Shown here piece after piece: positions 1 through 64,000 of a stretch of 64,000 nt of DNA. The stretch is from positions 1 to 64,000 of the forward strand of contig SUZR01000003.1 in NCBI GenBank assembly GCA_015059845.1, written 5' to 3'. The translations under genes and the position numbers were made by a program. Under the pieces are notes generated by a model. That model saw nothing but the letters and a program-made list of their open reading frames with translations. It made no database searches and was not told where the DNA came from. The stretch comes from Rikenellaceae bacterium. Lineage in GTDB: Bacteria; Bacteroidota; Bacteroidia; Bacteroidales; Rikenellaceae. Each line of letters begins with the position of its first letter. The stretch's first letter is position 1.

Positions 1-96
1 GTTATTTGAAGTTATGCAAAACGCAGAAGACCAAAACACTCTGTATATTGCTAATTCGTAACCCAATACATATTCAACTAAAAGGTCGTCATTCAT
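1..96 (-). CDS. possible 3'-truncated small CDS running off the left edge
   Basis: Reading leftwards from an ATG at 96 the frame stays open for 32 codons to the window edge. The peptide begins MNDDLLVEYVLG. A TATCTTTG promoter-like box lies about 38 bases upstream on the same strand (134-141), which supports a transcript going out of the window. The first dozen residues recall the start of FecR-type anti-sigma factors, but the following residues do not, so no function is assigned. It could also be chance. Confidence 0.3.
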   Translation of the reverse strand, partial: MNDDLLVEYVLGYELAIYRVFWSSAFCITSNN

Positions 97-133
97 TCTC
101 AATAATTTAGACCTTTTTCGTAACTTCCTACTG

Positions 134-141
134 CAAAGATA
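134..141 (-). promoter_or_regulatory. minus-strand -7 promoter box (TATCTTTG)
   Basis: CAAAGATA on the plus strand reads TATCTTTG on the minus strand and fits the Bacteroidetes -7 consensus TAnnTTTG. It points at the partial ORF leaving the left edge. No convincing -33 TTTG was fixed. Confidence 0.45.
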
Positions 142-205
142 TAGCGATTTTTTACCTTTGCAATATGTTTTCAATCACTATTTTTTATCGCATCATAAGC
201 TATCC

Positions 206-1171
206 TTATATTGTCTCCGCCTCCGATATAAGATGCTCCACATACTCCACGTCGGTGCAGTCCTTAGCCATAACCATCTTCTCACTATCGAGCAGATACA
301 ACGCCGGAATAGCCTTCAGGTCATACAGGCGGTCACGTGTAATCACGCCACCCTTATCATAGGCGTTAATCCACGATGCGGGATAGTCGCTCAGATGCTC
401 GCGCCAAGCAACCAAATCATTGTCGGGATAGATTACAAGCACCTTAAATTTACCACGCTCCGACAACTCATTAAGCAGAGGCGAAGCCATCAGCTGCTCA
501 CGTATCTCGCGGCACATAGGACATCCGGGATTACTAATAAATATAAGTAGATAGTCGGCCTTGATACTATGCATACGTGCCGAGCGCTCCGTGGCAAGCG
601 TATATACAAAATCATTTGCCTTATGTCCTACCCTATTCTGCATCGCAACCTTGAGGTCAAACTCATACGGCATACGCTCATACTCATCATAATATGGCGA
701 CTTCACCGCCTGCTCCAGAACGGGGATATACTTCTCGTCGTTACGCAGTGGTGAGTTGGGGTCGTGCAACACCATATCCGACAACATCATAAAATAGTCG
801 AACATCTTACGCGATGTAGATGCTCGCTGCATAAGGCGTGACATCGCACTATGCGCCAACGAGTCGGGCACATAACCCGCCGCGTATATTGCAAAGGCCG
901 TAGCCATATGCGAGGTATCAACCTCGGCAATAAAGAGCGTATCCGAGAAATCGAACTTATCCCAGTAGTGATCCACCATATAGGCACGATGCTCCTCAGG
1001 GTTAAGCGTAGAGGGTGGCAGAGCGGGGATAAATTTTCTTACGGGCTTAACCATTGCGCCCTGCTCGGTAGCTGTATCTTTAGATTTATCACCTCCTCCG
1101 GCCTGCTGCCGACAAGCTGTCGCGCCACAAAAGGCAGCAACAACCAAGATGGTAATAATTGCGTGTTTCAT
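206..1171 (-). CDS. thioredoxin-like lipoprotein (DUF5106-type)
   Basis: A 321-residue predicted lipoprotein. It has an N-terminal hydrophobic signal ending in a weak lipobox (GATAC, Cys about 20), then a long helical N-terminal region, then a thioredoxin-like C-terminal half. The CxxC motif CPMC sits near residue 216 after a predicted beta strand (YLLIFISNPG). This layout matches Bacteroidales thioredoxin-like proteins with a DUF5106-type N-terminal region, thought to act in periplasmic thiol chemistry. It follows the GH78 gene after 4 bases, so the two are probably cotranscribed, though no functional link is obvious. The ATG start gives a clean signal peptide. The fold call is fairly sure; the partner is unknown. 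Confidence 0.75.
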   Translation of the reverse strand: MKHAIITILVVAAFCGATACRQQAGGGDKSKDTATEQGAMVKPVRKFIPALPPSTLNPEEHRAYMVDHYWDKFDFSDTLFIAEVDTSHMATAFAIYAAGYVPDSLAHSAMSRLMQRASTSRKMFDYFMMLSDMVLHDPNSPLRNDEKYIPVLEQAVKSPYYDEYERMPYEFDLKVAMQNRVGHKANDFVYTLATERSARMHSIKADYLLIFISNPGCPMCREIREQLMASPLLNELSERGKFKVLVIYPDNDLVAWREHLSDYPASWINAYDKGGVITRDRLYDLKAIPALYLLDSEKMVMAKDCTDVEYVEHLISEAETI

Positions 1172-1175
1172 ATCT

Positions 1176-3875
1176 CTATATATTATATTTACTCTTCACT
1201 GCACGGGCATTCACCACAAAACGCAACGGTTTTCCGTTACCCTGAACGCGGTAGATGCCATCGGTATAAATCGTAGCCGTTGTATTTACGGGAATTGTCA
1301 CCTCCAATATAATACGGTTATGGCTGCGGCTGCGACTGCGATGCCACGCCGAGCTAATCACACCTCGCACCGACTTAAACGAAGCCTCTGCCCACTCCAT
1401 CTCCTCGGGGAAATGGGGACGAATGATTATATTCTCGAATCCGGGCTGCGACTCATCGTAGTTAATACCAGCCAAATCGCTCTGCATCCACGCTGCGATA
1501 TCACCAAAGAAGACGTGGTTAGCTGAGGAGTCGGCAAAATTATCGCGTATAGCCCACGTCTCAAGTGGCGTGGTAAATCCATTCTCTATCCAATTACCCC
1601 ACGACGGACGGCGTGTCTGCGTGGCAAGGCGATAAGCCGTCTCGACATAGCCATACTTCACAAGCATACGCAGAGCATATTTGCTTCCCAGCAGACCGAA
1701 ATCACAAATATAGCCTCCGCTGACAACGGCCTCGTTCAGGCGCGCAGCAACCAACTTCTCCATCTCCTCGGGCGCAATACCCAAAGCCAGCGGCAATGCT
1801 TGTGCCGTAATTTTTCCGATGGAGTATATACCCGTTGTGCGGTCTAAATATTTATTATTTATAAGCTCGCGCAGAACGATAGCTTTTGTCTCATACTTTG
1901 ACGAATCGGATCCCAACAGCTCGGCAAATCGTGCCATAAGCAGATTGTCGTAGTAGTAGAAGCAGGTAGTTGTAAAATCGGTAGGTGTTTGTGTCTTATA
2001 GTAGCACCAATCACCAATACCATACGTCACCGTACCCTCCTCATTCTCTCGCTGGGCCAGATATTGCAAATAACGCTCCGCAACGGGATATATCTTCTCG
2101 ATGGCTCGCTTGTCGCCATAATAGTTATACAACGCATTGGGGATAATAAACATTGCTGCATCCCACACGGGGCCAATCCAATCGTCATAACCCCACCCTG
2201 CACTTGGAATAATGCCCGAAATAGAGCCATCAGCACGCTGATTATCAATAAAATCGTCAATCCACTTCTCGTAGGCGAGGATTGCATCATAATTCGTCAA
2301 TGCGATATCAATACTTACGTGCGCATCGGCCGTCCAGCCATTCTTCTCGCGATGCGGGCAGTCGGTCGGAATACCATACAGATTGCTAAGATATGAACGA
2401 CGCACGGCACGCCACAATTTATTCATCATCTCGTTCGACGAGCGGAAATCACCCACCGACTCCACATCGGTATGCAGGAAGTGTGCCTTCAGGCTGTTAC
2501 GACTAAGCTCAATGGGCTTATCAGCACGCACCGTGACATACTGAAATCCGTTATAGTGGAATCGTGGAGTAAACTCCTCCAACGTATCTCCCTTTAGGAT
2601 AAACACATCCTGCTGGAACGAGGCATCGCCCACCTTCTCGGCGTAGATAGCAATATTACCCATCTCCACCGTGGAGTCCGCCTTCAGCAACTCGCCGTGC
2701 TCCATCTCGATACGTGTACCTGCCTCACCACGAACATTGAGCGTGCAGACGCCTGCCATATTCTCGGCAAACGTAAAGACATACTCCCTATCCGAAATCT
2801 GCTTCATTGCCGTAGGCTCCACCGTTTCGCTTGCACGGATTGGTGGCATCTGCTGCGCAACCAGCAGCGACGAGGGTGCAGCACACTCCACAGCCGCCGC
2901 AAAGGAGCTATCATCCACCTGCGCATCGTCCCAGCCCTCAACCTCGCAACGTGCGTCAATAATATCGCCTGCGTAGATTACATTACCGAGTACCTCGCCC
3001 GTAGCTGTTCGCCACGATGCATCCGACGCAACAACATCCTTGCCGCCATCCTTATACTCAATCTGCAACTCGCAAATCATACGGGGACGATTACGCCAGC
3101 GGGCATCCTCATAATCCCACACGCTCATACCCGTATATTCGTTGTAGAATCCATTGCCGAGCGTTGTGGTGATTACATTCGCACCCTCGCGGACAAGTTC
3201 TGTCACATCGTGAACGAGGTAGAGATTGCGCTTATCGTAATGCGTAAATGCGGGATTGAGCCAATCATCCGAAACGCGCTTGCCATTAATCTTCGCATCG
3301 TAATATCCTGCGGCACTGATATATAGTCTTGCCGAGGCGATATCTCCCTTCGCCATAAAACGTTTGCGGAACATCGGTGCGGGCTGATAATTCTTATCGT
3401 ACGAATCGGTAATCCAGCGCCCCTGCCACTTATGGTCGTGCAGTTTTGCCGTCGAAAACCACGCAACGGGAGAACATAAAATCTCTCGGCCCAAATTATT
3501 GTACACCCTCACCTGCCAGCAATATCTGCTCTCAGCCTTCAACCCATCTGTCGGCAACACCACATAGGGGCGTGAAGTACGCACGCGGCCACTTGCAGCA
3601 ACACACTGCGCAACATCTGACAGTGCCTGCTCCGACTCGGCCACGCGCACCTCAACGCTACGCTGAGTAAAGCCAGAGAGCGCATCATTGAGTTGATAGA
3701 CCCAGGTAAATCGAACCTGCTCGCCATCGATTGCAACAGGCTCCGCAGAGTACTCGCAACGCATATTCACAACCTCCATCTGCTCATACGAACGGCACGA
3801 GGCAAGCAGCAAGCAACATCCCAGGACGATGCTCGCAAGGCGTAAAATCGAATGGCAAAGGAATGAAATTCTCAT
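1176..3875 (-). CDS. alpha-L-rhamnosidase lipoprotein, GH78 family
   Basis: Predicted surface or periplasmic glycoside hydrolase that releases terminal alpha-L-rhamnose from plant or microbial glycans. I start it at the ATG at 3875 (899 residues), not at the ORF-track start 4037. The inner start gives a proper lipoprotein signal (LLLASC), and a TATATTTG promoter box at 3950-3957 lies inside the longer frame. The order is an N-terminal beta domain, a Bac_rhamnosid_N-like domain, an (alpha/alpha)6 barrel and a C-terminal beta domain. The GH78 motif appears as DCPHREKNGWTADA near residue 505; its acidic residues belong to the active site in this family. An AraC regulator lies just upstream on the same strand and may control it. 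No SusC/SusD pair is present, so this is not a full utilisation locus in view. Confidence 0.9.
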   Translation of the reverse strand: MRISFLCHSILRLASIVLGCCLLLASCRSYEQMEVVNMRCEYSAEPVAIDGEQVRFTWVYQLNDALSGFTQRSVEVRVAESEQALSDVAQCVAASGRVRTSRPYVVLPTDGLKAESRYCWQVRVYNNLGREILCSPVAWFSTAKLHDHKWQGRWITDSYDKNYQPAPMFRKRFMAKGDIASARLYISAAGYYDAKINGKRVSDDWLNPAFTHYDKRNLYLVHDVTELVREGANVITTTLGNGFYNEYTGMSVWDYEDARWRNRPRMICELQIEYKDGGKDVVASDASWRTATGEVLGNVIYAGDIIDARCEVEGWDDAQVDDSSFAAAVECAAPSSLLVAQQMPPIRASETVEPTAMKQISDREYVFTFAENMAGVCTLNVRGEAGTRIEMEHGELLKADSTVEMGNIAIYAEKVGDASFQQDVFILKGDTLEEFTPRFHYNGFQYVTVRADKPIELSRNSLKAHFLHTDVESVGDFRSSNEMMNKLWRAVRRSYLSNLYGIPTDCPHREKNGWTADAHVSIDIALTNYDAILAYEKWIDDFIDNQRADGSISGIIPSAGWGYDDWIGPVWDAAMFIIPNALYNYYGDKRAIEKIYPVAERYLQYLAQRENEEGTVTYGIGDWCYYKTQTPTDFTTTCFYYYDNLLMARFAELLGSDSSKYETKAIVLRELINNKYLDRTTGIYSIGKITAQALPLALGIAPEEMEKLVAARLNEAVVSGGYICDFGLLGSKYALRMLVKYGYVETAYRLATQTRRPSWGNWIENGFTTPLETWAIRDNFADSSANHVFFGDIAAWMQSDLAGINYDESQPGFENIIIRPHFPEEMEWAEASFKSVRGVISSAWHRSRSRSHNRIILEVTIPVNTTATIYTDGIYRVQGNGKPLRFVVNARAVKSKYNI

Positions 3876-3949
3876 ATATTCAGCTATTTCAAATTGTATG
3901 CATATTTTCCATCTGCGACAAAAGATATCAAATATGCGTTTGCACACTA

Positions 3950-3957
3950 CAAATATA
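3950..3957 (-). promoter_or_regulatory. -7 promoter box for the GH78 gene (TATATTTG)
   Basis: CAAATATA on the plus strand is TATATTTG on the minus strand, an exact TAnnTTTG match. It would give a leader of about 70 bases before the ATG at 3875 and argues against the longer ORF-track start. Confidence 0.55.
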
Positions 3958-4067
3958 GGCAAAAAGCACGTCTTGTAAAAGCTTTTTTCGCCTCCAATTT
4001 CATAAAAAAACGCATAAAAAAGGGTTATGCGAAACATAACCCCATATTATCCAAACAATAACCCGTT

Positions 4068-4973
4068 TTATCCCACTCTACGATACTCCTTGGGCGACAT
4101 ACCCACTCTGCGTTTGAAATATTTTCCGAAGAAGGTTTGCGACGGGAAACTCAGCTCATCGCTAATCTGCTGCACGGTCATATTGGTTGACTTAAGCAAA
4201 GCGCGTGCCTCCAGCACGACAGTACGCTCAATCCACTCGGCAGCCGACGAGCCCGTACACTCCTTCACCACACGCGAGAGATAGCGTGGCGTGATGCAGA
4301 GTATATCGGAGTAGAACTTAAGCTGTCGCTCCTTGCGGAAGTTCTCCTTAACAAGTCCCAAGAACTTCTTGGTAAGCACGTCGGCATTGGTGCGCGGCTT
4401 CTCCTCAGCACTATTCTCGCGTATGTGATGCGAGCTATAAAATACAGCCATCATCATATGCTGCACCACCTGCATACGGTATGGGTTATTCTTATCCTGC
4501 AAGCAACGACGAATACCATTGAGAATCATCTCTGCTGCGTGAGTAACATTATCTTCCTCAGAAAGATGCTCAATAGGGTCGTGGGAACCCAATCTCAAAG
4601 GCACAGAGCCGTTAATATACACAAGCAGATCCTCCAAAAAGCGCTTCGACATCAACACGATATGTGCATCAAAATCGGGGCTTATCTTGTTAATCTCGAC
4701 AATATGTCCGGGGGCTATTTTTACAATATTCAGCGGCTCGGAGAGTTCATACTCCTCCATATCAATCTTTATGGTAGCACTACCCGATGTATGCTGTACC
4801 ATCATATAAAAATCGAACTTATGCGGATTATTCATCGTCTCCACCTGAAAAGGCATATCGGCCAACAAATCGGGAATCACCTCCGAATAACGGAATATAG
4901 CCAGCTCGTTCTCAATGCTGTCCACATTACTAAAAGCCTCCAACTGAGGCAACCAATCAAAATATTGTATCAT
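4068..4973 (-). CDS. AraC family transcriptional regulator
   Basis: A DNA-binding regulator of 302 residues from the ATG at 4973; the ORF-track start at 5015 is a TTG. The N-terminal two thirds resemble the cupin-like effector-binding half of AraC proteins. The C-terminal region of about 100 residues holds the paired helix-turn-helix, with ITPRYLSRVVKECTG in the first and the family signature SFPSQTFFGKYFKRRVGMSP near the end. The gene lies on the same strand upstream of the GH78 rhamnosidase and divergent from the MATE exporter, so either could be its target. The ligand is unknown. Confidence 0.88.
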   Translation of the reverse strand: MIQYFDWLPQLEAFSNVDSIENELAIFRYSEVIPDLLADMPFQVETMNNPHKFDFYMMVQHTSGSATIKIDMEEYELSEPLNIVKIAPGHIVEINKISPDFDAHIVLMSKRFLEDLLVYINGSVPLRLGSHDPIEHLSEEDNVTHAAEMILNGIRRCLQDKNNPYRMQVVQHMMMAVFYSSHHIRENSAEEKPRTNADVLTKKFLGLVKENFRKERQLKFYSDILCITPRYLSRVVKECTGSSAAEWIERTVVLEARALLKSTNMTVQQISDELSFPSQTFFGKYFKRRVGMSPKEYRRVG

Positions 4974-5194
4974 TTTTACACTAAAAATATTGTTTTTCCA
5001 CTTATTCACCAGCAAAAGTAGTCAAAAAGTTGCATTTTGCAAGAATATGTGTACTTTTAGAACAATCACTCAAACATAAATTCTTGAAATAGCACTTTTA
5101 CACCACTGCACACTAAAAATTGTATTTCCACGTAACAATTTATTATATTAACGACGGTAACACAATAATAGTATTATATAGCGCGTATTTTTTG

Positions 5195-5202
5195 TATCTT
5201 TG
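5195..5202 (+). promoter_or_regulatory. -7 promoter box for the MATE gene (TATCTTTG)
   Basis: TATCTTTG fits TAnnTTTG exactly and ends only 8 bases before the ATG at 5211. If the box is centred at -7, the transcript would have a leader of about 5 bases, which is nearly leaderless. Confidence 0.6.
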
Positions 5203-5210
5203 TCGCAATT

Positions 5211-6608
5211 ATGAGATTATTTTCGACATATAGGAGTTTTTACAAGGAGAACCTGCAGCTGGCTTTCCCCGTCATACTGTCGCAAATCGGTCAGATTACC
5301 GTCCAGATGGCCGACACAGCTATGGTGGGTAACTACGGAGGCGACGACCCCACGCCGCTGGCAGCCGTATCCTTTGCCACAAATCTGTTTTATATCATAT
5401 TCATCACCTCACTCGGCCTAACCTTCGGCCTTACACCTCTCGTCGGTGAGCGTTTTGCACAGAAGCGTGACAGGCACGTGCGCGAGTTGTTGCAGAATGG
5501 ATTTTTGCTCTACTCGCTCATTGGTGTTATGGCTACGCTGGTTCTCATCGCATCGCGCGGAGTGTTTCCGATAATGGCTTCGCTGATGATGGGCGATGGT
5601 GGCGATGGCTCTATTTCGGGTGTGGTGGATATGGCTCTACCCTACTATGACACACTGATTTGGAGTATGTTCCCCGTAATGATATGGGGCACGATAAAGC
5701 AATTTCTCGAGGGTGTGGGCAACACGCGCGTGGCGATGGTTACAATCATCGTGGCAAATACGGTGAATATCCTGCTGAACTGGGTTTTTATCTTTGGCAA
5801 GTGCGGTTTTGAGCCTATGGGAGCTTTAGGAGCGGGTTATGCCACACTTATCTCGCGTATCCTGCAGTGCTTGATGATGGTTATATATTTCTTCCGCGCC
5901 AAGCGTTTCCGCATCTACACCGAGGGACTGCTCAAGCGCTCGATGATTAAGTTCCGCCGCATAGCCGAGATATTGAAGGTGGGAATACCCATCTCGTTCC
6001 ATATGTTTATGGAGGCGAGCGCCTTTGTCGTGGCCGGCATTATGGTTCTGGCGTTTGGTGCCGCTTCTGTTAGTGCCTACCAGATTGGTGTGAATATGAT
6101 GAACCTGACGTTTATGATTGTCATTGCCATCGGCTCCTCTACAACCATCCTCTGCTCGCACATCTACGGCAACAGGGACTTCTCTCGTCTGCGTCGCACC
6201 GTTTATGCAGCCTACCAGATGGGCCTGCTGTGGAATATCTCGGTAGCAACACTCTTCGTAGCGTTCAGATACCAGATTCCCACGCTCTTCACGACAAATG
6301 TGCAAACCATCGAGATTACGGCCGATATGCTGATTTTCATATCGTTATTCCAAGTATCCGACTGCTTGCAGGCCATCTCAATCAGTATTATGCGCGGTTT
6401 GCAGGATGTCAAAGTACTGATGCCCATTGTATTCGTATCGTATGTAGTGATAAATATCCCCGTTGCCTATCTGCTCGCCTTCGTGTGCGGTTTTAAGACA
6501 AACGGACTCATTATGGGCTTCATCGTAGGATTGTCGTGCTGTGCCGTGATGACCATACGACGAGTGAGAAAGAATATAAAGCGACTGGAAATGAGTGTCG
6601 AAAATTAA
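5211..6608 (+). CDS. MATE family efflux transporter
   Basis: An inner-membrane multidrug/toxin exporter of 465 residues, the usual length for MATE proteins, with about 12 predicted membrane helices. The N-terminal stretch FPVILSQIGQITVQMADTAM is the typical first helix of the NorM/DinF group, and the two six-helix halves repeat the pattern (second half around ISFHMFMEASAFVVAGIMV). Family members export cationic drugs or metabolites in exchange for Na+ or H+; the substrate cannot be read here. A promoter box sits immediately before the start. The gene is divergent from the AraC regulator and runs toward ricT, whose ATG lies 37 bases after its stop. Confidence 0.92.
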   Translation: MRLFSTYRSFYKENLQLAFPVILSQIGQITVQMADTAMVGNYGGDDPTPLAAVSFATNLFYIIFITSLGLTFGLTPLVGERFAQKRDRHVRELLQNGFLLYSLIGVMATLVLIASRGVFPIMASLMMGDGGDGSISGVVDMALPYYDTLIWSMFPVMIWGTIKQFLEGVGNTRVAMVTIIVANTVNILLNWVFIFGKCGFEPMGALGAGYATLISRILQCLMMVIYFFRAKRFRIYTEGLLKRSMIKFRRIAEILKVGIPISFHMFMEASAFVVAGIMVLAFGAASVSAYQIGVNMMNLTFMIVIAIGSSTTILCSHIYGNRDFSRLRRTVYAAYQMGLLWNISVATLFVAFRYQIPTLFTTNVQTIEITADMLIFISLFQVSDCLQAISISIMRGLQDVKVLMPIVFVSYVVINIPVAYLLAFVCGFKTNGLIMGFIVGLSCCAVMTIRRVRKNIKRLEMSVEN

Positions 6609-6645
6609 AAAAAAATTCATACCTTTACAAAAATTTTCACATACG

Positions 6646-8097
6646 ATGAGTTGTAACCATAATTGTACAAAAAAACATATACCCGAACCTGGTCGTGGAT
6701 TTACCGTTTGCGACTGCACAGCCGACCTGTGCGTAGAGCCCGTAGAGGGCTGCTATAAGTTGCACGAGACGCCCTGGCTGGAGGAGTATCCAGATAACAT
6801 TCCGACCGACATTTTCGAGGTTCGTTTCAAGAATACACGCCGCTCATACTATAAGAATGTCAACAATCTCCAGCTCAAGCGTGGCGATATCGTGGCTGTA
6901 GAGGCATCTCCGGGTCACGATATTGGTATTGTTTCGCTCACGGGCGATATGGTGGCCAAGCAGATACGCCGCACGGGATTCACGCCCTTCAATGGCGAGT
7001 ACAAGAAGATTTACCGCAAGGCTAAGCCCTACGATATTGAGCGTTGGCAGGAGGCTATCGCGCTGGAGCACGACACGATGATTCAGTCGCGCCAGATTGC
7101 TGCCGAGATGGGTCTGGATATGAAGATTGGCGACGTAGAGTATCAGGGCGATAAGATTAAGGCTATCTTCTACTATATTGCCGAGGGTCGTGTCGATTTC
7201 CGCGAGCTTATCAAGGTCTTCGCCGAGCGATTCCATATCCGCATCGAGATGAAGCAGATTGGTGCCCGTCAGGAGGCTGGTCGCATCGGAGGTATCGGAG
7301 CCTGCGGACGCGAGCTTTGTTGTGCATCGTGGGTGTCAAGTTTTTCGAGCGTAACGACCAACGCCGCCCGCGTGCAGGATATATCACTCAATCCGCAGAA
7401 GTTGGCAGGACAGTGCTCGAAGCTGAAGTGCTGCTTGATGTACGAGTATGACGTATATGCCGATGCACGACAGAAGTTACCCCGCGTGCGCGAGCCGCTA
7501 CAGGCAATGGATGGTGAGTATTATCTCGTAAAGACCGATATTCTGGGTCGCACGATGTCGTTCAGCAGCAGCAAGGATGCTATGGTTAACGTCGTGACTA
7601 TCCCCACATCGCGTGTCCGCGAGATTATCGCAGCCAACCGCGCTGGTCGCAAGGTAGAGTCTATCATCGACAAGGATAATATGCCCACCGTGGAGGAGCC
7701 TACATTCCGTACCGAGGAGGATAGCATCACACGCTTCGACAATCAGAACAAGCGCCGTCGCAATCGTAACCGCCGCGACAAGGATTCTCGTCAGCGCCAG
7801 CCTAAGGCAGTTGATGCAGCAGCTACACCTCAGGAGGGTGAGCAGCCGCAGGAGGAGCGCCGTCGTGACGACCGCAGACGTCAGCGTCCCAACCGTCAAA
7901 ATCGCCACACGAACGACAATCAGGAGAACAATGCTCAGCAGGCAGAGAGCAACAATGCTGAGCCTCGTGAGAGTCGTGAGCCACGCGAAAATAGAGAGCG
8001 TCGTGACCGCCGCCGTAATAACCGAGGCCGTGGCCGTGGCGAGTGGCATAAGCGCGAGGGTGAGAAGGGTGAAAATTCGGGAAATAACGAGCAATAG
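6646..8097 (+). CDS. ricT: PSP1 domain protein, RicT-like
   Basis: The start is the ATG at 6646 (483 residues), which gives the Cys-rich beginning MSCNHNC; the ORF-track start at 6595 lies in the MATE gene. The central PSP1 domain spans roughly residues 80-300 and carries conserved Cys residues (GACGRELCCASW, SKLKCCLMYEYD) that in Bacillus RicT help bind an Fe-S cluster in the RicA/F/T complex linked to RNase Y. Its role in Bacteroidota is less clear. The last 120 or so residues are a low-complexity tail rich in Arg, Asn, Glu and Gln (RRDRRRNNRGRGRGEWHK), probably disordered and RNA-binding; it creates long spurious ORFs in the other frames. The GldH-like gene begins two bases after its stop, the usual neighbour in this phylum. 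Confidence 0.85.
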   Translation: MSCNHNCTKKHIPEPGRGFTVCDCTADLCVEPVEGCYKLHETPWLEEYPDNIPTDIFEVRFKNTRRSYYKNVNNLQLKRGDIVAVEASPGHDIGIVSLTGDMVAKQIRRTGFTPFNGEYKKIYRKAKPYDIERWQEAIALEHDTMIQSRQIAAEMGLDMKIGDVEYQGDKIKAIFYYIAEGRVDFRELIKVFAERFHIRIEMKQIGARQEAGRIGGIGACGRELCCASWVSSFSSVTTNAARVQDISLNPQKLAGQCSKLKCCLMYEYDVYADARQKLPRVREPLQAMDGEYYLVKTDILGRTMSFSSSKDAMVNVVTIPTSRVREIIAANRAGRKVESIIDKDNMPTVEEPTFRTEEDSITRFDNQNKRRRNRNRRDKDSRQRQPKAVDAAATPQEGEQPQEERRRDDRRRQRPNRQNRHTNDNQENNAQQAESNNAEPRESREPRENRERRDRRRNNRGRGRGEWHKREGEKGENSGNNEQ

Positions 8098-8098
8098 G

Positions 8099-8542
8099 AT
8101 GCATACTCTCTGCAAAGCACTATTTTTGGCTATGGCGATATTGCTATTAACCCAATGTCGTATGGCCGAATGTAACGTCGTTATGGCTGATGTAGATATT
8201 GACGATTGGAGCGATGAGGCAACAATATCGTACATCAATCAGGAGGATGCAACCGATTATGACCTAAACATCACGCTACACGTTAACCGCCGTTTCAAGG
8301 CTCACGAGTTGGAGTTAGAGATTACCACAATGACTCCCGACTCACTGCGATACAGCGAGCGTGTAACGCTACCCGTAAACGTCACTTGGGATAATCCCTC
8401 CGTCGCTACGTGCGATGTAGAGCTACCCTATCGTCAAAATGTACATCTGCGCCGCAAGGGCGTTTATAATATGGTCATCACCCCGCAGCAGAGTGTCGTG
8501 GGCGTGGAGGCCGCAGGAGTAAACTTTCAAAAGAAGAGATAA
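8099..8542 (+). CDS. gldH: GldH-like lipoprotein
   Basis: A 147-residue lipoprotein from the ATG at 8099; the ORF track lists it only inside a longer frame starting at 7811. It has a signal peptide with lipobox LLTQC and a beta-rich domain with the pattern of GldH (YDLNITLHVNRRF, YNMVITPQQ). In Flavobacterium GldH is required for gliding, but many non-gliding gut Bacteroidales keep a homologue of unknown role in the envelope. It starts one base after the ricT stop and ends 2 bases before trmB, so the three are probably cotranscribed. The family call rests on pattern and the conserved PSP1-gldH adjacency. Confidence 0.75.
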   Translation: MHTLCKALFLAMAILLLTQCRMAECNVVMADVDIDDWSDEATISYINQEDATDYDLNITLHVNRRFKAHELELEITTMTPDSLRYSERVTLPVNVTWDNPSVATCDVELPYRQNVHLRRKGVYNMVITPQQSVVGVEAAGVNFQKKR

Positions 8543-8544
8543 CT

Positions 8545-9303
8545 ATGGGAAAAGATAAACTCAAACGATTTGCCGAGAACCTTACATTCGAGTGTATGGT
8601 ACAACCCGAGTTCGAGGATATTTTCCACAAGGACCACCCCTTGAAGGGTCGCTGGCACGAGGAGTTCTTCCACAACGACAACCCCATCATTCTGGAGCTG
8701 GGCTGTGGCAAGGGCGAATATACTATCGCACTGGCCGAGCGTAACCCCGATGCCAACTACATCGGCGTGGATATTAAGGGTGCGCGTATGTGGCGCGGAG
8801 CCAAGACCGCTACGGAGAACGGTATGAAGAACGTGGCATTCCTGCGTACTCGTATCGAGTTTATCAATTCGTTCTTTGCCGAGGGCGAGGTAGCCGAGAT
8901 TTGGATTACCTTCCCCGACCCGCAGCTCAAGACCCGCCGTGCAAAGAAACGCCTTACATCGCCTATCTTTTTGGAGTACTATGCGCAGTTCCTCGCGGCT
9001 GATGGTTGGATTAATCTCAAGACCGACTCACAGCACCTCTACGGCTATACTAACGAGGTAGTACGCCACTTCTCATTGCCGTGCGAGGCTTCGAACAACG
9101 ACATCTACGGTACGGGCTATGCCGATGCCGACCTCTCGGTCAAGACCGCCTATGAAACCAAGTTCCTGCAGCGCGGCCTGCCCATCACCTACACACGTTT
9201 CTCGCTGGCTGGTGGCCGCGAATTCCCAATGTTCGAGTGGGAGGAGGACGAAAAATTGGAGAAAGACAACGAGGAGGCTCGCATCGGAATAAGCAAGTGC
9301 TAA
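8545..9303 (+). CDS. trmB: tRNA (guanine-46-N7)-methyltransferase
   Basis: Makes m7G at position 46 in the variable loop of tRNAs using SAM. The 252-residue protein has the class I methyltransferase motif ILELGCGKGEYTIALAERNP near residue 50, the acidic loop GVDIKGARMW, and the TrmB signature EIWITFPDPQLKTRRAKKRL near residue 115. The C-terminal segment VKTAYETKFLQRG matches the family's conserved TxYE-type motif. The start codon follows the gldH stop by 2 bases. The length and all motifs are intact. Confidence 0.95.
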   Translation: MGKDKLKRFAENLTFECMVQPEFEDIFHKDHPLKGRWHEEFFHNDNPIILELGCGKGEYTIALAERNPDANYIGVDIKGARMWRGAKTATENGMKNVAFLRTRIEFINSFFAEGEVAEIWITFPDPQLKTRRAKKRLTSPIFLEYYAQFLAADGWINLKTDSQHLYGYTNEVVRHFSLPCEASNNDIYGTGYADADLSVKTAYETKFLQRGLPITYTRFSLAGGREFPMFEWEEDEKLEKDNEEARIGISKC

Positions 9304-9330
9304 ATATCTAAAAAACACAGATTATATCGT

Positions 9331-9537
9331 ATGAAAATAGTGAAAAGTATTATTTTATACTTTCTGTTGTTAATCGTTATGATTATTTGCGGAACTGCTG
9401 TTTTAAAGATATACGATTGGATATTAGGCTTGGACATCGATAATATTTGGACAGCAGGCTTCAAGGTCGGCTTTATTGCTTGGGGGCTTATGTTGATATA
9501 CGGATATTATCGCCACTTTAGAAACAGGAAAAGTTAA
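9331..9537 (+). CDS. small two-helix membrane protein, unknown function
   Basis: 68 residues with two hydrophobic stretches (IILYFLLLIVMIICGTAVL and an Ala/Gly/Ile-rich one near residues 41-59) and a basic C-terminus (RHFRNRKS), giving a likely hairpin in the inner membrane. No family is recognised. It sits 27 bases after trmB on the same strand and just before the strong palindromic terminator shared with rpsU. Codon use looks like its neighbours, so it is probably real. Confidence 0.6.
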   Translation: MKIVKSIILYFLLLIVMIICGTAVLKIYDWILGLDIDNIWTAGFKVGFIAWGLMLIYGYYRHFRNRKS

Positions 9538-9557
9538 TACAGAAGTCGTCACAAAAA

Positions 9558-9588
9558 AACGAGGTTCGAACAGTGTTCGAACCTCGTT
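9558..9588. terminator. bidirectional palindromic terminator
   Basis: A perfect 15-base inverted repeat (AACGAGGTTCGAACA and its complement) with one central base. A-rich sequence lies on the left and T-rich on the right, so it can terminate transcription from both sides, ending the small membrane gene (plus) and rpsU (minus). Confidence 0.85.
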
Positions 9589-9604
9589 TGATTTATTTGA
9601 GTTA

Positions 9605-9796
9605 TTACTCCTCCTGGCGGTAAGTGTGCTCAACGTAGATAGCGTGCTGCATCTGCTCGCGCTTTGCAATTGAGGGCTTTGTGAAGTACTGACGACGACG
9701 CAACTCCTTCAAAACACCTGTACGCTCATACTTACGCTTAAACTTCTTGAGGGCCTTCTCGATATTCTCTCCCTCCTTAACGGGCATAATAATCAT
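9605..9796 (-). CDS. rpsU: small ribosomal subunit protein bS21
   Basis: 63 residues, basic, with the bS21 pattern VKEGENIEKALKKFKRKYER followed by LKELRRRQYFTKPS. It sits at the platform of the 30S subunit near the 3' end of 16S rRNA; in Bacteroidota bS21 with bS18 and bS6 holds the anti-Shine-Dalgarno in a pocket. The start MIIMPV aligns with the usual MIVVPV beginning, so the first ATG is kept. In Flavobacterium rpsU is known to carry a strong Shine-Dalgarno for autoregulation; none is visible in the A/T-rich leader here. It is followed by the palindromic terminator. Confidence 0.93.
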   Translation of the reverse strand: MIIMPVKEGENIEKALKKFKRKYERTGVLKELRRRQYFTKPSIAKREQMQHAIYVEHTYRQEE

Positions 9797-9917
9797 AATC
9801 TTATTCTTTTTTTATTTTTGTTATTTTAATTTTCTTTTGTTTGCGGCTATAAGTGGCCAACTTTGCTGCGGGGTAAAGAACCTTGTTCCTCAATCCCAAA
9901 AAAAACGAAAAATCAAT

Positions 9918-11030
9918 CTACTCGGTGGCACGAGTGCCAAATCGAAGATACGGAGCCAAACGTTTGGCTTCCTCCTCGGATAATATGTTTTGCTCTATCA
10001 ACTCTTCGATTCTACTCCAACCTCCTTTCAATTGTCGTTGTTTAATAATTCGCCTCAGTGCCCGCGCCGACACATAAGGATGACGACCTAACTCTTTCGG
10101 ACCCGCAAAGTTAATATCAATTTTTGAAATAACGAAACTATCGCAACAAATTTTCGGCAAAATTTTCTCGAAATTGCTCTCTGTGACCGTTTTCAGCTCG
10201 GCAATTTGCTCCACGGAGTGGTATCCACCCAATAGATTTCGATATTTTACGATTTCCGCTGCGCTCTTCGGCCCTATGCCATCGATGGCAACCAACGCCG
10301 CCGAATCGGCCGAATTAATATCAATAAGGTTGGTTGCAAACTCTGGCAACTCACACTCAGGCGTTGGTTTATCATCCGTACAGACAATGGCAGCATCCAC
10401 AGAGAAGATGATATACGGAATAATCTTTTCTGCCATCTCCTCGCTCACCACATAGCAGCGGCGAAACTGCTCGGCCGAACGGATACCGCCACTCGCATCA
10501 CGATAGCGAAGAATAACATCTGCCTGCTTTGGAGAGAAGCCCCACAGCGCAAGATAGGCCGCCGATACGGTATCGAGAGAAAACCGCTCGGGCGTAAACG
10601 ATATCTTATTCTCGGAGATGGGATTACGAGGTATCGTGTTTTCACGAAATGCAGGGCGTGAATTACTCCGCTCGGTATATGGTCTGGGAGCGAGGGAATC
10701 GGCTATAATGATATATGGTTTTAGCAGAGTATACAACGAGTCGGTCATACCCGACACCTGCGTTAAATCCTCCTCTATACGATACACCTTACCATATCGT
10801 CGCCAGCGGACGATACCTGCTGCTACGGCTGTCGGAACGCCCGATTCTCGCAACTGCTCATACTCAAAACTATTTGGGTCAAAAGGCTGAAGCACAACCT
10901 CCTGCTCGCTCGATGTCATAAGCGCCGGCTTGTCTATCACATCAATTAAGATAGCCAGCATCAGAACTATCAATAACAACGGCAGCAGAGTCAGCACTCC
11001 ACGACGCTCCACCTGGTCAAATAGTTTCAT
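9918..11030 (-). CDS. helix-hairpin-helix DNA-binding protein (ComEA-like repeats), membrane anchored
   Basis: 370 residues. An N-terminal membrane anchor (TLLPLLLIVLMLAILIDVI) is followed by four helix-hairpin-helix-like regions: around residues 60-95 (PTAVAAGIVRWRRYGKVYR), 160-195, 235-270 (INSADSAALVAIDGIGPKSA) and 300-340. The third is a clear ComEA-type HhH with the GIGPKSA turn. In competent bacteria such domains bind DNA during uptake; in Bacteroidales the role of this larger protein is not established. It lies 10 bases after the UbiD-family gene on the same strand. The domain call is sure, the function is not. Confidence 0.8.
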   Translation of the reverse strand: MKLFDQVERRGVLTLLPLLLIVLMLAILIDVIDKPALMTSSEQEVVLQPFDPNSFEYEQLRESGVPTAVAAGIVRWRRYGKVYRIEEDLTQVSGMTDSLYTLLKPYIIIADSLAPRPYTERSNSRPAFRENTIPRNPISENKISFTPERFSLDTVSAAYLALWGFSPKQADVILRYRDASGGIRSAEQFRRCYVVSEEMAEKIIPYIIFSVDAAIVCTDDKPTPECELPEFATNLIDINSADSAALVAIDGIGPKSAAEIVKYRNLLGGYHSVEQIAELKTVTESNFEKILPKICCDSFVISKIDINFAGPKELGRHPYVSARALRRIIKQRQLKGGWSRIEELIEQNILSEEEAKRLAPYLRFGTRATE

Positions 11031-11040
11031 AACTTATGTT

Positions 11041-12894
11041 TTACCACTCAGCCTTGGCTGAGAGCCACAGTTTACGATAACGACGCGAGGGCGACTCAAT
11101 CATCTCGCCCAAGCCATACTCCGCCCAACGCTTGTCCACCATATGGATAGTTTCGGTCGAGGACATCACAACATTCGGGAAACGTGCAGGGTTATCCCCC
11201 ACCCCAGGGTGTTTGCTACGCGCGTCAAGCAACAGCTCGCCAGAGGGTAATATCTCCACATCGCGGCGTGGGTCGCTATTGGCCATAGCCAACCACAGAA
11301 GGTCATTTGCGGTCATCGCCCCAGCTGCTTGATAATCAAACAGAGCGATATACTTCATCCCGTCTATATTATTGTGCTTAAGATATGCCTTTACGTCAAC
11401 CTCTACGGGGCGGCTCTCCTCAGCAAAGAGCAACAGCAGACCATACTCCTCAACAAAGCGCGTGTCGAACAGCGCCACGCCACCACAAGGCTCAGCCGTA
11501 CGCGGTGCCACGATAGGCTCTATGGGCGAATTGATATCAATATCGGTAAGGTCAACAGCCAGTTTACCACCAAAGCCGCACGTTGCCGTCGCGTGGTCCA
11601 ACACATCCAAAATACCCTCTGCGCGAATCACATCACGCCTCACATCGGCACGGCGCAGCAGACGGCCCAGCATCGCAAACTCGCGGATATTATGCTCGGC
11701 CGAGGCGACCACCATATATTTATTAAACATCATCTGCCCCGCACCCCACAGCGACTGCGCCACCTTATGCGACTGGCCCTCATATCGTTTATCTATCGAC
11801 ACAACGGCCAGGTTGTGCGCCGTACCCTCGATAGGCATCCATAAATCGCGCACCTCAGGCTGCACGGCAAGTCGTATCGGAGCAAGGAAAATCTTCTCGG
11901 TAGCCTCAGCGATATAGGCATCCTCCTGCGGCGGCACGCCCACCACCGTAGCGGGATATATTGCATCGCGGCGATGCGTAATACAGGTAACGTGAAAACG
12001 AGGATATAAATCTTTCAGAGAGTAGAAACCCGTATGGTCGCCAAAATCGCCCTCCACAGCCTTCTCCTCCGCAGGGTCAACATAACCTTCGATAACGAAA
12101 TCACAATCAGCAGGAATACGAATATCGCACGTCAAGGCCTTCACCAGCTTCACGGGCTTCTGGCGCAGGAATCCCGCCAACAGATACTCGTCCATATTAT
12201 CGGGCATAGGAGCCGTAGCGGCATAGGTATATGCAGGGTCACCGCCCAAAGTCACCACAACGGGCATCTTTTGTCCCAGGCGTTTATAGGCATCGTAGTG
12301 ACGCGCACCCGTCTTATGGATGTGCCAATGCATACCCGTTGTGCGCTTATCAAAGCGCTGCATACGATACATACCGACATTGCGCATACCCGTCTCAGGG
12401 TCAACGGTGTTAACCATCGGCAGCGTTACAAACGCTCCGCCATCGCACTCCCACGAGTGTAGCAACGGCAGACGTTCCAAATCGACCTCATCGCCCTGCC
12501 ACACAACCTGCTGACACTCACCACGACCCGACATACTCTGCGGAAACCATTTAGCCACATCAGCCAGCAGCGGTAACATACGCATCTTCTCCCACAGCGA
12601 GCCCTTCGGAGAGAGAGCATCGCCAAGAAGTGCAGAGATTCTATCACCAATATCGTCAAGCGACTCCACACCCAGCGCCATCGCTATACGGCGAGAAGAG
12701 CCCATCATATTGGTTATGACAGGGAACTCCGTACCCGTATTTTCAAACAAGATAGCCTTGCCGCCACCCTCCGACTTTACCACGCGGTCGGTAATCTCGG
12801 CAATCTCAAAGCGGGTGCTGACGGGCGCTTTAACCCTTACCAGCTCCCCCTCGCGCTCCAAGCGGGCAATATATTCTCGCAGGTTTTTATACAT
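11041..12894 (-). CDS. UbiD family decarboxylase (menaquinone-type)
   Basis: A 617-residue UbiD-family enzyme. Members decarboxylate aromatic or unsaturated acids with prenylated FMN made by UbiX and are often assigned to menaquinone or ubiquinone synthesis. Visible family features are the N-terminal MYKNLREYIARLEREGELVRV, the central DCDFVIEGYVDPAEEKAVEG with conserved acidic residues, the LDHATATCGFGGKLAVDLT region and the C-terminal PSRRYRKLWLSAKAEW. It is longer than E. coli UbiD (about 497), as is common in Bacteroidota. No ubiX or other menaquinone gene is in view, so the substrate is inferred only. Five bases separate it from the upstream Gfo/Idh gene. Confidence 0.85.
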   Translation of the reverse strand: MYKNLREYIARLEREGELVRVKAPVSTRFEIAEITDRVVKSEGGGKAILFENTGTEFPVITNMMGSSRRIAMALGVESLDDIGDRISALLGDALSPKGSLWEKMRMLPLLADVAKWFPQSMSGRGECQQVVWQGDEVDLERLPLLHSWECDGGAFVTLPMVNTVDPETGMRNVGMYRMQRFDKRTTGMHWHIHKTGARHYDAYKRLGQKMPVVVTLGGDPAYTYAATAPMPDNMDEYLLAGFLRQKPVKLVKALTCDIRIPADCDFVIEGYVDPAEEKAVEGDFGDHTGFYSLKDLYPRFHVTCITHRRDAIYPATVVGVPPQEDAYIAEATEKIFLAPIRLAVQPEVRDLWMPIEGTAHNLAVVSIDKRYEGQSHKVAQSLWGAGQMMFNKYMVVASAEHNIREFAMLGRLLRRADVRRDVIRAEGILDVLDHATATCGFGGKLAVDLTDIDINSPIEPIVAPRTAEPCGGVALFDTRFVEEYGLLLLFAEESRPVEVDVKAYLKHNNIDGMKYIALFDYQAAGAMTANDLLWLAMANSDPRRDVEILPSGELLLDARSKHPGVGDNPARFPNVVMSSTETIHMVDKRWAEYGLGEMIESPSRRYRKLWLSAKAEW

Positions 12895-12899
12895 TATAT

Positions 12900-14210
12900 T
12901 TATTTTGTTTTCAGCGGCTCATACGGCACGCGATACTTTTCGTCAAGTGTAAGTATTGCTCCCTCGTGCATAGCCTTGTCCGCAAGCAATGCAAACTGCG
13001 TAGCGTAATATGACTCCTCCAGCACCTTCTCGGGCTGCTTGCCTGTAATTACGGCGTGGATAAAGGCCTCCAGCAGCTCCTTTGAGCCATCGGCCTCGGC
13101 ACCCACTGAACTCTCACCCGTAACCACCTTCACGTTAGCCATAATAGGCATACCCGGCGCCAATGCGCTGGTCTCGGCAGCCCACGACGTGCCGGCAAAT
13201 ACAGAGTTACTCATCACGCCATTCTCAATCTGCTCCACCAGCTGATGCATACCGCTACCCTTCGGTGCAGACTCATCGGTATAGTGCATACCCGTAACGA
13301 GGTCAATAGTACCCTTCGAGCCGAGAATCTGCTCACCCATACCGAAGTGCTTATTCGAGATGATTGACTCGAAGGTCATATTCACACCATTCGGATAGGT
13401 GAAGATAGCTGTAACACAGTCATATACATCACGCTTATCCACCTTATTCCAATGAATCAGGCTACCCGAGCCCATAACCTTCTCGGGCAACATACCCATA
13501 GCCCACGAGCCATTCTGCAGCTGGTGGCAGGCAAGCTCGGTCATCAGGCCACGCGAGTAGTCGCTATACAATCGCCAATTTATATGGCGCTCCAACTCGG
13601 GCGAGGGCACCTCACGTCGCCAGTCGTTATTGCGATACCAGTAATTTCTAACACCCACAACATCGCCAATCACGCCCTCGTGAATCATCTGCATAGCCTT
13701 GATATACTTGGGGTCAAACAGACGCTGCTGACCGATGAACAACACGCCACCCAGCTCCTTACGCAGGTTATAGACCTCCAGAGCCTCATCCAGCGTGAAG
13801 GCCATCGACTTCTCGCAGAATACGCGCTTACAGGCACGCAGTGCATCCATAGTCATACGGCCGTGCAGGTACAACGGGGTCGCAATAATCACGCCCTGCA
13901 CATTTTTATCCTCCAGCAGACGGCGGTAATCGTCATACTGCTTTGCCTGAGGGTAGTACTGCACTGCATCCTCCAGATGGGGTCGGTAGTTATCACACAA
14001 GGCAACAACCTCAACCTGAGGCATCTGCAACAGGTGATTGATATGGAACATACCGCGTGAGCCGGTACCAATAATACCTATACGGGCCTTCTCTCCACTC
14101 ACCTCCTGCTTGGCCTTCTCGCTACACGACTCCAACCACGGAAAGAGCGACAACACCGCTCCGGCAAATCCCATACGTCCACAATCGGACAGAAATTCTT
14201 TTCTATTCAT
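12900..14210 (-). CDS. Gfo/Idh/MocA family oxidoreductase with export signal
   Basis: 436 residues. The N-terminus MNRKEFLSDCGRMGFAGAVL resembles the twin-arginine-like or lipoprotein leaders found on secreted Bacteroidales members, with Cys at LESC about residue 29. A Rossmann fold follows with ARIGIIGTGSRGMFHINHLL near residue 42 and the nucleotide/catalytic motif EKSMAFT in place of the usual EKP. The C-terminal domain carries HQLQNGSWAMG. The family oxidises or reduces sugars and inositols with NAD(P). The YPTH-type motif of GH109 was not seen, so I do not call it a glycosidase. It is probably cotranscribed with the UbiD gene. Its substrate is unknown. Confidence 0.82.
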   Translation of the reverse strand: MNRKEFLSDCGRMGFAGAVLSLFPWLESCSEKAKQEVSGEKARIGIIGTGSRGMFHINHLLQMPQVEVVALCDNYRPHLEDAVQYYPQAKQYDDYRRLLEDKNVQGVIIATPLYLHGRMTMDALRACKRVFCEKSMAFTLDEALEVYNLRKELGGVLFIGQQRLFDPKYIKAMQMIHEGVIGDVVGVRNYWYRNNDWRREVPSPELERHINWRLYSDYSRGLMTELACHQLQNGSWAMGMLPEKVMGSGSLIHWNKVDKRDVYDCVTAIFTYPNGVNMTFESIISNKHFGMGEQILGSKGTIDLVTGMHYTDESAPKGSGMHQLVEQIENGVMSNSVFAGTSWAAETSALAPGMPIMANVKVVTGESSVGAEADGSKELLEAFIHAVITGKQPEKVLEESYYATQFALLADKAMHEGAILTLDEKYRVPYEPLKTK

Positions 14211-14265
14211 TTTATTTGGCGCTAATATATCTTTTATACTAATATTTAGGTAACCTGTTAATTAA

Positions 14266-14380
14266 GGCATACCCTGCGGCTTCCAGCCGCATATACAACT
14301 CCTACCCACCCCCTAAATCCCCCGCCTCAGGCAGGGGACTTTGGTCGCTACGCTCCAGAGGTTGCAGGACCAAAGGTTAT
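14266..14380 (-). repeat. intergenic repeat family 1, copy A
   Basis: About 115 bases in the gap between apbE and the Gfo/Idh gene, in reverse orientation to copies B (26.3 kb) and C (27.7 kb). Read on the minus strand it contains three hairpins in order: CTTTGGT...ACCAAAG, CCCCTGCCTGAGGCGGGG, and TGCGGCTGGAAGCCGCA. The third differs from copies B and C by a paired change (T-A instead of C-G), so the stem is kept. There is no coding potential. Confidence 0.85.
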
Positions 14381-14392
14381 AATAATATTTTT

Positions 14393-15256
14393 CTACAACT
14401 CACGACTCTCGGTCAAGCCTCCCTCGCGGCAATACAACTCCGTTACCCGATAGCCATCGTACTGCTTCATTATCTCCGTTCGCTCCGCACGTGGCGCAGC
14501 ATACAATGCCGTTGACAACACCTCAGCCACCAATGCAGAGCGTCCCTCAACCAGAATAAGCTCCTCGCCAGCAACAGTTCCGCCCGTACGAGGGTTGACA
14601 ATATGGTACTCCCCACGCGTAGTACGCCCCGAAACAGACATTGCACTATCGCAGAGATGCACCTCGCGGGCCATAACACCCGACACGCGTGTATGCTCCA
14701 CGCCTACCGGCCACCACTCACCATAAGGATGATGACCGATGGCTGCCACCGAGCTATTTCCAAAATTTATGACAGCCGACTCTACGCCTGCATCCGTAAC
14801 CATCTTACGCACGCGCTCCAGCGCAAAGCCTTTGGCAAAGCCTCCCATATCGAGTGCTACACCCGAGGAGGTATATCGCACCGTATGTTTATCGGGGTTA
14901 AGCATATAGCTCACCTGCCCCTTAACCGAAGTATCGGTGGCCACATCGAAGTATCCTGCCGTACCTCGCCGAAAAGCCTCGCACAGCTCAAGCGCTAAAA
15001 AAAGTTCGTCGTCAACCTCGACCTCCTGCGTTGCGGCACGGGTATTCAGCACGGCCAGCGGACTACGGCTATCGAAACGGTTGAAACGTCGCTCCATAGC
15101 CTTCACCTCCGCCTCAAGCTGCTGTGCCAACTCACGACCTGCGCACTCCTGCTGCCCCACGGCGACCATCTCAATACGTGTATGCATAGCATAAAACGAG
15201 ATGTAAGTCACGGGGTAAAGAGGATTCTTCGTGCTATATTGAAACTCCAGAGCCAC
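14393..15256 (-). CDS. apbE: FAD:protein FMN transferase (ApbE)
   Basis: Transfers FMN from FAD to Thr in target flavoproteins such as Nqr or Rnf subunits, outside the cytoplasmic membrane in most bacteria. The 287-residue protein has the ApbE motifs: AMERRFNRFD near residue 55, ALDMGGFAKGFALERV near residue 130 and VINFGNSSVAAIG near residue 160, then HIVNPRTGG. The start is a GTG two bases after the stop of the 77-residue gene, suggesting translational coupling. The ATG further in (15187) would cut the first strand. No lipoprotein or signal peptide is evident, which is unusual for a periplasmic ApbE. Nqr and Rnf are not in view. Confidence 0.88.
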   Translation of the reverse strand: MALEFQYSTKNPLYPVTYISFYAMHTRIEMVAVGQQECAGRELAQQLEAEVKAMERRFNRFDSRSPLAVLNTRAATQEVEVDDELFLALELCEAFRRGTAGYFDVATDTSVKGQVSYMLNPDKHTVRYTSSGVALDMGGFAKGFALERVRKMVTDAGVESAVINFGNSSVAAIGHHPYGEWWPVGVEHTRVSGVMAREVHLCDSAMSVSGRTTRGEYHIVNPRTGGTVAGEELILVEGRSALVAEVLSTALYAAPRAERTEIMKQYDGYRVTELYCREGGLTESREL

Positions 15257-15258
15257 GG

Positions 15259-15492
15259 CTATTTACCCATCAAGTGTCGCACGATACGCCAAGCAATACG
15301 CACAAGCAACAATAATCCGTAGAGCAGCAGAGATGTCACCACCACATACCCTATCTGGGTAAAAATTTCATACCACGGAGCCTGAAACTTAATTATAGCA
15401 GCCCAGTTAATGATGTTTGCCACGACAAAGCACGCCAACCAAATCTTCAGTTCACGACGCTTCACGGCGGCTGTAATAACGGTATCCTTCAT
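15259..15492 (-). CDS. small membrane protein, unknown
   Basis: 77 residues with two predicted membrane helices (IWLACFVVANIINWAAIIKF and YVVVTSLLLYGLLLLVRIAW) and basic ends. It lies between the DUF1080 gene and apbE, 12 bases after the former and 2 before the latter, so it is likely translated as part of one operon. I recognise no named family. The tight coupling to apbE suggests a small anchor or accessory protein, but that is inference. Confidence 0.65.
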   Translation of the reverse strand: MKDTVITAAVKRRELKIWLACFVVANIINWAAIIKFQAPWYEIFTQIGYVVVTSLLLYGLLLLVRIAWRIVRHLMGK

Positions 15493-15504
15493 ATTTAACT
15501 GTTA

Positions 15505-16827
15505 TTATCGTTTATTCAACTCCTTGATTTTCAAGTTGCGGTAATAGACCAAATCGTTATGGTCCTGCAAAAGAATATGTCCGCCATCGCCACCGGCAAA
15601 GTTCTTCACCTCGGCAAACTTACTGTGCGATAGCAACGTCTGCCACATATCCCCCGCCTTCTCATACGAAAGAATCTTCACGCCATTGAGCCAATGCTCA
15701 ACCTTATTGCCACGCACCACGATACGAGCCGTATTCCATCCATAATGGTCGGCTATCTTCCAGCCCTGCGCGGGGATAATATCGTAGAGCGAGCCAAGAC
15801 GGCGATTACCCTTAAAGCCCTTCTTTGCATCGGGGTGGTTATCGTCGTCCAGAATCTGGAACTCGCAGCCAACGCTGCCATTCTCCGAGATAAAATATTT
15901 TATGCCGCTATTTGCACCCTTCGTAAGTTTGAAATCAACCGAAAGCTCAAAGTCGTGATACTTCTTCTCTGTGATGATATCGCCAGCGCCCGACTGAGCA
16001 TTGATAATCAGCTCGCCATCCTTCACAGCCCAACCCTTCGACATATCGTTCTTGGGGTCGCGACTCTTCCAGCCCTGCATATCCTCTCCGTTCCAGAGTA
16101 GTGTCCACCCCTCAGCCGCCTCACGTGCCGAGAGGTAGTTGGCAACGTGGTTTACCTGTGGGATAGAGCCAATCTCAGGCGATAGCTCCTGTTCCAAATC
16201 TGTGGTTTTGATGAAGATATTTCGCCAGCTTACACGGCGACCTATGAGAGATGTGTTTTTGCCAATCTCGTGTACCTGCAAGGCGATAAAACCCTTTGCA
16301 TCGGCATCGTCAATCATATCCACCGTAGGCTTGCCGTTGAGCCACACCCTGATATGATTTCCAACAGCCTCCACACGCACCTTATTCCACTCACCCACAA
16401 GGTAGTTGCGCTCAATCTGCGGCTGATTATAGAGCCAGCCACGGCGCTGCTCGTCGTATATAAAAGCGGTTGTGGCGGGAGAATCTATCTCAAACTGATA
16501 GCCATACACAACGCCATCGCGGTAATCCTTATCCGAGTGGCTGCGAAGCTGCACGCCTGAGTTCACACCCTCGTCGGCCTTGAACTCAAACTCCAGAATA
16601 AAATCACCATACTCGGCCTTCGTTGCAAGGAATGTATTAGGCTGTCCCTTGGTGCAGAGGCCTACGATAGCCCCATCCTCAACCTTATATTGAGCCTTAC
16701 CGCCCAACTTTGTCCAGCCACTGAGATTACGGCCATTAAATAGAGCCGTCCACCCCTCACGCTCCTGAGCCTGCGATGTGCACAGCATAGACAAGGTGCA
16801 CAACAGCAATAAAATAGATTTCTTCAT
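15505..16827 (-). CDS. secreted protein with two DUF1080 domains (3-keto-disaccharide hydrolase family)
   Basis: 440 residues with a classical signal peptide ending near TSQA. Two copies of the DUF1080 beta-sandwich follow: residues 25-210 (WTALFNGRNLSGWTKLGG) and 240-438 (WTLLWNGEDMQGWKSRDP). Each repeat has the NSGVQLRS or NSGIKYFIS strand typical of this concanavalin-like fold. Some DUF1080 proteins hydrolyse 3-keto-glycosides formed by Gfo/Idh oxidoreductases. A Gfo/Idh gene lies 1.3 kb downstream on the same strand, which would fit such a two-step pathway, though repeat A and apbE lie between them. Confidence 0.85.
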   Translation of the reverse strand: MKKSILLLLCTLSMLCTSQAQEREGWTALFNGRNLSGWTKLGGKAQYKVEDGAIVGLCTKGQPNTFLATKAEYGDFILEFEFKADEGVNSGVQLRSHSDKDYRDGVVYGYQFEIDSPATTAFIYDEQRRGWLYNQPQIERNYLVGEWNKVRVEAVGNHIRVWLNGKPTVDMIDDADAKGFIALQVHEIGKNTSLIGRRVSWRNIFIKTTDLEQELSPEIGSIPQVNHVANYLSAREAAEGWTLLWNGEDMQGWKSRDPKNDMSKGWAVKDGELIINAQSGAGDIITEKKYHDFELSVDFKLTKGANSGIKYFISENGSVGCEFQILDDDNHPDAKKGFKGNRRLGSLYDIIPAQGWKIADHYGWNTARIVVRGNKVEHWLNGVKILSYEKAGDMWQTLLSHSKFAEVKNFAGGDGGHILLQDHNDLVYYRNLKIKELNKR

Positions 16828-16870
16828 CTTCTAAAAGTCAAAATTTCGACGAAGCGGGTCGCCGTTATAG

Positions 16871-17836
16871 CTACAACTTAATATCGTAAATCTGTATTAC
16901 GCCCTCCAGCTGCCCTGCCTCGTTGGTCACCAACAACGAGTTAACCTTGTGGCGAGTCATCATCTTCTCGGCCTCGATAAGTTTGGCGTGGGCACTGATA
17001 GTCTTGGGCGAGCGTGTTGCGATGTCGATAGCCTTGATGTTGAAGAAGTCGCTCTGGCGGCTCTCCATTGCACGGCGCAGGTCGCCATCGGTAACAATAC
17101 CCTCAATGCTATCCTCATCGCAGATGATAATCAAGCCCAAGCCACCGCGGGTCATAGCGTGAATCATCTCCGTTGATGTGCAATCCATACCGACAACGGG
17201 GAGGTCACTCTTACGCATCACATTACCTACGGTCATAAGCAGACGACGACCCAGACTGCCACCCGGATGCAGACGCGCAAAATCCATCGAGGTGAACTCA
17301 CGAGCCTTCATCAGCGCAATAGCCAGCGCATCACCCAGCGCCAACTGCGCCGTAGTAGAAGATGTGGGGGCAAGGTGGAGAATACAAGCCTCCTCCTTAA
17401 CACCTGTATCGAGGTGAATATCCGAATTCTTTGCCAATGTTGACTCGGCATTGGCGGTAATAGAAATCAGAACATTATGATTCGAGTGAATGAACGGCAC
17501 AATCTTTAGCACCTCGTCCGTCTCACCCGAATGAGAGAGTGCCAGCACAACATCCTCGGGCGAAATCATACCCAAATCACCGTGAAAAGCCTCGCCAGGG
17601 TGGAGATAGAAGCTCGGTGTACCCGTACTTGCCAGCGTAGCGGCAATCTTACGGCCTACAAGACCCGACTTACCCATACCTGTGATGATAACCTTACCGC
17701 GGCAAGCCAAGATACTATTTACCGCCCCGATGAACTCATCGCCGAGCAGGTTTGCCATATTATTTAGAGCCTCGGCCTCAACCGCGAGTGTGCGGCGAGC
17801 CAAATCGAGAATCTCTTGAGAAGTTAATGTACTCAT
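16871..17836 (-). CDS. kdsD: arabinose-5-phosphate isomerase (KpsF/GutQ family)
   Basis: Converts ribulose-5-phosphate to arabinose-5-phosphate, the first step to Kdo of lipopolysaccharide. The 321 residues hold an N-terminal SIS domain (VIITGMGKSGLVGRKIAATL, then LALSHSGETDE) and two C-terminal CBS domains from about residue 205 (VTDGDLRRAME; MTRHKVNSLLV). The length is normal for the family. kdsA and kdsB follow upstream on the same strand with short gaps, which makes the Kdo role firm. The phosphatase gene kdsC is not in this cluster. Confidence 0.94.
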   Translation of the reverse strand: MSTLTSQEILDLARRTLAVEAEALNNMANLLGDEFIGAVNSILACRGKVIITGMGKSGLVGRKIAATLASTGTPSFYLHPGEAFHGDLGMISPEDVVLALSHSGETDEVLKIVPFIHSNHNVLISITANAESTLAKNSDIHLDTGVKEEACILHLAPTSSTTAQLALGDALAIALMKAREFTSMDFARLHPGGSLGRRLLMTVGNVMRKSDLPVVGMDCTSTEMIHAMTRGGLGLIIICDEDSIEGIVTDGDLRRAMESRQSDFFNIKAIDIATRSPKTISAHAKLIEAEKMMTRHKVNSLLVTNEAGQLEGVIQIYDIKL

Positions 17837-17860
17837 ATTTAGGTTTTACTTTTTCTGTTA

Positions 17861-18610
17861 TTATAATAGGCTCTTCACTACGCCCTCCAAATCCTCCAAA
17901 CGCAACATATTAGGGCCATCGCTCAAGCCCTTGTCGGGGTCGGGATGCACCTCAAAGAAGAAGCCATTCGCACCAAAAGCCTTGGCTGCCTGCGCCATAG
18001 CGGGCACAAATTCACGGTTACCGCCCGTCTTACCTCCCGCAGCACCTGGACGCTGAACGCTATGCGTGCAATCCATAACTACCGTAGAGGCAATCTTCAG
18101 CATATCGGGGATATTGCGGAAATCGACAATAAGATTATTGTATCCAAACATATTTCCGCGCTCGGTGAGCCACACCTCCTTGGCACCCGACTGCACAGCC
18201 TTCTCATAGGGGAACTTCATATCCTCACCCGAGAGGAACTGCGCCTTCTTGATATTCACCGTGCGACCCGTCTTTGCAGCAGCGACCAGCAAATCGGTTT
18301 GACGGCACAGGAAAGCAGGAATCTGAATAACATCTATCACCTCACCTGCGGGTGCTGCCTGCCACGCCTCGTGAATGTCGGTACAGAGCTTCAAGCCCCA
18401 CTTCGACTTAACATCTGCGAGCATCTGCAAACCCTTATCCAGCCCCACGCCACGATACGACGAGAGCGAAGTGCGGTTGGCCTTATCGAACGAAGCCTTG
18501 AAGATAATCTCCGTACCCAGATTTTTATTTATCTCTACCAATCGAGCTGCCACCGTATCCAGCAACTCGGCCGACTCAATGACGCAAGGTCCTGCTACAA
18601 TTTTTATCAT
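17861..18610 (-). CDS. kdsA: 3-deoxy-8-phosphooctulonate synthase
   Basis: Condenses arabinose-5-phosphate with phosphoenolpyruvate to Kdo-8-phosphate. I use the ATG at 18610 (249 residues); the ORF-track start at 18634 is a TTG. The protein opens with the family start MIKIVAGPCVIES and carries FKASFDKANRTSLSSYRG, LCTDIHEAWQ, the KKAQFLSGEDM strand and HSVQRPG. It is slightly shorter than the E. coli enzyme (284), as in other Bacteroidota. It lies 24 bases before kdsD and 36 after kdsB. Confidence 0.95.
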   Translation of the reverse strand: MIKIVAGPCVIESAELLDTVAARLVEINKNLGTEIIFKASFDKANRTSLSSYRGVGLDKGLQMLADVKSKWGLKLCTDIHEAWQAAPAGEVIDVIQIPAFLCRQTDLLVAAAKTGRTVNIKKAQFLSGEDMKFPYEKAVQSGAKEVWLTERGNMFGYNNLIVDFRNIPDMLKIASTVVMDCTHSVQRPGAAGGKTGGNREFVPAMAQAAKAFGANGFFFEVHPDPDKGLSDGPNMLRLEDLEGVVKSLL

Positions 18611-18646
18611 ATTCGTTATCGTTATATAACTCAAACCAATTTTGAA

Positions 18647-19411
18647 TTATGAATTTTGCATTTTCAAAAACGCCTCGGCACGCTGCAAATCCTCGGGGGT
18701 ATCGATACCCACAGTCTCCACATTCGAGATGCCGACACCTATCTTGTAACCGTTCTCCAACCATCGCAACTGCTCCAACGACTCAGCCAGCTCCAGCGGT
18801 GACTGCGCAAGCGATGTCACCTCGCGCAAGACATCAGCACGGAAGGCATACATACCTATATGTTTATAATAGGTTTGCGTTTTGAGCCACTGCTCGCGCT
18901 CCACACCACGCAGATAAGGGATAACCGAGCGTGAGAAATATATCGCACGCGACTGCTTATCCAGCACCACCTTCGGCGAGTTGGGATTCTCCAATGCGGC
19001 CAAGCCATCCTCCTCAGTGAAGGGTTTTACCAGAGTGGCAATATCGGTCGCCTCATCCTCAAAGCAGGCCATTATGGCCTTTAGCTGCGAGTGAGCGATA
19101 AAAGGCTCATCGCCCTGCACATTGATTACCACATCGAACTCCTCGCCCTGCTTCTGATACGCCTCCCAGCAACGGTCCGTACCGCTCTTATGATTCGCAG
19201 AGGTCATAACCACACGACCACCAAAAGCCTCAACGGCATTGTATATGCGCTCGTCGTCGGTAGCAACAACCACATCCTCGACTACGCCCGCCACCTGCTC
19301 ATACACGCGTTGTATCATAGGCTTACCACCCAGCAATGCAAGGGGCTTGCCAGGAAAGCGCGTCGAAGCGTAACGCGCAGGAATGATGACAATGAATTTC
19401 AACGGTTTCAT
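18647..19411 (-). CDS. kdsB: 3-deoxy-manno-octulosonate cytidylyltransferase
   Basis: Activates Kdo as CMP-Kdo for transfer to lipid A. 254 residues with the nucleotidyl-transferase start IIPARYASTRFPGKPLALLG near residue 8, the Asp-rich VVINVQGDEPFI near residue 95 and the CMP-binding stretch YKHIGMYAFRADVL near residue 180. These motifs are complete. It begins 7 bases after the lon stop and runs into kdsA, so lon, kdsB, kdsA and kdsD may share a transcript. Confidence 0.95.
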   Translation of the reverse strand: MKPLKFIVIIPARYASTRFPGKPLALLGGKPMIQRVYEQVAGVVEDVVVATDDERIYNAVEAFGGRVVMTSANHKSGTDRCWEAYQKQGEEFDVVINVQGDEPFIAHSQLKAIMACFEDEATDIATLVKPFTEEDGLAALENPNSPKVVLDKQSRAIYFSRSVIPYLRGVEREQWLKTQTYYKHIGMYAFRADVLREVTSLAQSPLELAESLEQLRWLENGYKIGVGISNVETVGIDTPEDLQRAEAFLKMQNS

Positions 19412-19418
19412 ATCTTCT

Positions 19419-21839
19419 CTATTTCAATGCCAATGCCAAAACCTCCTCAATGCGCTTAACATAGTGGAATGTAAGGCCGGCAACATACTCCGACTTAATC
19501 TCCTCGACATCCTTGCGGTTATCCTCGCAGAGAATAATCTCCACGATACCGGCACGCTTGGCCGCCAGAATCTTCTCCTTAATACCGCCCACGGGCATAA
19601 CACGGCCACGCAACGTCATCTCGCCCGTCATTGCAATACGCTCCTTAACCTCACGACCTGTGAATGTCGAAACAATTGATGTAACGAGCGTGATACCTGC
19701 CGATGGGCCATCCTTCGGAATAGCACCCTCGGGAACGTGGATATTAAGATTTTTCTTCTCGAACATCTCGGCCGCAATGCCAAGCTCCTCGTGGTGTGCC
19801 TGCACCCACTCGTAACCGATGGTTGCCGACTCCTTCATCACATCGCCAAGATTACCCGTAAGATTCAATGCGCCCTTTCCAGGGGTGAGAACAGACTCAA
19901 CGTAAAGGATATCACCGCCAACCGAGGTCCACGCAAGACCAGTAACAACACCAACCATACCAGCAATCTCATACTCGTCGTTGCGGAACTTAGCCTTACC
20001 CAGAATCTTCTCCAGGTCGGCAGCCGACAGCTCGGGAGCAAAGGCCTCCTCGAAGGCTATCTGCTTAGCACGTGCGCGGGCCAACTTTGCAATATGCTTA
20101 TCGAGCGAACGAACACCCGACTCGCGGGTATAATCGGCAATAATCTTCTCGATGATAGCCGATGGGAGAATCAACTCCTGCTCCTTCACGCCGTGCGCCT
20201 CACACTGCTTGCGCACAAGGTGCTGCTCGGCAATCTGGATTTTATCCTCGAGGATATAACCAGGAATGTTAATCATCTCCATACGGTCACGCAACGCGGG
20301 ATTAATAGCGCCGATATCGTTGGCCGTAGCGATGAACAATACCTTCGAGAGGTCATACTCCGTATCCAGATAGTTATCGTGGAAGGTGGTATTCTGCTCG
20401 GGATCCAGCACCTCCAGTAACGCCGATGAGGGGTCACCGTGGTTGCTCACCGTAATCTTATCCACCTCATCGAGGATGATGACAGGATTTGACGAGCCGC
20501 AACGCTTGATGGTCTGAATAATACGACCCGGCATAGCACCGATGTATGTGCGGCGGTGGCCGCGAATCTCGCTCTCATCGTGCAGACCGCCCAACGAGAT
20601 ACGTCCGAACTTACGGCCCAAAGCCGTAGCCACCGAACGACCCAGCGAGGTCTTACCAACACCCGGAGGGCCATACAGGCAGAGGATGGGTGACTTCAAA
20701 TCGCCCTTGAGCTTAATAACGGCCAGATGCTCAAGGATACGGTCCTTAACCTCCTCCAAACCGAAGTGGTCGTCATCGAGCTGCTTACGAGCGCACTCCA
20801 AATCGAGGTTATCCTTGGTAACATCGTTCCACGGAAGCTCGAGCATCAACTGCAGATAGGTCATCTGCACTGAGTACTCCGCAACGGCGGGATTCAGGCG
20901 CTCAACCTTCGCAAGCTCCTTCTCGAAGAGCTCGCCAACCTCCTTCGACCAATTCTTCTTGGCAGCAGCCTCACGCATCTGGTCAATCTCGGCATCGGCC
21001 GTATCGCCCAGCTCGTCCTGAATGGTGCGCATCTGCTGCTGGAGATAGTAGTCACGCTGTTGCTTGTCTATCTCGCGCTTCACCTTCTCCTGAATCTCAT
21101 TCTTCAGCTCGGCCATCTGCTGCTCACGCACCAGAATCTCCAATAACTTACGGGCACGAGCCAGCAGACCAGGAGCCTCCAGCAGAGCCTGACGGTCCTC
21201 GTCCGAGAAATCCATATTTGAGCATACGAAGTTGATAAGGCCACGCGGTGAGTCGATATTCTTCAACGCAAAGACAGCCTCCTTAGGCATTACGGGCGAG
21301 ATATTAATAATATTGAGCGTAACCTCACGCACCGAGTCAACCAATGCCTGAAACTCTACATTACCCTCGTCGGGCTGCGAGTCGCGGATGGTACGCACGG
21401 TAGCCTTCAGGTAGGGCTCCGACTGCAAGTACTCGCCCACCTCAATCTTCTCCAGACCGCTCAGAATAACGGTCAGATTGCCGTTGGGCATCTCCAATAT
21501 CTTGATGATACGGGCAGCCGTACCAACCTTGTACATATCGTTGGGTGAAGGGACCTCAACCTCGGTCTCACGCTGCAGAACAGCACCTAAAAGTCCGTGT
21601 GCGGCGTTGACATCACGCACGAGCTTTATGCTCTTCTCGCGGCCAACGGTAATGGGGGTAATTGCACCCGGGAACAAAACTGAACTACGCAACGACAGAA
21701 TAGGCAACGCCTCGGGGATATTTACCTCCTCCACAATATCGTCGCCACTGGTAATAATGGGCACCACCTGATGTCTGCCGTCGAGCAATTCAGGCATAGC
21801 GTCCAAATCTGTTAAATCAATATTTTTCTTCTTATCCAT
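19419..21839 (-). CDS. lon: ATP-dependent Lon protease
   Basis: A cytosolic AAA+ protease for damaged and regulatory proteins. 806 residues: an N-terminal LON substrate domain (ILSLRSSVLFPGAITPITVG), a coiled-coil middle, an AAA+ module with Walker A GPPGVGKTS near residue 388 and Walker B VIILDEVDK, and a C-terminal S16 protease domain with the Ser-Lys dyad in KDGPSAGITLV and KEKILAAKRAGI. All catalytic parts are intact. A TACTTTTG box (21861-21868) just upstream is a likely promoter. It heads a minus-strand run into the Kdo genes. Confidence 0.97.
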   Translation of the reverse strand: MDKKKNIDLTDLDAMPELLDGRHQVVPIITSGDDIVEEVNIPEALPILSLRSSVLFPGAITPITVGREKSIKLVRDVNAAHGLLGAVLQRETEVEVPSPNDMYKVGTAARIIKILEMPNGNLTVILSGLEKIEVGEYLQSEPYLKATVRTIRDSQPDEGNVEFQALVDSVREVTLNIINISPVMPKEAVFALKNIDSPRGLINFVCSNMDFSDEDRQALLEAPGLLARARKLLEILVREQQMAELKNEIQEKVKREIDKQQRDYYLQQQMRTIQDELGDTADAEIDQMREAAAKKNWSKEVGELFEKELAKVERLNPAVAEYSVQMTYLQLMLELPWNDVTKDNLDLECARKQLDDDHFGLEEVKDRILEHLAVIKLKGDLKSPILCLYGPPGVGKTSLGRSVATALGRKFGRISLGGLHDESEIRGHRRTYIGAMPGRIIQTIKRCGSSNPVIILDEVDKITVSNHGDPSSALLEVLDPEQNTTFHDNYLDTEYDLSKVLFIATANDIGAINPALRDRMEMINIPGYILEDKIQIAEQHLVRKQCEAHGVKEQELILPSAIIEKIIADYTRESGVRSLDKHIAKLARARAKQIAFEEAFAPELSAADLEKILGKAKFRNDEYEIAGMVGVVTGLAWTSVGGDILYVESVLTPGKGALNLTGNLGDVMKESATIGYEWVQAHHEELGIAAEMFEKKNLNIHVPEGAIPKDGPSAGITLVTSIVSTFTGREVKERIAMTGEMTLRGRVMPVGGIKEKILAAKRAGIVEIILCEDNRKDVEEIKSEYVAGLTFHYVKRIEEVLALALK

Positions 21840-21860
21840 ATTTACACTATTTCACGATTA

Positions 21861-21868
21861 CAAAAGTA
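21861..21868 (-). promoter_or_regulatory. -7 promoter box for lon (TACTTTTG)
   Basis: CAAAAGTA on the plus strand reads TACTTTTG, fitting TAnnTTTG, with a predicted leader of under 20 bases to the lon start. Confidence 0.5.
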
Positions 21869-22114
21869 ATAATTTTTAGCCATACTTCATACCAAATTTA
21901 ACAGATTGTTAATAACTCACACCCCTAAGGGGTGTTTTAGGACTATTTTTCGGTCATTTTCACACTCTTTACGACTCAAATTTCCGACCAAACAATCCCC
22001 GACAACGGCGAATCACAATGAGCAACTGCCGCATAACTTTCTATATTTCGGAACGATTTATGAAAGAAACAATTTTTCGGTCATTTTACTATACGAAAAT
22101 TCAACTTTTTTTAT
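21869..22114. other. lon/nhaD divergent intergenic region
   Basis: The gap of about 300 bases holds no ORF that looks real. It contains a short hairpin (ACACCCCTAAGGGGTGT, about 21920-21936) and two identical 16-base direct repeats, ATTTTTCGGTCATTTT, at 21945-21960 and 22072-22087. These could be binding sites for a regulator of either gene. Nothing else is visible. Confidence 0.6.
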
Positions 22115-22122
22115 TATTTTCG
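22115..22122 (+). promoter_or_regulatory. possible -7 box for nhaD (TATTTTCG)
   Basis: One mismatch from TAnnTTTG, about 26 bases before the nhaD ATG. Confidence 0.35.
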
Positions 22123-22147
22123 CAGCGGAAAATAAAATAGGTTTTTT

Positions 22148-23449
22148 ATGCATCAAATTGAACTATGGGCACTTATCCCATTTGCTCTAATGTTGGCCAG
22201 CATTGCGGTTTTGCCGCTCGTGGCCGAACATTGGTGGGAGAATAATCTCCACAAACTTTACGTCGCTTTGGGTCTTGCTTTGCCGGCAAGCATCTATCTG
22301 GTTTTGAACGATATGGGCAGCAACCTTGAGCATCAGATGCTCTTCGACTATCTGCCTTTCATCATTCTGCTTGGCGCATTATTTGTCGTTACGGGCGGAA
22401 TACATATCTGCGGAGATATACAAGCGCGACCTATAAACAACACGCTGATTATGGCTATCGGCTTCCTGTTAGCCTCGTTTATCGGAACAACGGGAGCCGC
22501 TATGTTGATGATTCGTCTGCTTATCGAGGTCAACCAACAACGTAAACACAAAGTACACACCATACTCTTCTTTATCGCCTTGGTTGCAAACTGTGGAGGT
22601 GTATTAACGCCGCTGGGCGACCCCCCATTGTTCCTGCTCTATCTGCGTGGTGCGGAGTTTTCGTGGTTTATGCACCTGATGCCCGAGTGGTTGTTCGTGG
22701 GTGTGATACTGCTTGTGCTTTATCTCTTAATCGACCAGTTCTACTACTACCGCAAGGAGGAAACGGTAGATATTATGGCCGATGTACACTACAAGCGCCC
22801 CATCAAAATTTCGGGTTTGATTAACGTTATCTACCTTATTGGAATCATCCTTGCGGTGTCATTCCTCAACCCATCGTATATCCCCGAAATGGGCGACCAT
22901 CACGCGCCGATTTATGTACGTTTTTTACGTGAAATAGTACTTGCGGTAATCGCTGCATTATCTTGGATTACAACTAAAAAGAAGATACGTCAGCACAACA
23001 AGTTCTCGTGGGACCCTATTATCGAGGTGGCATACCTTTTCATCGGTATTTTTGCTACGATGACACCCGCTTTGATATACCTCAATGCCCACGCTGCAGA
23101 GCTTGGCTTGGATAAACCTTGGCAGTTCTTCTACTGCTCAGGAGCGCTCTCTGCCTTCCTTGACAACTCGCCTACGGCCGTTGCTTTCCACACCGTAGCG
23201 CAGGGTCTGCCCACAGCTGCGGGTACGGTTTTGGAGGCAGGTATTGATGTAATGTTATTGCGAGCCATAGCTTTGGGTTCGGTATTCTTCGGTGCGATGA
23301 CATATATCGGAAATGGACCCAATTTTATGGTTAAGGCTATTGCCGAGCAGAGCGGAATAAATATGCCGAGTTTCTTCGGTTATATGATTCGATTCTCGCT
23401 GGTTATCCTGCTGCCGATATACATTTTAACACAACTTATTTTCTTGTAA
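22148..23449 (+). CDS. nhaD: Na+/H+ antiporter, NhaD type
   Basis: An inner-membrane antiporter of the ArsB/NhaD superfamily, exporting Na+ in exchange for protons. 433 residues with about 11-12 helices. Family marks are the early LMLASIAVLPLVAEHWWENN, the region NCGGVLTPLGDPPLFLLYLRG near residue 150 and SALSAFLDNSPTAVAFHTVA near residue 335, the two discontinuous helices of the ion site. It is divergent from lon and followed by its own terminator at 23467. Confidence 0.92.
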   Translation: MHQIELWALIPFALMLASIAVLPLVAEHWWENNLHKLYVALGLALPASIYLVLNDMGSNLEHQMLFDYLPFIILLGALFVVTGGIHICGDIQARPINNTLIMAIGFLLASFIGTTGAAMLMIRLLIEVNQQRKHKVHTILFFIALVANCGGVLTPLGDPPLFLLYLRGAEFSWFMHLMPEWLFVGVILLVLYLLIDQFYYYRKEETVDIMADVHYKRPIKISGLINVIYLIGIILAVSFLNPSYIPEMGDHHAPIYVRFLREIVLAVIAALSWITTKKKIRQHNKFSWDPIIEVAYLFIGIFATMTPALIYLNAHAAELGLDKPWQFFYCSGALSAFLDNSPTAVAFHTVAQGLPTAAGTVLEAGIDVMLLRAIALGSVFFGAMTYIGNGPNFMVKAIAEQSGINMPSFFGYMIRFSLVILLPIYILTQLIFL

Positions 23450-23466
23450 TAAATACAACCATAAAT

Positions 23467-23492
23467 AAATCCCGGCTGCGAGGTCGGGATTT
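23467..23492 (+). terminator. rho-independent terminator after nhaD
   Basis: AAATCCCG and CGGGATTT form an 8-base stem around a 10-base loop, followed by T residues. Confidence 0.75.
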
Positions 23493-23527
23493 TTTATTTT
23501 TCTATATGTCATTTCGGTTTTTATTCG

Positions 23528-23535
23528 TATATTTG
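23528..23535 (+). promoter_or_regulatory. -7 promoter box for valS (TATATTTG)
   Basis: Exact TAnnTTTG match about 72 bases before the valS ATG. The leader contains a GC-rich CGCG...CGCG stretch that might fold, but no T-box is present. Confidence 0.55.
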
Positions 23536-23606
23536 CAAGTTGTACGCGCATAACACGCGCGCACGAGAAAAAGCAGAGGAATCAATAACAAAATATACAA
23601 CAGATT

Positions 23607-26231
23607 ATGGTAGCAGACAAGTACACACCACAAGATATCGAATCGAAGTGGTATGAGTATTGGATTGACAACAAACTTTTTCACTCGGAGCCTGATGCTC
23701 GCGAGCCCTACACAATAGTTATCCCACCCCCCAACGTAACGGGTATGTTGCATATGGGTCATATGCTTAACAACACGTTGCAGGACGTTTTGATGCGTCG
23801 CGCACGCCAGATGGGCAAGAACGCCTGCTGGGTACCGGGCACCGACCACGCATCAATCGCTACCGAGGCAAAGGTTGTAGCAAAGCTCGCAGCCGAGGGT
23901 ATCAACAAGGCTGACCTTTCACGCGAGGAGTTTCTGGCTCACGCTTGGGAGTGGAAGGAGAAGCACGGCGGCATTATCCTCAAGCAGCTGCGCAAGCTGG
24001 GTGCTTCGTGCGACTGGGACCGCACCTGCTTTACGATGGATGAGGCTCGCACCGAGAGCGTAATCAAGGTATTCTGCGACCTCTATGAGAAGGGTAAGAT
24101 TTACCGCGGTGTACGTATGGTAAACTGGGACCCCTCGGCAAAGACCGCCCTCTCGGACGAGGAGGTAATCTACAAGGAGTCTCAGGGTAAGCTCTACTAC
24201 CTGCGCTATATGGTCGAGGGCACAGACCGCTATTTGGTTGTGGCTACAACACGCCCCGAGACTATTTTGGGTGATACTGCCGTATGTTTGAATCCCAACG
24301 ACGAGCGCTACAAGGATATCCCCGAGGGTGCGCGTGTAATTGTTCCGCTGGTAGGTCGTTCGGTGCCCATCATCCGCGATGAGTATGTAGATATCGAGTT
24401 CGGTACGGGTGCGCTGAAAGTTACCCCCGCACACGATGTGAACGACTATATGTTGGGCGAGAAGTACAACCTCGAAACTATTGACATCTTCAACGACGAC
24501 GGCACAATCAACGATAAGGTTGGTATGTACGTAGGTATGGACCGCTTCGAGTGCCGCAAGGTTATTGAGGGTGACTTGCAGGCTGCAGGCCTGATGGAGA
24601 AGGTAGAGGCTTACACCAACAACGTAGGTTACTCAGAGCGTACAGGCGTGGCTATTGAGCCCAAGCTCTCAATGCAGTGGTTTATGTCAATGCAGGAGAT
24701 TGCCAAGCCCGCGACAAAGGCCGTTTTGGAGGACTCTATCAAGTTCATCCCCGCCAAGTATAAGAACACATATCGCCACTGGATGGAGAACATCAAGGAT
24801 TGGTGTATCTCACGTCAGTTGTGGTGGGGTCAGCGTATCCCCGCATACTACCTGCCCAAGGGTGGCTACGTGATTGCCCCCACAGCCGAGGAGGCTTTAG
24901 AGAAGGCACGCGAGAAGGCTCAGGACCCCACATTGCAGATGAGCGATTTGCGTCAGGACGAGGATGTATTGGATACCTGGTTCTCATCGTGGTTGTGGCC
25001 CATCTCTGTATTTGACGGTATCCGCAACCCCGACAACGAGCAAATTCGTTACTACTACCCCACTTCGGACCTTATCACCGGCCCGGATATCATCTTCTTC
25101 TGGGTGGCACGTATGATTATGGCCGGCTATGAGTATCGTGGCGAGAAACCCTTCGGAAATGTATATTTCACAGGTATCGTACGCGATAAGCTGGGCCGCA
25201 AAATGTCGAAGCAGTTGGGTAACTCACCCGACCCGCTCGATTTGATTGCCAAGTATGGCGCTGATGGTATGCGTGTAGCGATGATGCTCTCATCATCGGC
25301 AGGTAACGACGTGATGTTCGACGAGGCACTCTGCGAGCAGGGCCGTAACTTCGGTAATAAGATTTGGAACGCCTACCGCCTTATCTCTATGTGGCAGGTT
25401 GACGAGCAGCTGGCACAGAGCGAGAACAACCGTCTGTCGGTTGAGTGGTTCGGCCATACACTCTCGAAGGCTATCGTTGAGATTAACGACCTGTTCGAGT
25501 CATACCGTATCTCGGAGGCGTTTATGCGCATCTACAAGCTCTTCTGGGACGAGTTCAGCGGCTGGTACCTGGAGATGGTGAAACCCGCATATCAGCAGCC
25601 CGCCGACAAGGCAACGATGGAGGCTACACGCCACTACTTCGATATGTTGATGCGTCTTGTTCATCCCTTTATGCCCTTCATTACAGAGGAGATTTGGCAG
25701 GATTTGGCCGAGCGCAAGCAGGGCGAGTCAATTATGTATGCGCCTATGCCCGTAGCTGAGGAGGTTAATGAGGCTCTGCTGGCACGCTTTGCTCTTGCTA
25801 CGGAGGTTATCACAAGCATCCGTAACGTACGCAAGCAGAAGAACATCGCACAGAAGAATGTTCTTACGCTTAACGTTATCGAGGACGAGAACTACCCCAA
25901 GGAGTATGCTCCCGTAATTGCCAAGATGTGTAACCTTGAGGCCATTGAGGCTATCACCGAGAAGGACCCCACAGCCGACGCCTTTATCGTTAAGACCACG
26001 CAGTACTTCGTTCCTATGGGCGACCAGATTGACGTGGAGGCCGAGATGAAGAAGCTCACCGACGAGCTCACATATCTGGAGGGATTCCTGGCAAGCGTAA
26101 TGAAGAAGCTCTCGAACGAGCGTTTCGTACAGTCTGCACCCGAGAAGGTTGTTGCCAACGAGCGTGCTAAGCAGTCGGACGCTGAGGCTAAGATTGCAGC
26201 CATCAAGGAGCGTATGGCTGCGTTGAAATAA
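23607..26231 (+). CDS. valS: valyl-tRNA synthetase
   Basis: Charges tRNA-Val. A class I synthetase of 874 residues. The HIGH motif appears as [15 protein letters not shown] near residue 42, the editing CP1 domain contains [13 protein letters not shown] near residue 210, and the KMSKS motif is [12 protein letters not shown] near residue 530, with Gln in the last place. The anticodon-binding domain follows, then a C-terminal coiled-coil arm rich in Lys/Glu (last 70 residues). Full length for the family. It has its own promoter box and terminator. Confidence 0.97.
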
Positions 26232-26245
26232 TTTTTCTTTAATAT

Positions 26246-26290
26246 CATCGTACCCGTGAGCCAGCGAAAGGTGGCGGGTGCGATGTTTTT
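26246..26290 (+). terminator. terminator after valS
   Basis: CATCGTACCCG pairs with CGGGTGCGATG (11 pairs, one G-T) around an 18-base loop and is followed by TTTTT. Confidence 0.75.
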
Positions 26291-26297
26291 ATTTATA

Positions 26298-26430
26298 TCT
26301 CACAAGCTTTGGTTCTCCGACAATGGAGTCGCTTGCGACGACCAAAGCCCCTGCCTGAGGCGGGGGTGCGTGGGTGGGTCAGATTTGTAAATGCGGCCAG
26401 CGGCCGCAAGGTATGCCTAATGTTGTGAGA
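26298..26430 (+). repeat. intergenic repeat family 1, copy B
   Basis: About 112-base core (26307-26418) with three hairpins: CTTTGGT...ACCAAAG, CCCCTGCCTGAGGCGGGG and TGCGGCCAGCGGCCGCA. In this copy an outer 8-base inverted repeat TCTCACAA/TTGTGAGA closes the whole element. It lies between the valS terminator and rnhA. It is related to copies A and C over nearly its full length. Confidence 0.88.
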
Positions 26431-26453
26431 TTAGCAACTTATAACGATTGACT

Positions 26454-26909
26454 ATGCCAGATGTAACTATATACACCGACGGTGCTGCGCAGGGCAATCC
26501 CGGGCGTGGAGGCTATGGCGTTGTGCTTCTGTCGGGACCTCATCGCAAGGAGCTCTCGGCAGGCTATCGCCTGACGACAAACAACCGTATGGAGTTATTG
26601 GGTGTATGCGTAGCTCTTGAGGCGCTGAAGTTCGAGGGTACAAACGTCACGCTCTACTCCGACTCGAAGTATGTCGTCGATGCGGTGAATCAGCGCTGGG
26701 TGTTTGGCTGGGAGCGCAAAGGCTTTGCGGGGAAGAAAAATCCCGACCTATGGATGCGCTTTTTGCGTGTCTATCGCCGTCACCACGTTCGTTTCATCTG
26801 GGTCAAGGGGCACGCCTCAACGGCTGAGAACAATCGTTGTGACGAGTTAGCCGTGGCAGCTGCCAATAGTGGCGATTTAATGGAAGATACAGGATATAAT
26901 CCCGAATAG
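26454..26909 (+). CDS. rnhA: ribonuclease HI
   Basis: Cuts the RNA strand of RNA-DNA hybrids. I use the ATG at 26454 (151 residues); the ORF-track start is a TTG two codons earlier. The active-site residues are in place: Asp in VTIYTDGAAQGNPG, Glu in TNNRMELLGVC, Asp in TLYSDSKYVVDAV, and the last Asp in ENNRCDELAV, with the His loop WVKGHASTA before it. Size and motifs are those of E. coli RNase HI. The MBL gene begins one base after the stop. Confidence 0.95.
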   Translation: MPDVTIYTDGAAQGNPGRGGYGVVLLSGPHRKELSAGYRLTTNNRMELLGVCVALEALKFEGTNVTLYSDSKYVVDAVNQRWVFGWERKGFAGKKNPDLWMRFLRVYRRHHVRFIWVKGHASTAENNRCDELAVAAANSGDLMEDTGYNPE

Positions 26910-26910
26910 T

Positions 26911-27687
26911 ATGAAACTCACCCTCTTAGGCACAGGAACATCACAGGGCGTACCCGTCATCGGATGCCGATGCGAGGTGTGTTGCTCGACGGATAGTCGT
27001 GACAACCGCCTGCGCACCTCGGCGATGATTGAGGTAGAAGGCAAATGTATTGTCATTGACGCGGGGCCCGATTTCCGACAGCAGATGTTACGTGCCGATG
27101 TGAGAAGATTGGATGCAATCCTCCTCACCCACGAGCATAAGGACCATACGGGCGGCTTGGATGATGTGCGGGCATTTAACTTTGTGGACTACCCCACGAT
27201 TCGTCCCGTTGACATCTACGCCACAGCACGCACGATGGCCTGCATACGCAAGGATTACGACTATGCCTTTGCGACAAACAAATATCGTGGTGTGCCCGAG
27301 ATACGTCTGCACGAGATAGATGGTGTGACTCCATTTGATGTTAAGGGAGTGGAGATTATACCCATTGCGGGCAAGCACTCTGCGCGCTTCGAGGTTACGG
27401 GCTATCGCTGTGGTAAGCTGGCCTATATGACCGACTTCAAGACCTTGTGCGAGGGTGAGATTGAGAAGCTGCGCGGCGTGGAGGTGCTGGTGATAAATGC
27501 TCTGCGTTTCAAGCCGCACGACTCGCATTTCAGCGTAGATGAGGCTTGGAATATTATCCGAGAGGTGAAACCCCGCAAGGCGTACCTCACACACCTGTCG
27601 CACGAGATAGGCCTGCACGCCACATCTGCCGAGCGACTACCCGAGGGCGTGGAGTTGGCATACGATGGACTCACGATTGAGATATAA
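26911..27687 (+). CDS. MBL-fold hydrolase, PhnP-like phosphodiesterase
   Basis: 258 residues of the metallo-beta-lactamase fold. The metal-binding motif is THEHKDHTGGLDDVRAFN near residue 72, with further ligands at IVIDAGPDF, GKHSARF/LAYMTDF and LTHLSHEIGLHATS. The N-terminal GTGTSQGVPVIGCRCEVC is the Cys-rich loop seen in PhnP, which opens cyclic ribosyl phosphates in phosphonate metabolism. No phn genes are in view, so a broader cyclic phosphodiesterase role is as likely. It follows rnhA with one base between. Confidence 0.85.
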   Translation: MKLTLLGTGTSQGVPVIGCRCEVCCSTDSRDNRLRTSAMIEVEGKCIVIDAGPDFRQQMLRADVRRLDAILLTHEHKDHTGGLDDVRAFNFVDYPTIRPVDIYATARTMACIRKDYDYAFATNKYRGVPEIRLHEIDGVTPFDVKGVEIIPIAGKHSARFEVTGYRCGKLAYMTDFKTLCEGEIEKLRGVEVLVINALRFKPHDSHFSVDEAWNIIREVKPRKAYLTHLSHEIGLHATSAERLPEGVELAYDGLTIEI

Positions 27688-27700
27688 ATGGGATAATACA

Positions 27701-27808
27701 ACCTTTGGTTCTGCAACCTCGGAGCGTTAGCGACCAAAGTCCCCTCCGAGGAGGGGATTTAGGGGAGGGTCAGATTTGCAAATGCGGCCAGCGGCCGCAA
27801 GGTATGCG
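27701..27808 (+). repeat. intergenic repeat family 1, copy C
   Basis: Same three-hairpin layout as copies A and B. The second hairpin is CCCCTCCGAGGAGGGG, so its inner bases changed in pairs compared with copies A and B. The third, TGCGGCCAGCGGCCGCA, is identical to copy B. It lies 14 bases after the MBL gene and could serve as its terminator region, but it is not followed by a T-tract. Confidence 0.87.
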
Positions 27809-27854
27809 AGAATAAGACCGAAACAGATTTAAGAGTACAATAAATAATTATTAT

Positions 27855-28673
27855 ATGGCAAACAAATTAAACGGCAAGGTGGTAGTTATCACCGGAGCAT
27901 CGTCAGGTATCGGTGCGGCTATGGCACGCGAATATGCGAAAATGGGAGCAAAGGTTGTTCTCGGCGCACGTCAGGGCGATAAGCTGGAGCAGATGTGCAA
28001 AGAGATTGAGGCCGCAGGAGGCAAGGCCGCTTGGTGTGTAACTGATGTTACAAAGCAAGAGGATTGCGAGCGACTGATAAAGAGAGCCGTGGAGGCCTTC
28101 GGCGGAATAGATGTTATGATTTGCAACGCAGGAATCTCAATGCGCGCGCTGTTCGACGACTTGGACCTCAGCGTAATGCATCGTCTGATGGATGTAAATT
28201 TCTGGGGTACGGTATATTGCACCAAGTATGCTCTGCCCTACCTCCAGCAGTCAAAAGGCTCGCTGGTGGGCATATCATCCGTAGCGGGTATTCACGGCCT
28301 GCCCGGCCGTACGGGTTACTCGGCATCTAAGTTTGCAATGACAGGCTTTCTGGAGACCATCCGCGTGGAGAATCTTAAGAAGGGGCTGCACGTAATGGTT
28401 GCCTGCCCGGGCTTCACCGCCTCAAATGTACGTTTCTCGGCTCTTACGGCTGACGGCTCACAGCAGGGTTCAACACCCCGCGAGGAGGGTAAGATGATGA
28501 CCGCCGAGCAGGTTGCACACATCGTGGCTCGTGGCATTGCACGCCGCAAGCGTCTGTGCCTGATGGAGATTGAGGGACGTGCTACGCACTTCGTGAAGAA
28601 GTTTGCTCCAGACTTGGTGGATAAACTCTTCTACTATGTGATGTCAAAGGAGCCCGATTCACCCTTCAAATAG
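27855..28673 (+). CDS. short-chain dehydrogenase/reductase
   Basis: 272 residues with a classical SDR fold: nucleotide motif TGASSGIGAAMAREY at residue 13, NAG in ICNAGIS near residue 90, and the catalytic Ser/Tyr/Lys in GISSVAG and YSASKFAMTG near 157. It is an NAD(P)-dependent oxidoreductase of unknown substrate, resembling the DltE/YqjQ-type group. The C-terminus FVKKFAPDLVDKLFYYVMSK suggests membrane association. It is followed 19 bases later by the DUF5009 gene on the same strand. Confidence 0.9.
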   Translation: MANKLNGKVVVITGASSGIGAAMAREYAKMGAKVVLGARQGDKLEQMCKEIEAAGGKAAWCVTDVTKQEDCERLIKRAVEAFGGIDVMICNAGISMRALFDDLDLSVMHRLMDVNFWGTVYCTKYALPYLQQSKGSLVGISSVAGIHGLPGRTGYSASKFAMTGFLETIRVENLKKGLHVMVACPGFTASNVRFSALTADGSQQGSTPREEGKMMTAEQVAHIVARGIARRKRLCLMEIEGRATHFVKKFAPDLVDKLFYYVMSKEPDSPFK

Positions 28674-28692
28674 TAATCAAACGCCAGCCGAT

Positions 28693-29835
28693 ATGAAAAA
28701 ACGCCTCGAATCGTTAGACGTCCTGCGCGGTGCCGACCTCTTCTTTCTGGTGGCACTTGGCCCTATTATGGGAAAGATTGCCTCGGCAGCCAATGCCGAG
28801 TGGCTTGATAAGGGTATGTGGATTTTCCACCACGTTGCGTGGGAGGGTTTCTCACCGTGGGATATTATTATGCCTCTGTTTATGTTTATGGCAGGAGCAA
28901 CCATCCCCTTTGCTATGGAGCGCTATCGCCGCGAAGGTGACAAGAGAGCCGCATTGTGGCGCATAGCACGCAGAGTTGTAGTATTGTGGATATTCGGTAT
29001 GATGTGCCAGGGAAATCTGTTGGCACTCGACCCTAACCGCATATATCTATTTACCAACACCTTGCAAGCCATTGCCGTAGGTTATGCCGTAGCGGCTGTG
29101 ATGTTTTTATTCACACGCCTGCGCACACAAATCGTTGCGGCCGTACTGCTCTTGCTGGCTTATTGGGCGGCAATGGAGTGGGTAGAGGTTGTGATTGGCA
29201 ATGTGTCGTTTGAAAGATTTGGTGGCGGAGATTACTCTCCCGAGCATAACTTGGCAGAGTGGGTTGACCGTGAAGTTTTGGGCCGCTTCCGCGACCACGC
29301 AACAGTAGAGAATGGCGTTGTTGTTTGGAGCAAGAGCTATCACTACACGTGGATTTTGAGTAGCCTCACATTTGCCGTAACGGGTTTGTGCGGTATGTTT
29401 GCGGGCAAGATTGCCAAGAGCGAGATGACCGAAAAGCGCAAGTTGCAGTGGTTGTTTGGCGCGGGTGCTGCGATGGTGGCAGTATCGCTGATTTGGAGTA
29501 TCTGGATGCCGATTATTAAGATAATATGGACCTCGTCGATGGCTCTGTTTGCAGCTGGAGTGTCGTTCATCCTGCTTGGCATATCATACTACTTCGTAGA
29601 TTACAAGGGTTACAACAAGAATATCACGTGGCTCAAGGTTTATGGTATGAACTCCATCGCGGCATATATGTTGACGCAGATTGTAAACTTCCGAGGCGTC
29701 GCAGACTCTATATTTTACGGTTTGGAGCAGTATATGGGCGACTGGTACAACCTGCTGCTGACGCTTGCGCAGGTCGGCACGATATACCTTATATTATACG
29801 TAATGTACCGAAAAAAGATATTCCTAAAGGTATAA
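28693..29835 (+). CDS. DUF5009 / HGSNAT-like membrane acyltransferase
   Basis: 380 residues with about 9-10 predicted membrane helices. The N-terminal KKRLESLDVLRGADLFFLVAL and the conserved GFSPWDIIMPLFMFMAG match the bacterial family related to heparan-alpha-glucosaminide N-acetyltransferase, which moves acetyl groups from acetyl-CoA to amino sugars across the membrane. In Bacteroidales members are common near glycan-utilisation genes; none is next to this one. A cluster of TMs and C-terminal YRKKIFLKV complete the protein. The repeat-family-2 hairpin begins 7 bases after its stop. Confidence 0.83.
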   Translation: MKKRLESLDVLRGADLFFLVALGPIMGKIASAANAEWLDKGMWIFHHVAWEGFSPWDIIMPLFMFMAGATIPFAMERYRREGDKRAALWRIARRVVVLWIFGMMCQGNLLALDPNRIYLFTNTLQAIAVGYAVAAVMFLFTRLRTQIVAAVLLLLAYWAAMEWVEVVIGNVSFERFGGGDYSPEHNLAEWVDREVLGRFRDHATVENGVVVWSKSYHYTWILSSLTFAVTGLCGMFAGKIAKSEMTEKRKLQWLFGAGAAMVAVSLIWSIWMPIIKIIWTSSMALFAAGVSFILLGISYYFVDYKGYNKNITWLKVYGMNSIAAYMLTQIVNFRGVADSIFYGLEQYMGDWYNLLLTLAQVGTIYLILYVMYRKKIFLKV

Positions 29836-29840
29836 ACTAA

Positions 29841-30080
29841 AAAGGGTGTCTAACACAAGTTAGCACCCTCTAATTTTGAGAAATTGTATAACAAGAGCTA
29901 TTTTAAGAACACTTTTCCTCCTCGCGGCTCGGCAAAGAGTACAAGCACTCTCTGCGCTCGCTCCGCAGCGTCGGTTGAGGCTGGTCGAAGCCCGAAAAAG
30001 CGGAGTTTACTCGACGTAAATGAGCATTTTGAGGGCAAGCCAGATGACAAAAGAGCCTTGTTAGACAGTTTCTTTTATCA
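29841..30080 (+). repeat. intergenic repeat family 2, copy 1 (with terminator hairpin)
   Basis: Fills the convergent gap between the DUF5009 gene and glgB. It starts with a terminator-like hairpin, AGGGTGTCTAAC-ACAA-GTTAGCACCCT (29843-29869). Then comes a folded region closed by TAACAAG (29889-29895) and CTTGTTA (30057-30063), with an inner TTTACTCGACGTAAA. Compared with copy 2 at 44.2 kb it has about 80 extra bases in the left half, including a further CTGCG...CGCAG hairpin. The rest is nearly identical. The ORF-track entry 29884..30144 over it is not credible. Confidence 0.88.
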
Positions 30081-30091
30081 TATTAAGGAAT

Positions 30092-32128
30092 CTACTCCGC
30101 CTTTCGCAGCACGACAGCAGTTCGCGGCGTGTTGTAAATCTTAATGCGGGGATACAACTCGCCATCCTCGCCCTCAACGTTGAACGAGAAGTGCTCCTCG
30201 CCCAATGTCTGACGGCCCAGACCGCCAAAACGTTTCTCATCCGTTGAGAGGACAACCTCATACTTACCAGCCTCGTGTACAGGCAGCTCATAGTCGGGAA
30301 TGGCAGCCTCCGTATGCCAGTTCATTACAAATATCAGGTCGCGGTGCGAATAGACCATAGTCTTATTCTCCTCATCCATCAGCAGGTTATACGGATAGCC
30401 ATCCGACAGCACCTCACGCTCCTTCATAAGTTCAATCATCGCCTCGTCAAAGTCGGCCAAGAACTCGTAACGCAGGAAGCCGTTATCGCGCAGTGACCAC
30501 TGACGACGTGCATAGTTGCACGACCATCCGTTACCCTCACGCGGGAAGTCAATCCACTCGGGATGACCGAACTCGTTACCCATAAAGTTAAGGTACGCCT
30601 CACCGCCCGTAGAGATTGTGAACAAGCGAATCATCTTATGCAGGGCCATACCTCTATCCATCACGGGCGACTCGAATGCGCGGTCCATACCATCATACAT
30701 CAGGCTATCCAGCAGGCGGAACGCAATGGTCTTATCACCCACCAGCGCCTGGTCGTGCGACTCGGCATAGGCCACAGTCTTAACCGACGGCAGACGGTTG
30801 GTCATAATGCTCCACATCTCCCATATATTCCAATCCTCGTCGGGTGTATCCTTCAGCATACGAATCCAGAAATCGGGAATAGCCATACCCAAGCGGTAGT
30901 CGAAGCCCACACCGCCATCCTCAGCCGTGCAGCACATACCCGGCATACCACTCACATCCTCGGCAATGGTTACAGCCTGCGGACGGAAGTCGTGCACAAG
31001 GCGGTTGGCCAAAGTAAGATATGTAACGGCATCGAGGTCAACACCCTCATCGAAGAATTTTTCACGCGAATCAAAATCGATATATCCGCGGTGGTAATAC
31101 AACATCGAGGTCACGCCATCGAAGCGGAAGCCATCGAAATGGAACTCATCGAGCCAATACTTCACATTCGACAGAAGGAAGTGCTCCACGCCACCCTTGC
31201 CGTAATCGAAAATCATCGAATCCCAATACTGCTGATAGCCAGCCTCGCCCGGCTTCGAGTAATGGTGACCCGAGCCATCAAGGTCGAGAATACCCTCATT
31301 CAGATTCTTCACATAGTGGGCGTGCACCAAATCCATAATAACAGCAATACCCATACCGTGCGCAGTATCAATCAGTCGCTTAAGTTCCTCGGGTGTACCG
31401 AAGCGTGACGAAGGAGCAAAGAAGTTCGACACGTGGTAACCAAACGAGCCGTAATATGGGTGCTCGGCGATAGCCATCAACTGAACGGCGTTATATCCCG
31501 CCTTCTTGATGCGTGGCAGAATCAACTCGGTAAACTCATTATATGTTCCTACCTTCGCCTCCTCCTGCGCCATACCGACGTGCGCCTCGTAGATAAGCAA
31601 GTCCTTCGCGGGAGCGCCAGCAAAATCCGTGTGCTGCCACTCGTACGGCTTCTCAGGATTCCAGAATTGTGCGGTATAGTTCTTCGACTCCTCATCCTGC
31701 ACCACGCGTGTAGCATAGGCGGGGATACGGTCGTGCCAGCCATTCTTACCGTGAATATGCAACTTATAGAGCGAGCCGTGCGTCAGCAGGTGGCCATACA
31801 TAGCCTGCGGCAGGAAGATACTCCAAACACCATCGGCACTCTTATTCAGGCGCAACTGCGTACGTTGCCACGAGTTGAAGTCGCCAAAAATAAAGACATC
31901 ATACGCCTCGGGCAGCCACTCACGGAACCACCATCCATCCAACGTATCGTCCCACTGCCAACCGTAATAGCGGTAGCCATTGGCATAATCCACAATCGAG
32001 CCCGCCTGCTGCTCAATAGCCTCCATACGGCGCATATAACGATTGTGACGGTCAGCCACTTTGTCGGCCACAGGGTGCAGCCACTCGTCGCGTTCGACCA
32101 TTGGCAAAAGTGTTTTCACGTTTTCCAT
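30092..32128 (-). CDS. glgB: 1,4-alpha-glucan branching enzyme
   Basis: Introduces alpha-1,6 branches in glycogen. I use the ATG at 32128 (678 residues), preceded by a clear promoter; the track start at 32188 would extend into it. The order is an N-terminal CBM48-like domain, a GH13 barrel and a C-terminal beta domain. GH13 residues are visible: nucleophile Asp in GFRFDGVTSML, acid Glu in TIAEDVSGMPG, and Asp in YAESHDQAL. It resembles the eukaryotic-type branching enzymes common in Bacteroidota (LLIYEAHVGMA, YYGSFGYHVSNFF). No other glycogen genes are in view. Confidence 0.93.
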   Translation of the reverse strand: MENVKTLLPMVERDEWLHPVADKVADRHNRYMRRMEAIEQQAGSIVDYANGYRYYGWQWDDTLDGWWFREWLPEAYDVFIFGDFNSWQRTQLRLNKSADGVWSIFLPQAMYGHLLTHGSLYKLHIHGKNGWHDRIPAYATRVVQDEESKNYTAQFWNPEKPYEWQHTDFAGAPAKDLLIYEAHVGMAQEEAKVGTYNEFTELILPRIKKAGYNAVQLMAIAEHPYYGSFGYHVSNFFAPSSRFGTPEELKRLIDTAHGMGIAVIMDLVHAHYVKNLNEGILDLDGSGHHYSKPGEAGYQQYWDSMIFDYGKGGVEHFLLSNVKYWLDEFHFDGFRFDGVTSMLYYHRGYIDFDSREKFFDEGVDLDAVTYLTLANRLVHDFRPQAVTIAEDVSGMPGMCCTAEDGGVGFDYRLGMAIPDFWIRMLKDTPDEDWNIWEMWSIMTNRLPSVKTVAYAESHDQALVGDKTIAFRLLDSLMYDGMDRAFESPVMDRGMALHKMIRLFTISTGGEAYLNFMGNEFGHPEWIDFPREGNGWSCNYARRQWSLRDNGFLRYEFLADFDEAMIELMKEREVLSDGYPYNLLMDEENKTMVYSHRDLIFVMNWHTEAAIPDYELPVHEAGKYEVVLSTDEKRFGGLGRQTLGEEHFSFNVEGEDGELYPRIKIYNTPRTAVVLRKAE

Positions 32129-32153
32129 AGCAATAATTTGATTGATACTTATA

Positions 32154-32161
32154 CAAATATA
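32154..32161 (-). promoter_or_regulatory. -7 promoter box for glgB (TATATTTG)
   Basis: CAAATATA on the plus strand is an exact TAnnTTTG match on the minus strand, about 26 bases upstream of the chosen glgB start. Confidence 0.6.
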
Positions 32162-32276
32162 ATAAAATTTTTCCGTATATTTGCCCAAATTAAATTATTC
32201 TGAGCACTTATTTGCCAGGATTTAGCGATTTTGAGTAAATAACTTTTAACAATTAATAACTTAAAACACTTTTTCT

Positions 32277-33794
32277 ATGTTCAAAGGACATCCTAAGGGC
32301 CTATACGCCCTTGCCCTTGCTAACACAGGTGAGCGTTTCGGCTACTACACTATGTTGGCAGTCTTTGCTCTGTTCTTGCGTGCTAACTTCGGTTTGGACG
32401 CTGGTGTAGCAGGTGCAATCTACTCTACATTCCTCGGCTTGGTATATTTTATGCCCCTGTTTGGTGGTATTGCAGCCGATAAGTTTGGTTTTGGTAAGAT
32501 GGTAACCATCGGTATCACCATTATGTTTGTCGGCTATCTGTTGCTCTCGTTCCCGTTGGGTGGCGACACCGTGGCTATGATTGCTATGTTGGCCGCATTG
32601 CTCTTCATCTCGGTTGGTACGGGTCTGTTCAAGGGTAACTTGCAGGTTATGGTTGGTAACCTCTACGACGACCCCAAGTACGCTGACAAGCGCGACTCAG
32701 GCTTCTCTATCTTCTATATGGCTATCAACATCGGTGCCTTGTTTGCACCCACCGCAGCCGTTAAGATTAAGGAGTGGGCTGAGACTTCACTCGGTTTCTC
32801 GGGCAACGACGCTTACCACTTCTCATTTGCTGTGGCTTGCGCATCGCTCATCGCATCAATCGCTATCTACTACATCTTCCGCTCTACATTCCGTCACGTA
32901 GAGGGTGGTAAGGGCAAGAAGGGCGAGGCTGCTCAGGTGGAGGATAACCTCACACCCGCCGAGACTAAGGCTCGTATGACCGCTTTGTTCCTTGTGTTTG
33001 CCGTTGTAATCTTCTTCTGGATGGCATTCCACCAGAACGGTTTGACACTTACATACTTCGCTGACGAGTTCACCGAGAAGACATCTGAGGGTCTGCAGAG
33101 TATGGCATTCAACGTATGGAACTTGGTCGCTATCATCATTGCTGTATATGCTGGTTTCTCTATTTTCCAGAGCGAGTCGGCTAAGGGTAAGATTACATCT
33201 ACTGTAATTGTTGCATTGGTCGTAGCTTACCTTGCATATCAGTACGCTAACATCAGCGGTACAGTAGCTGTTAGCGCACCTATCTTCCAGCATTTTAACC
33301 CCTTCTATGTTGTGGCTTTGACTCCCGTATCGATGGCTATCTTCGGTGCACTCGCTAAGCGTGGTAAGGAGCCCTCAGCACCCCGCAAGATTGCTTACGG
33401 TATGTTGGTTGCAGCAGCAGGTTTCGCTGTTATGGCATTCGGCTCTATGGGCTTGCTTACTCCCGATGCACAGGCAGCAGCTGGCGAGGCTGGCAGATTC
33501 GTATCTGCAAACTGGTTGATTTCAACCTATCTGGTATTGACCTTCGCTGAGTTGTTGCTCTCACCGATGGGCATCTCATTCGTATCGAAGGTTGCTCCTC
33601 CCAAGTATAAGGGTATGATGATGGGTTGCTGGTTCGTGGCAACTGCGTTGGGTAATATGCTCGTAGCTGTGGGTGGCTTCCTCTGGGGCGGTCTTAACCT
33701 TACAGTTGTATGGTCAGTATTTATCGCATTGTGCCTCATCTCAGCACTGTTTATGTTCGTTATGATGAAGCGTCTGGAGAGCGCTACAAAGTAA
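32277..33794 (+). CDS. proton-dependent oligopeptide transporter (POT/PTR2)
   Basis: A proton-driven di/tripeptide importer of the MFS fold, 505 residues and about 14 helices. The POT signature GERFGYYTMLAVFALFL lies at residue 17; it includes the ExxERFxYY-type proton-coupling motif in the form NTGERFGYY. The FYMAINIGALFAP stretch near residue 145 is the second family signature. Codon use is strongly biased and its wording is unusually uniform, suggesting high expression. A terminator follows at 33814. Confidence 0.92.
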   Translation: MFKGHPKGLYALALANTGERFGYYTMLAVFALFLRANFGLDAGVAGAIYSTFLGLVYFMPLFGGIAADKFGFGKMVTIGITIMFVGYLLLSFPLGGDTVAMIAMLAALLFISVGTGLFKGNLQVMVGNLYDDPKYADKRDSGFSIFYMAINIGALFAPTAAVKIKEWAETSLGFSGNDAYHFSFAVACASLIASIAIYYIFRSTFRHVEGGKGKKGEAAQVEDNLTPAETKARMTALFLVFAVVIFFWMAFHQNGLTLTYFADEFTEKTSEGLQSMAFNVWNLVAIIIAVYAGFSIFQSESAKGKITSTVIVALVVAYLAYQYANISGTVAVSAPIFQHFNPFYVVALTPVSMAIFGALAKRGKEPSAPRKIAYGMLVAAAGFAVMAFGSMGLLTPDAQAAAGEAGRFVSANWLISTYLVLTFAELLLSPMGISFVSKVAPPKYKGMMMGCWFVATALGNMLVAVGGFLWGGLNLTVVWSVFIALCLISALFMFVMMKRLESATK

Positions 33795-33813
33795 TAAATA
33801 TCAACGCAAAAAT

Positions 33814-33843
33814 AAAACCCTCGCTTTTCGGCGAGGGTTTTAT
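33814..33843. terminator. bidirectional terminator
   Basis: AAAACCCTCGC-TTTTCG-GCGAGGGTTTT with A and T tracts on the two sides. It separates the convergent peptide transporter and DUF1573 genes. Confidence 0.85.
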
Positions 33844-33845
33844 TT

Positions 33846-34238
33846 TTATTTCTTATTATCTACCGAATTACCTTGAATGGTTATTAATCTCACCTCGGTA
33901 GATTCGTTAGAGTAGATTTGAATAGCCTTATGGAAGATTCCCGGCTCAACCTTGTGGGGCTCGTACTTAATCTTAATTACGGCCGCCTCACCCGGCATCA
34001 CGGGCTTACGGGAATAGACCACCGACATACAAGAACAAGACTTCGTAATCTTCTTGATGACAAGCGGGGCATCGCCTTTATTTACAAAACGGAACTCCTT
34101 AACCAAATCACCACCCTTGCGCGGCACATCACCAAAGTCGTGCGTAACGCGGTCGAAGACCATTATCGGGCGCGTTGCCTGCGCATAGGCACACGCAACG
34201 GCCACAATAAACAATATAGAACAGAGTACTCTTCTCAT
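33846..34238 (-). CDS. DUF1573 secreted protein
   Basis: 130 residues: a signal peptide (VLCSILFIVAVACAYAQA) and one DUF1573 immunoglobulin-like domain with FDFGDVPRKGGD-type sequence (VTHDFGDVPRKGG), the paired Cys in SCSCMSV and GNSVDN near the end. Such proteins are common in Bacteroidota; the function is unknown. It is the last gene of the minus-strand TonB-ExbD-ExbB group, 5 bases after the tonB gene, so it is probably cotranscribed and envelope-related. Confidence 0.85.
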   Translation of the reverse strand: MRRVLCSILFIVAVACAYAQATRPIMVFDRVTHDFGDVPRKGGDLVKEFRFVNKGDAPLVIKKITKSCSCMSVVYSRKPVMPGEAAVIKIKYEPHKVEPGIFHKAIQIYSNESTEVRLITIQGNSVDNKK

Positions 34239-34243
34239 CTTGT

Positions 34244-34924
34244 TTAATTGAGTTTGAAGTTATAGGTAATCGTTCCTCCCTGCACAAAGCTGCGGCTCTC
34301 GGTAAAGCGGGCACGCTTCGCCGCGGCAATAGCTGCCGCAATCAACGCCGCATCGGACGATGTAGAGCCCTTAGGCTCGTAAGCTGCGCTTGTCACACGG
34401 CCGTGCTGGTCCACTGCAACACGAATGACAATCTTACCACTCGCATTACCCGGATATGACGGAACGGGCAGGTTACCCACCAATCCACGTCCACGCAGAC
34501 CCTCATCCAGCTGGTCGTTACCGACAGGATTCAAGCCTCCGCCATCGCCACTCGCCAGGTTCTCATCACCCTCGCGTGCATAGGGGTTACCCAAATCCTC
34601 CGGCTCGTCAACGCCACCCTTGTTGCTGTGGAAGATAGCTCGACGGTTAACCGTCTGCGTCTTCTCGTCCGTACCACTCACCTGCTGCGAATTCTGATTT
34701 GTCGTAGAGAGTCGTTCGTGACGCGGGGCCTGCGTAGTGATTACGGGCTTGGGCTTCTCGCGCGGCTCATCGACAATCTCGATAATCATCATCTCGGGAA
34801 TCTCCGTAATGGTTATTGGTATATATGTAAGGAACAACAATGCAGCGACGATGACGACGTATGCCACAGCGGCTACGCCTCCATAGAGTTTAGGTCTGTC
34901 GTCTTTTTCGTCGTAATAGTTCAT
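34244..34924 (-). CDS. TonB-family energy transducer
   Basis: 226 residues. One N-terminal membrane helix (AAVAYVVIVAALLFLTYIPI), a Pro/Lys-rich and polar linker, and a C-terminal TonB-like domain (GKIVIRVAVDQHGRVTSAAY, RARFTESRSFVQGGTITYNF). It would carry energy from the ExbB/ExbD motor to outer-membrane receptors. The linker has the long, charged form seen in Bacteroidetes. It sits between the TIGR04076 protein and DUF1573, with exbD and exbB upstream, which makes the transducer role firm. Confidence 0.85.
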   Translation of the reverse strand: MNYYDEKDDRPKLYGGVAAVAYVVIVAALLFLTYIPITITEIPEMMIIEIVDEPREKPKPVITTQAPRHERLSTTNQNSQQVSGTDEKTQTVNRRAIFHSNKGGVDEPEDLGNPYAREGDENLASGDGGGLNPVGNDQLDEGLRGRGLVGNLPVPSYPGNASGKIVIRVAVDQHGRVTSAAYEPKGSTSSDAALIAAAIAAAKRARFTESRSFVQGGTITYNFKLN

Positions 34925-34967
34925 AATTTAACTGTTTGGATTATTGAAATCCTGCTATTTTCAGCCA

Positions 34968-35282
34968 TTAATCGGCCTCTTCGTCAAGTGCTTCTATAAG
35001 AAAACTGACAGGACGGAAGCCATCATTGCACGATATCATCGCAGAATGAGGATTCTTCATCCATCCATCATAGAAATTACCGCCACCGTGTGCCAATGTC
35101 ATAACAAACGATGACATCGACTCCCACGCGCTTTGACACAAGCCTTCGGGGCGCTGCCAACCATTGGCTATAAACACCTGACCCTCGCACATATCGCAAG
35201 CGTGTTCGATAGGGTTTTCGTACTGCGCCATCAAATCCTCATACGAGGCTCGACGCACAACGGTTATTCTACATTTCTTCAT
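34968..35282 (-). CDS. TIGR04076 family protein
   Basis: 104 residues from the ATG at 35282; the track start at 35300 is a TTG. The protein begins MKKCRITVVRRASYEDL and has Cys residues at HACDMCEGQ and GLCQSAWESM, the pattern of the TIGR04076 group, whose function is not known. It lies between exbD and the tonB gene on the same strand, 44 bases either side, so it may be cotranscribed by chance or serve the envelope machinery. No signal peptide is seen. Confidence 0.7.
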   Translation of the reverse strand: MKKCRITVVRRASYEDLMAQYENPIEHACDMCEGQVFIANGWQRPEGLCQSAWESMSSFVMTLAHGGGNFYDGWMKNPHSAMISCNDGFRPVSFLIEALDEEAD

Positions 35283-35326
35283 ACCATAGCACTTTAACAA
35301 GGCCTATAAAAGCCTCTTTCGACGCA

Positions 35327-35731
35327 TTAGGGCTGCGTAGCGGCTATAAGTTTATAACCGTTATCCTTGGCGATATTCATCACCTGTACAATCTCATCCC
35401 ACTCGACTGTCTTATCGGCGTGCAGCGAGATGGTAGGCTCCTCCTGGTCGGCCAAACGCGCCTGCAAGGCACGCTCAATACCCTGACGCGAACCAACATT
35501 CTCCAGCTCCACATAGTAACGATACTGGCCGCCACCAGCATCCTGAATAGATACGGTGGTAATTGCCTTATCCTTGAGCTGATTTGCGCTCTTCGGTAGC
35601 ATCAGCTTCACGGCGTTGGGGTTGATAAGCGTCGTGGCTATAATCATAAAGATCAACAGCAGGAACATCAAGTCGGTCATAGACGATGCAGAGTAAGAGC
35701 TGTCAACCTTCGATCCTCTCTTAATTGCCAT
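35327..35731 (-). CDS. exbD: ExbD/TolR biopolymer transport protein
   Basis: 134 residues: a short basic cytoplasmic start, one membrane helix with the conserved Asp in SSMTDLMFLLLIFMIIATTL near residue 20, and a periplasmic domain with ISLHADKTVEWDEIVQVM. The Asp in the helix is the proton-carrying residue of the motor. It works with ExbB, which overlaps nearly end to end (6 bases apart). This is a single exbD, not the pair found in many Bacteroidetes. Confidence 0.93.
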   Translation of the reverse strand: MAIKRGSKVDSSYSASSMTDLMFLLLIFMIIATTLINPNAVKLMLPKSANQLKDKAITTVSIQDAGGGQYRYYVELENVGSRQGIERALQARLADQEEPTISLHADKTVEWDEIVQVMNIAKDNGYKLIAATQP

Positions 35732-35737
35732 AGCTGA

Positions 35738-36439
35738 TTATTTATTTACAGGTTGATTCAAAATATCCATAAATGCTATTGAGTTCGCCTCCATCTGGAA
35801 CACCAGCTTCTCGATGCGTGCCACCAGATAGTTATAGCCGAAATATGCGGGGATACCCACAACAAGGCCCGCTACGGTCGTAACCATCGCAACGTACATA
35901 CCGCCTGACAAGAGTGACATATCAACCGTACCACCTGCGGCAGCCATATCCATAAAGGTCTGCACCATACCGATAACCGTACCCAAGAAACCAATCATCG
36001 GCGCACCACCGGCAATAGTAGCCAAGAAAGGAAGGCCATTCTCCAGCTTCGACACCTCGAGGTTAGCTACGTTCTCGATAGCGGTCTGGATATCGCTCAT
36101 CGGGCGGCCGATGCGCTCGATACCCTTCTCAATCATACGAGCAATAGGGGTATTTGTCTTGCGGCAGAGGTCAACAGCTGCGCGAATCTTACCATCAGAG
36201 ATATAGTCGCGGATACGATTCATAAAGTTCATATCCAAACCTGAAGCCTTGCGAATAGCCATATAACGCTCAACAAAGATAAAGACAGTCACACCGCCCA
36301 AAATCAAAAGCGGCCACATCAACCATCCACCCTTCATAAAGAGCTCCCAAAGACCCATACGAGTTACCTCATCGGTGGCTGCAGCAGCAACCTCTCCTGT
36401 TGCGGCTGCCGTCTGGGCAGCCTGAATAAAATCGATCAT
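35738..36439 (-). CDS. exbB: MotA/TolQ/ExbB proton channel protein
   Basis: 233 residues with three membrane helices (WLMWPLLILGGVTVFIFVER; MIGFLGTVIGMVQTF; MYVAMVTTVAGLVVGIPAYF) in the order and spacing of ExbB. The motif PMIGFLGTVIGMVQTFMDMA is the family signature. It forms the inner-membrane pentamer that uses the proton gradient to drive TonB. It is the first gene downstream of tamB, 39 bases apart, and may share its transcript. Confidence 0.93.
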   Translation of the reverse strand: MIDFIQAAQTAAATGEVAAAATDEVTRMGLWELFMKGGWLMWPLLILGGVTVFIFVERYMAIRKASGLDMNFMNRIRDYISDGKIRAAVDLCRKTNTPIARMIEKGIERIGRPMSDIQTAIENVANLEVSKLENGLPFLATIAGGAPMIGFLGTVIGMVQTFMDMAAAGGTVDMSLLSGGMYVAMVTTVAGLVVGIPAYFGYNYLVARIEKLVFQMEANSIAFMDILNQPVNK

Positions 36440-36478
36440 AATTTTTTCTTTTAATTTATTTAAGTTTACTAATTATCT

Positions 36479-39400
36479 CTATTTTGACTCTTGCCTAAAC
36501 GAGTTGGCACGTCGCAACGAATCTATGCGGTCACGCACCGTGCGTCGCCACGCAACAGAATCGGCTCTGAATGCGGATGTTGCACTATCGCGGCGAATCG
36601 TTGCAGCAGCCGCTGCGGCAGAGTCCTCACGTATGCGGTTGTAAAGATACTCATTTTCGCCCGAACGTTCAAGCGAATCGGCCTCACGCAGCACGCGCTC
36701 CTCGGCGGCACGCTCCTCGGCCTGCATCTGCTCACGCTTACGACGGCTCATAAAACGCTCCTTCACGCGGCGCTTCAGGTCGGCCCAATTATTAAAGTCC
36801 TCCTTATAATATATACCTACGCCTGTCTCCTGCAGACCCTGGTTCTCGTCAAAGCGGTCGATGGTCTGCGTGAAGCCCCTCAGTTTCAAGGCTCCTGCGC
36901 GGTCTATGAGCCACGTGATATAGGCCTCACCCATAAAACTGGACATATTACTACTCTGCGCCATCTTGTTATCCACAAGATAGTTACCCTCCAGTTCCAC
37001 CAGCAGACGGTCGTTGACAAGGCTCTTCGAGAATCCGAAGTCAATCTCATCGCTCGTCAGCTCCGACTTAGGACGATAACGCAGGATGATGTTATAATCA
37101 TCGCTCGATAGCCAGTTGCTCAACTGATTCGAGAGCAACTCAAATCCCGTCGTAGCAGAGGCCGAAGCGCCAATATTCGACGAGGTGGATGCATCCGAAT
37201 AGAACGAGCCACTCACCAGCAGATACATAAACTGCGTAGCTATCGACTGCTGGTTATTCAAGAGGTTGGCCACGGCATTCTGAATCTCCGAGTCGGCATT
37301 TGGCACCTTGATGTCGAACGTTACCGTCGGCGCCGTAAGACGCTCGGTAAGGTTGATAATACACTCCACGGGCACAGCTCGCGTAACATTATCCAGCGTA
37401 GTAGATGACAACAGCGGCTGCAGCGAAGCCTTGAGTTTATATACGGCGTCAATATTCAGGCGTGCATCCAACGGGTCACCCGTCCACTGGATGGTAGAAC
37501 CACTATTAATAACGAATAGCTTGTTGATAATATTTTGCAGCGTAAAGAGGTAACTACCCTCGGTGATGGTGTAGTCGCCATACATATCAAATATATTAGA
37601 GCTTGGCACAATACGCATATTGAGCGTACCATTACCACGACCCTTGATGATATCACCAACGGTCGGGTCGATAACCAGCTGTACCTCGGTATTGGGCGTA
37701 GCGGTGAGTTCAATATTTATCGACATATTGCTTGCTGACGATGCGGTGCGGCGTGTACGACGCTCGAAGGCCATCTTCTTTCGCACGAGGTAGTTCGTAG
37801 AGTCAATCTCCACGCCGGGCTGCTCGAAGACAACAAAATCGGCCGAGGCGGCGTCACTCTTACCCGAGAGGGGCATATAGAAGTGAGAGTCGCCCTCGGT
37901 AGTACCCACAATATCGAGGTATGTACCCTTCTTGCTACCCGTCACCGTAGCCGTACCCGAAGCATAGACCTTACCGTAGAAGAGGTCGTTCTGTTGCGCC
38001 GTAGTGTTCAGCGCTATCATATTACGAGGCGCAACACGTATATCGTATGCTATGTTCGACAGGTGCTCAAGGCTCAAATCCATCGACAGCAGACCGCTAT
38101 TGTTCTCGGCGTCATATACGCGAACATTCGAGGCTCGGAAGTGGTTATTCTCCACCTTAACGGTAGCACGCGGAACGGTGTAGCGAACGTGTGTAAAGTC
38201 AATCATCGTAGAGATATTAGCCACATCCACCGTACCGTTCAACTTAGCCATACGTCCCTCGCCCGAGAGCTGCAAACGTGCATCGGCACGACCCTCCGTA
38301 CCCGACACAACACCCTTGAGCATAGGGTCGAGCATCAACATCGGCAGGTTGTTGAGTGTACCCTCAACGAAATATCTCTTCGATGCGGGCGAGTAGTAAC
38401 CCTGCGCAATATTACGACCCGTACGGGCATTATCCAACTCCACCCTGATACGCTGGCGCTCCAAATCCCAACGCGAATCGACGTGCAACGGAGCTACGGC
38501 ATAGCCATTAACCTTCAACGAATCGATATTGATATCGGCCGTAACCTCCCCTCGGCCCAAAGCAGCCTTCATAGAGGCAACGCCGTTACCCAGCGCCTCA
38601 ACATTATATCCCATTCTGGTTGCAAAGGCGGTAAAGGGTCCCAGCTCAAAGTCACGCATACGCACCGTAAGCGAATCCTCACGACTACGCGACGCTACGC
38701 CCGAGAGGTGCAGTTGCTGACGGTCGTTGGCAACCATAAAGTTATTTATCTCCACACGCGAGGTGTCGATACTAATCTTATCGGATGTTATGCGCCACTG
38801 ATTTCGTGCCACATTAATGGTTGCGGGATAGAGCGTGACATCCACGCGCGGCATACCCGTAGGCTCCACGCGGCGCAGTTGCGCCATCAATGCCATCACG
38901 CCCGAGAGTGAGTCGGCCTTATCGTCAAAGCCCGCCGAGAGCAACACGCGGTCGTTCTTCGCTCCGCCCATAATAGATAGCTGCGGCAGATGTACCATAC
39001 CCGAGTACAAATCCTCCGAACGCAGGTACATAGCCAGCGAGTCGCCCTGATTAGTAACGTTGACATTCAGCTTCGTGGCCAACATCTTCTTACGCTCCAC
39101 ATAATCCGACTCGGCACGCAACGTGAGGTGGTTCGAGGCGGGATTCATCATAAAGTTGATTTTCGAGCCCGGAGCCAGCTGCAAGCCCTCGGTTATGGCA
39201 TTCAGCAACGGGTCGATATTCTTCACCGTAGCCGACAGAGCCGAATAACCATCATCCTCGCTTGTATTCACGTATGCACTATCGAATTGCAGGCCGGGGA
39301 GATATTTCGACATCGCCGTCTTGAGGTATGAGATAATCTCGGCATAGCTCGTAGGGCCTGTAAATGTTGCATCCACGAAATCGGATGTAAGTTCCAGCGA

Positions 39401-41200
39401 ACGGCGATTATCGGTATTGCGGGCTGCGAGTTTCACCGAGCCCGAAGCCAGTGTATCGGCATTATAGATATAGCGGCCCTTATCAAGTGATAGCGAGCCG
39501 TTCATATCATCCAGCGAACGACCAACGGCATACAACGATGCGTTAAAACCGATGCGAGAGATAGAGTCGCGTCGGTTGATATTCATAGCGTGCAGGTCGG
39601 CATCGGCTACGCTCAACTCCAAATCATATACAGGACTCTGGTAGTTCATATCGGCCGAGCCCTTTAGCCTGAAGTTTATAGGGCGTCCCGTACTTGCGAC
39701 CTCACCCGTAAAGCTACGGTTTACAACAAGACCATTTACATTTATATCCTCGTAGTCGCACTCATTGAACTCAATCTGCTCGACATCACCCTTAAGACGG
39801 CCATACAACCCCGTCTGCTTGGAGGTATTTCCATTAAACGAAACACTACCCGTCACATAGCCCAGCGAAGGCACCTGCAACAGACGTCCCAGCTGCAGAT
39901 GGCGCAAATCAGCCTGCGCAACCAATGTAGAGCGTGCAGGCTCGCCCTCAACGCGCTCCATAGGACGACGCTCGGCAGTAAAGGTAGCATTTCCCGCCTC
40001 GGTGGTAAGCAGTGCCTCGGCATCGAATTCATTGAATCCGCCATCGAAACGGCCTGCACAGATAATCTCACCCGCAGCGTCCGAGATAGAGAGCACCTTG
40101 TCGGGGAGCTGTCGGCCCGTGATACCGCCCAGCATCCACGCTATATCATCCTCGGTGGTGGTAAGACGCTTAAGATTCAGATTCATCACACCTCGGCGCA
40201 CGTTAGGCAGACCACGCAGACGTACATCGCCGTGCAGCGAGCTGCTCTTACCGAACTTCAGGTCGTGTACCGCAACGTTAAGGTCGGCCACCGTACCCTT
40301 CACCGTGGCACTGGCATCGCGCACCATAACATTCCACGGCAACATACGCGGTGCAAAATGAGCAACATCGGATGAGGATACCGTACTCTTGTAAAGCTCG
40401 CCCTCGATTCTTACGTTCTGGATAAAATCTTTATATGCCGCCCAATCCTCGCCACGCAAAACAAGCGATTTGATTCTCACATCCGAGTGAGCCGCCATAA
40501 CCTCAAAGTCGCGCAAGTCAATCACGCCCTTGTCAATGAGGAAGTGACCCGTAAAGTTCTGCACCATAAAGCCACAATGCTCCACAGCCGAGAAGTTACG
40601 GATATAACCGCCGATGCGACCTCCGTCAAGCGTGAAGTCATCCACCAACGCCGAGATATGTTCAACGTGCATATCGCCATAGTCGATACCATAACTCGGA
40701 TGACGATGTTCGTGCTGCTCGATAATGACATTTACATTTTGCAGAAGCACATCCTTCACCTTGAGCGAGAAATCACTCTTCTTATCATTATCCTTTTTTG
40801 AGAGTCGTTGTACAACCTGCTTGATATTCATCACGCCCTCGGGTGTCTCGCGGATGTTGAGATACGCATCAGCAATGGTACCGTTACGCAACGTGATGCC
40901 TCGCGTGCCATCGAAGCGCGAAAGAAAAACTTTCAATCGGCCCACATATATAAGCGTATCCTGCTGATAATCCTCAACATACAATCCCTCAACGCGCACA
41001 CTACCCAAAGCACCCAGACGAATGTGGTCAATCTCCACGCGAGTATCCAACTTCTTGGAAACGAACGACGTAGCACGGTCAACGAGGAAGTTCTGCACAG
41101 ATGGTAACTCTACGACCAAAGTGAGCACAATGGGGCAAAATATCAGAAACAATAGCGTAACTGATAGCACCTTTAACAATATTTTCGTAACTTTGCGCAT
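36479..41200 (-). CDS. tamB: TamB-like translocation/assembly module (DUF490)
   Basis: A 1573-residue envelope protein with one N-terminal membrane helix (ILLKVLSVTLLFLIFCPIVL), a very long periplasmic region of repeated beta strands, and a C-terminal DUF490 domain from about residue 1250 (IKGRGNGTLNMRIVPSSNIFDMYGDYTI). It bridges inner and outer membrane and in other bacteria helps outer-membrane assembly and lipid transport. The last 90 residues form a Glu/Arg-rich coil (RREQMQAEERAAEERVL). A TACATTTG box at 41223-41230 is a likely promoter. TsaD is divergent from it. Confidence 0.9.
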   Translation of the reverse strand: MRKVTKILLKVLSVTLLFLIFCPIVLTLVVELPSVQNFLVDRATSFVSKKLDTRVEIDHIRLGALGSVRVEGLYVEDYQQDTLIYVGRLKVFLSRFDGTRGITLRNGTIADAYLNIRETPEGVMNIKQVVQRLSKKDNDKKSDFSLKVKDVLLQNVNVIIEQHEHRHPSYGIDYGDMHVEHISALVDDFTLDGGRIGGYIRNFSAVEHCGFMVQNFTGHFLIDKGVIDLRDFEVMAAHSDVRIKSLVLRGEDWAAYKDFIQNVRIEGELYKSTVSSSDVAHFAPRMLPWNVMVRDASATVKGTVADLNVAVHDLKFGKSSSLHGDVRLRGLPNVRRGVMNLNLKRLTTTEDDIAWMLGGITGRQLPDKVLSISDAAGEIICAGRFDGGFNEFDAEALLTTEAGNATFTAERRPMERVEGEPARSTLVAQADLRHLQLGRLLQVPSLGYVTGSVSFNGNTSKQTGLYGRLKGDVEQIEFNECDYEDINVNGLVVNRSFTGEVASTGRPINFRLKGSADMNYQSPVYDLELSVADADLHAMNINRRDSISRIGFNASLYAVGRSLDDMNGSLSLDKGRYIYNADTLASGSVKLAARNTDNRRSLELTSDFVDATFTGPTSYAEIISYLKTAMSKYLPGLQFDSAYVNTSEDDGYSALSATVKNIDPLLNAITEGLQLAPGSKINFMMNPASNHLTLRAESDYVERKKMLATKLNVNVTNQGDSLAMYLRSEDLYSGMVHLPQLSIMGGAKNDRVLLSAGFDDKADSLSGVMALMAQLRRVEPTGMPRVDVTLYPATINVARNQWRITSDKISIDTSRVEINNFMVANDRQQLHLSGVASRSREDSLTVRMRDFELGPFTAFATRMGYNVEALGNGVASMKAALGRGEVTADINIDSLKVNGYAVAPLHVDSRWDLERQRIRVELDNARTGRNIAQGYYSPASKRYFVEGTLNNLPMLMLDPMLKGVVSGTEGRADARLQLSGEGRMAKLNGTVDVANISTMIDFTHVRYTVPRATVKVENNHFRASNVRVYDAENNSGLLSMDLSLEHLSNIAYDIRVAPRNMIALNTTAQQNDLFYGKVYASGTATVTGSKKGTYLDIVGTTEGDSHFYMPLSGKSDAASADFVVFEQPGVEIDSTNYLVRKKMAFERRTRRTASSASNMSINIELTATPNTEVQLVIDPTVGDIIKGRGNGTLNMRIVPSSNIFDMYGDYTITEGSYLFTLQNIINKLFVINSGSTIQWTGDPLDARLNIDAVYKLKASLQPLLSSTTLDNVTRAVPVECIINLTERLTAPTVTFDIKVPNADSEIQNAVANLLNNQQSIATQFMYLLVSGSFYSDASTSSNIGASASATTGFELLSNQLSNWLSSDDYNIILRYRPKSELTSDEIDFGFSKSLVNDRLLVELEGNYLVDNKMAQSSNMSSFMGEAYITWLIDRAGALKLRGFTQTIDRFDENQGLQETGVGIYYKEDFNNWADLKRRVKERFMSRRKREQMQAEERAAEERVLREADSLERSGENEYLYNRIREDSAAAAAATIRRDSATSAFRADSVAWRRTVRDRIDSLRRANSFRQESK

Positions 41201-41222
41201 ACAACAATGGTCATAAAACTTA

Positions 41223-41230
41223 CAAATGTA
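41223..41230 (-). promoter_or_regulatory. -7 promoter box for tamB (TACATTTG)
   Basis: CAAATGTA on the plus strand reads TACATTTG, fitting TAnnTTTG, with a leader of about 20 bases. Confidence 0.5.
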
Positions 41231-41277
41231 AATATTTTTCTATTAAAAATAGAAAAAAAACGCTTAAAAGCACTAAT

Positions 41278-42306
41278 ATGGATATAACAATTCTCGGTAT
41301 CGAGTCCTCTTGCGACGACACTTCGGCTGCTGTGATACGCAACACGACGCTACTTTCGAACGTAATTGCATCTCAAGCCGTACACGTAAAATATGGCGGT
41401 GTGATACCTGAGCTCGCCTCGCGTGCCCACCAGCAGAACATCATTCCCGTAGTTGACACGGCCCTCAAAGAGGCGGGTGTCACTGCAGACAAGATTGATG
41501 CAATCGCCTTCACGCGTGGTCCGGGACTGCTCGGCTCGCTGCTTGTAGGCACATCGTTCGCCAAAGGTTTAGCCATTGCAAATAACATTCCGATGGTGGA
41601 GGTAAACCACTTGCAGGGACATATTCTCTCGCATTTTGTTGACCTGCCCGACCGAGAGTTGCCACACCCCTCGTATCCATTCCTCTGTCTGCTCGTAAGT
41701 GGCGGACATACACAGATTGTGAAGGTTTCATCTCCGCTTGAGATGGAGATTATCGGCACAACCATTGACGATGCGGCTGGCGAGGCGTTTGACAAGTGCG
41801 CCAAGGTGATGGGACTACCCTACCCCGGAGGCCCCGTTATTGACCGTCTGGCAAAGGAGGGTAATGCCGAGGCGTTCTCGTTCGCAAAGCCCCACGTGAA
41901 GGGTGAGTTCGACTACTCATTCTCTGGCCTGAAGACATCGTTCCTCTACACTCTGCGCGATGCTGTTGCCGAGGACCCCGACTTCGTGGAGAAGCACAAG
42001 GCAGACCTCTGCGCATCACTGCAAAAGACCATTATCGACATCTTACTTGATAAGTTAATTAAAGCCACCAAGCGTCTGGGTATAAAGGATGTAGCCATAG
42101 CAGGCGGTGTATCCGCCAACTCTGGTCTGCGTGAGGCTGTGGCCGAAGCTGGACGTCGTCGCGGATGGCGTACATTTATTCCCGAATTGAAGTTCACGAC
42201 CGACAATGCGGCAATGATTGCAATATCGGGTTACTACCGCTATCGTCAGGGGATGATTTCGGGACTCGACGTCTCACCCGTAGCTCGATTGGAGGAGATT
42301 TTATAA
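41278..42306 (+). CDS. tsaD: tRNA N6-threonylcarbamoyladenosine transferase
   Basis: Transfers the threonylcarbamoyl group to A37 of ANN-decoding tRNAs, with TsaB and TsaE. 342 residues with all family marks: ILGIESSCDDTSAAV at residue 4, the metal site histidines in NHLQGHILSHF near residue 110, LVSGGHTQIV near residue 135 and the late AIAGGVSANSGLR and TDNAAMIA. The size is normal. It is divergent from tamB and followed by a strong terminator. Confidence 0.96.
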   Translation: MDITILGIESSCDDTSAAVIRNTTLLSNVIASQAVHVKYGGVIPELASRAHQQNIIPVVDTALKEAGVTADKIDAIAFTRGPGLLGSLLVGTSFAKGLAIANNIPMVEVNHLQGHILSHFVDLPDRELPHPSYPFLCLLVSGGHTQIVKVSSPLEMEIIGTTIDDAAGEAFDKCAKVMGLPYPGGPVIDRLAKEGNAEAFSFAKPHVKGEFDYSFSGLKTSFLYTLRDAVAEDPDFVEKHKADLCASLQKTIIDILLDKLIKATKRLGIKDVAIAGGVSANSGLREAVAEAGRRRGWRTFIPELKFTTDNAAMIAISGYYRYRQGMISGLDVSPVARLEEIL

Positions 42307-42307
42307 C

Positions 42308-42343
42308 AAAAAAGCCTGCCTAAATCGTTAGGCAGGCTTTTTT
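42308..42343. terminator. bidirectional terminator tsaD / PepSY lipoprotein
   Basis: A 16-base stem AAAAAAGCCTGCCTAA with its complement and an ATCG loop, closing with T residues on both strands. It sits at a convergent junction. Confidence 0.88.
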
Positions 42344-42367
42344 ATATCACTCTATCAATCTTACTAC

Positions 42368-42805
42368 TTAGTAATCGTAGCGCACAAAGTTTCCATTCTG
42401 GTCAAAATGGATATCCACACCTGTATTCAACTCCACCTCAAAGCCACGCTCTCTATCGATTGAGATAATCATTGCACCAGGATGATTATCCGCCACATAA
42501 GTAGAAATCGAAGCGGGAATAATCGAAGCAGGAACACCCTTTTGATAATTCTCAACCTCATCCCACTCCCCACTCTTTGAGATACCAAGACGAGTGCCAT
42601 CATTAAGAAGAATCTCGAAGTCGTAAGATTTACCACTATAATCCTTTATCACATTCAAAATCTCAGTGCCAGGGAAATGCACCTGAACAAATGAAGTAAC
42701 CTCGCCTGGGAGATTCGATGCAGGAACAACCTCATCACCCTTCTCGCATCCTACAAAGGCAAACAACATCGTCGCCATTGCCAACATTGATATCAACTTT
42801 TTCAT
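42368..42805 (-). CDS. PepSY-like lipoprotein (DUF2874 type)
   Basis: 145 residues. A lipoprotein signal with lipobox FVGC is followed by two copies of a PepSY-like beta-alpha unit: residues 30-75 (VTSFVQVHFPGTEILNVIKD) and 95-145 (ISTYVADNHPGAMIISIDRE, ending NGNFVRYDY). Such proteins are plentiful in gut Bacteroidales; some relate to the BLIP-like fold. The function is not known. It stands alone between two convergent or divergent neighbours with no operon partner. Confidence 0.8.
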   Translation of the reverse strand: MKKLISMLAMATMLFAFVGCEKGDEVVPASNLPGEVTSFVQVHFPGTEILNVIKDYSGKSYDFEILLNDGTRLGISKSGEWDEVENYQKGVPASIIPASISTYVADNHPGAMIISIDRERGFEVELNTGVDIHFDQNGNFVRYDY

Positions 42806-43004
42806 ACTGTTAATCTTTTAATTTGTTTATCTTTTCATCACAAAACTATTATACGATTCTGAAATGAATTTGAATTATATTGTCAAGTTCGTTTTTTCTT
42901 ATTATGCCACAATTTTGTAGTAACACTCGCCTTTTATCTTCTACCAATCGTGCCGATTTATAGATTTTTACAACATCATAATTCCGTTTTAGAATATTTT
43001 TTCA

Positions 43005-43012
43005 TATATTTG
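43005..43012 (+). promoter_or_regulatory. -7 promoter box for the nitronate monooxygenase gene (TATATTTG)
   Basis: Exact TAnnTTTG match. The leader to the ATG at 43085 is about 70 bases and contains GCAGGT...ACCTGC, a short inverted repeat around 43042-43062. Confidence 0.55.
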
Positions 43013-43084
43013 CACAAACGAATTTGCAAAACTCGAAATATGCAGGTCTATATTACACCTGCGCAACAAAAATTATACAAACAG

Positions 43085-44164
43085 ATGAAAACATTGAAAA
43101 TCGGAGACCTGCTTGCCAAAGTACCCATTGTGCAGGGAGGTATGGGCGTAGGCATCTCGCTGTCGGGGCTTGCCTCAGCCGTAGCCAATGCTGGCGGTGT
43201 AGGAGTTATCTCAACGGCTGGATTGGGCGTCATTTATAACAACTTTTCAAAGAATTTTAACGAGGCGAGTATCCACGGTCTGCGTGAGGAGCTGCGCAAA
43301 GCACGCGAGAAGACTAAGGGAATCGTTGGCGTAAACATTATGGTTGCGCTCACAAACTTCGCCGATATGGTCAAGACCTCTATCGAGGAGAAGGCCGACA
43401 TCATCTTCGCAGGTGCTGGTCTGCCACTCAACCTCCCATCGTTCCTTAAGGCGGACTCTACCACGAAGCTGGCACCCATCGTATCGTCGGCACGTGCGCT
43501 GAAGGTTATCTGCCGTCGTTGGATAGGTGAGTATAGTTATGTGCCTGACGCTGTGGTGGTAGAGGGACCGAAGGCTGGTGGTCACTTAGGTTACTCGCAC
43601 GAGCAGCTTAACGACCCCGCATACTCGCTCGAGACCATCGTTCCCGAGGTTGTGGAGACGGCTCGCGAAATTGGCAAGAAGCACGACAAGCATATCCCCG
43701 TAATCGCTGGAGGCGGTATCTATACGGGTGAGGATATAGTTAAGTTTATGGGTCTCGGAGCTGACGCAGTGCAGATGGGTACGCGCTTTGTCACCACCGA
43801 GGAGTGCGACGCTTCGGATGACTTCAAGCAGAGTTATCTCGATGCGAAAAAGGAGGATATCGAGATTATCCAGAGCCCTGTCGGTATGCCCGGCCGAGCC
43901 ATCCGCAACTCGTTCCTCGACAAGGTGAAGGAGGGTCTTAAGCAACCGAAATCGTGTCCCTTCGACTGCATCAAGACGTGTGACGTAACACACTCGCCAT
44001 ACTGCATTATGCTAGCACTCTACAACGCCTTCAAGGGCAAGATGGAGAATGGTTATGCCTTTGCCGGGTCGAATGCTTGGCGCTCAGAGAGGATTATGAG
44101 TGTCAAGGAGTTGATAAACTCACTTAAAGAAGAGTTTGATGCAAAAATTAAATCGATGATGTAA
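43085..44164 (+). CDS. NAD(P)H-dependent flavin oxidoreductase, nitronate monooxygenase family
   Basis: A TIM-barrel FMN enzyme that oxidises nitronates or acts as an enoyl-ACP reductase-like flavoprotein. I start at the ATG 43085 (359 residues), whose MKTLKIGDLLAKVPIVQGGMGV matches family N-termini; an ATG at 43040 after the promoter is also possible. Motifs are GGMGVGISLSGLA, GPKAGGHLGYSHEQL near residue 170, VIAGGGIYTGEDI, and AVQMGTRFVTTEEC near residue 235. The C-terminal part contains four Cys (KSCPFDCIKTCDVTHSPYC), an unusual Cys-rich insertion that might bind iron-sulfur or a metal. Confidence 0.87.
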   Translation: MKTLKIGDLLAKVPIVQGGMGVGISLSGLASAVANAGGVGVISTAGLGVIYNNFSKNFNEASIHGLREELRKAREKTKGIVGVNIMVALTNFADMVKTSIEEKADIIFAGAGLPLNLPSFLKADSTTKLAPIVSSARALKVICRRWIGEYSYVPDAVVVEGPKAGGHLGYSHEQLNDPAYSLETIVPEVVETAREIGKKHDKHIPVIAGGGIYTGEDIVKFMGLGADAVQMGTRFVTTEECDASDDFKQSYLDAKKEDIEIIQSPVGMPGRAIRNSFLDKVKEGLKQPKSCPFDCIKTCDVTHSPYCIMLALYNAFKGKMENGYAFAGSNAWRSERIMSVKELINSLKEEFDAKIKSMM

Positions 44165-44169
44165 TAATA

Positions 44170-44335
44170 AGAGGGTGTCTAACTTTTGGTTAGCACCCTC
44201 TTATTTTGAGAAATTGTATAACAAGAGCTATTTTTAAGCTGGTCGCAGACCGAGAAAGTGCAGTTTACTCGGGCGTAAATGAGCATTTCGAGGGCAAGCC
44301 AGATGCCAAAAGAGCCTTGTTAGACAGTTTCATTT
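44170..44335 (+). repeat. intergenic repeat family 2, copy 2 (with terminator hairpin)
   Basis: Fills the convergent gap between the nitronate monooxygenase gene and the terminase gene. Hairpin GAGGGTGTCTAAC-TTTTG-GTTAGCACCCTC (44171-44200) is followed by the same folded block as copy 1: closing stem TAACAAG (44219-44225)/CTTGTTA (44316-44322), inner TTTACTCGGGCGTAAA, and the shared end GACAGTTTC. Differences from copy 1 are mostly in loops or in the 80-base insertion copy 1 carries. Confidence 0.88.
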
Positions 44336-45766
44336 TTACATAAAGCCAAAACGGCTAATCTTGGCTGGCCGCTCAAAGACAGCCTCCTGCTCCACAATAC
44401 CCGTCAGCACATCGGCAGCATCGTGCCAGCGGTTGGAGTTGAAGTCACGGCGATACCCCATCAGGTGGGCATACATATCGGGCCAGCACTGCGCCCATCC
44501 ACGCGGGAAACGGATATTATGCACAACCGTAGCCGAATGTGAGAGGATGCGCGCCTGCTTATTGGCGCTCTGGTGAAACCAATCAATCTTCACACGTGGC
44601 ACAAGACGCTGCACAGCTCGCGCAAAGCCGCGACCGCCATTATTGCTCTCAATCAGAGCCGAGCGCACCTCGGAGCGTTGCAACATATCGGCAACAAGTT
44701 TTTCGGTAACCTCCATAGGCTCACGCGAATAGACCACATCCAGCACATAGACCACGCCATCGGCATCCACAGCATACGACACCGAGCATAGATAGTCATC
44801 ACCCATATCGGCCGTATCGGTATAGTTTGCTCGGCGGACAATATGGTCGGGCAAGGTATCCCACTCGGCAAAGCCATCTCCATAGAGCAGTCCGCCACGT
44901 GACGAGGGACGCCCCTGATACATAGCCTCAAAACGCATAGGGTCCAATCTTCGCTTAGCCTCAAGCAACTCCGCACTCTGCCGCTCAGGCCACAAAGCCT
45001 CACCCACCTCACGAGGGTCAATCTCGGTCGGAGAGCCACTCTTTATCGCCTCAAAATTGAGGTAGAGCCATCCACCCGCCGCAACACGCCCAATATCCGC
45101 CCACTGGCGCAACTCAATACACGGCTCAAGTCGCAGCAGCGTACCAATCAAATCCTCCTCGTGCCAACGGGTAAAGACAATCAGCTCCTGCGAGTCGTTA
45201 TGCATACGCGTTCGCACAACCGAGGTGTACCACTCCCAGCAATTCTCGCGTATAAGGGGCGAGTTGGCCTCCATCGCATCCTTATAGAGGTCGTCAAGAA
45301 TAAAGCAATCTACCCTATTTCCCGTAAGCGAGCCCTCACGCCCAACGGAGAGCAATCCGCCCTCGTGGTCGATAACCTCAAATTCATCCGTAGTACGAAT
45401 ATATGACGATTGTCGGCCCAATGACTTTATGCGTGTTTTGGAAAATATTTCGCCATATTCAGAACTATCGATAATACGCTGCACACGGCGGTTAAACTTG
45501 CTGGCCAGCGATGCTGAATAGGAGGCGATAGAGAGTCGCAAATCGGGGTTTAGACCCAACATATAGGCGGGCAACAATGTGCTGGCGCCCACACTCTTAC
45601 CGTGCTGCGGAGGCATAGAGACTATAAGTTTGCGTATTCGCCCAGCAGCAAACTCCTCAAGCAGACGATAATAGGTTTCGTGAAAGGTTTGACACTCCAA
45701 AAAGGGATATACATTTTTGGCAAAATTGGAAAAATTTATACTATTACTCTTCATCACTCTACTCAT
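44336..45766 (-). CDS. orphan phage-type terminase large subunit
   Basis: 476 residues of a terminase large subunit, the DNA-packaging motor and nuclease of tailed phages. The N-terminal ATPase has Walker A PPQHGKSVGAS near residue 50 and Walker B CFILDD near residue 150, with the coupling motif VFTRWHEEDL near 200. The C-terminal RNase H-like nuclease keeps acidic residues in TDTADMGDDYL near 320, LIESNNGGRG near 365 and WHDAADVLTG near 455. Nothing is broken, yet no portal, capsid or tail gene is near. A small protein gene precedes it with 3 bases between, then a divergent S24 repressor. It could be a domesticated phage gene or the last part of a decayed prophage. Confidence 0.87.
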   Translation of the reverse strand: MSRVMKSNSINFSNFAKNVYPFLECQTFHETYYRLLEEFAAGRIRKLIVSMPPQHGKSVGASTLLPAYMLGLNPDLRLSIASYSASLASKFNRRVQRIIDSSEYGEIFSKTRIKSLGRQSSYIRTTDEFEVIDHEGGLLSVGREGSLTGNRVDCFILDDLYKDAMEANSPLIRENCWEWYTSVVRTRMHNDSQELIVFTRWHEEDLIGTLLRLEPCIELRQWADIGRVAAGGWLYLNFEAIKSGSPTEIDPREVGEALWPERQSAELLEAKRRLDPMRFEAMYQGRPSSRGGLLYGDGFAEWDTLPDHIVRRANYTDTADMGDDYLCSVSYAVDADGVVYVLDVVYSREPMEVTEKLVADMLQRSEVRSALIESNNGGRGFARAVQRLVPRVKIDWFHQSANKQARILSHSATVVHNIRFPRGWAQCWPDMYAHLMGYRRDFNSNRWHDAADVLTGIVEQEAVFERPAKISRFGFM

Positions 45767-45769
45767 TGA

Positions 45770-46057
45770 TTAAATATACTCACGCATCTCATTGAACGAG
45801 AAATTATTTATCACCTCCTGCCCGTCAATAAAGGTGTGAAACTCCCACCACACGGGAACGATGTCGCTGATGAGCGAGGCCATACGCCCCTCGGGGTACT
45901 GCTCCTCGTGGCGATACACTACGGCCGAGAGAACGACGTGGCACAGCACATCCTCCCACTCCATATCAAACGAGCCATTGTAATAACCTCGGTGGCCGAC
46001 CTGCTCGATAATCCTTGCGGCCACCTCTCGATAAAGTTCAGGTAAAACGTCATACAT
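45770..46057 (-). CDS. small protein upstream of terminase, unknown
   Basis: 95 residues, acidic and rich in aromatic residues (VWWEFHTFIDGQEV). It has no signal peptide, membrane helix or HTH that I can see, so it does not look like a standard small terminase subunit, although its position before the large subunit is where such a gene would lie. It ends 3 bases before the terminase start and is transcribed divergently from the repressor. Confidence 0.65.
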   Translation of the reverse strand: MYDVLPELYREVAARIIEQVGHRGYYNGSFDMEWEDVLCHVVLSAVVYRHEEQYPEGRMASLISDIVPVWWEFHTFIDGQEVINNFSFNEMREYI

Positions 46058-46114
46058 AATTGAAAATGTTTAATTTTTGATTGTTTTTCGTTTGTTTATT
46101 CAAAATAAATTGCT

Positions 46115-46122
46115 TAACTTTG
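46115..46122 (+). promoter_or_regulatory. -7 promoter box for the S24 repressor (TAACTTTG)
   Basis: Exact TAnnTTTG match pointing toward the repressor, overlapping the palindrome at 46119-46131 and facing a minus-strand box at 46128. Confidence 0.55.
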
Positions 46123-46131
46123 CAATGCAAA
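46119..46131. promoter_or_regulatory. palindrome TTTGCA-A-TGCAAA, candidate operator
   Basis: A perfect 13-base inverted repeat covering the ends of the two face-to-face -7 boxes in the terminase/repressor divergent region. A second palindrome, TTCAA-ATA-TTGAA, lies at 46137-46149, centred 18 bases away, and an A/T-only one (TTTATT-CAA-AATAAA) at 46095-46109. They do not share a sequence, so operator status is a guess. Confidence 0.4.
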
Positions 46132-46135
46132 TATA
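46128..46135 (-). promoter_or_regulatory. -7 promoter box for the small-protein/terminase transcript (TATATTTG)
   Basis: CAAATATA on the plus strand reads TATATTTG, an exact TAnnTTTG match, about 70 bases before the small-protein start. Confidence 0.5.
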
Positions 46136-46203
46136 ATTCAAATATTGAACTTTTATACTGCAGAATACAATTATTTGATATAGTATTTTCTAATACATAC
46201 GCT

Positions 46204-46875
46204 ATGGAAAGCAAGGTAAAACTTATACGCAAAGAGCTAAAGATGACACAAGAGCAATTAGCTCAGCGACTTGGAATCGGCAAAGCTGCCCTCTCAATGA
46301 TTGAAACAGGCAAGTGTGGCCTATCCACTCGCAACAAAAATATATTAGTTCAAGATTTGAACGTAAACCCCGATTGGCTCGAGACAAGCAAGGGCAATAT
46401 GTTCAACGCTGAACCCGACCTTACAGCTTTCCGACTCCGCACCGACAACTCGCTACCGATGCAGAGCGTGCCCCTCTACTCGATTGAGGGAACAGCTGGA
46501 CTTGTACCGCTATTCAACGACCAGGCATCCAACAAACCTATAAACTTCATTCACATCCCCAACCTGCCCAAGTGCGACGGTGCAATCTATGTTTCGGGCG
46601 ACTCAATGTATCCCCTGCTCAAGAGCGGCGATATTGTTCTCTACAAGCAGCTGCATAATATAGAGGATATCTTTTGGGGCGATATGTATCTGCTCTCTAT
46701 CGACCTCGAGGGCGAGGAGTATATCGTGGTGAAGTATATTCAGAAGTCCGAGCGCGAGGGTTACGTGAAACTTGTAAGCCAGAATCCCCACCACGCCGAC
46801 AAGGAGATTGAGGTTAGCCGCATACGCGCCATTGCGCTGGTTAAGGCGAGCATACGAATGAACTCTATAAGATAA
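46204..46875 (+). CDS. XRE/S24 repressor, LexA/CI-like
   Basis: 223 residues from the ATG at 46204; the longer ORF-track start has no support. The N-terminal XRE helix-turn-helix is at residues 5-55 (MTQEQLAQRLGIGKAALSMI). The C-terminal S24 peptidase domain has the catalytic Ser in YVSGDSMYPLLKSGD near residue 137 and the Lys in YIVVKYIQKS near residue 180. An Ala-Gly pair in EGTAGLVPLF lies about 36 residues before the Ser, the spacing of the LexA/CI self-cleavage site. It is thus probably a phage-type repressor cleavable with RecA. It is divergent from the terminase and overlaps the EamA gene by one base. Confidence 0.88.
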   Translation: MESKVKLIRKELKMTQEQLAQRLGIGKAALSMIETGKCGLSTRNKNILVQDLNVNPDWLETSKGNMFNAEPDLTAFRLRTDNSLPMQSVPLYSIEGTAGLVPLFNDQASNKPINFIHIPNLPKCDGAIYVSGDSMYPLLKSGDIVLYKQLHNIEDIFWGDMYLLSIDLEGEEYIVVKYIQKSEREGYVKLVSQNPHHADKEIEVSRIRAIALVKASIRMNSIR

Positions 46876-47780
46876 TGGGTAACAAAACCATATACCATAT
46901 TATCGCCATCGTAACGGCTGCAATATGGGGTACAACATTCATCTCGTCGAAGATTCTGCTCGAACACGGTCTATCACCTGCCGAGATTATGATTCTGCGC
47001 TTCGCTATGGCATACGTCTGTATGTTGCCATTCTGGCGCGGAGGGCTGCTGGCCAAGAGTTGGAGAGATGAGCTGCTGATGGTTATCTTAGGCATAACGG
47101 GTGGCTCGATGTACTTCCTGCTGGAGAATACCGCTCTGGTATATACGCAGGCGTCGAATGTGGCCATTATCATCGCCTCCACGCCACTGCTCACCACGCT
47201 GGCCGTACACTTCATCTCACGACAAGAGAGGGCCGACAAACGGCTATACGTCTGCTCGCTGCTATCGCTTGTGGGCGTTGCGCTGGTGGTGCTGAATGGA
47301 GAGTTTATCCTGAAGCTGAGCCCTATGGGCGACCTGCTGACGTTGGGTGCTGCCGTGATGTGGGTTATATACAGCATCATCGTCCTGAAGTTAGAGGGCA
47401 AGTACCACCCACTGATGATTACGCGCAAGATATTCTTCTACGGCGTGCTGACCCTTGCGCCCTACTTTCTGTTTGAGCCGTGGAGCGTGGAGTGGCAGAT
47501 GCTGGCAGACAAGACTGTGGCGGGGAATCTGCTGTTTTTGGGTATTGTGGCCTCGCTTATATGTTACTGGTCGTGGAATATCGTTATCGAGAAGCTGGGC
47601 GCTATACACGCCACAAACTACCTATATATAAACCCTATAGTGGCGATGATTACCGCCTATGCAGTCCTGCACGAGCGCATCACACCGCTGGCTATTGTCG
47701 GTACGGCGCTGATTTTATTGGGTGTCTATATGGCCGAGAGGAAAAAAAGTGGCCGTCAGGAGGATAACGAAACGAATTAA
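46875..47780 (+). CDS. EamA (DMT) family transporter
   Basis: An inner-membrane permease of the drug/metabolite superfamily: 301 residues, ten predicted helices in two EamA repeats (IIAIVTAAIWGTTFISSKIL at the start; GDLLTLGAAVMWVIYSIIVL in the second). The start codon overlaps the repressor stop (TAATG), so it is translationally coupled to it. Cargo cannot be told. It is unusual to find such a permease tied to a phage-type repressor. Confidence 0.87.
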   Translation: MGNKTIYHIIAIVTAAIWGTTFISSKILLEHGLSPAEIMILRFAMAYVCMLPFWRGGLLAKSWRDELLMVILGITGGSMYFLLENTALVYTQASNVAIIIASTPLLTTLAVHFISRQERADKRLYVCSLLSLVGVALVVLNGEFILKLSPMGDLLTLGAAVMWVIYSIIVLKLEGKYHPLMITRKIFFYGVLTLAPYFLFEPWSVEWQMLADKTVAGNLLFLGIVASLICYWSWNIVIEKLGAIHATNYLYINPIVAMITAYAVLHERITPLAIVGTALILLGVYMAERKKSGRQEDNETN

Positions 47781-47784
47781 GAAG

Positions 47785-47792
47785 TATCTTTG
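47785..47792 (+). promoter_or_regulatory. -7 promoter box for korA (TATCTTTG)
   Basis: Exact TAnnTTTG match about 50 bases before the korA ATG. Confidence 0.55.
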
Positions 47793-47843
47793 TGAAACTA
47801 AAACTAAAACATCATAAACTTAAATAATTCGGAATCGAATATT

Positions 47844-49688
47844 ATGGAAAATCTTAATGCGAAGGAGTTAAAAGATGTTGTAATCCGTTTCTCGGGCGAC
47901 TCGGGTGACGGTATGCAGCTCACAGGAACACTCTTCTCGAATACATCGGCTCTCGAGGGCAAGGGTATCTCTACCTTCCCCGACTACCCCGCCGAGATTC
48001 GCGCACCGCAAGGTACGGTAGCAGGAGTATCTGGTTTTCAAGTACACATCGGCTCTGGTGAGGTGACTAACCCGGGCGACTTCTGCGACGCGCTGGTGGC
48101 AATGAACCCCGCAGCGCTGAAGGCCAACCGCAAGTGGCTGAAGAAGGATGCTACAGTAATTATCGACGGCGACACCATCACCGAGGAGAACCTCAAGAAG
48201 GCTGGCTTTGCCACACTCGACCCCATCACGGAGCTGGAGCTGGAGGGATACAACATCGTAATCCCCGACATCACCTCTATGACACGTGCAGCGTTGGCTG
48301 ATATGGGGTTGGACAACAAGTCGGTTGTGAAGTGCAAGAATATGTTTGCGCTTGGCATCTGCTTCTACATCTACAACCAGAGCGAGGAGTATGCAAAGCG
48401 TTACATCGACTCTAAGTTTGCAAAGAAGAATCCTGCCGTGGCCGAGGCCAACAAGCGCGCCATCGATGCAGGCTACAACTACGCTGCAAATACACATCAG
48501 TTCGCAAATACATATCGCATTGCCGAGTCACCAAAGCAGAAGGGTACATACCGCTCAATCAACGGTAACGTAGCCACCGCGTGGGGATTCATCGCGGCGA
48601 GCGAGAAGTCGGGTCTTCCCCTCTTCTGTGGCTCATACCCCATCACCCCCGCAACGGTTATTCTGGAGGAGCTGGCAAAGCACAAGAACTTAGGTGTCAA
48701 GACCGTACAGGCCGAGGATGAGATTGCAGGTATCTGTACATCTATCGGTGCGGCCTATGCTGGTAACTTCGCTGTGACAACAACATCTGGTCCTGGTCTT
48801 TCGCTCAAGAGCGAGGCTATGGGTCTGGCCGTGATGGCTGAGCTGCCGCTGGTTGTGGTTGACGTTCAGCGTGGTGGCCCCTCAACGGGTCTGCCTACAA
48901 AGACCGAGCAGAGTGATTTGATGCAGGCTCTCTATGGTCGTAATGGCGAGTGCCCCGTGGTTGTTGTGGCGGCCTCTTCGCCCAGCGACTGCTTCCACTA
49001 CGCATTTATGGCCTCGAAGATTGCTATGGAGCATATGACTCCCGTAATTCTGCTGACCGATGGCTTCATAGCTAACGGCTCCGAGCCGTGGCGCATCCCC
49101 TCTATGGCCGACTACCCCGCAATCTGCCCGCCTATCGTTGATGCAGTTGCCGAGGGTGAGGAGTTCAAGCCCTACGCACGCGGTGAGAATCTGGCTCGCG
49201 GCTGGGCATTCCCCGGTAAGGCTGGCTTACAGCACCGTATCGGTGGCTTGGAGAAGGACCACCTGCGTGGTACAATCTCATACGACCCCGCAAACCATCA
49301 GGAGATGACTCGCACACGCGCCGCAAAGGTGGCAAAGGTTGCTGACGAGTTGCCTACGCCCGAGGTTATGGGCGCTGCGGATGCCGACGTATTGGTTATC
49401 GGCTGGGGTGGTACGAAGGGTCACCTGCAGACCGCCGTACGCGACTTGCAGGCAGAGGGCAAGAGCATTGCTCACCTCCACTTCAACTACCTTAATCCCC
49501 TGCCCTATGGCGTGGAGGAGCTCCTGAAGGGTCATAAGCACATCATCGTCTGTGAGCTTAACGAGGGTCAGTTTGCTGCGTACCTGCGTCAGACATTCCA
49601 GAACTACACATTCCTGCAGTACAACAAGACCGAGGGTCAGCCCTTTACCATTGTTGAGCTGAAAGAGAAATTCAATTCATTACTCTAA
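47844..49688 (+). CDS. korA: 2-oxoglutarate:ferredoxin oxidoreductase, fused gamma-alpha subunit
   Basis: Converts 2-oxoglutarate and CoA to succinyl-CoA with ferredoxin, or the reverse for fixation. 614 residues: the gamma domain comes first (VVIRFSGDSGDGMQLTGTLF at residue 12) and the alpha domain from about residue 225 (GFIAASEKSGLPLFCGSYPI, then TTTSGPGLSLKSEAMG near residue 315). This gamma-alpha fusion is typical of Bacteroidota. korB follows 12 bases later. No separate delta ferredoxin subunit is present. Promoter box 47785. Confidence 0.93.
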   Translation: MENLNAKELKDVVIRFSGDSGDGMQLTGTLFSNTSALEGKGISTFPDYPAEIRAPQGTVAGVSGFQVHIGSGEVTNPGDFCDALVAMNPAALKANRKWLKKDATVIIDGDTITEENLKKAGFATLDPITELELEGYNIVIPDITSMTRAALADMGLDNKSVVKCKNMFALGICFYIYNQSEEYAKRYIDSKFAKKNPAVAEANKRAIDAGYNYAANTHQFANTYRIAESPKQKGTYRSINGNVATAWGFIAASEKSGLPLFCGSYPITPATVILEELAKHKNLGVKTVQAEDEIAGICTSIGAAYAGNFAVTTTSGPGLSLKSEAMGLAVMAELPLVVVDVQRGGPSTGLPTKTEQSDLMQALYGRNGECPVVVVAASSPSDCFHYAFMASKIAMEHMTPVILLTDGFIANGSEPWRIPSMADYPAICPPIVDAVAEGEEFKPYARGENLARGWAFPGKAGLQHRIGGLEKDHLRGTISYDPANHQEMTRTRAAKVAKVADELPTPEVMGAADADVLVIGWGGTKGHLQTAVRDLQAEGKSIAHLHFNYLNPLPYGVEELLKGHKHIIVCELNEGQFAAYLRQTFQNYTFLQYNKTEGQPFTIVELKEKFNSLL

Positions 49689-49700
49689 AACACTTTGGCT

Positions 49701-50732
49701 ATGGCAGAATATAAATATACTCCTGCGGATTTCAAGAGCGACCAGCAAGTTAAGTGGTGCCCAGGCTGTGGCGACCACGCCATCCTGAATGCCGTACAGC
49801 GTGCTATGCCCGAGGTGGCAGATGCGTTGGATATTCCGCACAATAAGTTTACCTTCGTTTCGGGTATCGGTTGCTCGTCACGATTCATCTACTATATGAA
49901 AACCTTCGGTTTCCACACCATTCACGGCCGCGCAAATGCCGTGGCTACGGGAATCAAGGTTGCAAACCCCGACCTCTCGGTATGGGTATGTTCGGGCGAT
50001 GGCGACTCGCTGGCCATTGGTGGTAACCACTTTATCCACGCCATCCGTCGTAACATCGACCTCAATATGATTCTCTTCAACAACGAGATTTACGGTCTTA
50101 CAAAGGGTCAGTACTCGCCCACCACAAAGCTGGGTAAGATTACCAAGACCTCGCCCTATGGCACCGTGGAGAAGCCATTTAACCCCGGCGAGCTGGTGAT
50201 TGGCGCTAAGGGTACGTTCTTTGCCCGCACCATTGACGCGGAGGTTATGCTCACCAAGGATTGTCTGGTAGCGGCCGCAAAACATAAGGGTATGGCCGTT
50301 GTAGAGGCGCTGGTGAACTGCGTTATCTTCAACGACAAGACACACGCCGCATTTGCCGCCGACAAGGCTACACGTACCGAGAATACCATCACGCTGCGTC
50401 ACGGAGAGAAGATGCTCTTCGGCAAAGCGATGAACAAGGGACTTGTATTTGAGAATATGCGCCTGAAGGTTGTTACCGTAGGCGAGGATGGCTACACCGA
50501 GGCGGATGTACTCACGCACGATGCACACTGCGAGGATACCACGCTGCACTCGATGCTGGCGGCAATGAAGTGGCCCGAGTACCCCGTAGCTGTGGGTGTA
50601 ATACGCGACGTGGAGGATGCGAACATCTACGATCAGAGGGTTGAGCAGCAGGTTGCTGAGGTGAAGGCCTCATCGAAGATTTGCTGCGTAGATGATTTGC
50701 TCCGCTCAGGCGAGACGTGGGAGATAAAGTAA
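49701..50732 (+). CDS. korB: 2-oxoglutarate:ferredoxin oxidoreductase, beta subunit
   Basis: The thiamine-diphosphate subunit: 343 residues from the ATG at 49701 (the track start is a TTG). The TPP/Mg motif is CSGDGDSLAIGGNHFIHAIR with NNEIYGLTKGQYSPT further on. Two Cys in VKWCPGCGDHAIL and one in GIGCSSRFIYY are the usual ligands of a [4Fe-4S] cluster. It works with KorA directly upstream. A strong terminator follows at 50761. Confidence 0.94.
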   Translation: MAEYKYTPADFKSDQQVKWCPGCGDHAILNAVQRAMPEVADALDIPHNKFTFVSGIGCSSRFIYYMKTFGFHTIHGRANAVATGIKVANPDLSVWVCSGDGDSLAIGGNHFIHAIRRNIDLNMILFNNEIYGLTKGQYSPTTKLGKITKTSPYGTVEKPFNPGELVIGAKGTFFARTIDAEVMLTKDCLVAAAKHKGMAVVEALVNCVIFNDKTHAAFAADKATRTENTITLRHGEKMLFGKAMNKGLVFENMRLKVVTVGEDGYTEADVLTHDAHCEDTTLHSMLAAMKWPEYPVAVGVIRDVEDANIYDQRVEQQVAEVKASSKICCVDDLLRSGETWEIK

Positions 50733-50760
50733 ATCTATTGGAGCTTACGCTCAATTCATA

Positions 50761-50796
50761 AAAAAAGGTGCTACGGAAATCCGTAGCACCTTTTTT
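50761..50796. terminator. bidirectional terminator korB / antiporter
   Basis: A 17-base stem AAAAAAGGTGCTACGGA with its complement and a two-base centre, with A and T tracts on the two sides, at a convergent junction. Confidence 0.88.
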
Positions 50797-50811
50797 TATA
50801 ATACCTCTCTT

Positions 50812-52299
50812 CTACCTAAGTTGCATAACCTCCTTGATACCCAGCGTATCATACATCTGCTGCAACTCCTCCTCATTGCGGTCCGAGACAACCAGCAGGC
50901 GGTCGCCAACGGCCAGCTCGGTACTGCCGCGCGGCACGAAGTAGTTGCCATCGCGCGAAATCATCACAACCAATGTATTATCGGCAATATCTATATCACG
51001 CAGCGTGTTACCTCCGCTGAGCATCGAGTCCGTTACACTTATCTCCGAGAAGTTGCTCTTGATGGAGTCGGGAATACCCACCTTAAAGAGCGGCTCCTTC
51101 TCCTCAAAAGCCAATCCCAGCCAGTTGGCCATACCGCTGACAGTTGTACCCTGCACCAGTAGCGATATAAGCGTACCCATAAAGACAACGTTAAAGATAA
51201 GTCGTCCATCACCTACGCCCTCCACGATAGGATAGGTAGCGAAGATGATAGGCACAGCTCCACGCAATCCCACCCACGAGATATAGAATCGGGCCTTAGT
51301 CGAGAAACGCCTAAAGGGTGCAAGTGCCAGAAAGACCGACACGGGACGAGCCACAAGAATCATAAAGGCTCCCACGGCTCCGCCCAACAGCAGCACCTCG
51401 GGCTGCAACAGCTCGCGCGTATTAACCAGAAGACCTATGACGAGGAACATAACAATCTGCGCCAGCCACGTGAAGCCATCAAAGAAGGTCACAAGGTTTC
51501 CGCGGTGCGCAATCTTGTAGTTACCCACAACAAGGCCTGTGATATATACAGCCAGATAACCATTACCCCACAGTAGCGTGGTGAAGGAGAACGAGAAGAA
51601 TACGAAGGCCAGCAACAGAACAGAGTAGAGCGACGCATTATTCTTGATATTGATACGATTTATGGTGAAAACCGCCAGGCGGCCTATACCATATCCCAAA
51701 GTACAACCGACCAACATCTGAACAATGAATTGCAACACACTCTCGCCCCAGCCGGCACCCATACCCTCGTTCATCACCACCGACACCATCAGCACGGTAA
51801 GCATATAGGCCATCGGGTCGTTACTACCACTCTCCAGCTCAAGCAACGGACGCAGATTCTGACGCAGTCCCTGCTTCTTGGTTCTGAGTATCGAGAAGAC
51901 CGACGCAGAGTCGGTAGAGGCCATTGTTGATGCCAACAAAAGAGCCACGGGGAACGACAGAGCCAAGCCAACCCATCCTGAGAAGAAGTAGATAAACACT
52001 CCGCACAGCAGGGCCGTCATAGCCACACCCACGGTAGCCAAGACTACACCCGGGCCAAGTATAGGTTTTATCTCGGAAAACTTAGTATCCATACCTCCCG
52101 AAAAGAGGATAATACACAGCGCCAGCATACCGATGAACTGGGTGAACTCGAATGACTCGAAGCTGATAAACTTCAGTCCAAAGACCATACCGACACCCAA
52201 GAACAGCAGCAACGCTGGAGCACCAAAACGATATGCCACCTTACCAGCCACCACGGCCACAAAGAGCAACATCGCCCAAACCAATAAAATATTCTCCAT
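50812..52299 (-). CDS. K+/H+ antiporter (CPA1-like, NhaP2 type) with RCK_C domain
   Basis: 495 residues. About 12-13 helices (LLFLGVGMVFGLKFISF early; ILVARPVSVFLALAPF; GLRGAVPIIFATYPIVEG near residue 345, the family's TM with GLRGAV). The cytosolic C-terminus is an RCK_C/TrkA_C domain (FSEISVTDSMLSGGNTLRDI) ending near residue 485, which senses ligands or ions. This matches potassium/proton antiporters that adjust K+ and pH. It lies alone, convergent with korB. Length fits the family. Confidence 0.87.
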   Translation of the reverse strand: MENILLVWAMLLFVAVVAGKVAYRFGAPALLLFLGVGMVFGLKFISFESFEFTQFIGMLALCIILFSGGMDTKFSEIKPILGPGVVLATVGVAMTALLCGVFIYFFSGWVGLALSFPVALLLASTMASTDSASVFSILRTKKQGLRQNLRPLLELESGSNDPMAYMLTVLMVSVVMNEGMGAGWGESVLQFIVQMLVGCTLGYGIGRLAVFTINRINIKNNASLYSVLLLAFVFFSFSFTTLLWGNGYLAVYITGLVVGNYKIAHRGNLVTFFDGFTWLAQIVMFLVIGLLVNTRELLQPEVLLLGGAVGAFMILVARPVSVFLALAPFRRFSTKARFYISWVGLRGAVPIIFATYPIVEGVGDGRLIFNVVFMGTLISLLVQGTTVSGMANWLGLAFEEKEPLFKVGIPDSIKSNFSEISVTDSMLSGGNTLRDIDIADNTLVVMISRDGNYFVPRGSTELAVGDRLLVVSDRNEEELQQMYDTLGIKEVMQLR

Positions 52300-52352
52300 A
52301 TATAAACCTAATCTTTATTACCTAAAAATATCGTCCCCGCGACTCCTGCACA

Positions 52353-52853
52353 TTACTGCACAATCTTTACTTCATCAACCGGTCGCAACTCAAGGTCGAA
52401 GTACTCGAACACCTGCGCGGCACAGAATCCGCTGCGAGGTGATGAGTAGATAACCACCGTCACGGCAGATACCCCATCGTCGGGAAGCGAGCGCAAGGTA
52501 GTAAAATCTCCTTTACGCACCAAATCTCGGACGTGAGAACTGCGCTCTTTGACGAATTTAAGTTCCTCTTTTTTCAAAAAGCAACCATCTTGCACGTGCC
52601 ACGGACTATTGCTATTGCCGCTCAAACGCACAACACATATAACAACACCAACTGCAACAAACACCGCACCGAACAATACTACGGCCGACTTCAGGTTGGC
52701 ATACTCGGCCTCGGCAGGAATCATACTGTTCAAAACCAGCATAACCACACCCACAATCGCTACAAGCATCGGCACTGTCACCGGCTTGCGACGTGGTTGC
52801 ACAACGCCTCCAGGCAAGGCATACAACGCCTCGCACATATCATAATGTTTCAT
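52353..52853 (-). CDS. two-helix membrane protein, unknown
   Basis: 166 residues with two predicted helices (VTVPMLVAIVGVVMLVLNSM and VVLFGAVFVAVGVVICVV) and a C-terminal soluble part (SPRSGFCAAQVFEYFDLELR). I know no named family. It lies 53 bases from the antiporter start on the same strand and may be cotranscribed with it. It is followed upstream by the hairpin/repeat region. Confidence 0.68.
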   Translation of the reverse strand: MKHYDMCEALYALPGGVVQPRRKPVTVPMLVAIVGVVMLVLNSMIPAEAEYANLKSAVVLFGAVFVAVGVVICVVRLSGNSNSPWHVQDGCFLKKEELKFVKERSSHVRDLVRKGDFTTLRSLPDDGVSAVTVVIYSSPRSGFCAAQVFEYFDLELRPVDEVKIVQ

Positions 52854-52881
52854 TTTTGTATTTTTACGAATAGACTTTTTT

Positions 52882-52913
52882 GAGGGCTCAGCCCTCGGTG
52901 GGGCAAGCGCCCC
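52882..52913. repeat. paired hairpins GAGGGCT-C-AGCCCTC and GGGGC-AAGC-GCCCC
   Basis: Two adjacent perfect inverted repeats, 3 bases apart, in the leader of the 166-residue gene. No T-tract follows in either direction to call a terminator, so this is a structured element of unknown role. Right of it lies repeat family 2, copy 3. Confidence 0.65.
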
Positions 52914-52950
52914 GATGGAGTGTATAACAAAAATGCTACCTTACTCCAAA

Positions 52951-53075
52951 GAAGTTGCATAGCAAGAGAGATTCTTATGCCCTCGCGCTCCGAGCAACCG
53001 CAGTTTACATACTGCAAATGAGGATTGAGAGCAGAAGAGAAACACCAAAATCGCCTTGCTATACAGCTTCTGTAT
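52951..53075 (+). repeat. intergenic repeat family 2, copy 3 (diverged)
   Basis: Shares with copies 1 and 2 the order: closing arm, AGTTTAC block, GCAAATGAG-like block, AGA...ACCAAAA, and closing arm. Here the closing stem is TAGCAAG (52960-52966)/CTTGCTA (53055-53061), a paired change from TAACAAG/CTTGTTA. It lacks the leading terminator hairpin and ends in its own small TACAG-CTT-CTGTA hairpin. The 96-residue ORF over it is dismissed. Confidence 0.75.
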
Positions 53076-53152
53076 TTCCCAAATTTACATACACTCACCC
53101 ACGCGACCATCGCTGACGGCCACGGGATGCATTTCCGCAATATGTCTATTGG

Positions 53153-53548
53153 CTAAATACGTAGTCGGCACAACGCATACAGATAGTAGGCCACGCGCAG
53201 TGACGACTTGAAAAGATTAAATTCAAATAATCGGGTTAAATGGCCTGCGTGACACTCTGGAATGGCCTGCAGCAGGCTCTTTGTGTGCGACTCGTGACGC
53301 GAACGCACATTGTTATTTAGTGAAGTTAGGTTGTTTTGTCCAACCGTAAAAGAGCTGCGAGAGGTGCGCAACAGCATATCGCTGTTATACTCTCTACTAC
53401 ATATCAGCTCCTCAACATAGCCATTGTCGATGCTCTCCGTCACCACATAATCGTGCGTATGAACACCTGCCGACGTCTGCCCATCATCGAGATGAGAGAG
53501 GCCGAAGAGCGCCACAAGCACAAAGAGTATGTAGTATAGTTGCTTCAC
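53153..53548 (-). CDS. small secreted protein, unknown
   Basis: 131 residues with a signal peptide (MKQLYYILFVLVALFGLSHL). Beyond it no domain is recognised; the mature part has many Ser, Asn and His residues. The start is a GTG two bases after the stop of the TonB-like gene, a coupling that argues for a real gene. The codon use is plausible. Function unknown; possibly envelope related because of its partner. Confidence 0.55.
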   Translation of the reverse strand: MKQLYYILFVLVALFGLSHLDDGQTSAGVHTHDYVVTESIDNGYVEELICSREYNSDMLLRTSRSSFTVGQNNLTSLNNNVRSRHESHTKSLLQAIPECHAGHLTRLFEFNLFKSSLRVAYYLYALCRLRI

Positions 53549-53550
53549 CG

Positions 53551-54396
53551 CTATTGAGGTATAAATGTGTATGTTATGGTTCCGCTATGGCGTGCGGGAG
53601 CCGTATTGTCAATATTAAACAACGATGCACGTGCAGCCTTGAGTGCCTCCTCCCGCATACGCTCATCACCGCCCGAAACCACTCGTGCCGAGATAACCTC
53701 GCCACCATTGTTCAGCACAACGGCAACCTCCACCTGACCACCCGCCTCGCACTTATAGGCAGGAATCACCAAATCGCGCTTGGTACGCACGGGATCTTTG
53801 AACGAATATCGCACCGTCACGCCACCCTTATACTTCGCATCTTGACTCTTCGAGTTCTTACCCTGCTCGGAGGGTTTGTCGCGCTCAGCGTCAAGTATCG
53901 ACTGCGCCTCGGCCAGACCCGCCTCATAAGCGGCACGATTGGCAGCCATACCGGCCGCAATATCCTTTGCCGACTCGTTTATCTCCGAGGTGTTTGTGCC
54001 ACGGTCATCACGCAGATTCTCATTCAACAGCGCATCGTTCGACATACGGTTACGCACCGCCGACCAATCTATATCCTGCTGCTGTTTTAGCTCTATCTCA
54101 CGCTCCAGACGCTCTTTCTCGGCCTCCAGTTCGGCCAGGGTCTTCAAATCGACATATATGCCCTGCATATGGGGTCGTGAGCCGATAGCAATTTTCGAGG
54201 CGAAAAATATAATTCCGAGAATAAGATAGGCAATAACCATCACACTCAGACCCAAACGATGGTCATACGCCCACTCGCCGGCATCCTGCTTGCGGTCATC
54301 AAAGGGCAAGCGCATACGCGGACGTCGAGGACGCGGCTGTAGTCTATTTGGGACTTCAGCACCACTATTTGGTCTTTTTGGCTCGTTATTTGTCAT
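53551..54396 (-). CDS. TonB-family protein
   Basis: 281 residues: a basic, Pro-rich cytoplasmic start (RLQPRPRRPRMRLPFDDRK), one membrane helix near residue 50-70 (LSVMVIAYLILGIIFFASKI), a long charged periplasmic linker (coiled-coil-like KERLEREIELKQQQDIDW), and a C-terminal TonB-like domain (GGQVEVAVVLNNGGEVISAR; SGTITYTFIPQ). Bacteroidetes often have several such transducers. No ExbB/ExbD is nearby; it may use the pair at 35-36 kb. Confidence 0.82.
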   Translation of the reverse strand: MTNNEPKRPNSGAEVPNRLQPRPRRPRMRLPFDDRKQDAGEWAYDHRLGLSVMVIAYLILGIIFFASKIAIGSRPHMQGIYVDLKTLAELEAEKERLEREIELKQQQDIDWSAVRNRMSNDALLNENLRDDRGTNTSEINESAKDIAAGMAANRAAYEAGLAEAQSILDAERDKPSEQGKNSKSQDAKYKGGVTVRYSFKDPVRTKRDLVIPAYKCEAGGQVEVAVVLNNGGEVISARVVSGGDERMREEALKAARASLFNIDNTAPARHSGTITYTFIPQ

Positions 54397-54455
54397 TTAG
54401 TATACTCCATTCTCATAAAACTAGTGCAAAAGTACGTTTTTTTTCGGAATTTTAG

Positions 54456-54463
54456 TATCTTTG
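54456..54463 (+). promoter_or_regulatory. -7 promoter box for lpxC/fabZ (TATCTTTG)
   Basis: Exact TAnnTTTG match about 64 bases before the lpxC/fabZ ATG. Confidence 0.6.
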
Positions 54464-54526
54464 TGGAGTTTATTATCAGTCGCGGATAATAGTTTATTAG
54501 TAAATTACCAACAAACTTAATAGAAT

Positions 54527-55924
54527 ATGCAGACTAAACAACAGACCCTTGCTGCTCCGATTTCATTCTCGGGCAAGGGGTTACACACCGGAGTGACGGT
54601 AAATATGACGGTCAATCCGGCTGCTGATAATAATGGCATAGTTTTCCGCCGTATAGATTTGGAGGGTACACCTACCGTACCTGCACTTTGCGAATATGTT
54701 ACCGACACCTCACGTGGCACAACCATCGAGAAGGGCGCTGCAAAGGTAAGCACCATCGAACATATCATCTCGGCTCTCTGGACTATGGGCGTGGATAACG
54801 CTGTGATTGACATCGACGGCCCCGAGACCCCCATTATGGATGGCTCGGCACGCGAGTATGCCGACAAGATTCAAGAGGTAGGTCTCATAGAGCAGAAGGC
54901 TGCACGCAAGTACTACGAAGTAACCGAGAAGCAAGTATATACCATTCCCGACAAGGGCGTGGCAATCATCATCTACCCCGACGACGAGTTCACCGTATCG
55001 GTTCACGTTGACTACAACTCGAAGGTTGTCGGCAACCAGTACGCGACGCTCGATATGTTCAATGAGTACAAGGAGAATATCGCTCCCTGCCGTACATTTG
55101 TATTCCTGCACGAGCTGGAGCCGCTGCTCAAGATGAACCTCATCAAGGGCGGTGATCTGGACAACGCTATCGTGGTTGTTGAGAATCCCGTATCGGATGA
55201 GCAGCTAAACCACCTAAAGGAGATTTTCGGCAAGGACGATATCCGTGTTACGGGCGGTTATCTGAACAACCTGCAGCTGCGCGCCAGAAACGAGTTGGCC
55301 CGCCACAAGCTCCTGGACCTGCTCGGCGACTTTGCTCTCTTGGGTATGCGTATCAAGGGCCGCGTATGGGCATCACGTCCCGGCCACTATGCAAACACTG
55401 AGTTTATGAAGCAGCTCATCACCACCATCCGCCGCGATGGTGAGAAGCCTGCTTTCAAATACAACCCTGCGAAGAATCCTATCCTGGATGTTAACGATGT
55501 TCGCAAATTGCTCCCCCACCGCTATCCTTTCCTTTTGATAGACAAGGTGTTCCACTTGGACGACAAGTCTATTGGAGCTATTAAGAACATCACCGTAAAC
55601 GAGCCTCAGTTCACTGGCCACTTCCCCGAGGAGCCCGTTATGCCGGGCGTACTGCTTGTGGAGGCTATGGCACAGGCTGGAGGTGTTATCGTGCTGAAGA
55701 ATGTGGAGAATCCCGAGGAGTACTCAACATACTTCCTGCGCATAGATGGCGTTCGTTTCAAGCGCAAGGTTGTACCTGGAGATACCCTGCAAATCGAGGC
55801 TCACATCATCGAGCCTATACGCCGCGGTATCGCTTCAATTATCGGTAAGATATTTGTAGGCGGTCAATTGGCTTGCGAGGCAACTCTTATGGCACAGATT
55901 GTGAGAAATAAGAAACCTGAATAA
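54527..55924 (+). CDS. lpxC/fabZ: bifunctional LpxC / FabZ
   Basis: A fusion of two enzymes. The N-terminal part (residues 1-305) is UDP-3-O-acyl-GlcNAc deacetylase, the committed step of lipid A, with the metal-binding histidines in STIEHIISALWTMG and ELARHKLLDLLGDFAL. The C-terminal part from about residue 320 is 3-hydroxyacyl-ACP dehydratase with HRYPFLLIDKV and the catalytic GHFPEEPVMPGVLLVEAMAQ. This fusion is characteristic of Bacteroidota. lpxA follows 9 bases later, so two lipid A steps are coupled. Confidence 0.97.
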   Translation: MQTKQQTLAAPISFSGKGLHTGVTVNMTVNPAADNNGIVFRRIDLEGTPTVPALCEYVTDTSRGTTIEKGAAKVSTIEHIISALWTMGVDNAVIDIDGPETPIMDGSAREYADKIQEVGLIEQKAARKYYEVTEKQVYTIPDKGVAIIIYPDDEFTVSVHVDYNSKVVGNQYATLDMFNEYKENIAPCRTFVFLHELEPLLKMNLIKGGDLDNAIVVVENPVSDEQLNHLKEIFGKDDIRVTGGYLNNLQLRARNELARHKLLDLLGDFALLGMRIKGRVWASRPGHYANTEFMKQLITTIRRDGEKPAFKYNPAKNPILDVNDVRKLLPHRYPFLLIDKVFHLDDKSIGAIKNITVNEPQFTGHFPEEPVMPGVLLVEAMAQAGGVIVLKNVENPEEYSTYFLRIDGVRFKRKVVPGDTLQIEAHIIEPIRRGIASIIGKIFVGGQLACEATLMAQIVRNKKPE

Positions 55925-55933
55925 AATATATTT

Positions 55934-56725
55934 ATGATTAGCAACTTGGCATACGTTCATCCCGACGCAAAGTTGGGCGAGAACGTTACTGTAGAACCTT
56001 TCGCATACATTGCAGGCGACGTTGAGATTGGCGACGGCTGCTGGATTGGCCCGTCGGCAGCGATTCACGACGGCGCACGTATTGGTAAGAATTGCAAGAT
56101 TCACTCGTTTGCATCGGTGGCCTGCACCCCGCAGGATTTGAAGTTCCGTGGCGAGAAGTCAACAGCCGTAATCGGTGACAACTGCGAGATTCGCGAGTGC
56201 GTAACCATCAGCCGTGGTACCGCATCAAAGGGCACCACCATCATCGGCTCAAACAACCTTATTATGGCCTATGCTCACGTGGCACACGACTGCGAGGTGG
56301 GCAGCAACTGCGTCATTGTAAATGGCGTATCGCTGGCTGGCGAGGTTGTGGTTGGCGACTGGGTAGTTATCGGCGGTCACACTGCCGTACACCAGTGGGT
56401 GCGTATCGGCGACCACGCAATGATTCAGGGTATGTCGGGCGTAACGAAGGATGTACCTCCCTACATCACCGCATCAAACGATGGTCACTATGCCGGCATC
56501 AACAAGATTGGACTTTCACGTCGTGGCTTTACCCACGAGCAGATTATGGCCATACACGATGTTTGCCGCATTATGTTCCAGAGTGACTTGAACTACATCA
56601 ACGCTTGCGATAAGGCTGAGGCCGAGTTGCCACAATCTCCCGAGCGCGACTACCTGATTGGCTTTGTCCGCTCATCTGAGCGCGGATGCATCAAGCCCTA
56701 TCAGAAGAAGGCTAAGGCAGAGTAA
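55934..56725 (+). CDS. lpxA: UDP-N-acetylglucosamine acyltransferase
   Basis: The first enzyme of lipid A synthesis. 263 residues with the left-handed beta-helix of hexapeptide repeats (IGDGCWIGPSAAIHDGARIG onward), the catalytic His in NLIMAYAHVAHDC near residue 120, and a helical C-terminal part (LSRRGFTHEQIMAIHDVC). The size is right. It ends the lpxC/fabZ-lpxA operon with a terminator at 56751. Confidence 0.96.
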   Translation: MISNLAYVHPDAKLGENVTVEPFAYIAGDVEIGDGCWIGPSAAIHDGARIGKNCKIHSFASVACTPQDLKFRGEKSTAVIGDNCEIRECVTISRGTASKGTTIIGSNNLIMAYAHVAHDCEVGSNCVIVNGVSLAGEVVVGDWVVIGGHTAVHQWVRIGDHAMIQGMSGVTKDVPPYITASNDGHYAGINKIGLSRRGFTHEQIMAIHDVCRIMFQSDLNYINACDKAEAELPQSPERDYLIGFVRSSERGCIKPYQKKAKAE

Positions 56726-56750
56726 TCAACTGATAATCAGTTAAAATATT

Positions 56751-56782
56751 TAGGCTGTCTGGCAATGTCGGACGGCCTTTTT
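56751..56782 (+). terminator. terminator after lpxA
   Basis: AGGCTGTCTG and CGGACGGCCT form an imperfect stem around a 7-base loop, followed by a run of T. Confidence 0.75.
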
Positions 56783-56814
56783 TCATACAACCAAACTTAT
56801 AACCTTATAGACCT

Positions 56815-57720
56815 ATGAGAAAGATTATTTTTGCTATCGTTATGGCTTGCTTCATCGCCCCAGCCATAGCACAACAGACCTCACAGGAGGAGCAGATAAG
56901 AGCGTGGATGCGCAACCAGAGCCGCATCGAGGAGAAGACTATTCACAGCACGATTCTGGGCGCTGACCGCAACTATACGGTATATCTTCCTGCGGGTTAT
57001 GAGAGCCAGACCGACCGCACATATCCCGTGCTATACCTGCTTCACGGAATGAACGGCACAAACAAGGATTGGGCTGACCGTGGCCACCTGAAAGATGTTA
57101 TGGACCAGCTGCGTGCCGCAGGTGAGGTATGCGATATGATTGTTATCTCGCCCAATGCTGGAGGCCCTATCGGTGAGGGATATTGGAACGGATACTTCGA
57201 CACCGAGGGTTGGGCCTACGAGCGTTTCTTCTACGAGGAGTTCCTGCCGACTGTTGAGAAGCAGTATCGCATAAAGGCCGACAAGGCTCATCGCGCAATC
57301 GCCGGCCTGTCGATGGGTGGCGGTGGCTCTACATCATACGCACAGCGTCACGCCGATATGTTCTGCGCTTGCTACGCAATGAGCGCTCTGATGCACCTGC
57401 CTGCACCTCGTGAGGCTGCGCCCAAGAATGACAAGGATAAGATGTGGCACCTGACATACACGGCCAACAAATACAGCTGCGTAGAGTATGTAAAGAGTGC
57501 TGACGAGGCGACAAAGCAGGCACTGCGCACCGTGGCGTGGTATGTAGATTGTGGTGATGATGACTTCCTTTTCGACTGTAATATGGATTTCATCGCTGAG
57601 ATGCGCAAGGCGGGTGTGCCCTACCAACTTAGAGTACGTGATGGCGCACACACGTGGGAGTACTGGCACTCGGCTCTCTATGAGGCATTGCCTTTCGTTA
57701 CGCGAGTTTTCGAGAAGTAG
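56815..57720 (+). CDS. secreted esterase, alpha/beta hydrolase (esterase D / Fes-like)
   Basis: 301 residues with a signal peptide (IIFAIVMACFIAPAIAQQ). The alpha/beta hydrolase of the esterase D group begins near residue 40 (TIHSTILGADRNYTVYLPAG), has the oxyanion region VLYLLHGMNGTNKDW near residue 75, the nucleophile Ser in AGLSMGGGGST near residue 165, and the late Asp and His in YVDCGDDDFLFD and DGAHTWEYW. Family members cleave acetyl, feruloyl or siderophore esters in plant or host glycans. Its substrate is not clear. Confidence 0.88.
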   Translation: MRKIIFAIVMACFIAPAIAQQTSQEEQIRAWMRNQSRIEEKTIHSTILGADRNYTVYLPAGYESQTDRTYPVLYLLHGMNGTNKDWADRGHLKDVMDQLRAAGEVCDMIVISPNAGGPIGEGYWNGYFDTEGWAYERFFYEEFLPTVEKQYRIKADKAHRAIAGLSMGGGGSTSYAQRHADMFCACYAMSALMHLPAPREAAPKNDKDKMWHLTYTANKYSCVEYVKSADEATKQALRTVAWYVDCGDDDFLFDCNMDFIAEMRKAGVPYQLRVRDGAHTWEYWHSALYEALPFVTRVFEK

Positions 57721-57773
57721 ATACCTATATATAATATTTTAGGAAAAATGTTTGCATTGTAGTTTTTTTTCAC

Positions 57774-57781
57774 TATTTTTG
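57774..57781 (+). promoter_or_regulatory. -7 promoter box before the rimP leader (TATTTTTG)
   Basis: Exact TAnnTTTG match. A transcript from it would begin near 57785 and carry a leader of about 260 bases, including the tandem repeat, before rimP. Confidence 0.5.
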
Positions 57782-57799
57782 CAGCGTGAATAAAGGAGT

Positions 57800-57963
57800 A
57801 AGGGGACGAGTGAGTCCCCTTATTTCGTACAAGTGGGTCAACCGATTGGCTGAAGGCTAAGGAGTTGAAGGTTGAGAGGAGGTCCCTTATTTCGCACAAG
57901 TGGGTCAACTGATTGGCTGAAAGCTAAAGAGTTGAAGGTTGAGAGGAGGTCCCTTATTTCGTA
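57800..57963 (+). repeat. tandem repeat in the rimP-nusA-infB leader
   Basis: A unit of 67-68 bases occurs at 57814-57881 and 57882-57948 and begins again at 57949-57963. It starts GTCCC(C)TTATTTCG and contains CAACC...GGTTG. In front stands AAGGGGAC (57800-57807), which can pair with the GTCCC(C)TT at the start of each unit, so alternative hairpins are possible. The units differ at about five bases; CAACC to CAACT keeps pairing as a G-T. The rest of this 326-base gap holds a GCTTAC...GTAAGC stem near 57972-58016. Confidence 0.85.
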
Positions 57964-58046
57964 GTATTATGTTAGCTTACAGCGCACAAGTGTTTCTTTT
58001 ATTAGTGTAAGTAAGCCCCTTTTAATAGAAAAATTTTGACCAAAAT

Positions 58047-58514
58047 ATGATAGATTGCCAGAAAATATTGGAGATTGCCGACCGCGAGCTTGCGGGAACA
58101 GATTTGTTTACAGTTAGTTGCAAATGCACACCTATGAACGAGGTGGAGCTTCTTATCGACAGCGACACGCACGTCACCATCGAGCGTTGCGCCGAGCTGA
58201 GCCGCACCATTGAGGCGGAGTTTAACCGCGACGAGGAGGATTTTTCACTGACAGTAGCATCGGCAGGTATCGGCTCGGAGCTGAAGAACATTCGCCAATA
58301 TCGTAAGCTCATTGGTCAGTCGGTCGAGGTGTTGCTCCTCAGTGGTGTGAAGATTCTTGCCAAGCTTGATGCCGTCTCTGACGAGGGTATCACCATCTCA
58401 TACGAGGAGAAGCAGGCCGTAGAGGGCAAGAAGCGCAAGGTACTCGTTAATGTTGAGCGAACTTTCAGCTTCGAGGAAATCAAGTACACTAAAGAGTATC
58501 TCGACTTTAAGTAG
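58047..58514 (+). CDS. rimP: ribosome maturation factor RimP
   Basis: Helps the 30S subunit mature. 155 residues with the RimP two-domain pattern: TVSCKCTPMNEVELLIDSDT near residue 27, the middle VTIERCAELSRTIEAEFNRD, ASAGIGSELKNIRQYRKLIG near residue 82 and a C-terminal SH3-like part. It heads the usual rimP-nusA-infB operon with nusA 37 bases later, and its long leader contains the tandem repeats. Confidence 0.92.
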   Translation: MIDCQKILEIADRELAGTDLFTVSCKCTPMNEVELLIDSDTHVTIERCAELSRTIEAEFNRDEEDFSLTVASAGIGSELKNIRQYRKLIGQSVEVLLLSGVKILAKLDAVSDEGITISYEEKQAVEGKKRKVLVNVERTFSFEEIKYTKEYLDFK

Positions 58515-58551
58515 AAAACAAATAACAAAAAATAGATAAAAAAACTCACAA

Positions 58552-59784
58552 ATGGAAAACTTGAATTTGATCAGCAACTTTGCCGAGTTCAAAGAGCTGA
58601 AAAACATCGACAAGGCTACTATGATTGGCGTATTGGAGGATGTATTCCGCCACGCCCTGCAGAAGCAGTTTGAGAGCGATGAGAATTTCGACGTAATCAT
58701 CAACCCCGAGAAGGGCGACCTGGAGATTTGGCGTAACCGCGTGGTTGTAGAGGATGGTGCTGTTGAGAACCCCAACACACAGATTGCCGTATCGGAGGTT
58801 AAGGAGATTGACTCTACGTATGAGGTGGGTGACGAGTATTCAGACCAGATTAAGATGAATCAGTTTGGTCGTCGTGCTGTTCTCTCTTTGCGCCAGAATC
58901 TGGCATCACGCCTCCTGGATTTGGAGAAGGCCAACATCTATGAGAAGTACTCGGAGAAGGTTGGTGAGATTATCACAGGCGAGGTTTATCAGGTATGGAA
59001 GCGCGAGGTATTGCTCCTCGACGACGATGAGAATGAGTTGATTCTCCCCAAGTCGGAGCAGATTCCCAACGACTTCTACCGCAAGGGCGACACCATCAAG
59101 GCTATCGTAAAGAGCGTGGAGATGAACAACAACCAGCCACGCATTATCCTCTCACGTACCGCTAACCAATTCCTCGAGCGTCTGTTCGAGCAGGAGGTAC
59201 CTGAGATTTTCGACGGTCTTATCACCATCAAGAACATCGTTCGTATCCCCGGCGAGCGCGCTAAGGTTGCCGTAGAGTCTTACGACGAGCGCATCGACCC
59301 CGTAGGTGCTTGTGTGGGTGTTAAGGGCTCACGTATCTACACCATCGTCAAGGAGCTTCGCAACGAGAACATCGACGTTGTGAACTACACAACCAACGCT
59401 CAGCTTATGATTCAGCGTTCGTTGAACCCCGCAAAGATTTCATCTATCACAATCGACGAGGAGCGCAAGACCGCATCGGTATATCTCAAGCCCGATCAGG
59501 TATCATTGGCTATCGGTAAGGGTGGTTTGAATATCCGCCTCTCGAAGATGCTTACAGGCTACGACATCGACGTATATCGCGAGATTGAGGAGGAGGATGT
59601 TGCATTGACCGAGTTCGCAGACGAGATTGACTCTTGGATTATCGACGCCCTGAAGGCTGCCGGCTGCGACACTGCAAAGAGCGTATTGGAGCTCTCAGTT
59701 GAGGAGGTTGCAACACGTGCCGACCTTGAGGTAGAGCAGGCTGAGAAGGTTATCGAGATTCTTAAGGCCGAGTTCGAGGAGTAA
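58552..59784 (+). CDS. nusA: transcription termination/antitermination protein NusA
   Basis: 410 residues, typical of Bacteroidota. The N-terminal RNA-polymerase-binding domain is followed by an S1 domain near residues 140-205 (VGEIITGEVYQVWKREVLLL), then two KH domains (GACVGVKGSRIYTIVKEL near 245; VSLAIGKGGLNIRLSKMLTG near 315) and an acidic C-terminal HhH-like tail. It binds elongating polymerase and nascent RNA for pausing and termination. It is followed by infB after 35 bases. It may control its own leader in the way NusA does elsewhere, but this is inferred. Confidence 0.97.
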   Translation: MENLNLISNFAEFKELKNIDKATMIGVLEDVFRHALQKQFESDENFDVIINPEKGDLEIWRNRVVVEDGAVENPNTQIAVSEVKEIDSTYEVGDEYSDQIKMNQFGRRAVLSLRQNLASRLLDLEKANIYEKYSEKVGEIITGEVYQVWKREVLLLDDDENELILPKSEQIPNDFYRKGDTIKAIVKSVEMNNNQPRIILSRTANQFLERLFEQEVPEIFDGLITIKNIVRIPGERAKVAVESYDERIDPVGACVGVKGSRIYTIVKELRNENIDVVNYTTNAQLMIQRSLNPAKISSITIDEERKTASVYLKPDQVSLAIGKGGLNIRLSKMLTGYDIDVYREIEEEDVALTEFADEIDSWIIDALKAAGCDTAKSVLELSVEEVATRADLEVEQAEKVIEILKAEFEE

Positions 59785-59819
59785 AAGTTTAACATTTAGC
59801 ATTAGAGAGGAATCACAAT

Positions 59820-62555
59820 ATGACAAATAACAGAAAGATAAGACTTATTCAGGTAGCAAAGGAGTTTAAGGTGGGTTTGAACACCATCACAGACTTCCTC
59901 CTGAAGAAGGGCATCAACAGCGACGGCTCACCCAACTCATTGGTAAGCCCCGAGGTATATGCCGTTCTGGAGAAGGAGTTTGGCTCTAACCGCTCCATTA
60001 CAGGTAAGGAACGTGATAATATACGCGAGAAAATCTCTCTCGGCAAGAAGGAGTCGGTAACAATCAACTCATCGAAGCAGGAGCAGGCCGAGGAGCAGGA
60101 GGTTATCATCAAGAGCAATATCATCAGCGTAAAGGATGAGGTACCCCAGCCTAAGATTCTGGGCAAGATTGACCTCAATCCCAAGAAGCCTGAGCCGCAG
60201 CCCGCAAAGCCGCAGCCTGCACCCGCTCCCGCGAAGGAGGAGCCTAAGAAGGTTGAGCCCGCACCTGCACCCGCTCCCGTAGTGAAGGAGCAGGCCGCAA
60301 AGGTTGAGCAGCCTAAGCAGGAGAGCGTCGCTGAGCAGCCCAAGAAGGACAACGTATTCCGCCCCAACCAGACACAGCTGGCTGGCCCGCAGATTCTCGG
60401 TACGATGGATGTATCGGGTATGGTTCCTGGTGGCAAGCACAAGCGTAAGCGTCTGGAGAAGGAGAAGGTTGACGTAAACAAGCAGGGCAAAAACGGCGGC
60501 AAGGAGCAGAAGCAGGAGAACAACAACAAGAAGAATAAGGGCCAGCAGCAGAATCAGAATCAGCAGCAGGGTCAGCAGAACCAGCCTAAGCCGGGCGAGG
60601 GTCGTCGTAACAAGAAGAAGGAGAAGCACCAGCCTAAGCCCGTGGTACGCCCCGAGGTTAGCGACGAGGAGGTATCAAAGCAGATTAAGGATACCCTGGC
60701 TCGCTTGACAGCCAAGGGTGCGAAGAACAAGGGCGCGAAGTATCGTAAGGAGAAGCGTGATGAGATTCGCGAGAAGATGTCTGAGGAGATGGAGCGCGAG
60801 CAGATGGAGCGCTCGGTACTGAAGGTGACGGAGTTCGTAACCGTAAGCGAGTTGGCTACGATGATGAACGTGTCGCCGATGGAGGTTATCTCGGCTTGTA
60901 TGAACCTCGGCCTGATGGTATCTATCAACCAGCGTCTGGACGCAGAGGCTTTGGTTGTTGTGGCTGAGGAGTTCGGCTTCAAGACCGAGTTCGTAACCGT
61001 AGATGTTGCCGAGGCCATCGAGGAGGAGAGCGACAGCGAGGAGGATTTGGTATCACGTCCCCCCATCGTAACGGTTATGGGTCACGTTGACCACGGTAAG
61101 ACTTCGCTTTTGGATAACATCCGTAAGACTAACGTCATCGAGGGCGAGGCCGGAGGTATCACACAGCACATCGGTGCTTACTCTGTGAACTACAATGGCC
61201 AGAAGGTTACCTTCCTTGACACCCCCGGTCACGAGGCATTTACCGCTATGCGTGCCCGTGGTGCGAAGATTACCGACGTGGCAATCATCATCGTGTCGGC
61301 TGACGACCACGTGATGCCCCAGACCGTGGAGGCTATCAACCACGCACAGGCCGCAGGCGTTCCGATGGTATTCGCCATCAACAAGATTGATAAACCCGCA
61401 GCCAACCCCGAGCACATCAAGGAGCAGTTGGCACAGATGAACTACCTCGTAGAGGAGTGGGGAGGTAAGTACCAGAGCCAGGATATCTCGGCTAAGAAGG
61501 GTATGAACCTCGACAAGCTCTTGGAGAAGGTATTGCTGGAGGCCGAGATGCTCGACCTGAAGGCTAACCCCAACAAGAAGGCTCAGGGTAGCGTCATCGA
61601 GTCAACGCTGGACAAGGGTCGCGGTTATGTGGCTACGATTATGGTACAGAGTGGTACGCTGCACGTAGGTGATGTATTGCTCTCGGGTACATATACAGGT
61701 CGTGTGAAGGCTATGTTCGACGAGAACGGTAAGAAGGTAACAGCAGCAGGCCCCTCAACTCCCGTACAGGTATTGGGTCTGAATGGCGCACCGCAGGCTG
61801 GTGACAGCTTCAACGTTATGGAGGACGACCGCTCAGCACGCGAGATTGCCAACAAGCGTGAGCAGTTGCAGCGTATGCAGGGTATTATGACGCAGAAGCA
61901 CATCACTCTGGACGAGATTGGTCGTCGTATCGCTATCGGCTCATTCAAGGAGTTGAACATCATCGTGAAGGGTGACGTGGACGGCTCTGTGGAGGCTATG
62001 ACAGGCTCGCTTATCAAGCTCTCGAAGGAGACCGTACAGGTGAATGTCATCCACTCGGCCGTAGGTCAGATTTCGGAGTCGGACGTATTGCTCGCAACAG
62101 CATCGAACGCCATCATCGTCGGTTTCCAGGTGCGTCCCTCAGCCGCAGCACGTCGCACGGCAGAGAAGGAGGAGATTGAGATTCGTTTGTACTCAATCAT
62201 CTACGATGCGGTGAACGACATCAAGGACGCTATCGAGGGTATGTTGGAGCCCGTGATGAAAGAGGTTATCACCTGCTCTATCGAGGTTTTGGAGACTTTC
62301 AAGATTTCAAAGGTGGGTACCGTAGCAGGATGCGTCGTACGTGAGGGTAAGTTGCAGCGCAACACACCGATTCGCGTGATTCGTGACGGTATCGTAATCT
62401 ACACCGGTAAGCTCGGCTCACTGCGCCGCTTCAAGGACGACGTGAAGGAGGTAACCGTAGGTCAGGATTGCGGCCTTAACATCGAGTCATACAACGATAT
62501 CAAGGTCGGCGATATTGTCGAGGGTTACGAGCAGGTAGAGGTAAAGAGAAAGTAA
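59820..62555 (+). CDS. infB: translation initiation factor IF-2
   Basis: Brings fMet-tRNA to the 30S subunit and joins subunits. 911 residues. The N-terminal 340 residues are low-complexity (Pro/Ala/Lys/Gln-rich) with an IF2_N helix at the start ([20 protein letters not shown]) and another before the G domain. The G domain has [12 protein letters not shown] at about residue 421, DTPGHEAF and NKIDKP; beta-barrel domains and the fMet-tRNA C-domain follow ([20 protein letters not shown]). The Lys/Gln-rich region produces long antisense ORFs that are not genes. It is followed by a hairpin at 62559. Confidence 0.97.
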
Positions 62556-62558
62556 ATT

Positions 62559-62594
62559 TCTCAATTCAAAATTCAAAATGATTTTGAATTGAGA
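62559..62594 (+). terminator. hairpin after infB
   Basis: A perfect 14-base stem TCTCAATTCAAAAT with its complement and an 8-base loop. It is A/T-rich and not followed by a clean T-tract, so termination is likely but not certain. Confidence 0.6.
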
Positions 62595-62642
62595 CAACAA
62601 CAGAATGTAACACACAAAAACATAAACTAACCAAACAAAAAA

Positions 62643-63959
62643 ATGGCACAGATTAAGTTTACAACGGCAGAAGAGGCCGTTAAGGTAATCAAGTCAGGTG
62701 ATCACATTCACCTCTCATCAGTAGCATCAGCACCTCAGTGCTTGATTAAGGCTATGTGCGAGCGTGGCCGCGCAGGCGAGCTTAAGGATGTACACATCCA
62801 CCACCTCCACACCGAGGGTCCTGCACCCTACTCAGAGCCTGAGTTCGAGGGTGTATTCCAGCTCGACTCATTCTTCGTAGGTGGCAACGTACGTAAGACC
62901 ACACAGGCAGGTTATGCTGACTATATTCCTATCTTCCTGAGCGAAACTCAGAAGCTCTACCGCACAGGCGCTGTTCCCTGTAACGTAGCAATGATTCAGG
63001 TATCTACTCCCGACCAGCACGGTTACGTATCATTGGGTACATCGGTAGATGCTACATTGGCAGCTGTTGAGTGCGCTGACCACGTTATCGCTGTTGTGAA
63101 CAAGTATGTTCCCCGCGCATTTGGTGACGCTATGATTCACTCATCGAAGATTGATTTGTTCGTAGCTGACGACCAGCCCCTTGAGGAGGCTCACTTCACC
63201 GCACCTAACGAGGTAGAGGTTAAGATTGGTAAGTACTGCGCAGAGCTTATCGAGGATGGCGCTACACTTCAGATGGGTATTGGTGCTATTCCTAACGCTG
63301 TATTGGCTCAGTTGGGCGGCCACAAGAACTTGGGTATCCACACCGAGATGTTCGCTGATGGTGTACTTCCCTTGGTTGAGGCAGGCGTTATCAACGGCGA
63401 GGCTAAGAACATCGATAAGGGTAAGATGGTATCTACCTTCTTGATGGGTTCACAGAAGGTTTATGACTTCATCCACGATAACCCCGGCGTTATGATGATG
63501 GACGTAGGCTACACCAACGACCCCTTCATCATCGCTAAGAACGACAAGGTTACAGCAATCAACTCTGCACTTCAGGTTGACCTCACAGGTCAGGTATGTG
63601 CTGACTCACTCGGTCGTAAGTTCTACTCTGGTGTAGGTGGTCAGATCGACTTCATCTATGGTGCATCACTCTCTAAGGGCGGTAAGGCTATCATTGCTAT
63701 GCCCTCAATCACAAACAAGGGCGTATCGAAGATTGCTGACGCACTGAACGAGGGTGCAGGTGTTGTTACTACACGTAACCACATCCACTGGTTCGTAACC
63801 GAGAATGGTGCTGTTGACCTCTATGGCAAGAGCCTTCAGGAGCGTGCGCGCTTGATTATCTCAGTTGCTCACCCCTCAGCACAGGAGGCTTTGGATGAGG
63901 CTGCGTTCAACCGCTACGGCTCACACCACCACTATATCAAGGGTTATATGGGCAAGTAA
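62643..63959 (+). CDS. acetyl-CoA hydrolase/transferase family CoA-transferase
   Basis: 438 residues of the family that includes succinyl-CoA:acetate and 4-hydroxybutyrate CoA-transferases, which move CoA between short-chain acids in fermentation. The catalytic Glu is in LGIHTEMFADGVL near residue 235, and the C-terminal domain has GVGGQIDFIYGASLSKGGKA near residue 340 and IISVAHPSAQEALDEAAF. Which acids it uses cannot be told. The codons are highly biased, which suggests a strongly expressed enzyme. It lies 87 bases after infB behind the hairpin. The remaining 41 bases contain the start of a likely terminator (TCCCGCTTGGGA), cut by the window edge. Confidence 0.9.
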   Translation: MAQIKFTTAEEAVKVIKSGDHIHLSSVASAPQCLIKAMCERGRAGELKDVHIHHLHTEGPAPYSEPEFEGVFQLDSFFVGGNVRKTTQAGYADYIPIFLSETQKLYRTGAVPCNVAMIQVSTPDQHGYVSLGTSVDATLAAVECADHVIAVVNKYVPRAFGDAMIHSSKIDLFVADDQPLEEAHFTAPNEVEVKIGKYCAELIEDGATLQMGIGAIPNAVLAQLGGHKNLGIHTEMFADGVLPLVEAGVINGEAKNIDKGKMVSTFLMGSQKVYDFIHDNPGVMMMDVGYTNDPFIIAKNDKVTAINSALQVDLTGQVCADSLGRKFYSGVGGQIDFIYGASLSKGGKAIIAMPSITNKGVSKIADALNEGAGVVTTRNHIHWFVTENGAVDLYGKSLQERARLIISVAHPSAQEALDEAAFNRYGSHHHYIKGYMGK

Positions 63960-64000
63960 TCGGATTACCGAAAATATATGTAAAGCCTTCCCGCTTGGGA

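Follow-up and report, generated by a model that had tools for sequence, protein, structure and literature searches.

Gene content and regulatory signals of the terL locus

We analyzed a stretch of 64,000 nucleotides (the window) from a Rikenellaceae bacterium (contig SUZR01000003.1, positions 1 to 64,000 of the forward strand). It contains a gene for a terminase large subunit, TerL, with the following genes and signals.

44336..45766, minus strand: TerL, terminase large subunit (ATPase and nuclease), 476 aa; putative packaging motor of a GTA-like system
45770..46057, minus strand: p95, a 95-aa protein with no function assigned; first gene of the terL operon
46115..46122, plus strand: Bacteroidota -7 box TAACTTTG of the repressor promoter; one of a conserved face-to-face pair
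46128..46135, minus strand: -7 box TATATTTG of the p95-terL promoter; the other member of the pair
46137..46149, no strand assigned: predicted operator TTCAAATATTGAA, a palindrome overlapping the expected -33 region of the p95-terL promoter
46204..46875, plus strand: XRE-S24 (LexA/CI-type) repressor with HTH_3 and Peptidase_S24 domains, divergent from p95-terL
46349..46361, no strand assigned: second exact operator-like site, within the repressor gene
46875..47780, plus strand: EamA permease (E=1e-39), overlapping the repressor stop codon; judged to lie outside the system

The first-pass annotation of this DNA had described an orphan TerL with a 95-residue protein and a divergent XRE/S24 repressor among housekeeping genes, and family matches confirm that description. 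TerL matches the terminase family phrog_38 in PHROGs (E=2.8e-85) and Terminase_6N in Pfam (E=7e-7), and it scores above the cut-off for TIGR01630 in NCBIfam; sequence matches in the PDB to TAL repeats were dismissed as low-complexity noise. The flanking genes (TamB, TsaD, PepSY, NMO, PorA/PorB, and NhaP) are housekeeping or unrelated genes.

The repressor open reading frame is listed from 46081, but its likeliest start is the ATG at 46204, which gives a protein of 223 aa. Its Ala-Gly cleavage region (EGTAGLVP), GDSM serine, and VKY lysine are largely conserved among 105 sequences, and its dN/dS is 0.116. The divergent orientation noted at first was found in 73 of 73 relatives' loci with at least 1.4 kb upstream of terL; in genus g43, no repressor relative adjoins terL. 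The -7 boxes form a face-to-face TAnnTTTG/CAAAnnTA pair in 116 of 131 intergenic regions. The operator lies approximately 23 nt after the repressor -7 box, and its palindrome is perfect in 44 of the same 131 regions and has at most one mismatch in 108, with none expected in shuffles. Across the 2.09 Mb genome, the exact operator occurs at just two sites; both lie at the terL locus, and the one inside the repressor gene may reflect coding constraint alone. This arrangement suggests that the repressor controls p95-terL much as a phage repressor would.

For the small protein p95, searches of Pfam, PHROGs, NCBIfam, and PADLOC returned no family, and a search of the PDB gave nothing below E=0.2, with weak matches only to phage proteins of 91-94 aa. 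Its AlphaFold2 model (pLDDT 96.7) consists of a helix and long strands, a predicted fold that disagrees with that of a small terminase, so this identity was dismissed. Comparison of the locus across relatives bears out p95 as a member, since it sits between the repressor and TerL in nearly all of them and these three genes remain co-located. The permease, which had been proposed as a further member, drops out of this set: it adjoins the repressor in only 20 of 80 loci, all from the closest relatives, whereas the divergent repressor was found in 73 of 73.

Conservation of TerL

TerL is present, in one copy per genome, in 243 of 268 Rikenellaceae genomes, including 106 of 110 good genomes, and in 18 of 22 genera. 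The motifs that had been taken to mark an intact motor (PPQHGKS, an Asp-Asp Walker B, and the acidic residues of the nuclease) are indeed there. Among 112 relatives' sequences, PPQHGKS, DDLY, TRWHE, TDTAD, ESNNGGRGFAR, and DAxD are invariant or nearly so, leaving the ATPase and nuclease motifs intact, and the median dN/dS of TerL is 0.167. Thus, the random loss of catalytic residues that would have spoken against function was not observed, and none of the relatives' neighborhoods that were read showed a complete prophage here. Some Rikenellaceae genomes do have split TerL genes or an internal stop. Among named phages, the closest TerL proteins are those of Bacteroides phage B40-8 (49%) and Alistipes phage AS73P1 (45%). 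TerL therefore has the properties expected of the motor of a GTA, being phage-derived with its catalytic residues intact.

A head operon elsewhere in the genome

The claimed absence of portal, capsid, and lysis genes near terL holds for its neighborhood but not for the genome, as such genes lie on another contig (C14). There, a single operon encodes three tail-type or unknown proteins, a ClpP-type prohead protease, an HK97-fold major capsid protein, a 149-aa protein, a portal, a connector, a holin, and a lysozyme. Family matches in this operon (genome G000, locus L202) are as follows.

Prohead protease: phrog_94, E=1e-38
Major capsid protein: phrog_1623, E=6e-7
Portal: phrog_11226, E=6e-18
Connector: DUF6712, E=2e-14
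Holin: PF05105, E=3e-11
Lysozyme: phrog_873, E=4e-39

The same genome thus holds TerL together with a capsid, portal, and prohead protease, as a GTA would require. A structure model of the capsid resembles HK97-fold capsids (E=7e-10), including the solved capsid of a GTA particle, 6tb9. The capsid gene, nearly always in single copy, is found in 244 of 268 Rikenellaceae genomes (106 of 110 good genomes; 17 of 22 genera), while outside the family the portal was found in only 6 of 291 other Bacteroidales, in diverged form at 26-38% identity. Capsid and portal have dN/dS values of 0.23, compared with 0.11-0.16 for housekeeping genes. In IMG/VR, at least four records represent fragments of the Rikenellaceae system; a capsid search there with the protein of genus g40 as query gave no match.

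In genera g40 (L168), g43 (L169), and g44 (L279), terL is linked to head genes. Because the operator is not clearly present upstream of the head operon in Alistipes, with only a TTCAAATATTGAC variant in genus g44, joint control of the two halves can only be suggested. DnaA-box-like TTATCRACA repeats occur in the head-operon leader of several Alistipes and are rare in other genera; they were set aside as too weak.

Inheritance of the two halves

Both TerL and capsid are present in 233 genomes and neither in 14, with TerL only in 10 and capsid only in 11 (Fisher p=7e-11, kinship ignored); this table was read from the presence listings of the two proteins, a few unlisted rows being inferred. The listed genomes of genera g27, g30, g32, and g33 lack both. 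Approximately 96% of good genomes keep both halves, and a few have only one: G167 and G199 are without a capsid gene, and G186 is without TerL and the repressor. In Mantel comparisons with housekeeping protein distances, TerL gives r=0.73 and portal r=0.56. These values and the low dN/dS point to vertical inheritance under purifying selection across a wide clade, as in a GTA, although capsid distances correlate only weakly with those of TerL (r=0.28), so parts of the system may have been exchanged between lineages. Around both loci, the open reading frame lists and family hits, the latter covering part of the flanking frames, show the virion cluster and neighboring host genes, with no integrase or replication genes seen, as expected of a GTA.

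Tail genes and the small terminase

Apart from the missing tape measure, genes in the family are ordered as in real phages. The family retains three genes of tail type (g10, g9, and g6), with a dN/dS of 0.20 for g6 from four pairs only. A search with phrog_28 detected no tape measure in G000, nor in 11 of the 19 other genomes examined; in those that have one it lies outside the head operon, and a third conserved locus also yielded none. A long tail of the normal kind is therefore unlikely, and transfer of DNA is uncertain. The small terminase retains its HTH in genus g41 and has lost this DNA-binding domain in several genera, consistent with the loss of sequence-specific packaging expected of a GTA. 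It was not found in the Alistipes loci, though a diverged copy may lie elsewhere in those genomes. Further scattered genes of the system may likewise have been overlooked in Rikenellaceae genomes.

The missing tape measure lends itself to another explanation, in which a domesticated phage head packages DNA without delivering it and serves to kill kin, dispose of DNA, or fill some other use. The holin and lysozyme adjoining the head genes in Alistipes fit this, and PBSX, which packages random 13 kb pieces of host DNA and transfers none, offers a precedent (PMC7667829). Killing, however, would normally require a tail, and the family has kept g10, g9, and g6, the last at the low dN/dS given above for its four pairs. 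We regard this explanation as rather unlikely, but as the most serious competitor.

It is very improbable that TerL and the head genes are relics of an old, fragmented phage. Such decay might explain why the genes are split over two loci, why the tape measure (and, in Alistipes, the small terminase) is missing, and why a few genomes have a split TerL or lack one half. It does not sit well with the retention of both halves in nearly all good genomes, the invariant catalytic residues, dN/dS values near those of housekeeping genes, or the conserved operator and promoters; contiguous integration and replication genes were not found either.

Capsid-forming phage satellites (cf-PICIs) carry head, portal, protease, and terminase genes and no tape measure, and would take tails from helper phages. 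The Rikenellaceae gene set looks much the same, yet the chance that it is such an element is slight: a mobile island would have an integrase and a patchy distribution, and here no integrase was seen beside either half, the two loci are unlinked in Alistipes, and the system is fixed across the whole family, with distances that track a housekeeping gene. A separate defense or regulatory module of repressor, p95, and TerL, as the independent transcription unit in Alistipes and the unmatched fold of p95 might suggest, is equally hard to credit given the linkage of terL to head genes in three genera, the co-presence of TerL and capsid across the family, and PADLOC results with no match for TerL or p95 and weak HTH matches only for the repressor.

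Comparison with known systems

RcGTA of Rhodobacter capsulatus and other alphaproteobacterial GTAs resemble the Rikenellaceae system in that genes for head, protease, portal, and terminase are retained by vertical descent at more than one locus. They share an HK97-fold capsid, the Rikenellaceae model matching 6tb9, and a small terminase without an HTH; in RcGTA, this is gp1 (PMC6854486). Unlike RcGTA, the Rikenellaceae system derives from another phage ancestor (its TerL being closest to that of B40-8, at 49%), has no tape measure that we could find and no small terminase found in Alistipes, adjoins a CI/LexA-type repressor, and belongs to the phylum Bacteroidota. VSH-1 of Brachyspira, called a divided GTA genome in the title of a reference in PMC13420450, is similar by that description, rather than by sequence, as a divided system of a gut bacterium, but of another phylum. 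PBSX, a defective prophage of Bacillus subtilis, packages random host DNA (PMC7667829), as is proposed for the Rikenellaceae; by description rather than gene comparison, it differs in that its particles kill kin and transfer no DNA.

Among phages, L289 (IMGVR_UViG_3300028588_000040) and L292 have g9 and g6 in the same order as the Rikenellaceae head operon, and these two and L227 share its protease-capsid-portal-connector order. The portal and capsid of L227, which has a reverse transcriptase-like gene, are about 45% and about 30% identical to the Rikenellaceae proteins. L289 and L292 each have a tape measure at the position where the Rikenellaceae have none, along with further phage genes. 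B40-8 and AS73P1 are full phages, and their gene preceding terL encodes an HTH-like N-terminus.

A proposed GTA-like system

Taken together, the terL locus is quite probably one half, with the packaging motor and the regulation, of a domesticated, GTA-like phage inherited vertically across most Rikenellaceae. Of the roles first suggested for an orphan motor, that in a gene-transfer-like particle has strong support: the motor is conserved across the family, and matching genes for capsid, portal, protease, and lysis occur on another contig of the same genome. Defense finds no backing, as no PADLOC model matches TerL or p95, and neither does satellite parasitism, with no integrase seen and a single, vertically inherited copy per genome.

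S24-family repressors characteristically cleave themselves. In the proposed mechanism, the repressor would bind the palindrome and shut off both p95-terL and its own promoter until a RecA/SOS-type signal led to its self-cleavage. The head operon would be driven by its own promoter, capsids would assemble with the portal, and TerL would fill them with host DNA; lacking the HTH-bearing small terminase, it would presumably start packaging at no specific sequence. The producing cell would then be opened by the holin and the lysozyme. Particle production, random packaging of host DNA, and transfer are all deduced from the genes, and delivery to other cells of the group, the probable purpose, is the least supported step because no tape-measure gene was found.

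Whether all of this amounts to a working Bacteroidota GTA, domesticated independently in the ancestor of most Rikenellaceae, with a TerL freed of its small subunit in Alistipes, delivery without a standard long tail, SOS-type control, and a home in common gut bacteria, is a tentative reading to which we give slightly less than even chances. Counting against a GTA-like system in this family, long reads from fecal virus-like particles attribute GTA-type packaging mainly to Ruminococcaceae and Oscillospiraceae and not to Rikenellaceae (PMC12946183).

We found no report of a GTA from Bacteroidota in the literature searched. The GTAs described in detail are mostly alphaproteobacterial. Virus screens would miss such particles or file them as viruses. 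Because the family presents a series from a small terminase with a DNA-binding domain, through one without it, to none detectable, the route proposed to lead from a phage to random packaging can be tested directly. Since almost the whole family keeps both halves, common gut bacteria may make DNA-packaging particles, and in Rikenellaceae these may package, and perhaps transfer, the cell's own DNA. If so, Alistipes and its relatives, which are common in the gut, would have in this built-in particle a route of gene exchange there.

The terminase locus and its conservation

In the window, four genes lie between TsaD/NMO and two POR genes (PorA/PorB):

44336-45766, minus strand: TerL, terminase large subunit (phrog_38, E=2.8e-85; NCBIfam TIGR01630, above cut-off)
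45770-46057, minus strand: p95, a 95-residue protein adjoining TerL
46204-46875, plus strand: XRE-S24 repressor, divergent from p95-TerL
46875-47780, plus strand: EamA permease, next to the repressor

The repressor probably starts at 46204, not at the start of the longer reading frame from 46081. Given its phrog_38 and TIGR01630 matches, TerL is, judged by sequence, a true terminase. It was matched in 36 of 37 same-genus genomes (counting that of the window, G000: 2.09 Mb, 15 contigs, 92.6% complete), in 243 of 268 Rikenellaceae genomes (106 of 110 good ones; 18 of 22 genera) and in none of 24 genomes of other families. The first-pass annotation had noted that its ATPase and nuclease motifs are kept; Walker A (PPQHGKS), DDLY, TRWHE, TDTAD, ESNNGGRGFAR and DAxD are invariant or nearly so in 112 TerL sequences. 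TerL carries one in-frame TAG in G124, G140 and G154 and is broken into two frames in G069, G008 and G210, reflecting either decay or assembly error. Second copies in G204 (C1:1605053-1606414, 35% identity) and G014 (C26:84416-85831, 44% identity) are probably prophages.

The proposed four-gene unit stands only in part: the divergent repressor adjoins terL in all 73 loci that reach 1.4 kb or further upstream of that gene, but EamA is present in just 20/80 loci. The flanks of the repressor-p95-TerL module differ between relatives, and it can face either way with respect to TsaD and POR; against the same flanking genes, L034 is reversed relative to L053, L058, L083 and L094 from other species. 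The PVWW motif of p95 is nearly invariant; its fold, predicted with very high confidence, combines a helix with a sheet of long strands and has no relative among solved structures.

A head operon elsewhere in the genome

In genus g40 (L168), the genes that come after terL encode a head protease of the ClpP type, a candidate capsid protein, a portal and a connector. A homologue of this capsid protein exists in 244/268 genomes of the family, almost always as a single copy. In G000 it lies on contig C14, within an operon conserved across genera (coordinates local to L202, C14:73001-93000):

5345-5749, plus strand: g10, 134 aa
5772-6746, plus strand: g9, 324 aa
6740-9079, plus strand: g6, 779 aa
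9104-10102, plus strand: protease
10167-11159, plus strand: capsid
11173-11622, plus strand: 149-aa protein
11645-12868, plus strand: portal
12875-13351, plus strand: connector
13326-13742, plus strand: holin
13739-14140, plus strand: lysozyme

Thus, the earlier statement that no portal, capsid or lysis gene is near holds for the TerL neighbourhood but not for the genome. About 4 kb separates the head operon from terL, p95 and the repressor in g44 (L279), and protease and capsid genes directly follow terL in g43 (L169). The capsid protein of L222, an IMG/VR contig that shares the G000 cluster, was modelled with AlphaFold2 (pLDDT 72). Compared with PDB structures, the model matches HK97-fold capsids (E=7e-10), one of which is the native gene transfer agent (GTA) particle 6tb9.

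L222 and G000 have identical proteins across ten genes; L222-L225, L287 and L288 are short IMG/VR contigs classed as viruses that look like fragments of the Rikenellaceae chromosomal head cluster. A ComEC-type DNA-uptake gene (L202:14254-15732; PF03772, E=1e-45) begins 113 nt past the lysozyme gene, and such a gene also neighbours the head operon in G177, G068 and G064.

Vertical descent and selection

TerL and the head genes are a family-specific set and not passing prophages. The portal occurs in 4/4 Rikenellaceae of an order-wide sample and, at 26-38% identity, in only 6/291 genomes of other Bacteroidales. Measured pairwise, the distances of TerL, portal and capsid correlate with PorA distances, PorA being a housekeeping protein (r=0.73 for TerL, 0.56 for portal, 0.53 for capsid); TerL correlates with portal at r=0.87 and with capsid at just 0.28. 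Median dN/dS, from simple NG86 counts with dS near 1, is 0.167 for TerL, 0.116 for the repressor, 0.23 for capsid and portal and 0.25 for p95, with PorA (0.156) and TsaD (0.112) as housekeeping comparators. Neither TerL nor capsid was found in the listed genomes of g27, g30, g32 and g33.

Regulation

The p95-repressor gap holds face-to-face Bacteroidota -7 boxes in 116/131 loci and the palindrome TTCAAN3TTGAA, which sits where the -33 region of the p95-terL promoter is expected, in perfect form in 44/131 and with at most one mismatch in 108/131 (none expected in shuffles). G000 contains only two exact copies of the palindrome genome-wide (46137-46149 and 46349-46361), each of them at the repressor; since a reversed control pattern gives an equal count, its place is unusual and its number is not. 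Both the region of S24 cleavage and the catalytic residues are largely conserved in the repressor, so SOS-type self-cleavage may fairly be inferred. No repressor relative adjoins terL in g43. In many genera a separate TTGAC/TAnnTTTG promoter serves the head operon; in g44 this promoter overlaps a TTCAAATATTGAC site. The leader upstream of the first head gene carries repeated DnaA-box-like TTATCRACA (L202, L211, L217 and L218; several Alistipes).

Parts lost relative to phages

The family's gene order recurs in the IMG/VR phages L289, L292 and L290, where a gene of tape-measure type separates the g6-type gene from the protease; L289 and L292 gave matches to PHROG tape-measure families, at E down to 1e-52. 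By hhalign, g6 and g9 are homologous to their phage counterparts (E=2e-20 and 5e-7); g10 is likened to a phage gene by position only. No tape measure was found in any Rikenellaceae head cluster examined. The phrog_28 tape measure was found neither in G000 nor in 11 of 19 other genomes searched, and in the remaining 8 it lies away from the head cluster.

Several genera have a small terminase gene between p95 and terL. Its product has an HTH in g41 (PF13384, E=1e-7); in g26 (phrog_309, E about 1e-7) the HTH is absent and the C-terminal part kept, and alignment shows the same for g29, g37 and g39. What is likely, if tentatively so, a short helical remnant persists in g40 and g43, and no small terminase was found in the window or in Alistipes loci. 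Like the product in several Rikenellaceae genera, the RcGTA small terminase, gp1, has no HTH, which its authors tie to random packaging (PMC6854486).

A probable GTA-like system

The literature searched, mostly outside subscription papers and so no proof of novelty, yielded no report of a GTA in Alistipes, Rikenellaceae or Bacteroidota. In a faecal VLP study, Rikenellaceae were abundant in total DNA, and GTA-type packaging was mainly that of Ruminococcaceae and Oscillospiraceae (PMC12946183). A mouse study described unassigned transduction patterns, with many Bacteroidetes contigs patterned (PMC7667829).

An intact motor accompanied by genes for capsid, portal, protease and lysis, vertically inherited in the absence of integration genes and with a decaying DNA-specificity factor, matches the sequence picture of a GTA. 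We call the system GTA-like, a name that here describes genes; a GTA proper makes particles with random host DNA and transfers it. Delivery is doubtful because the tape measure is missing, and we put the chances of working DNA transfer at about even. It is very likely that these genes form a domesticated packaging system.
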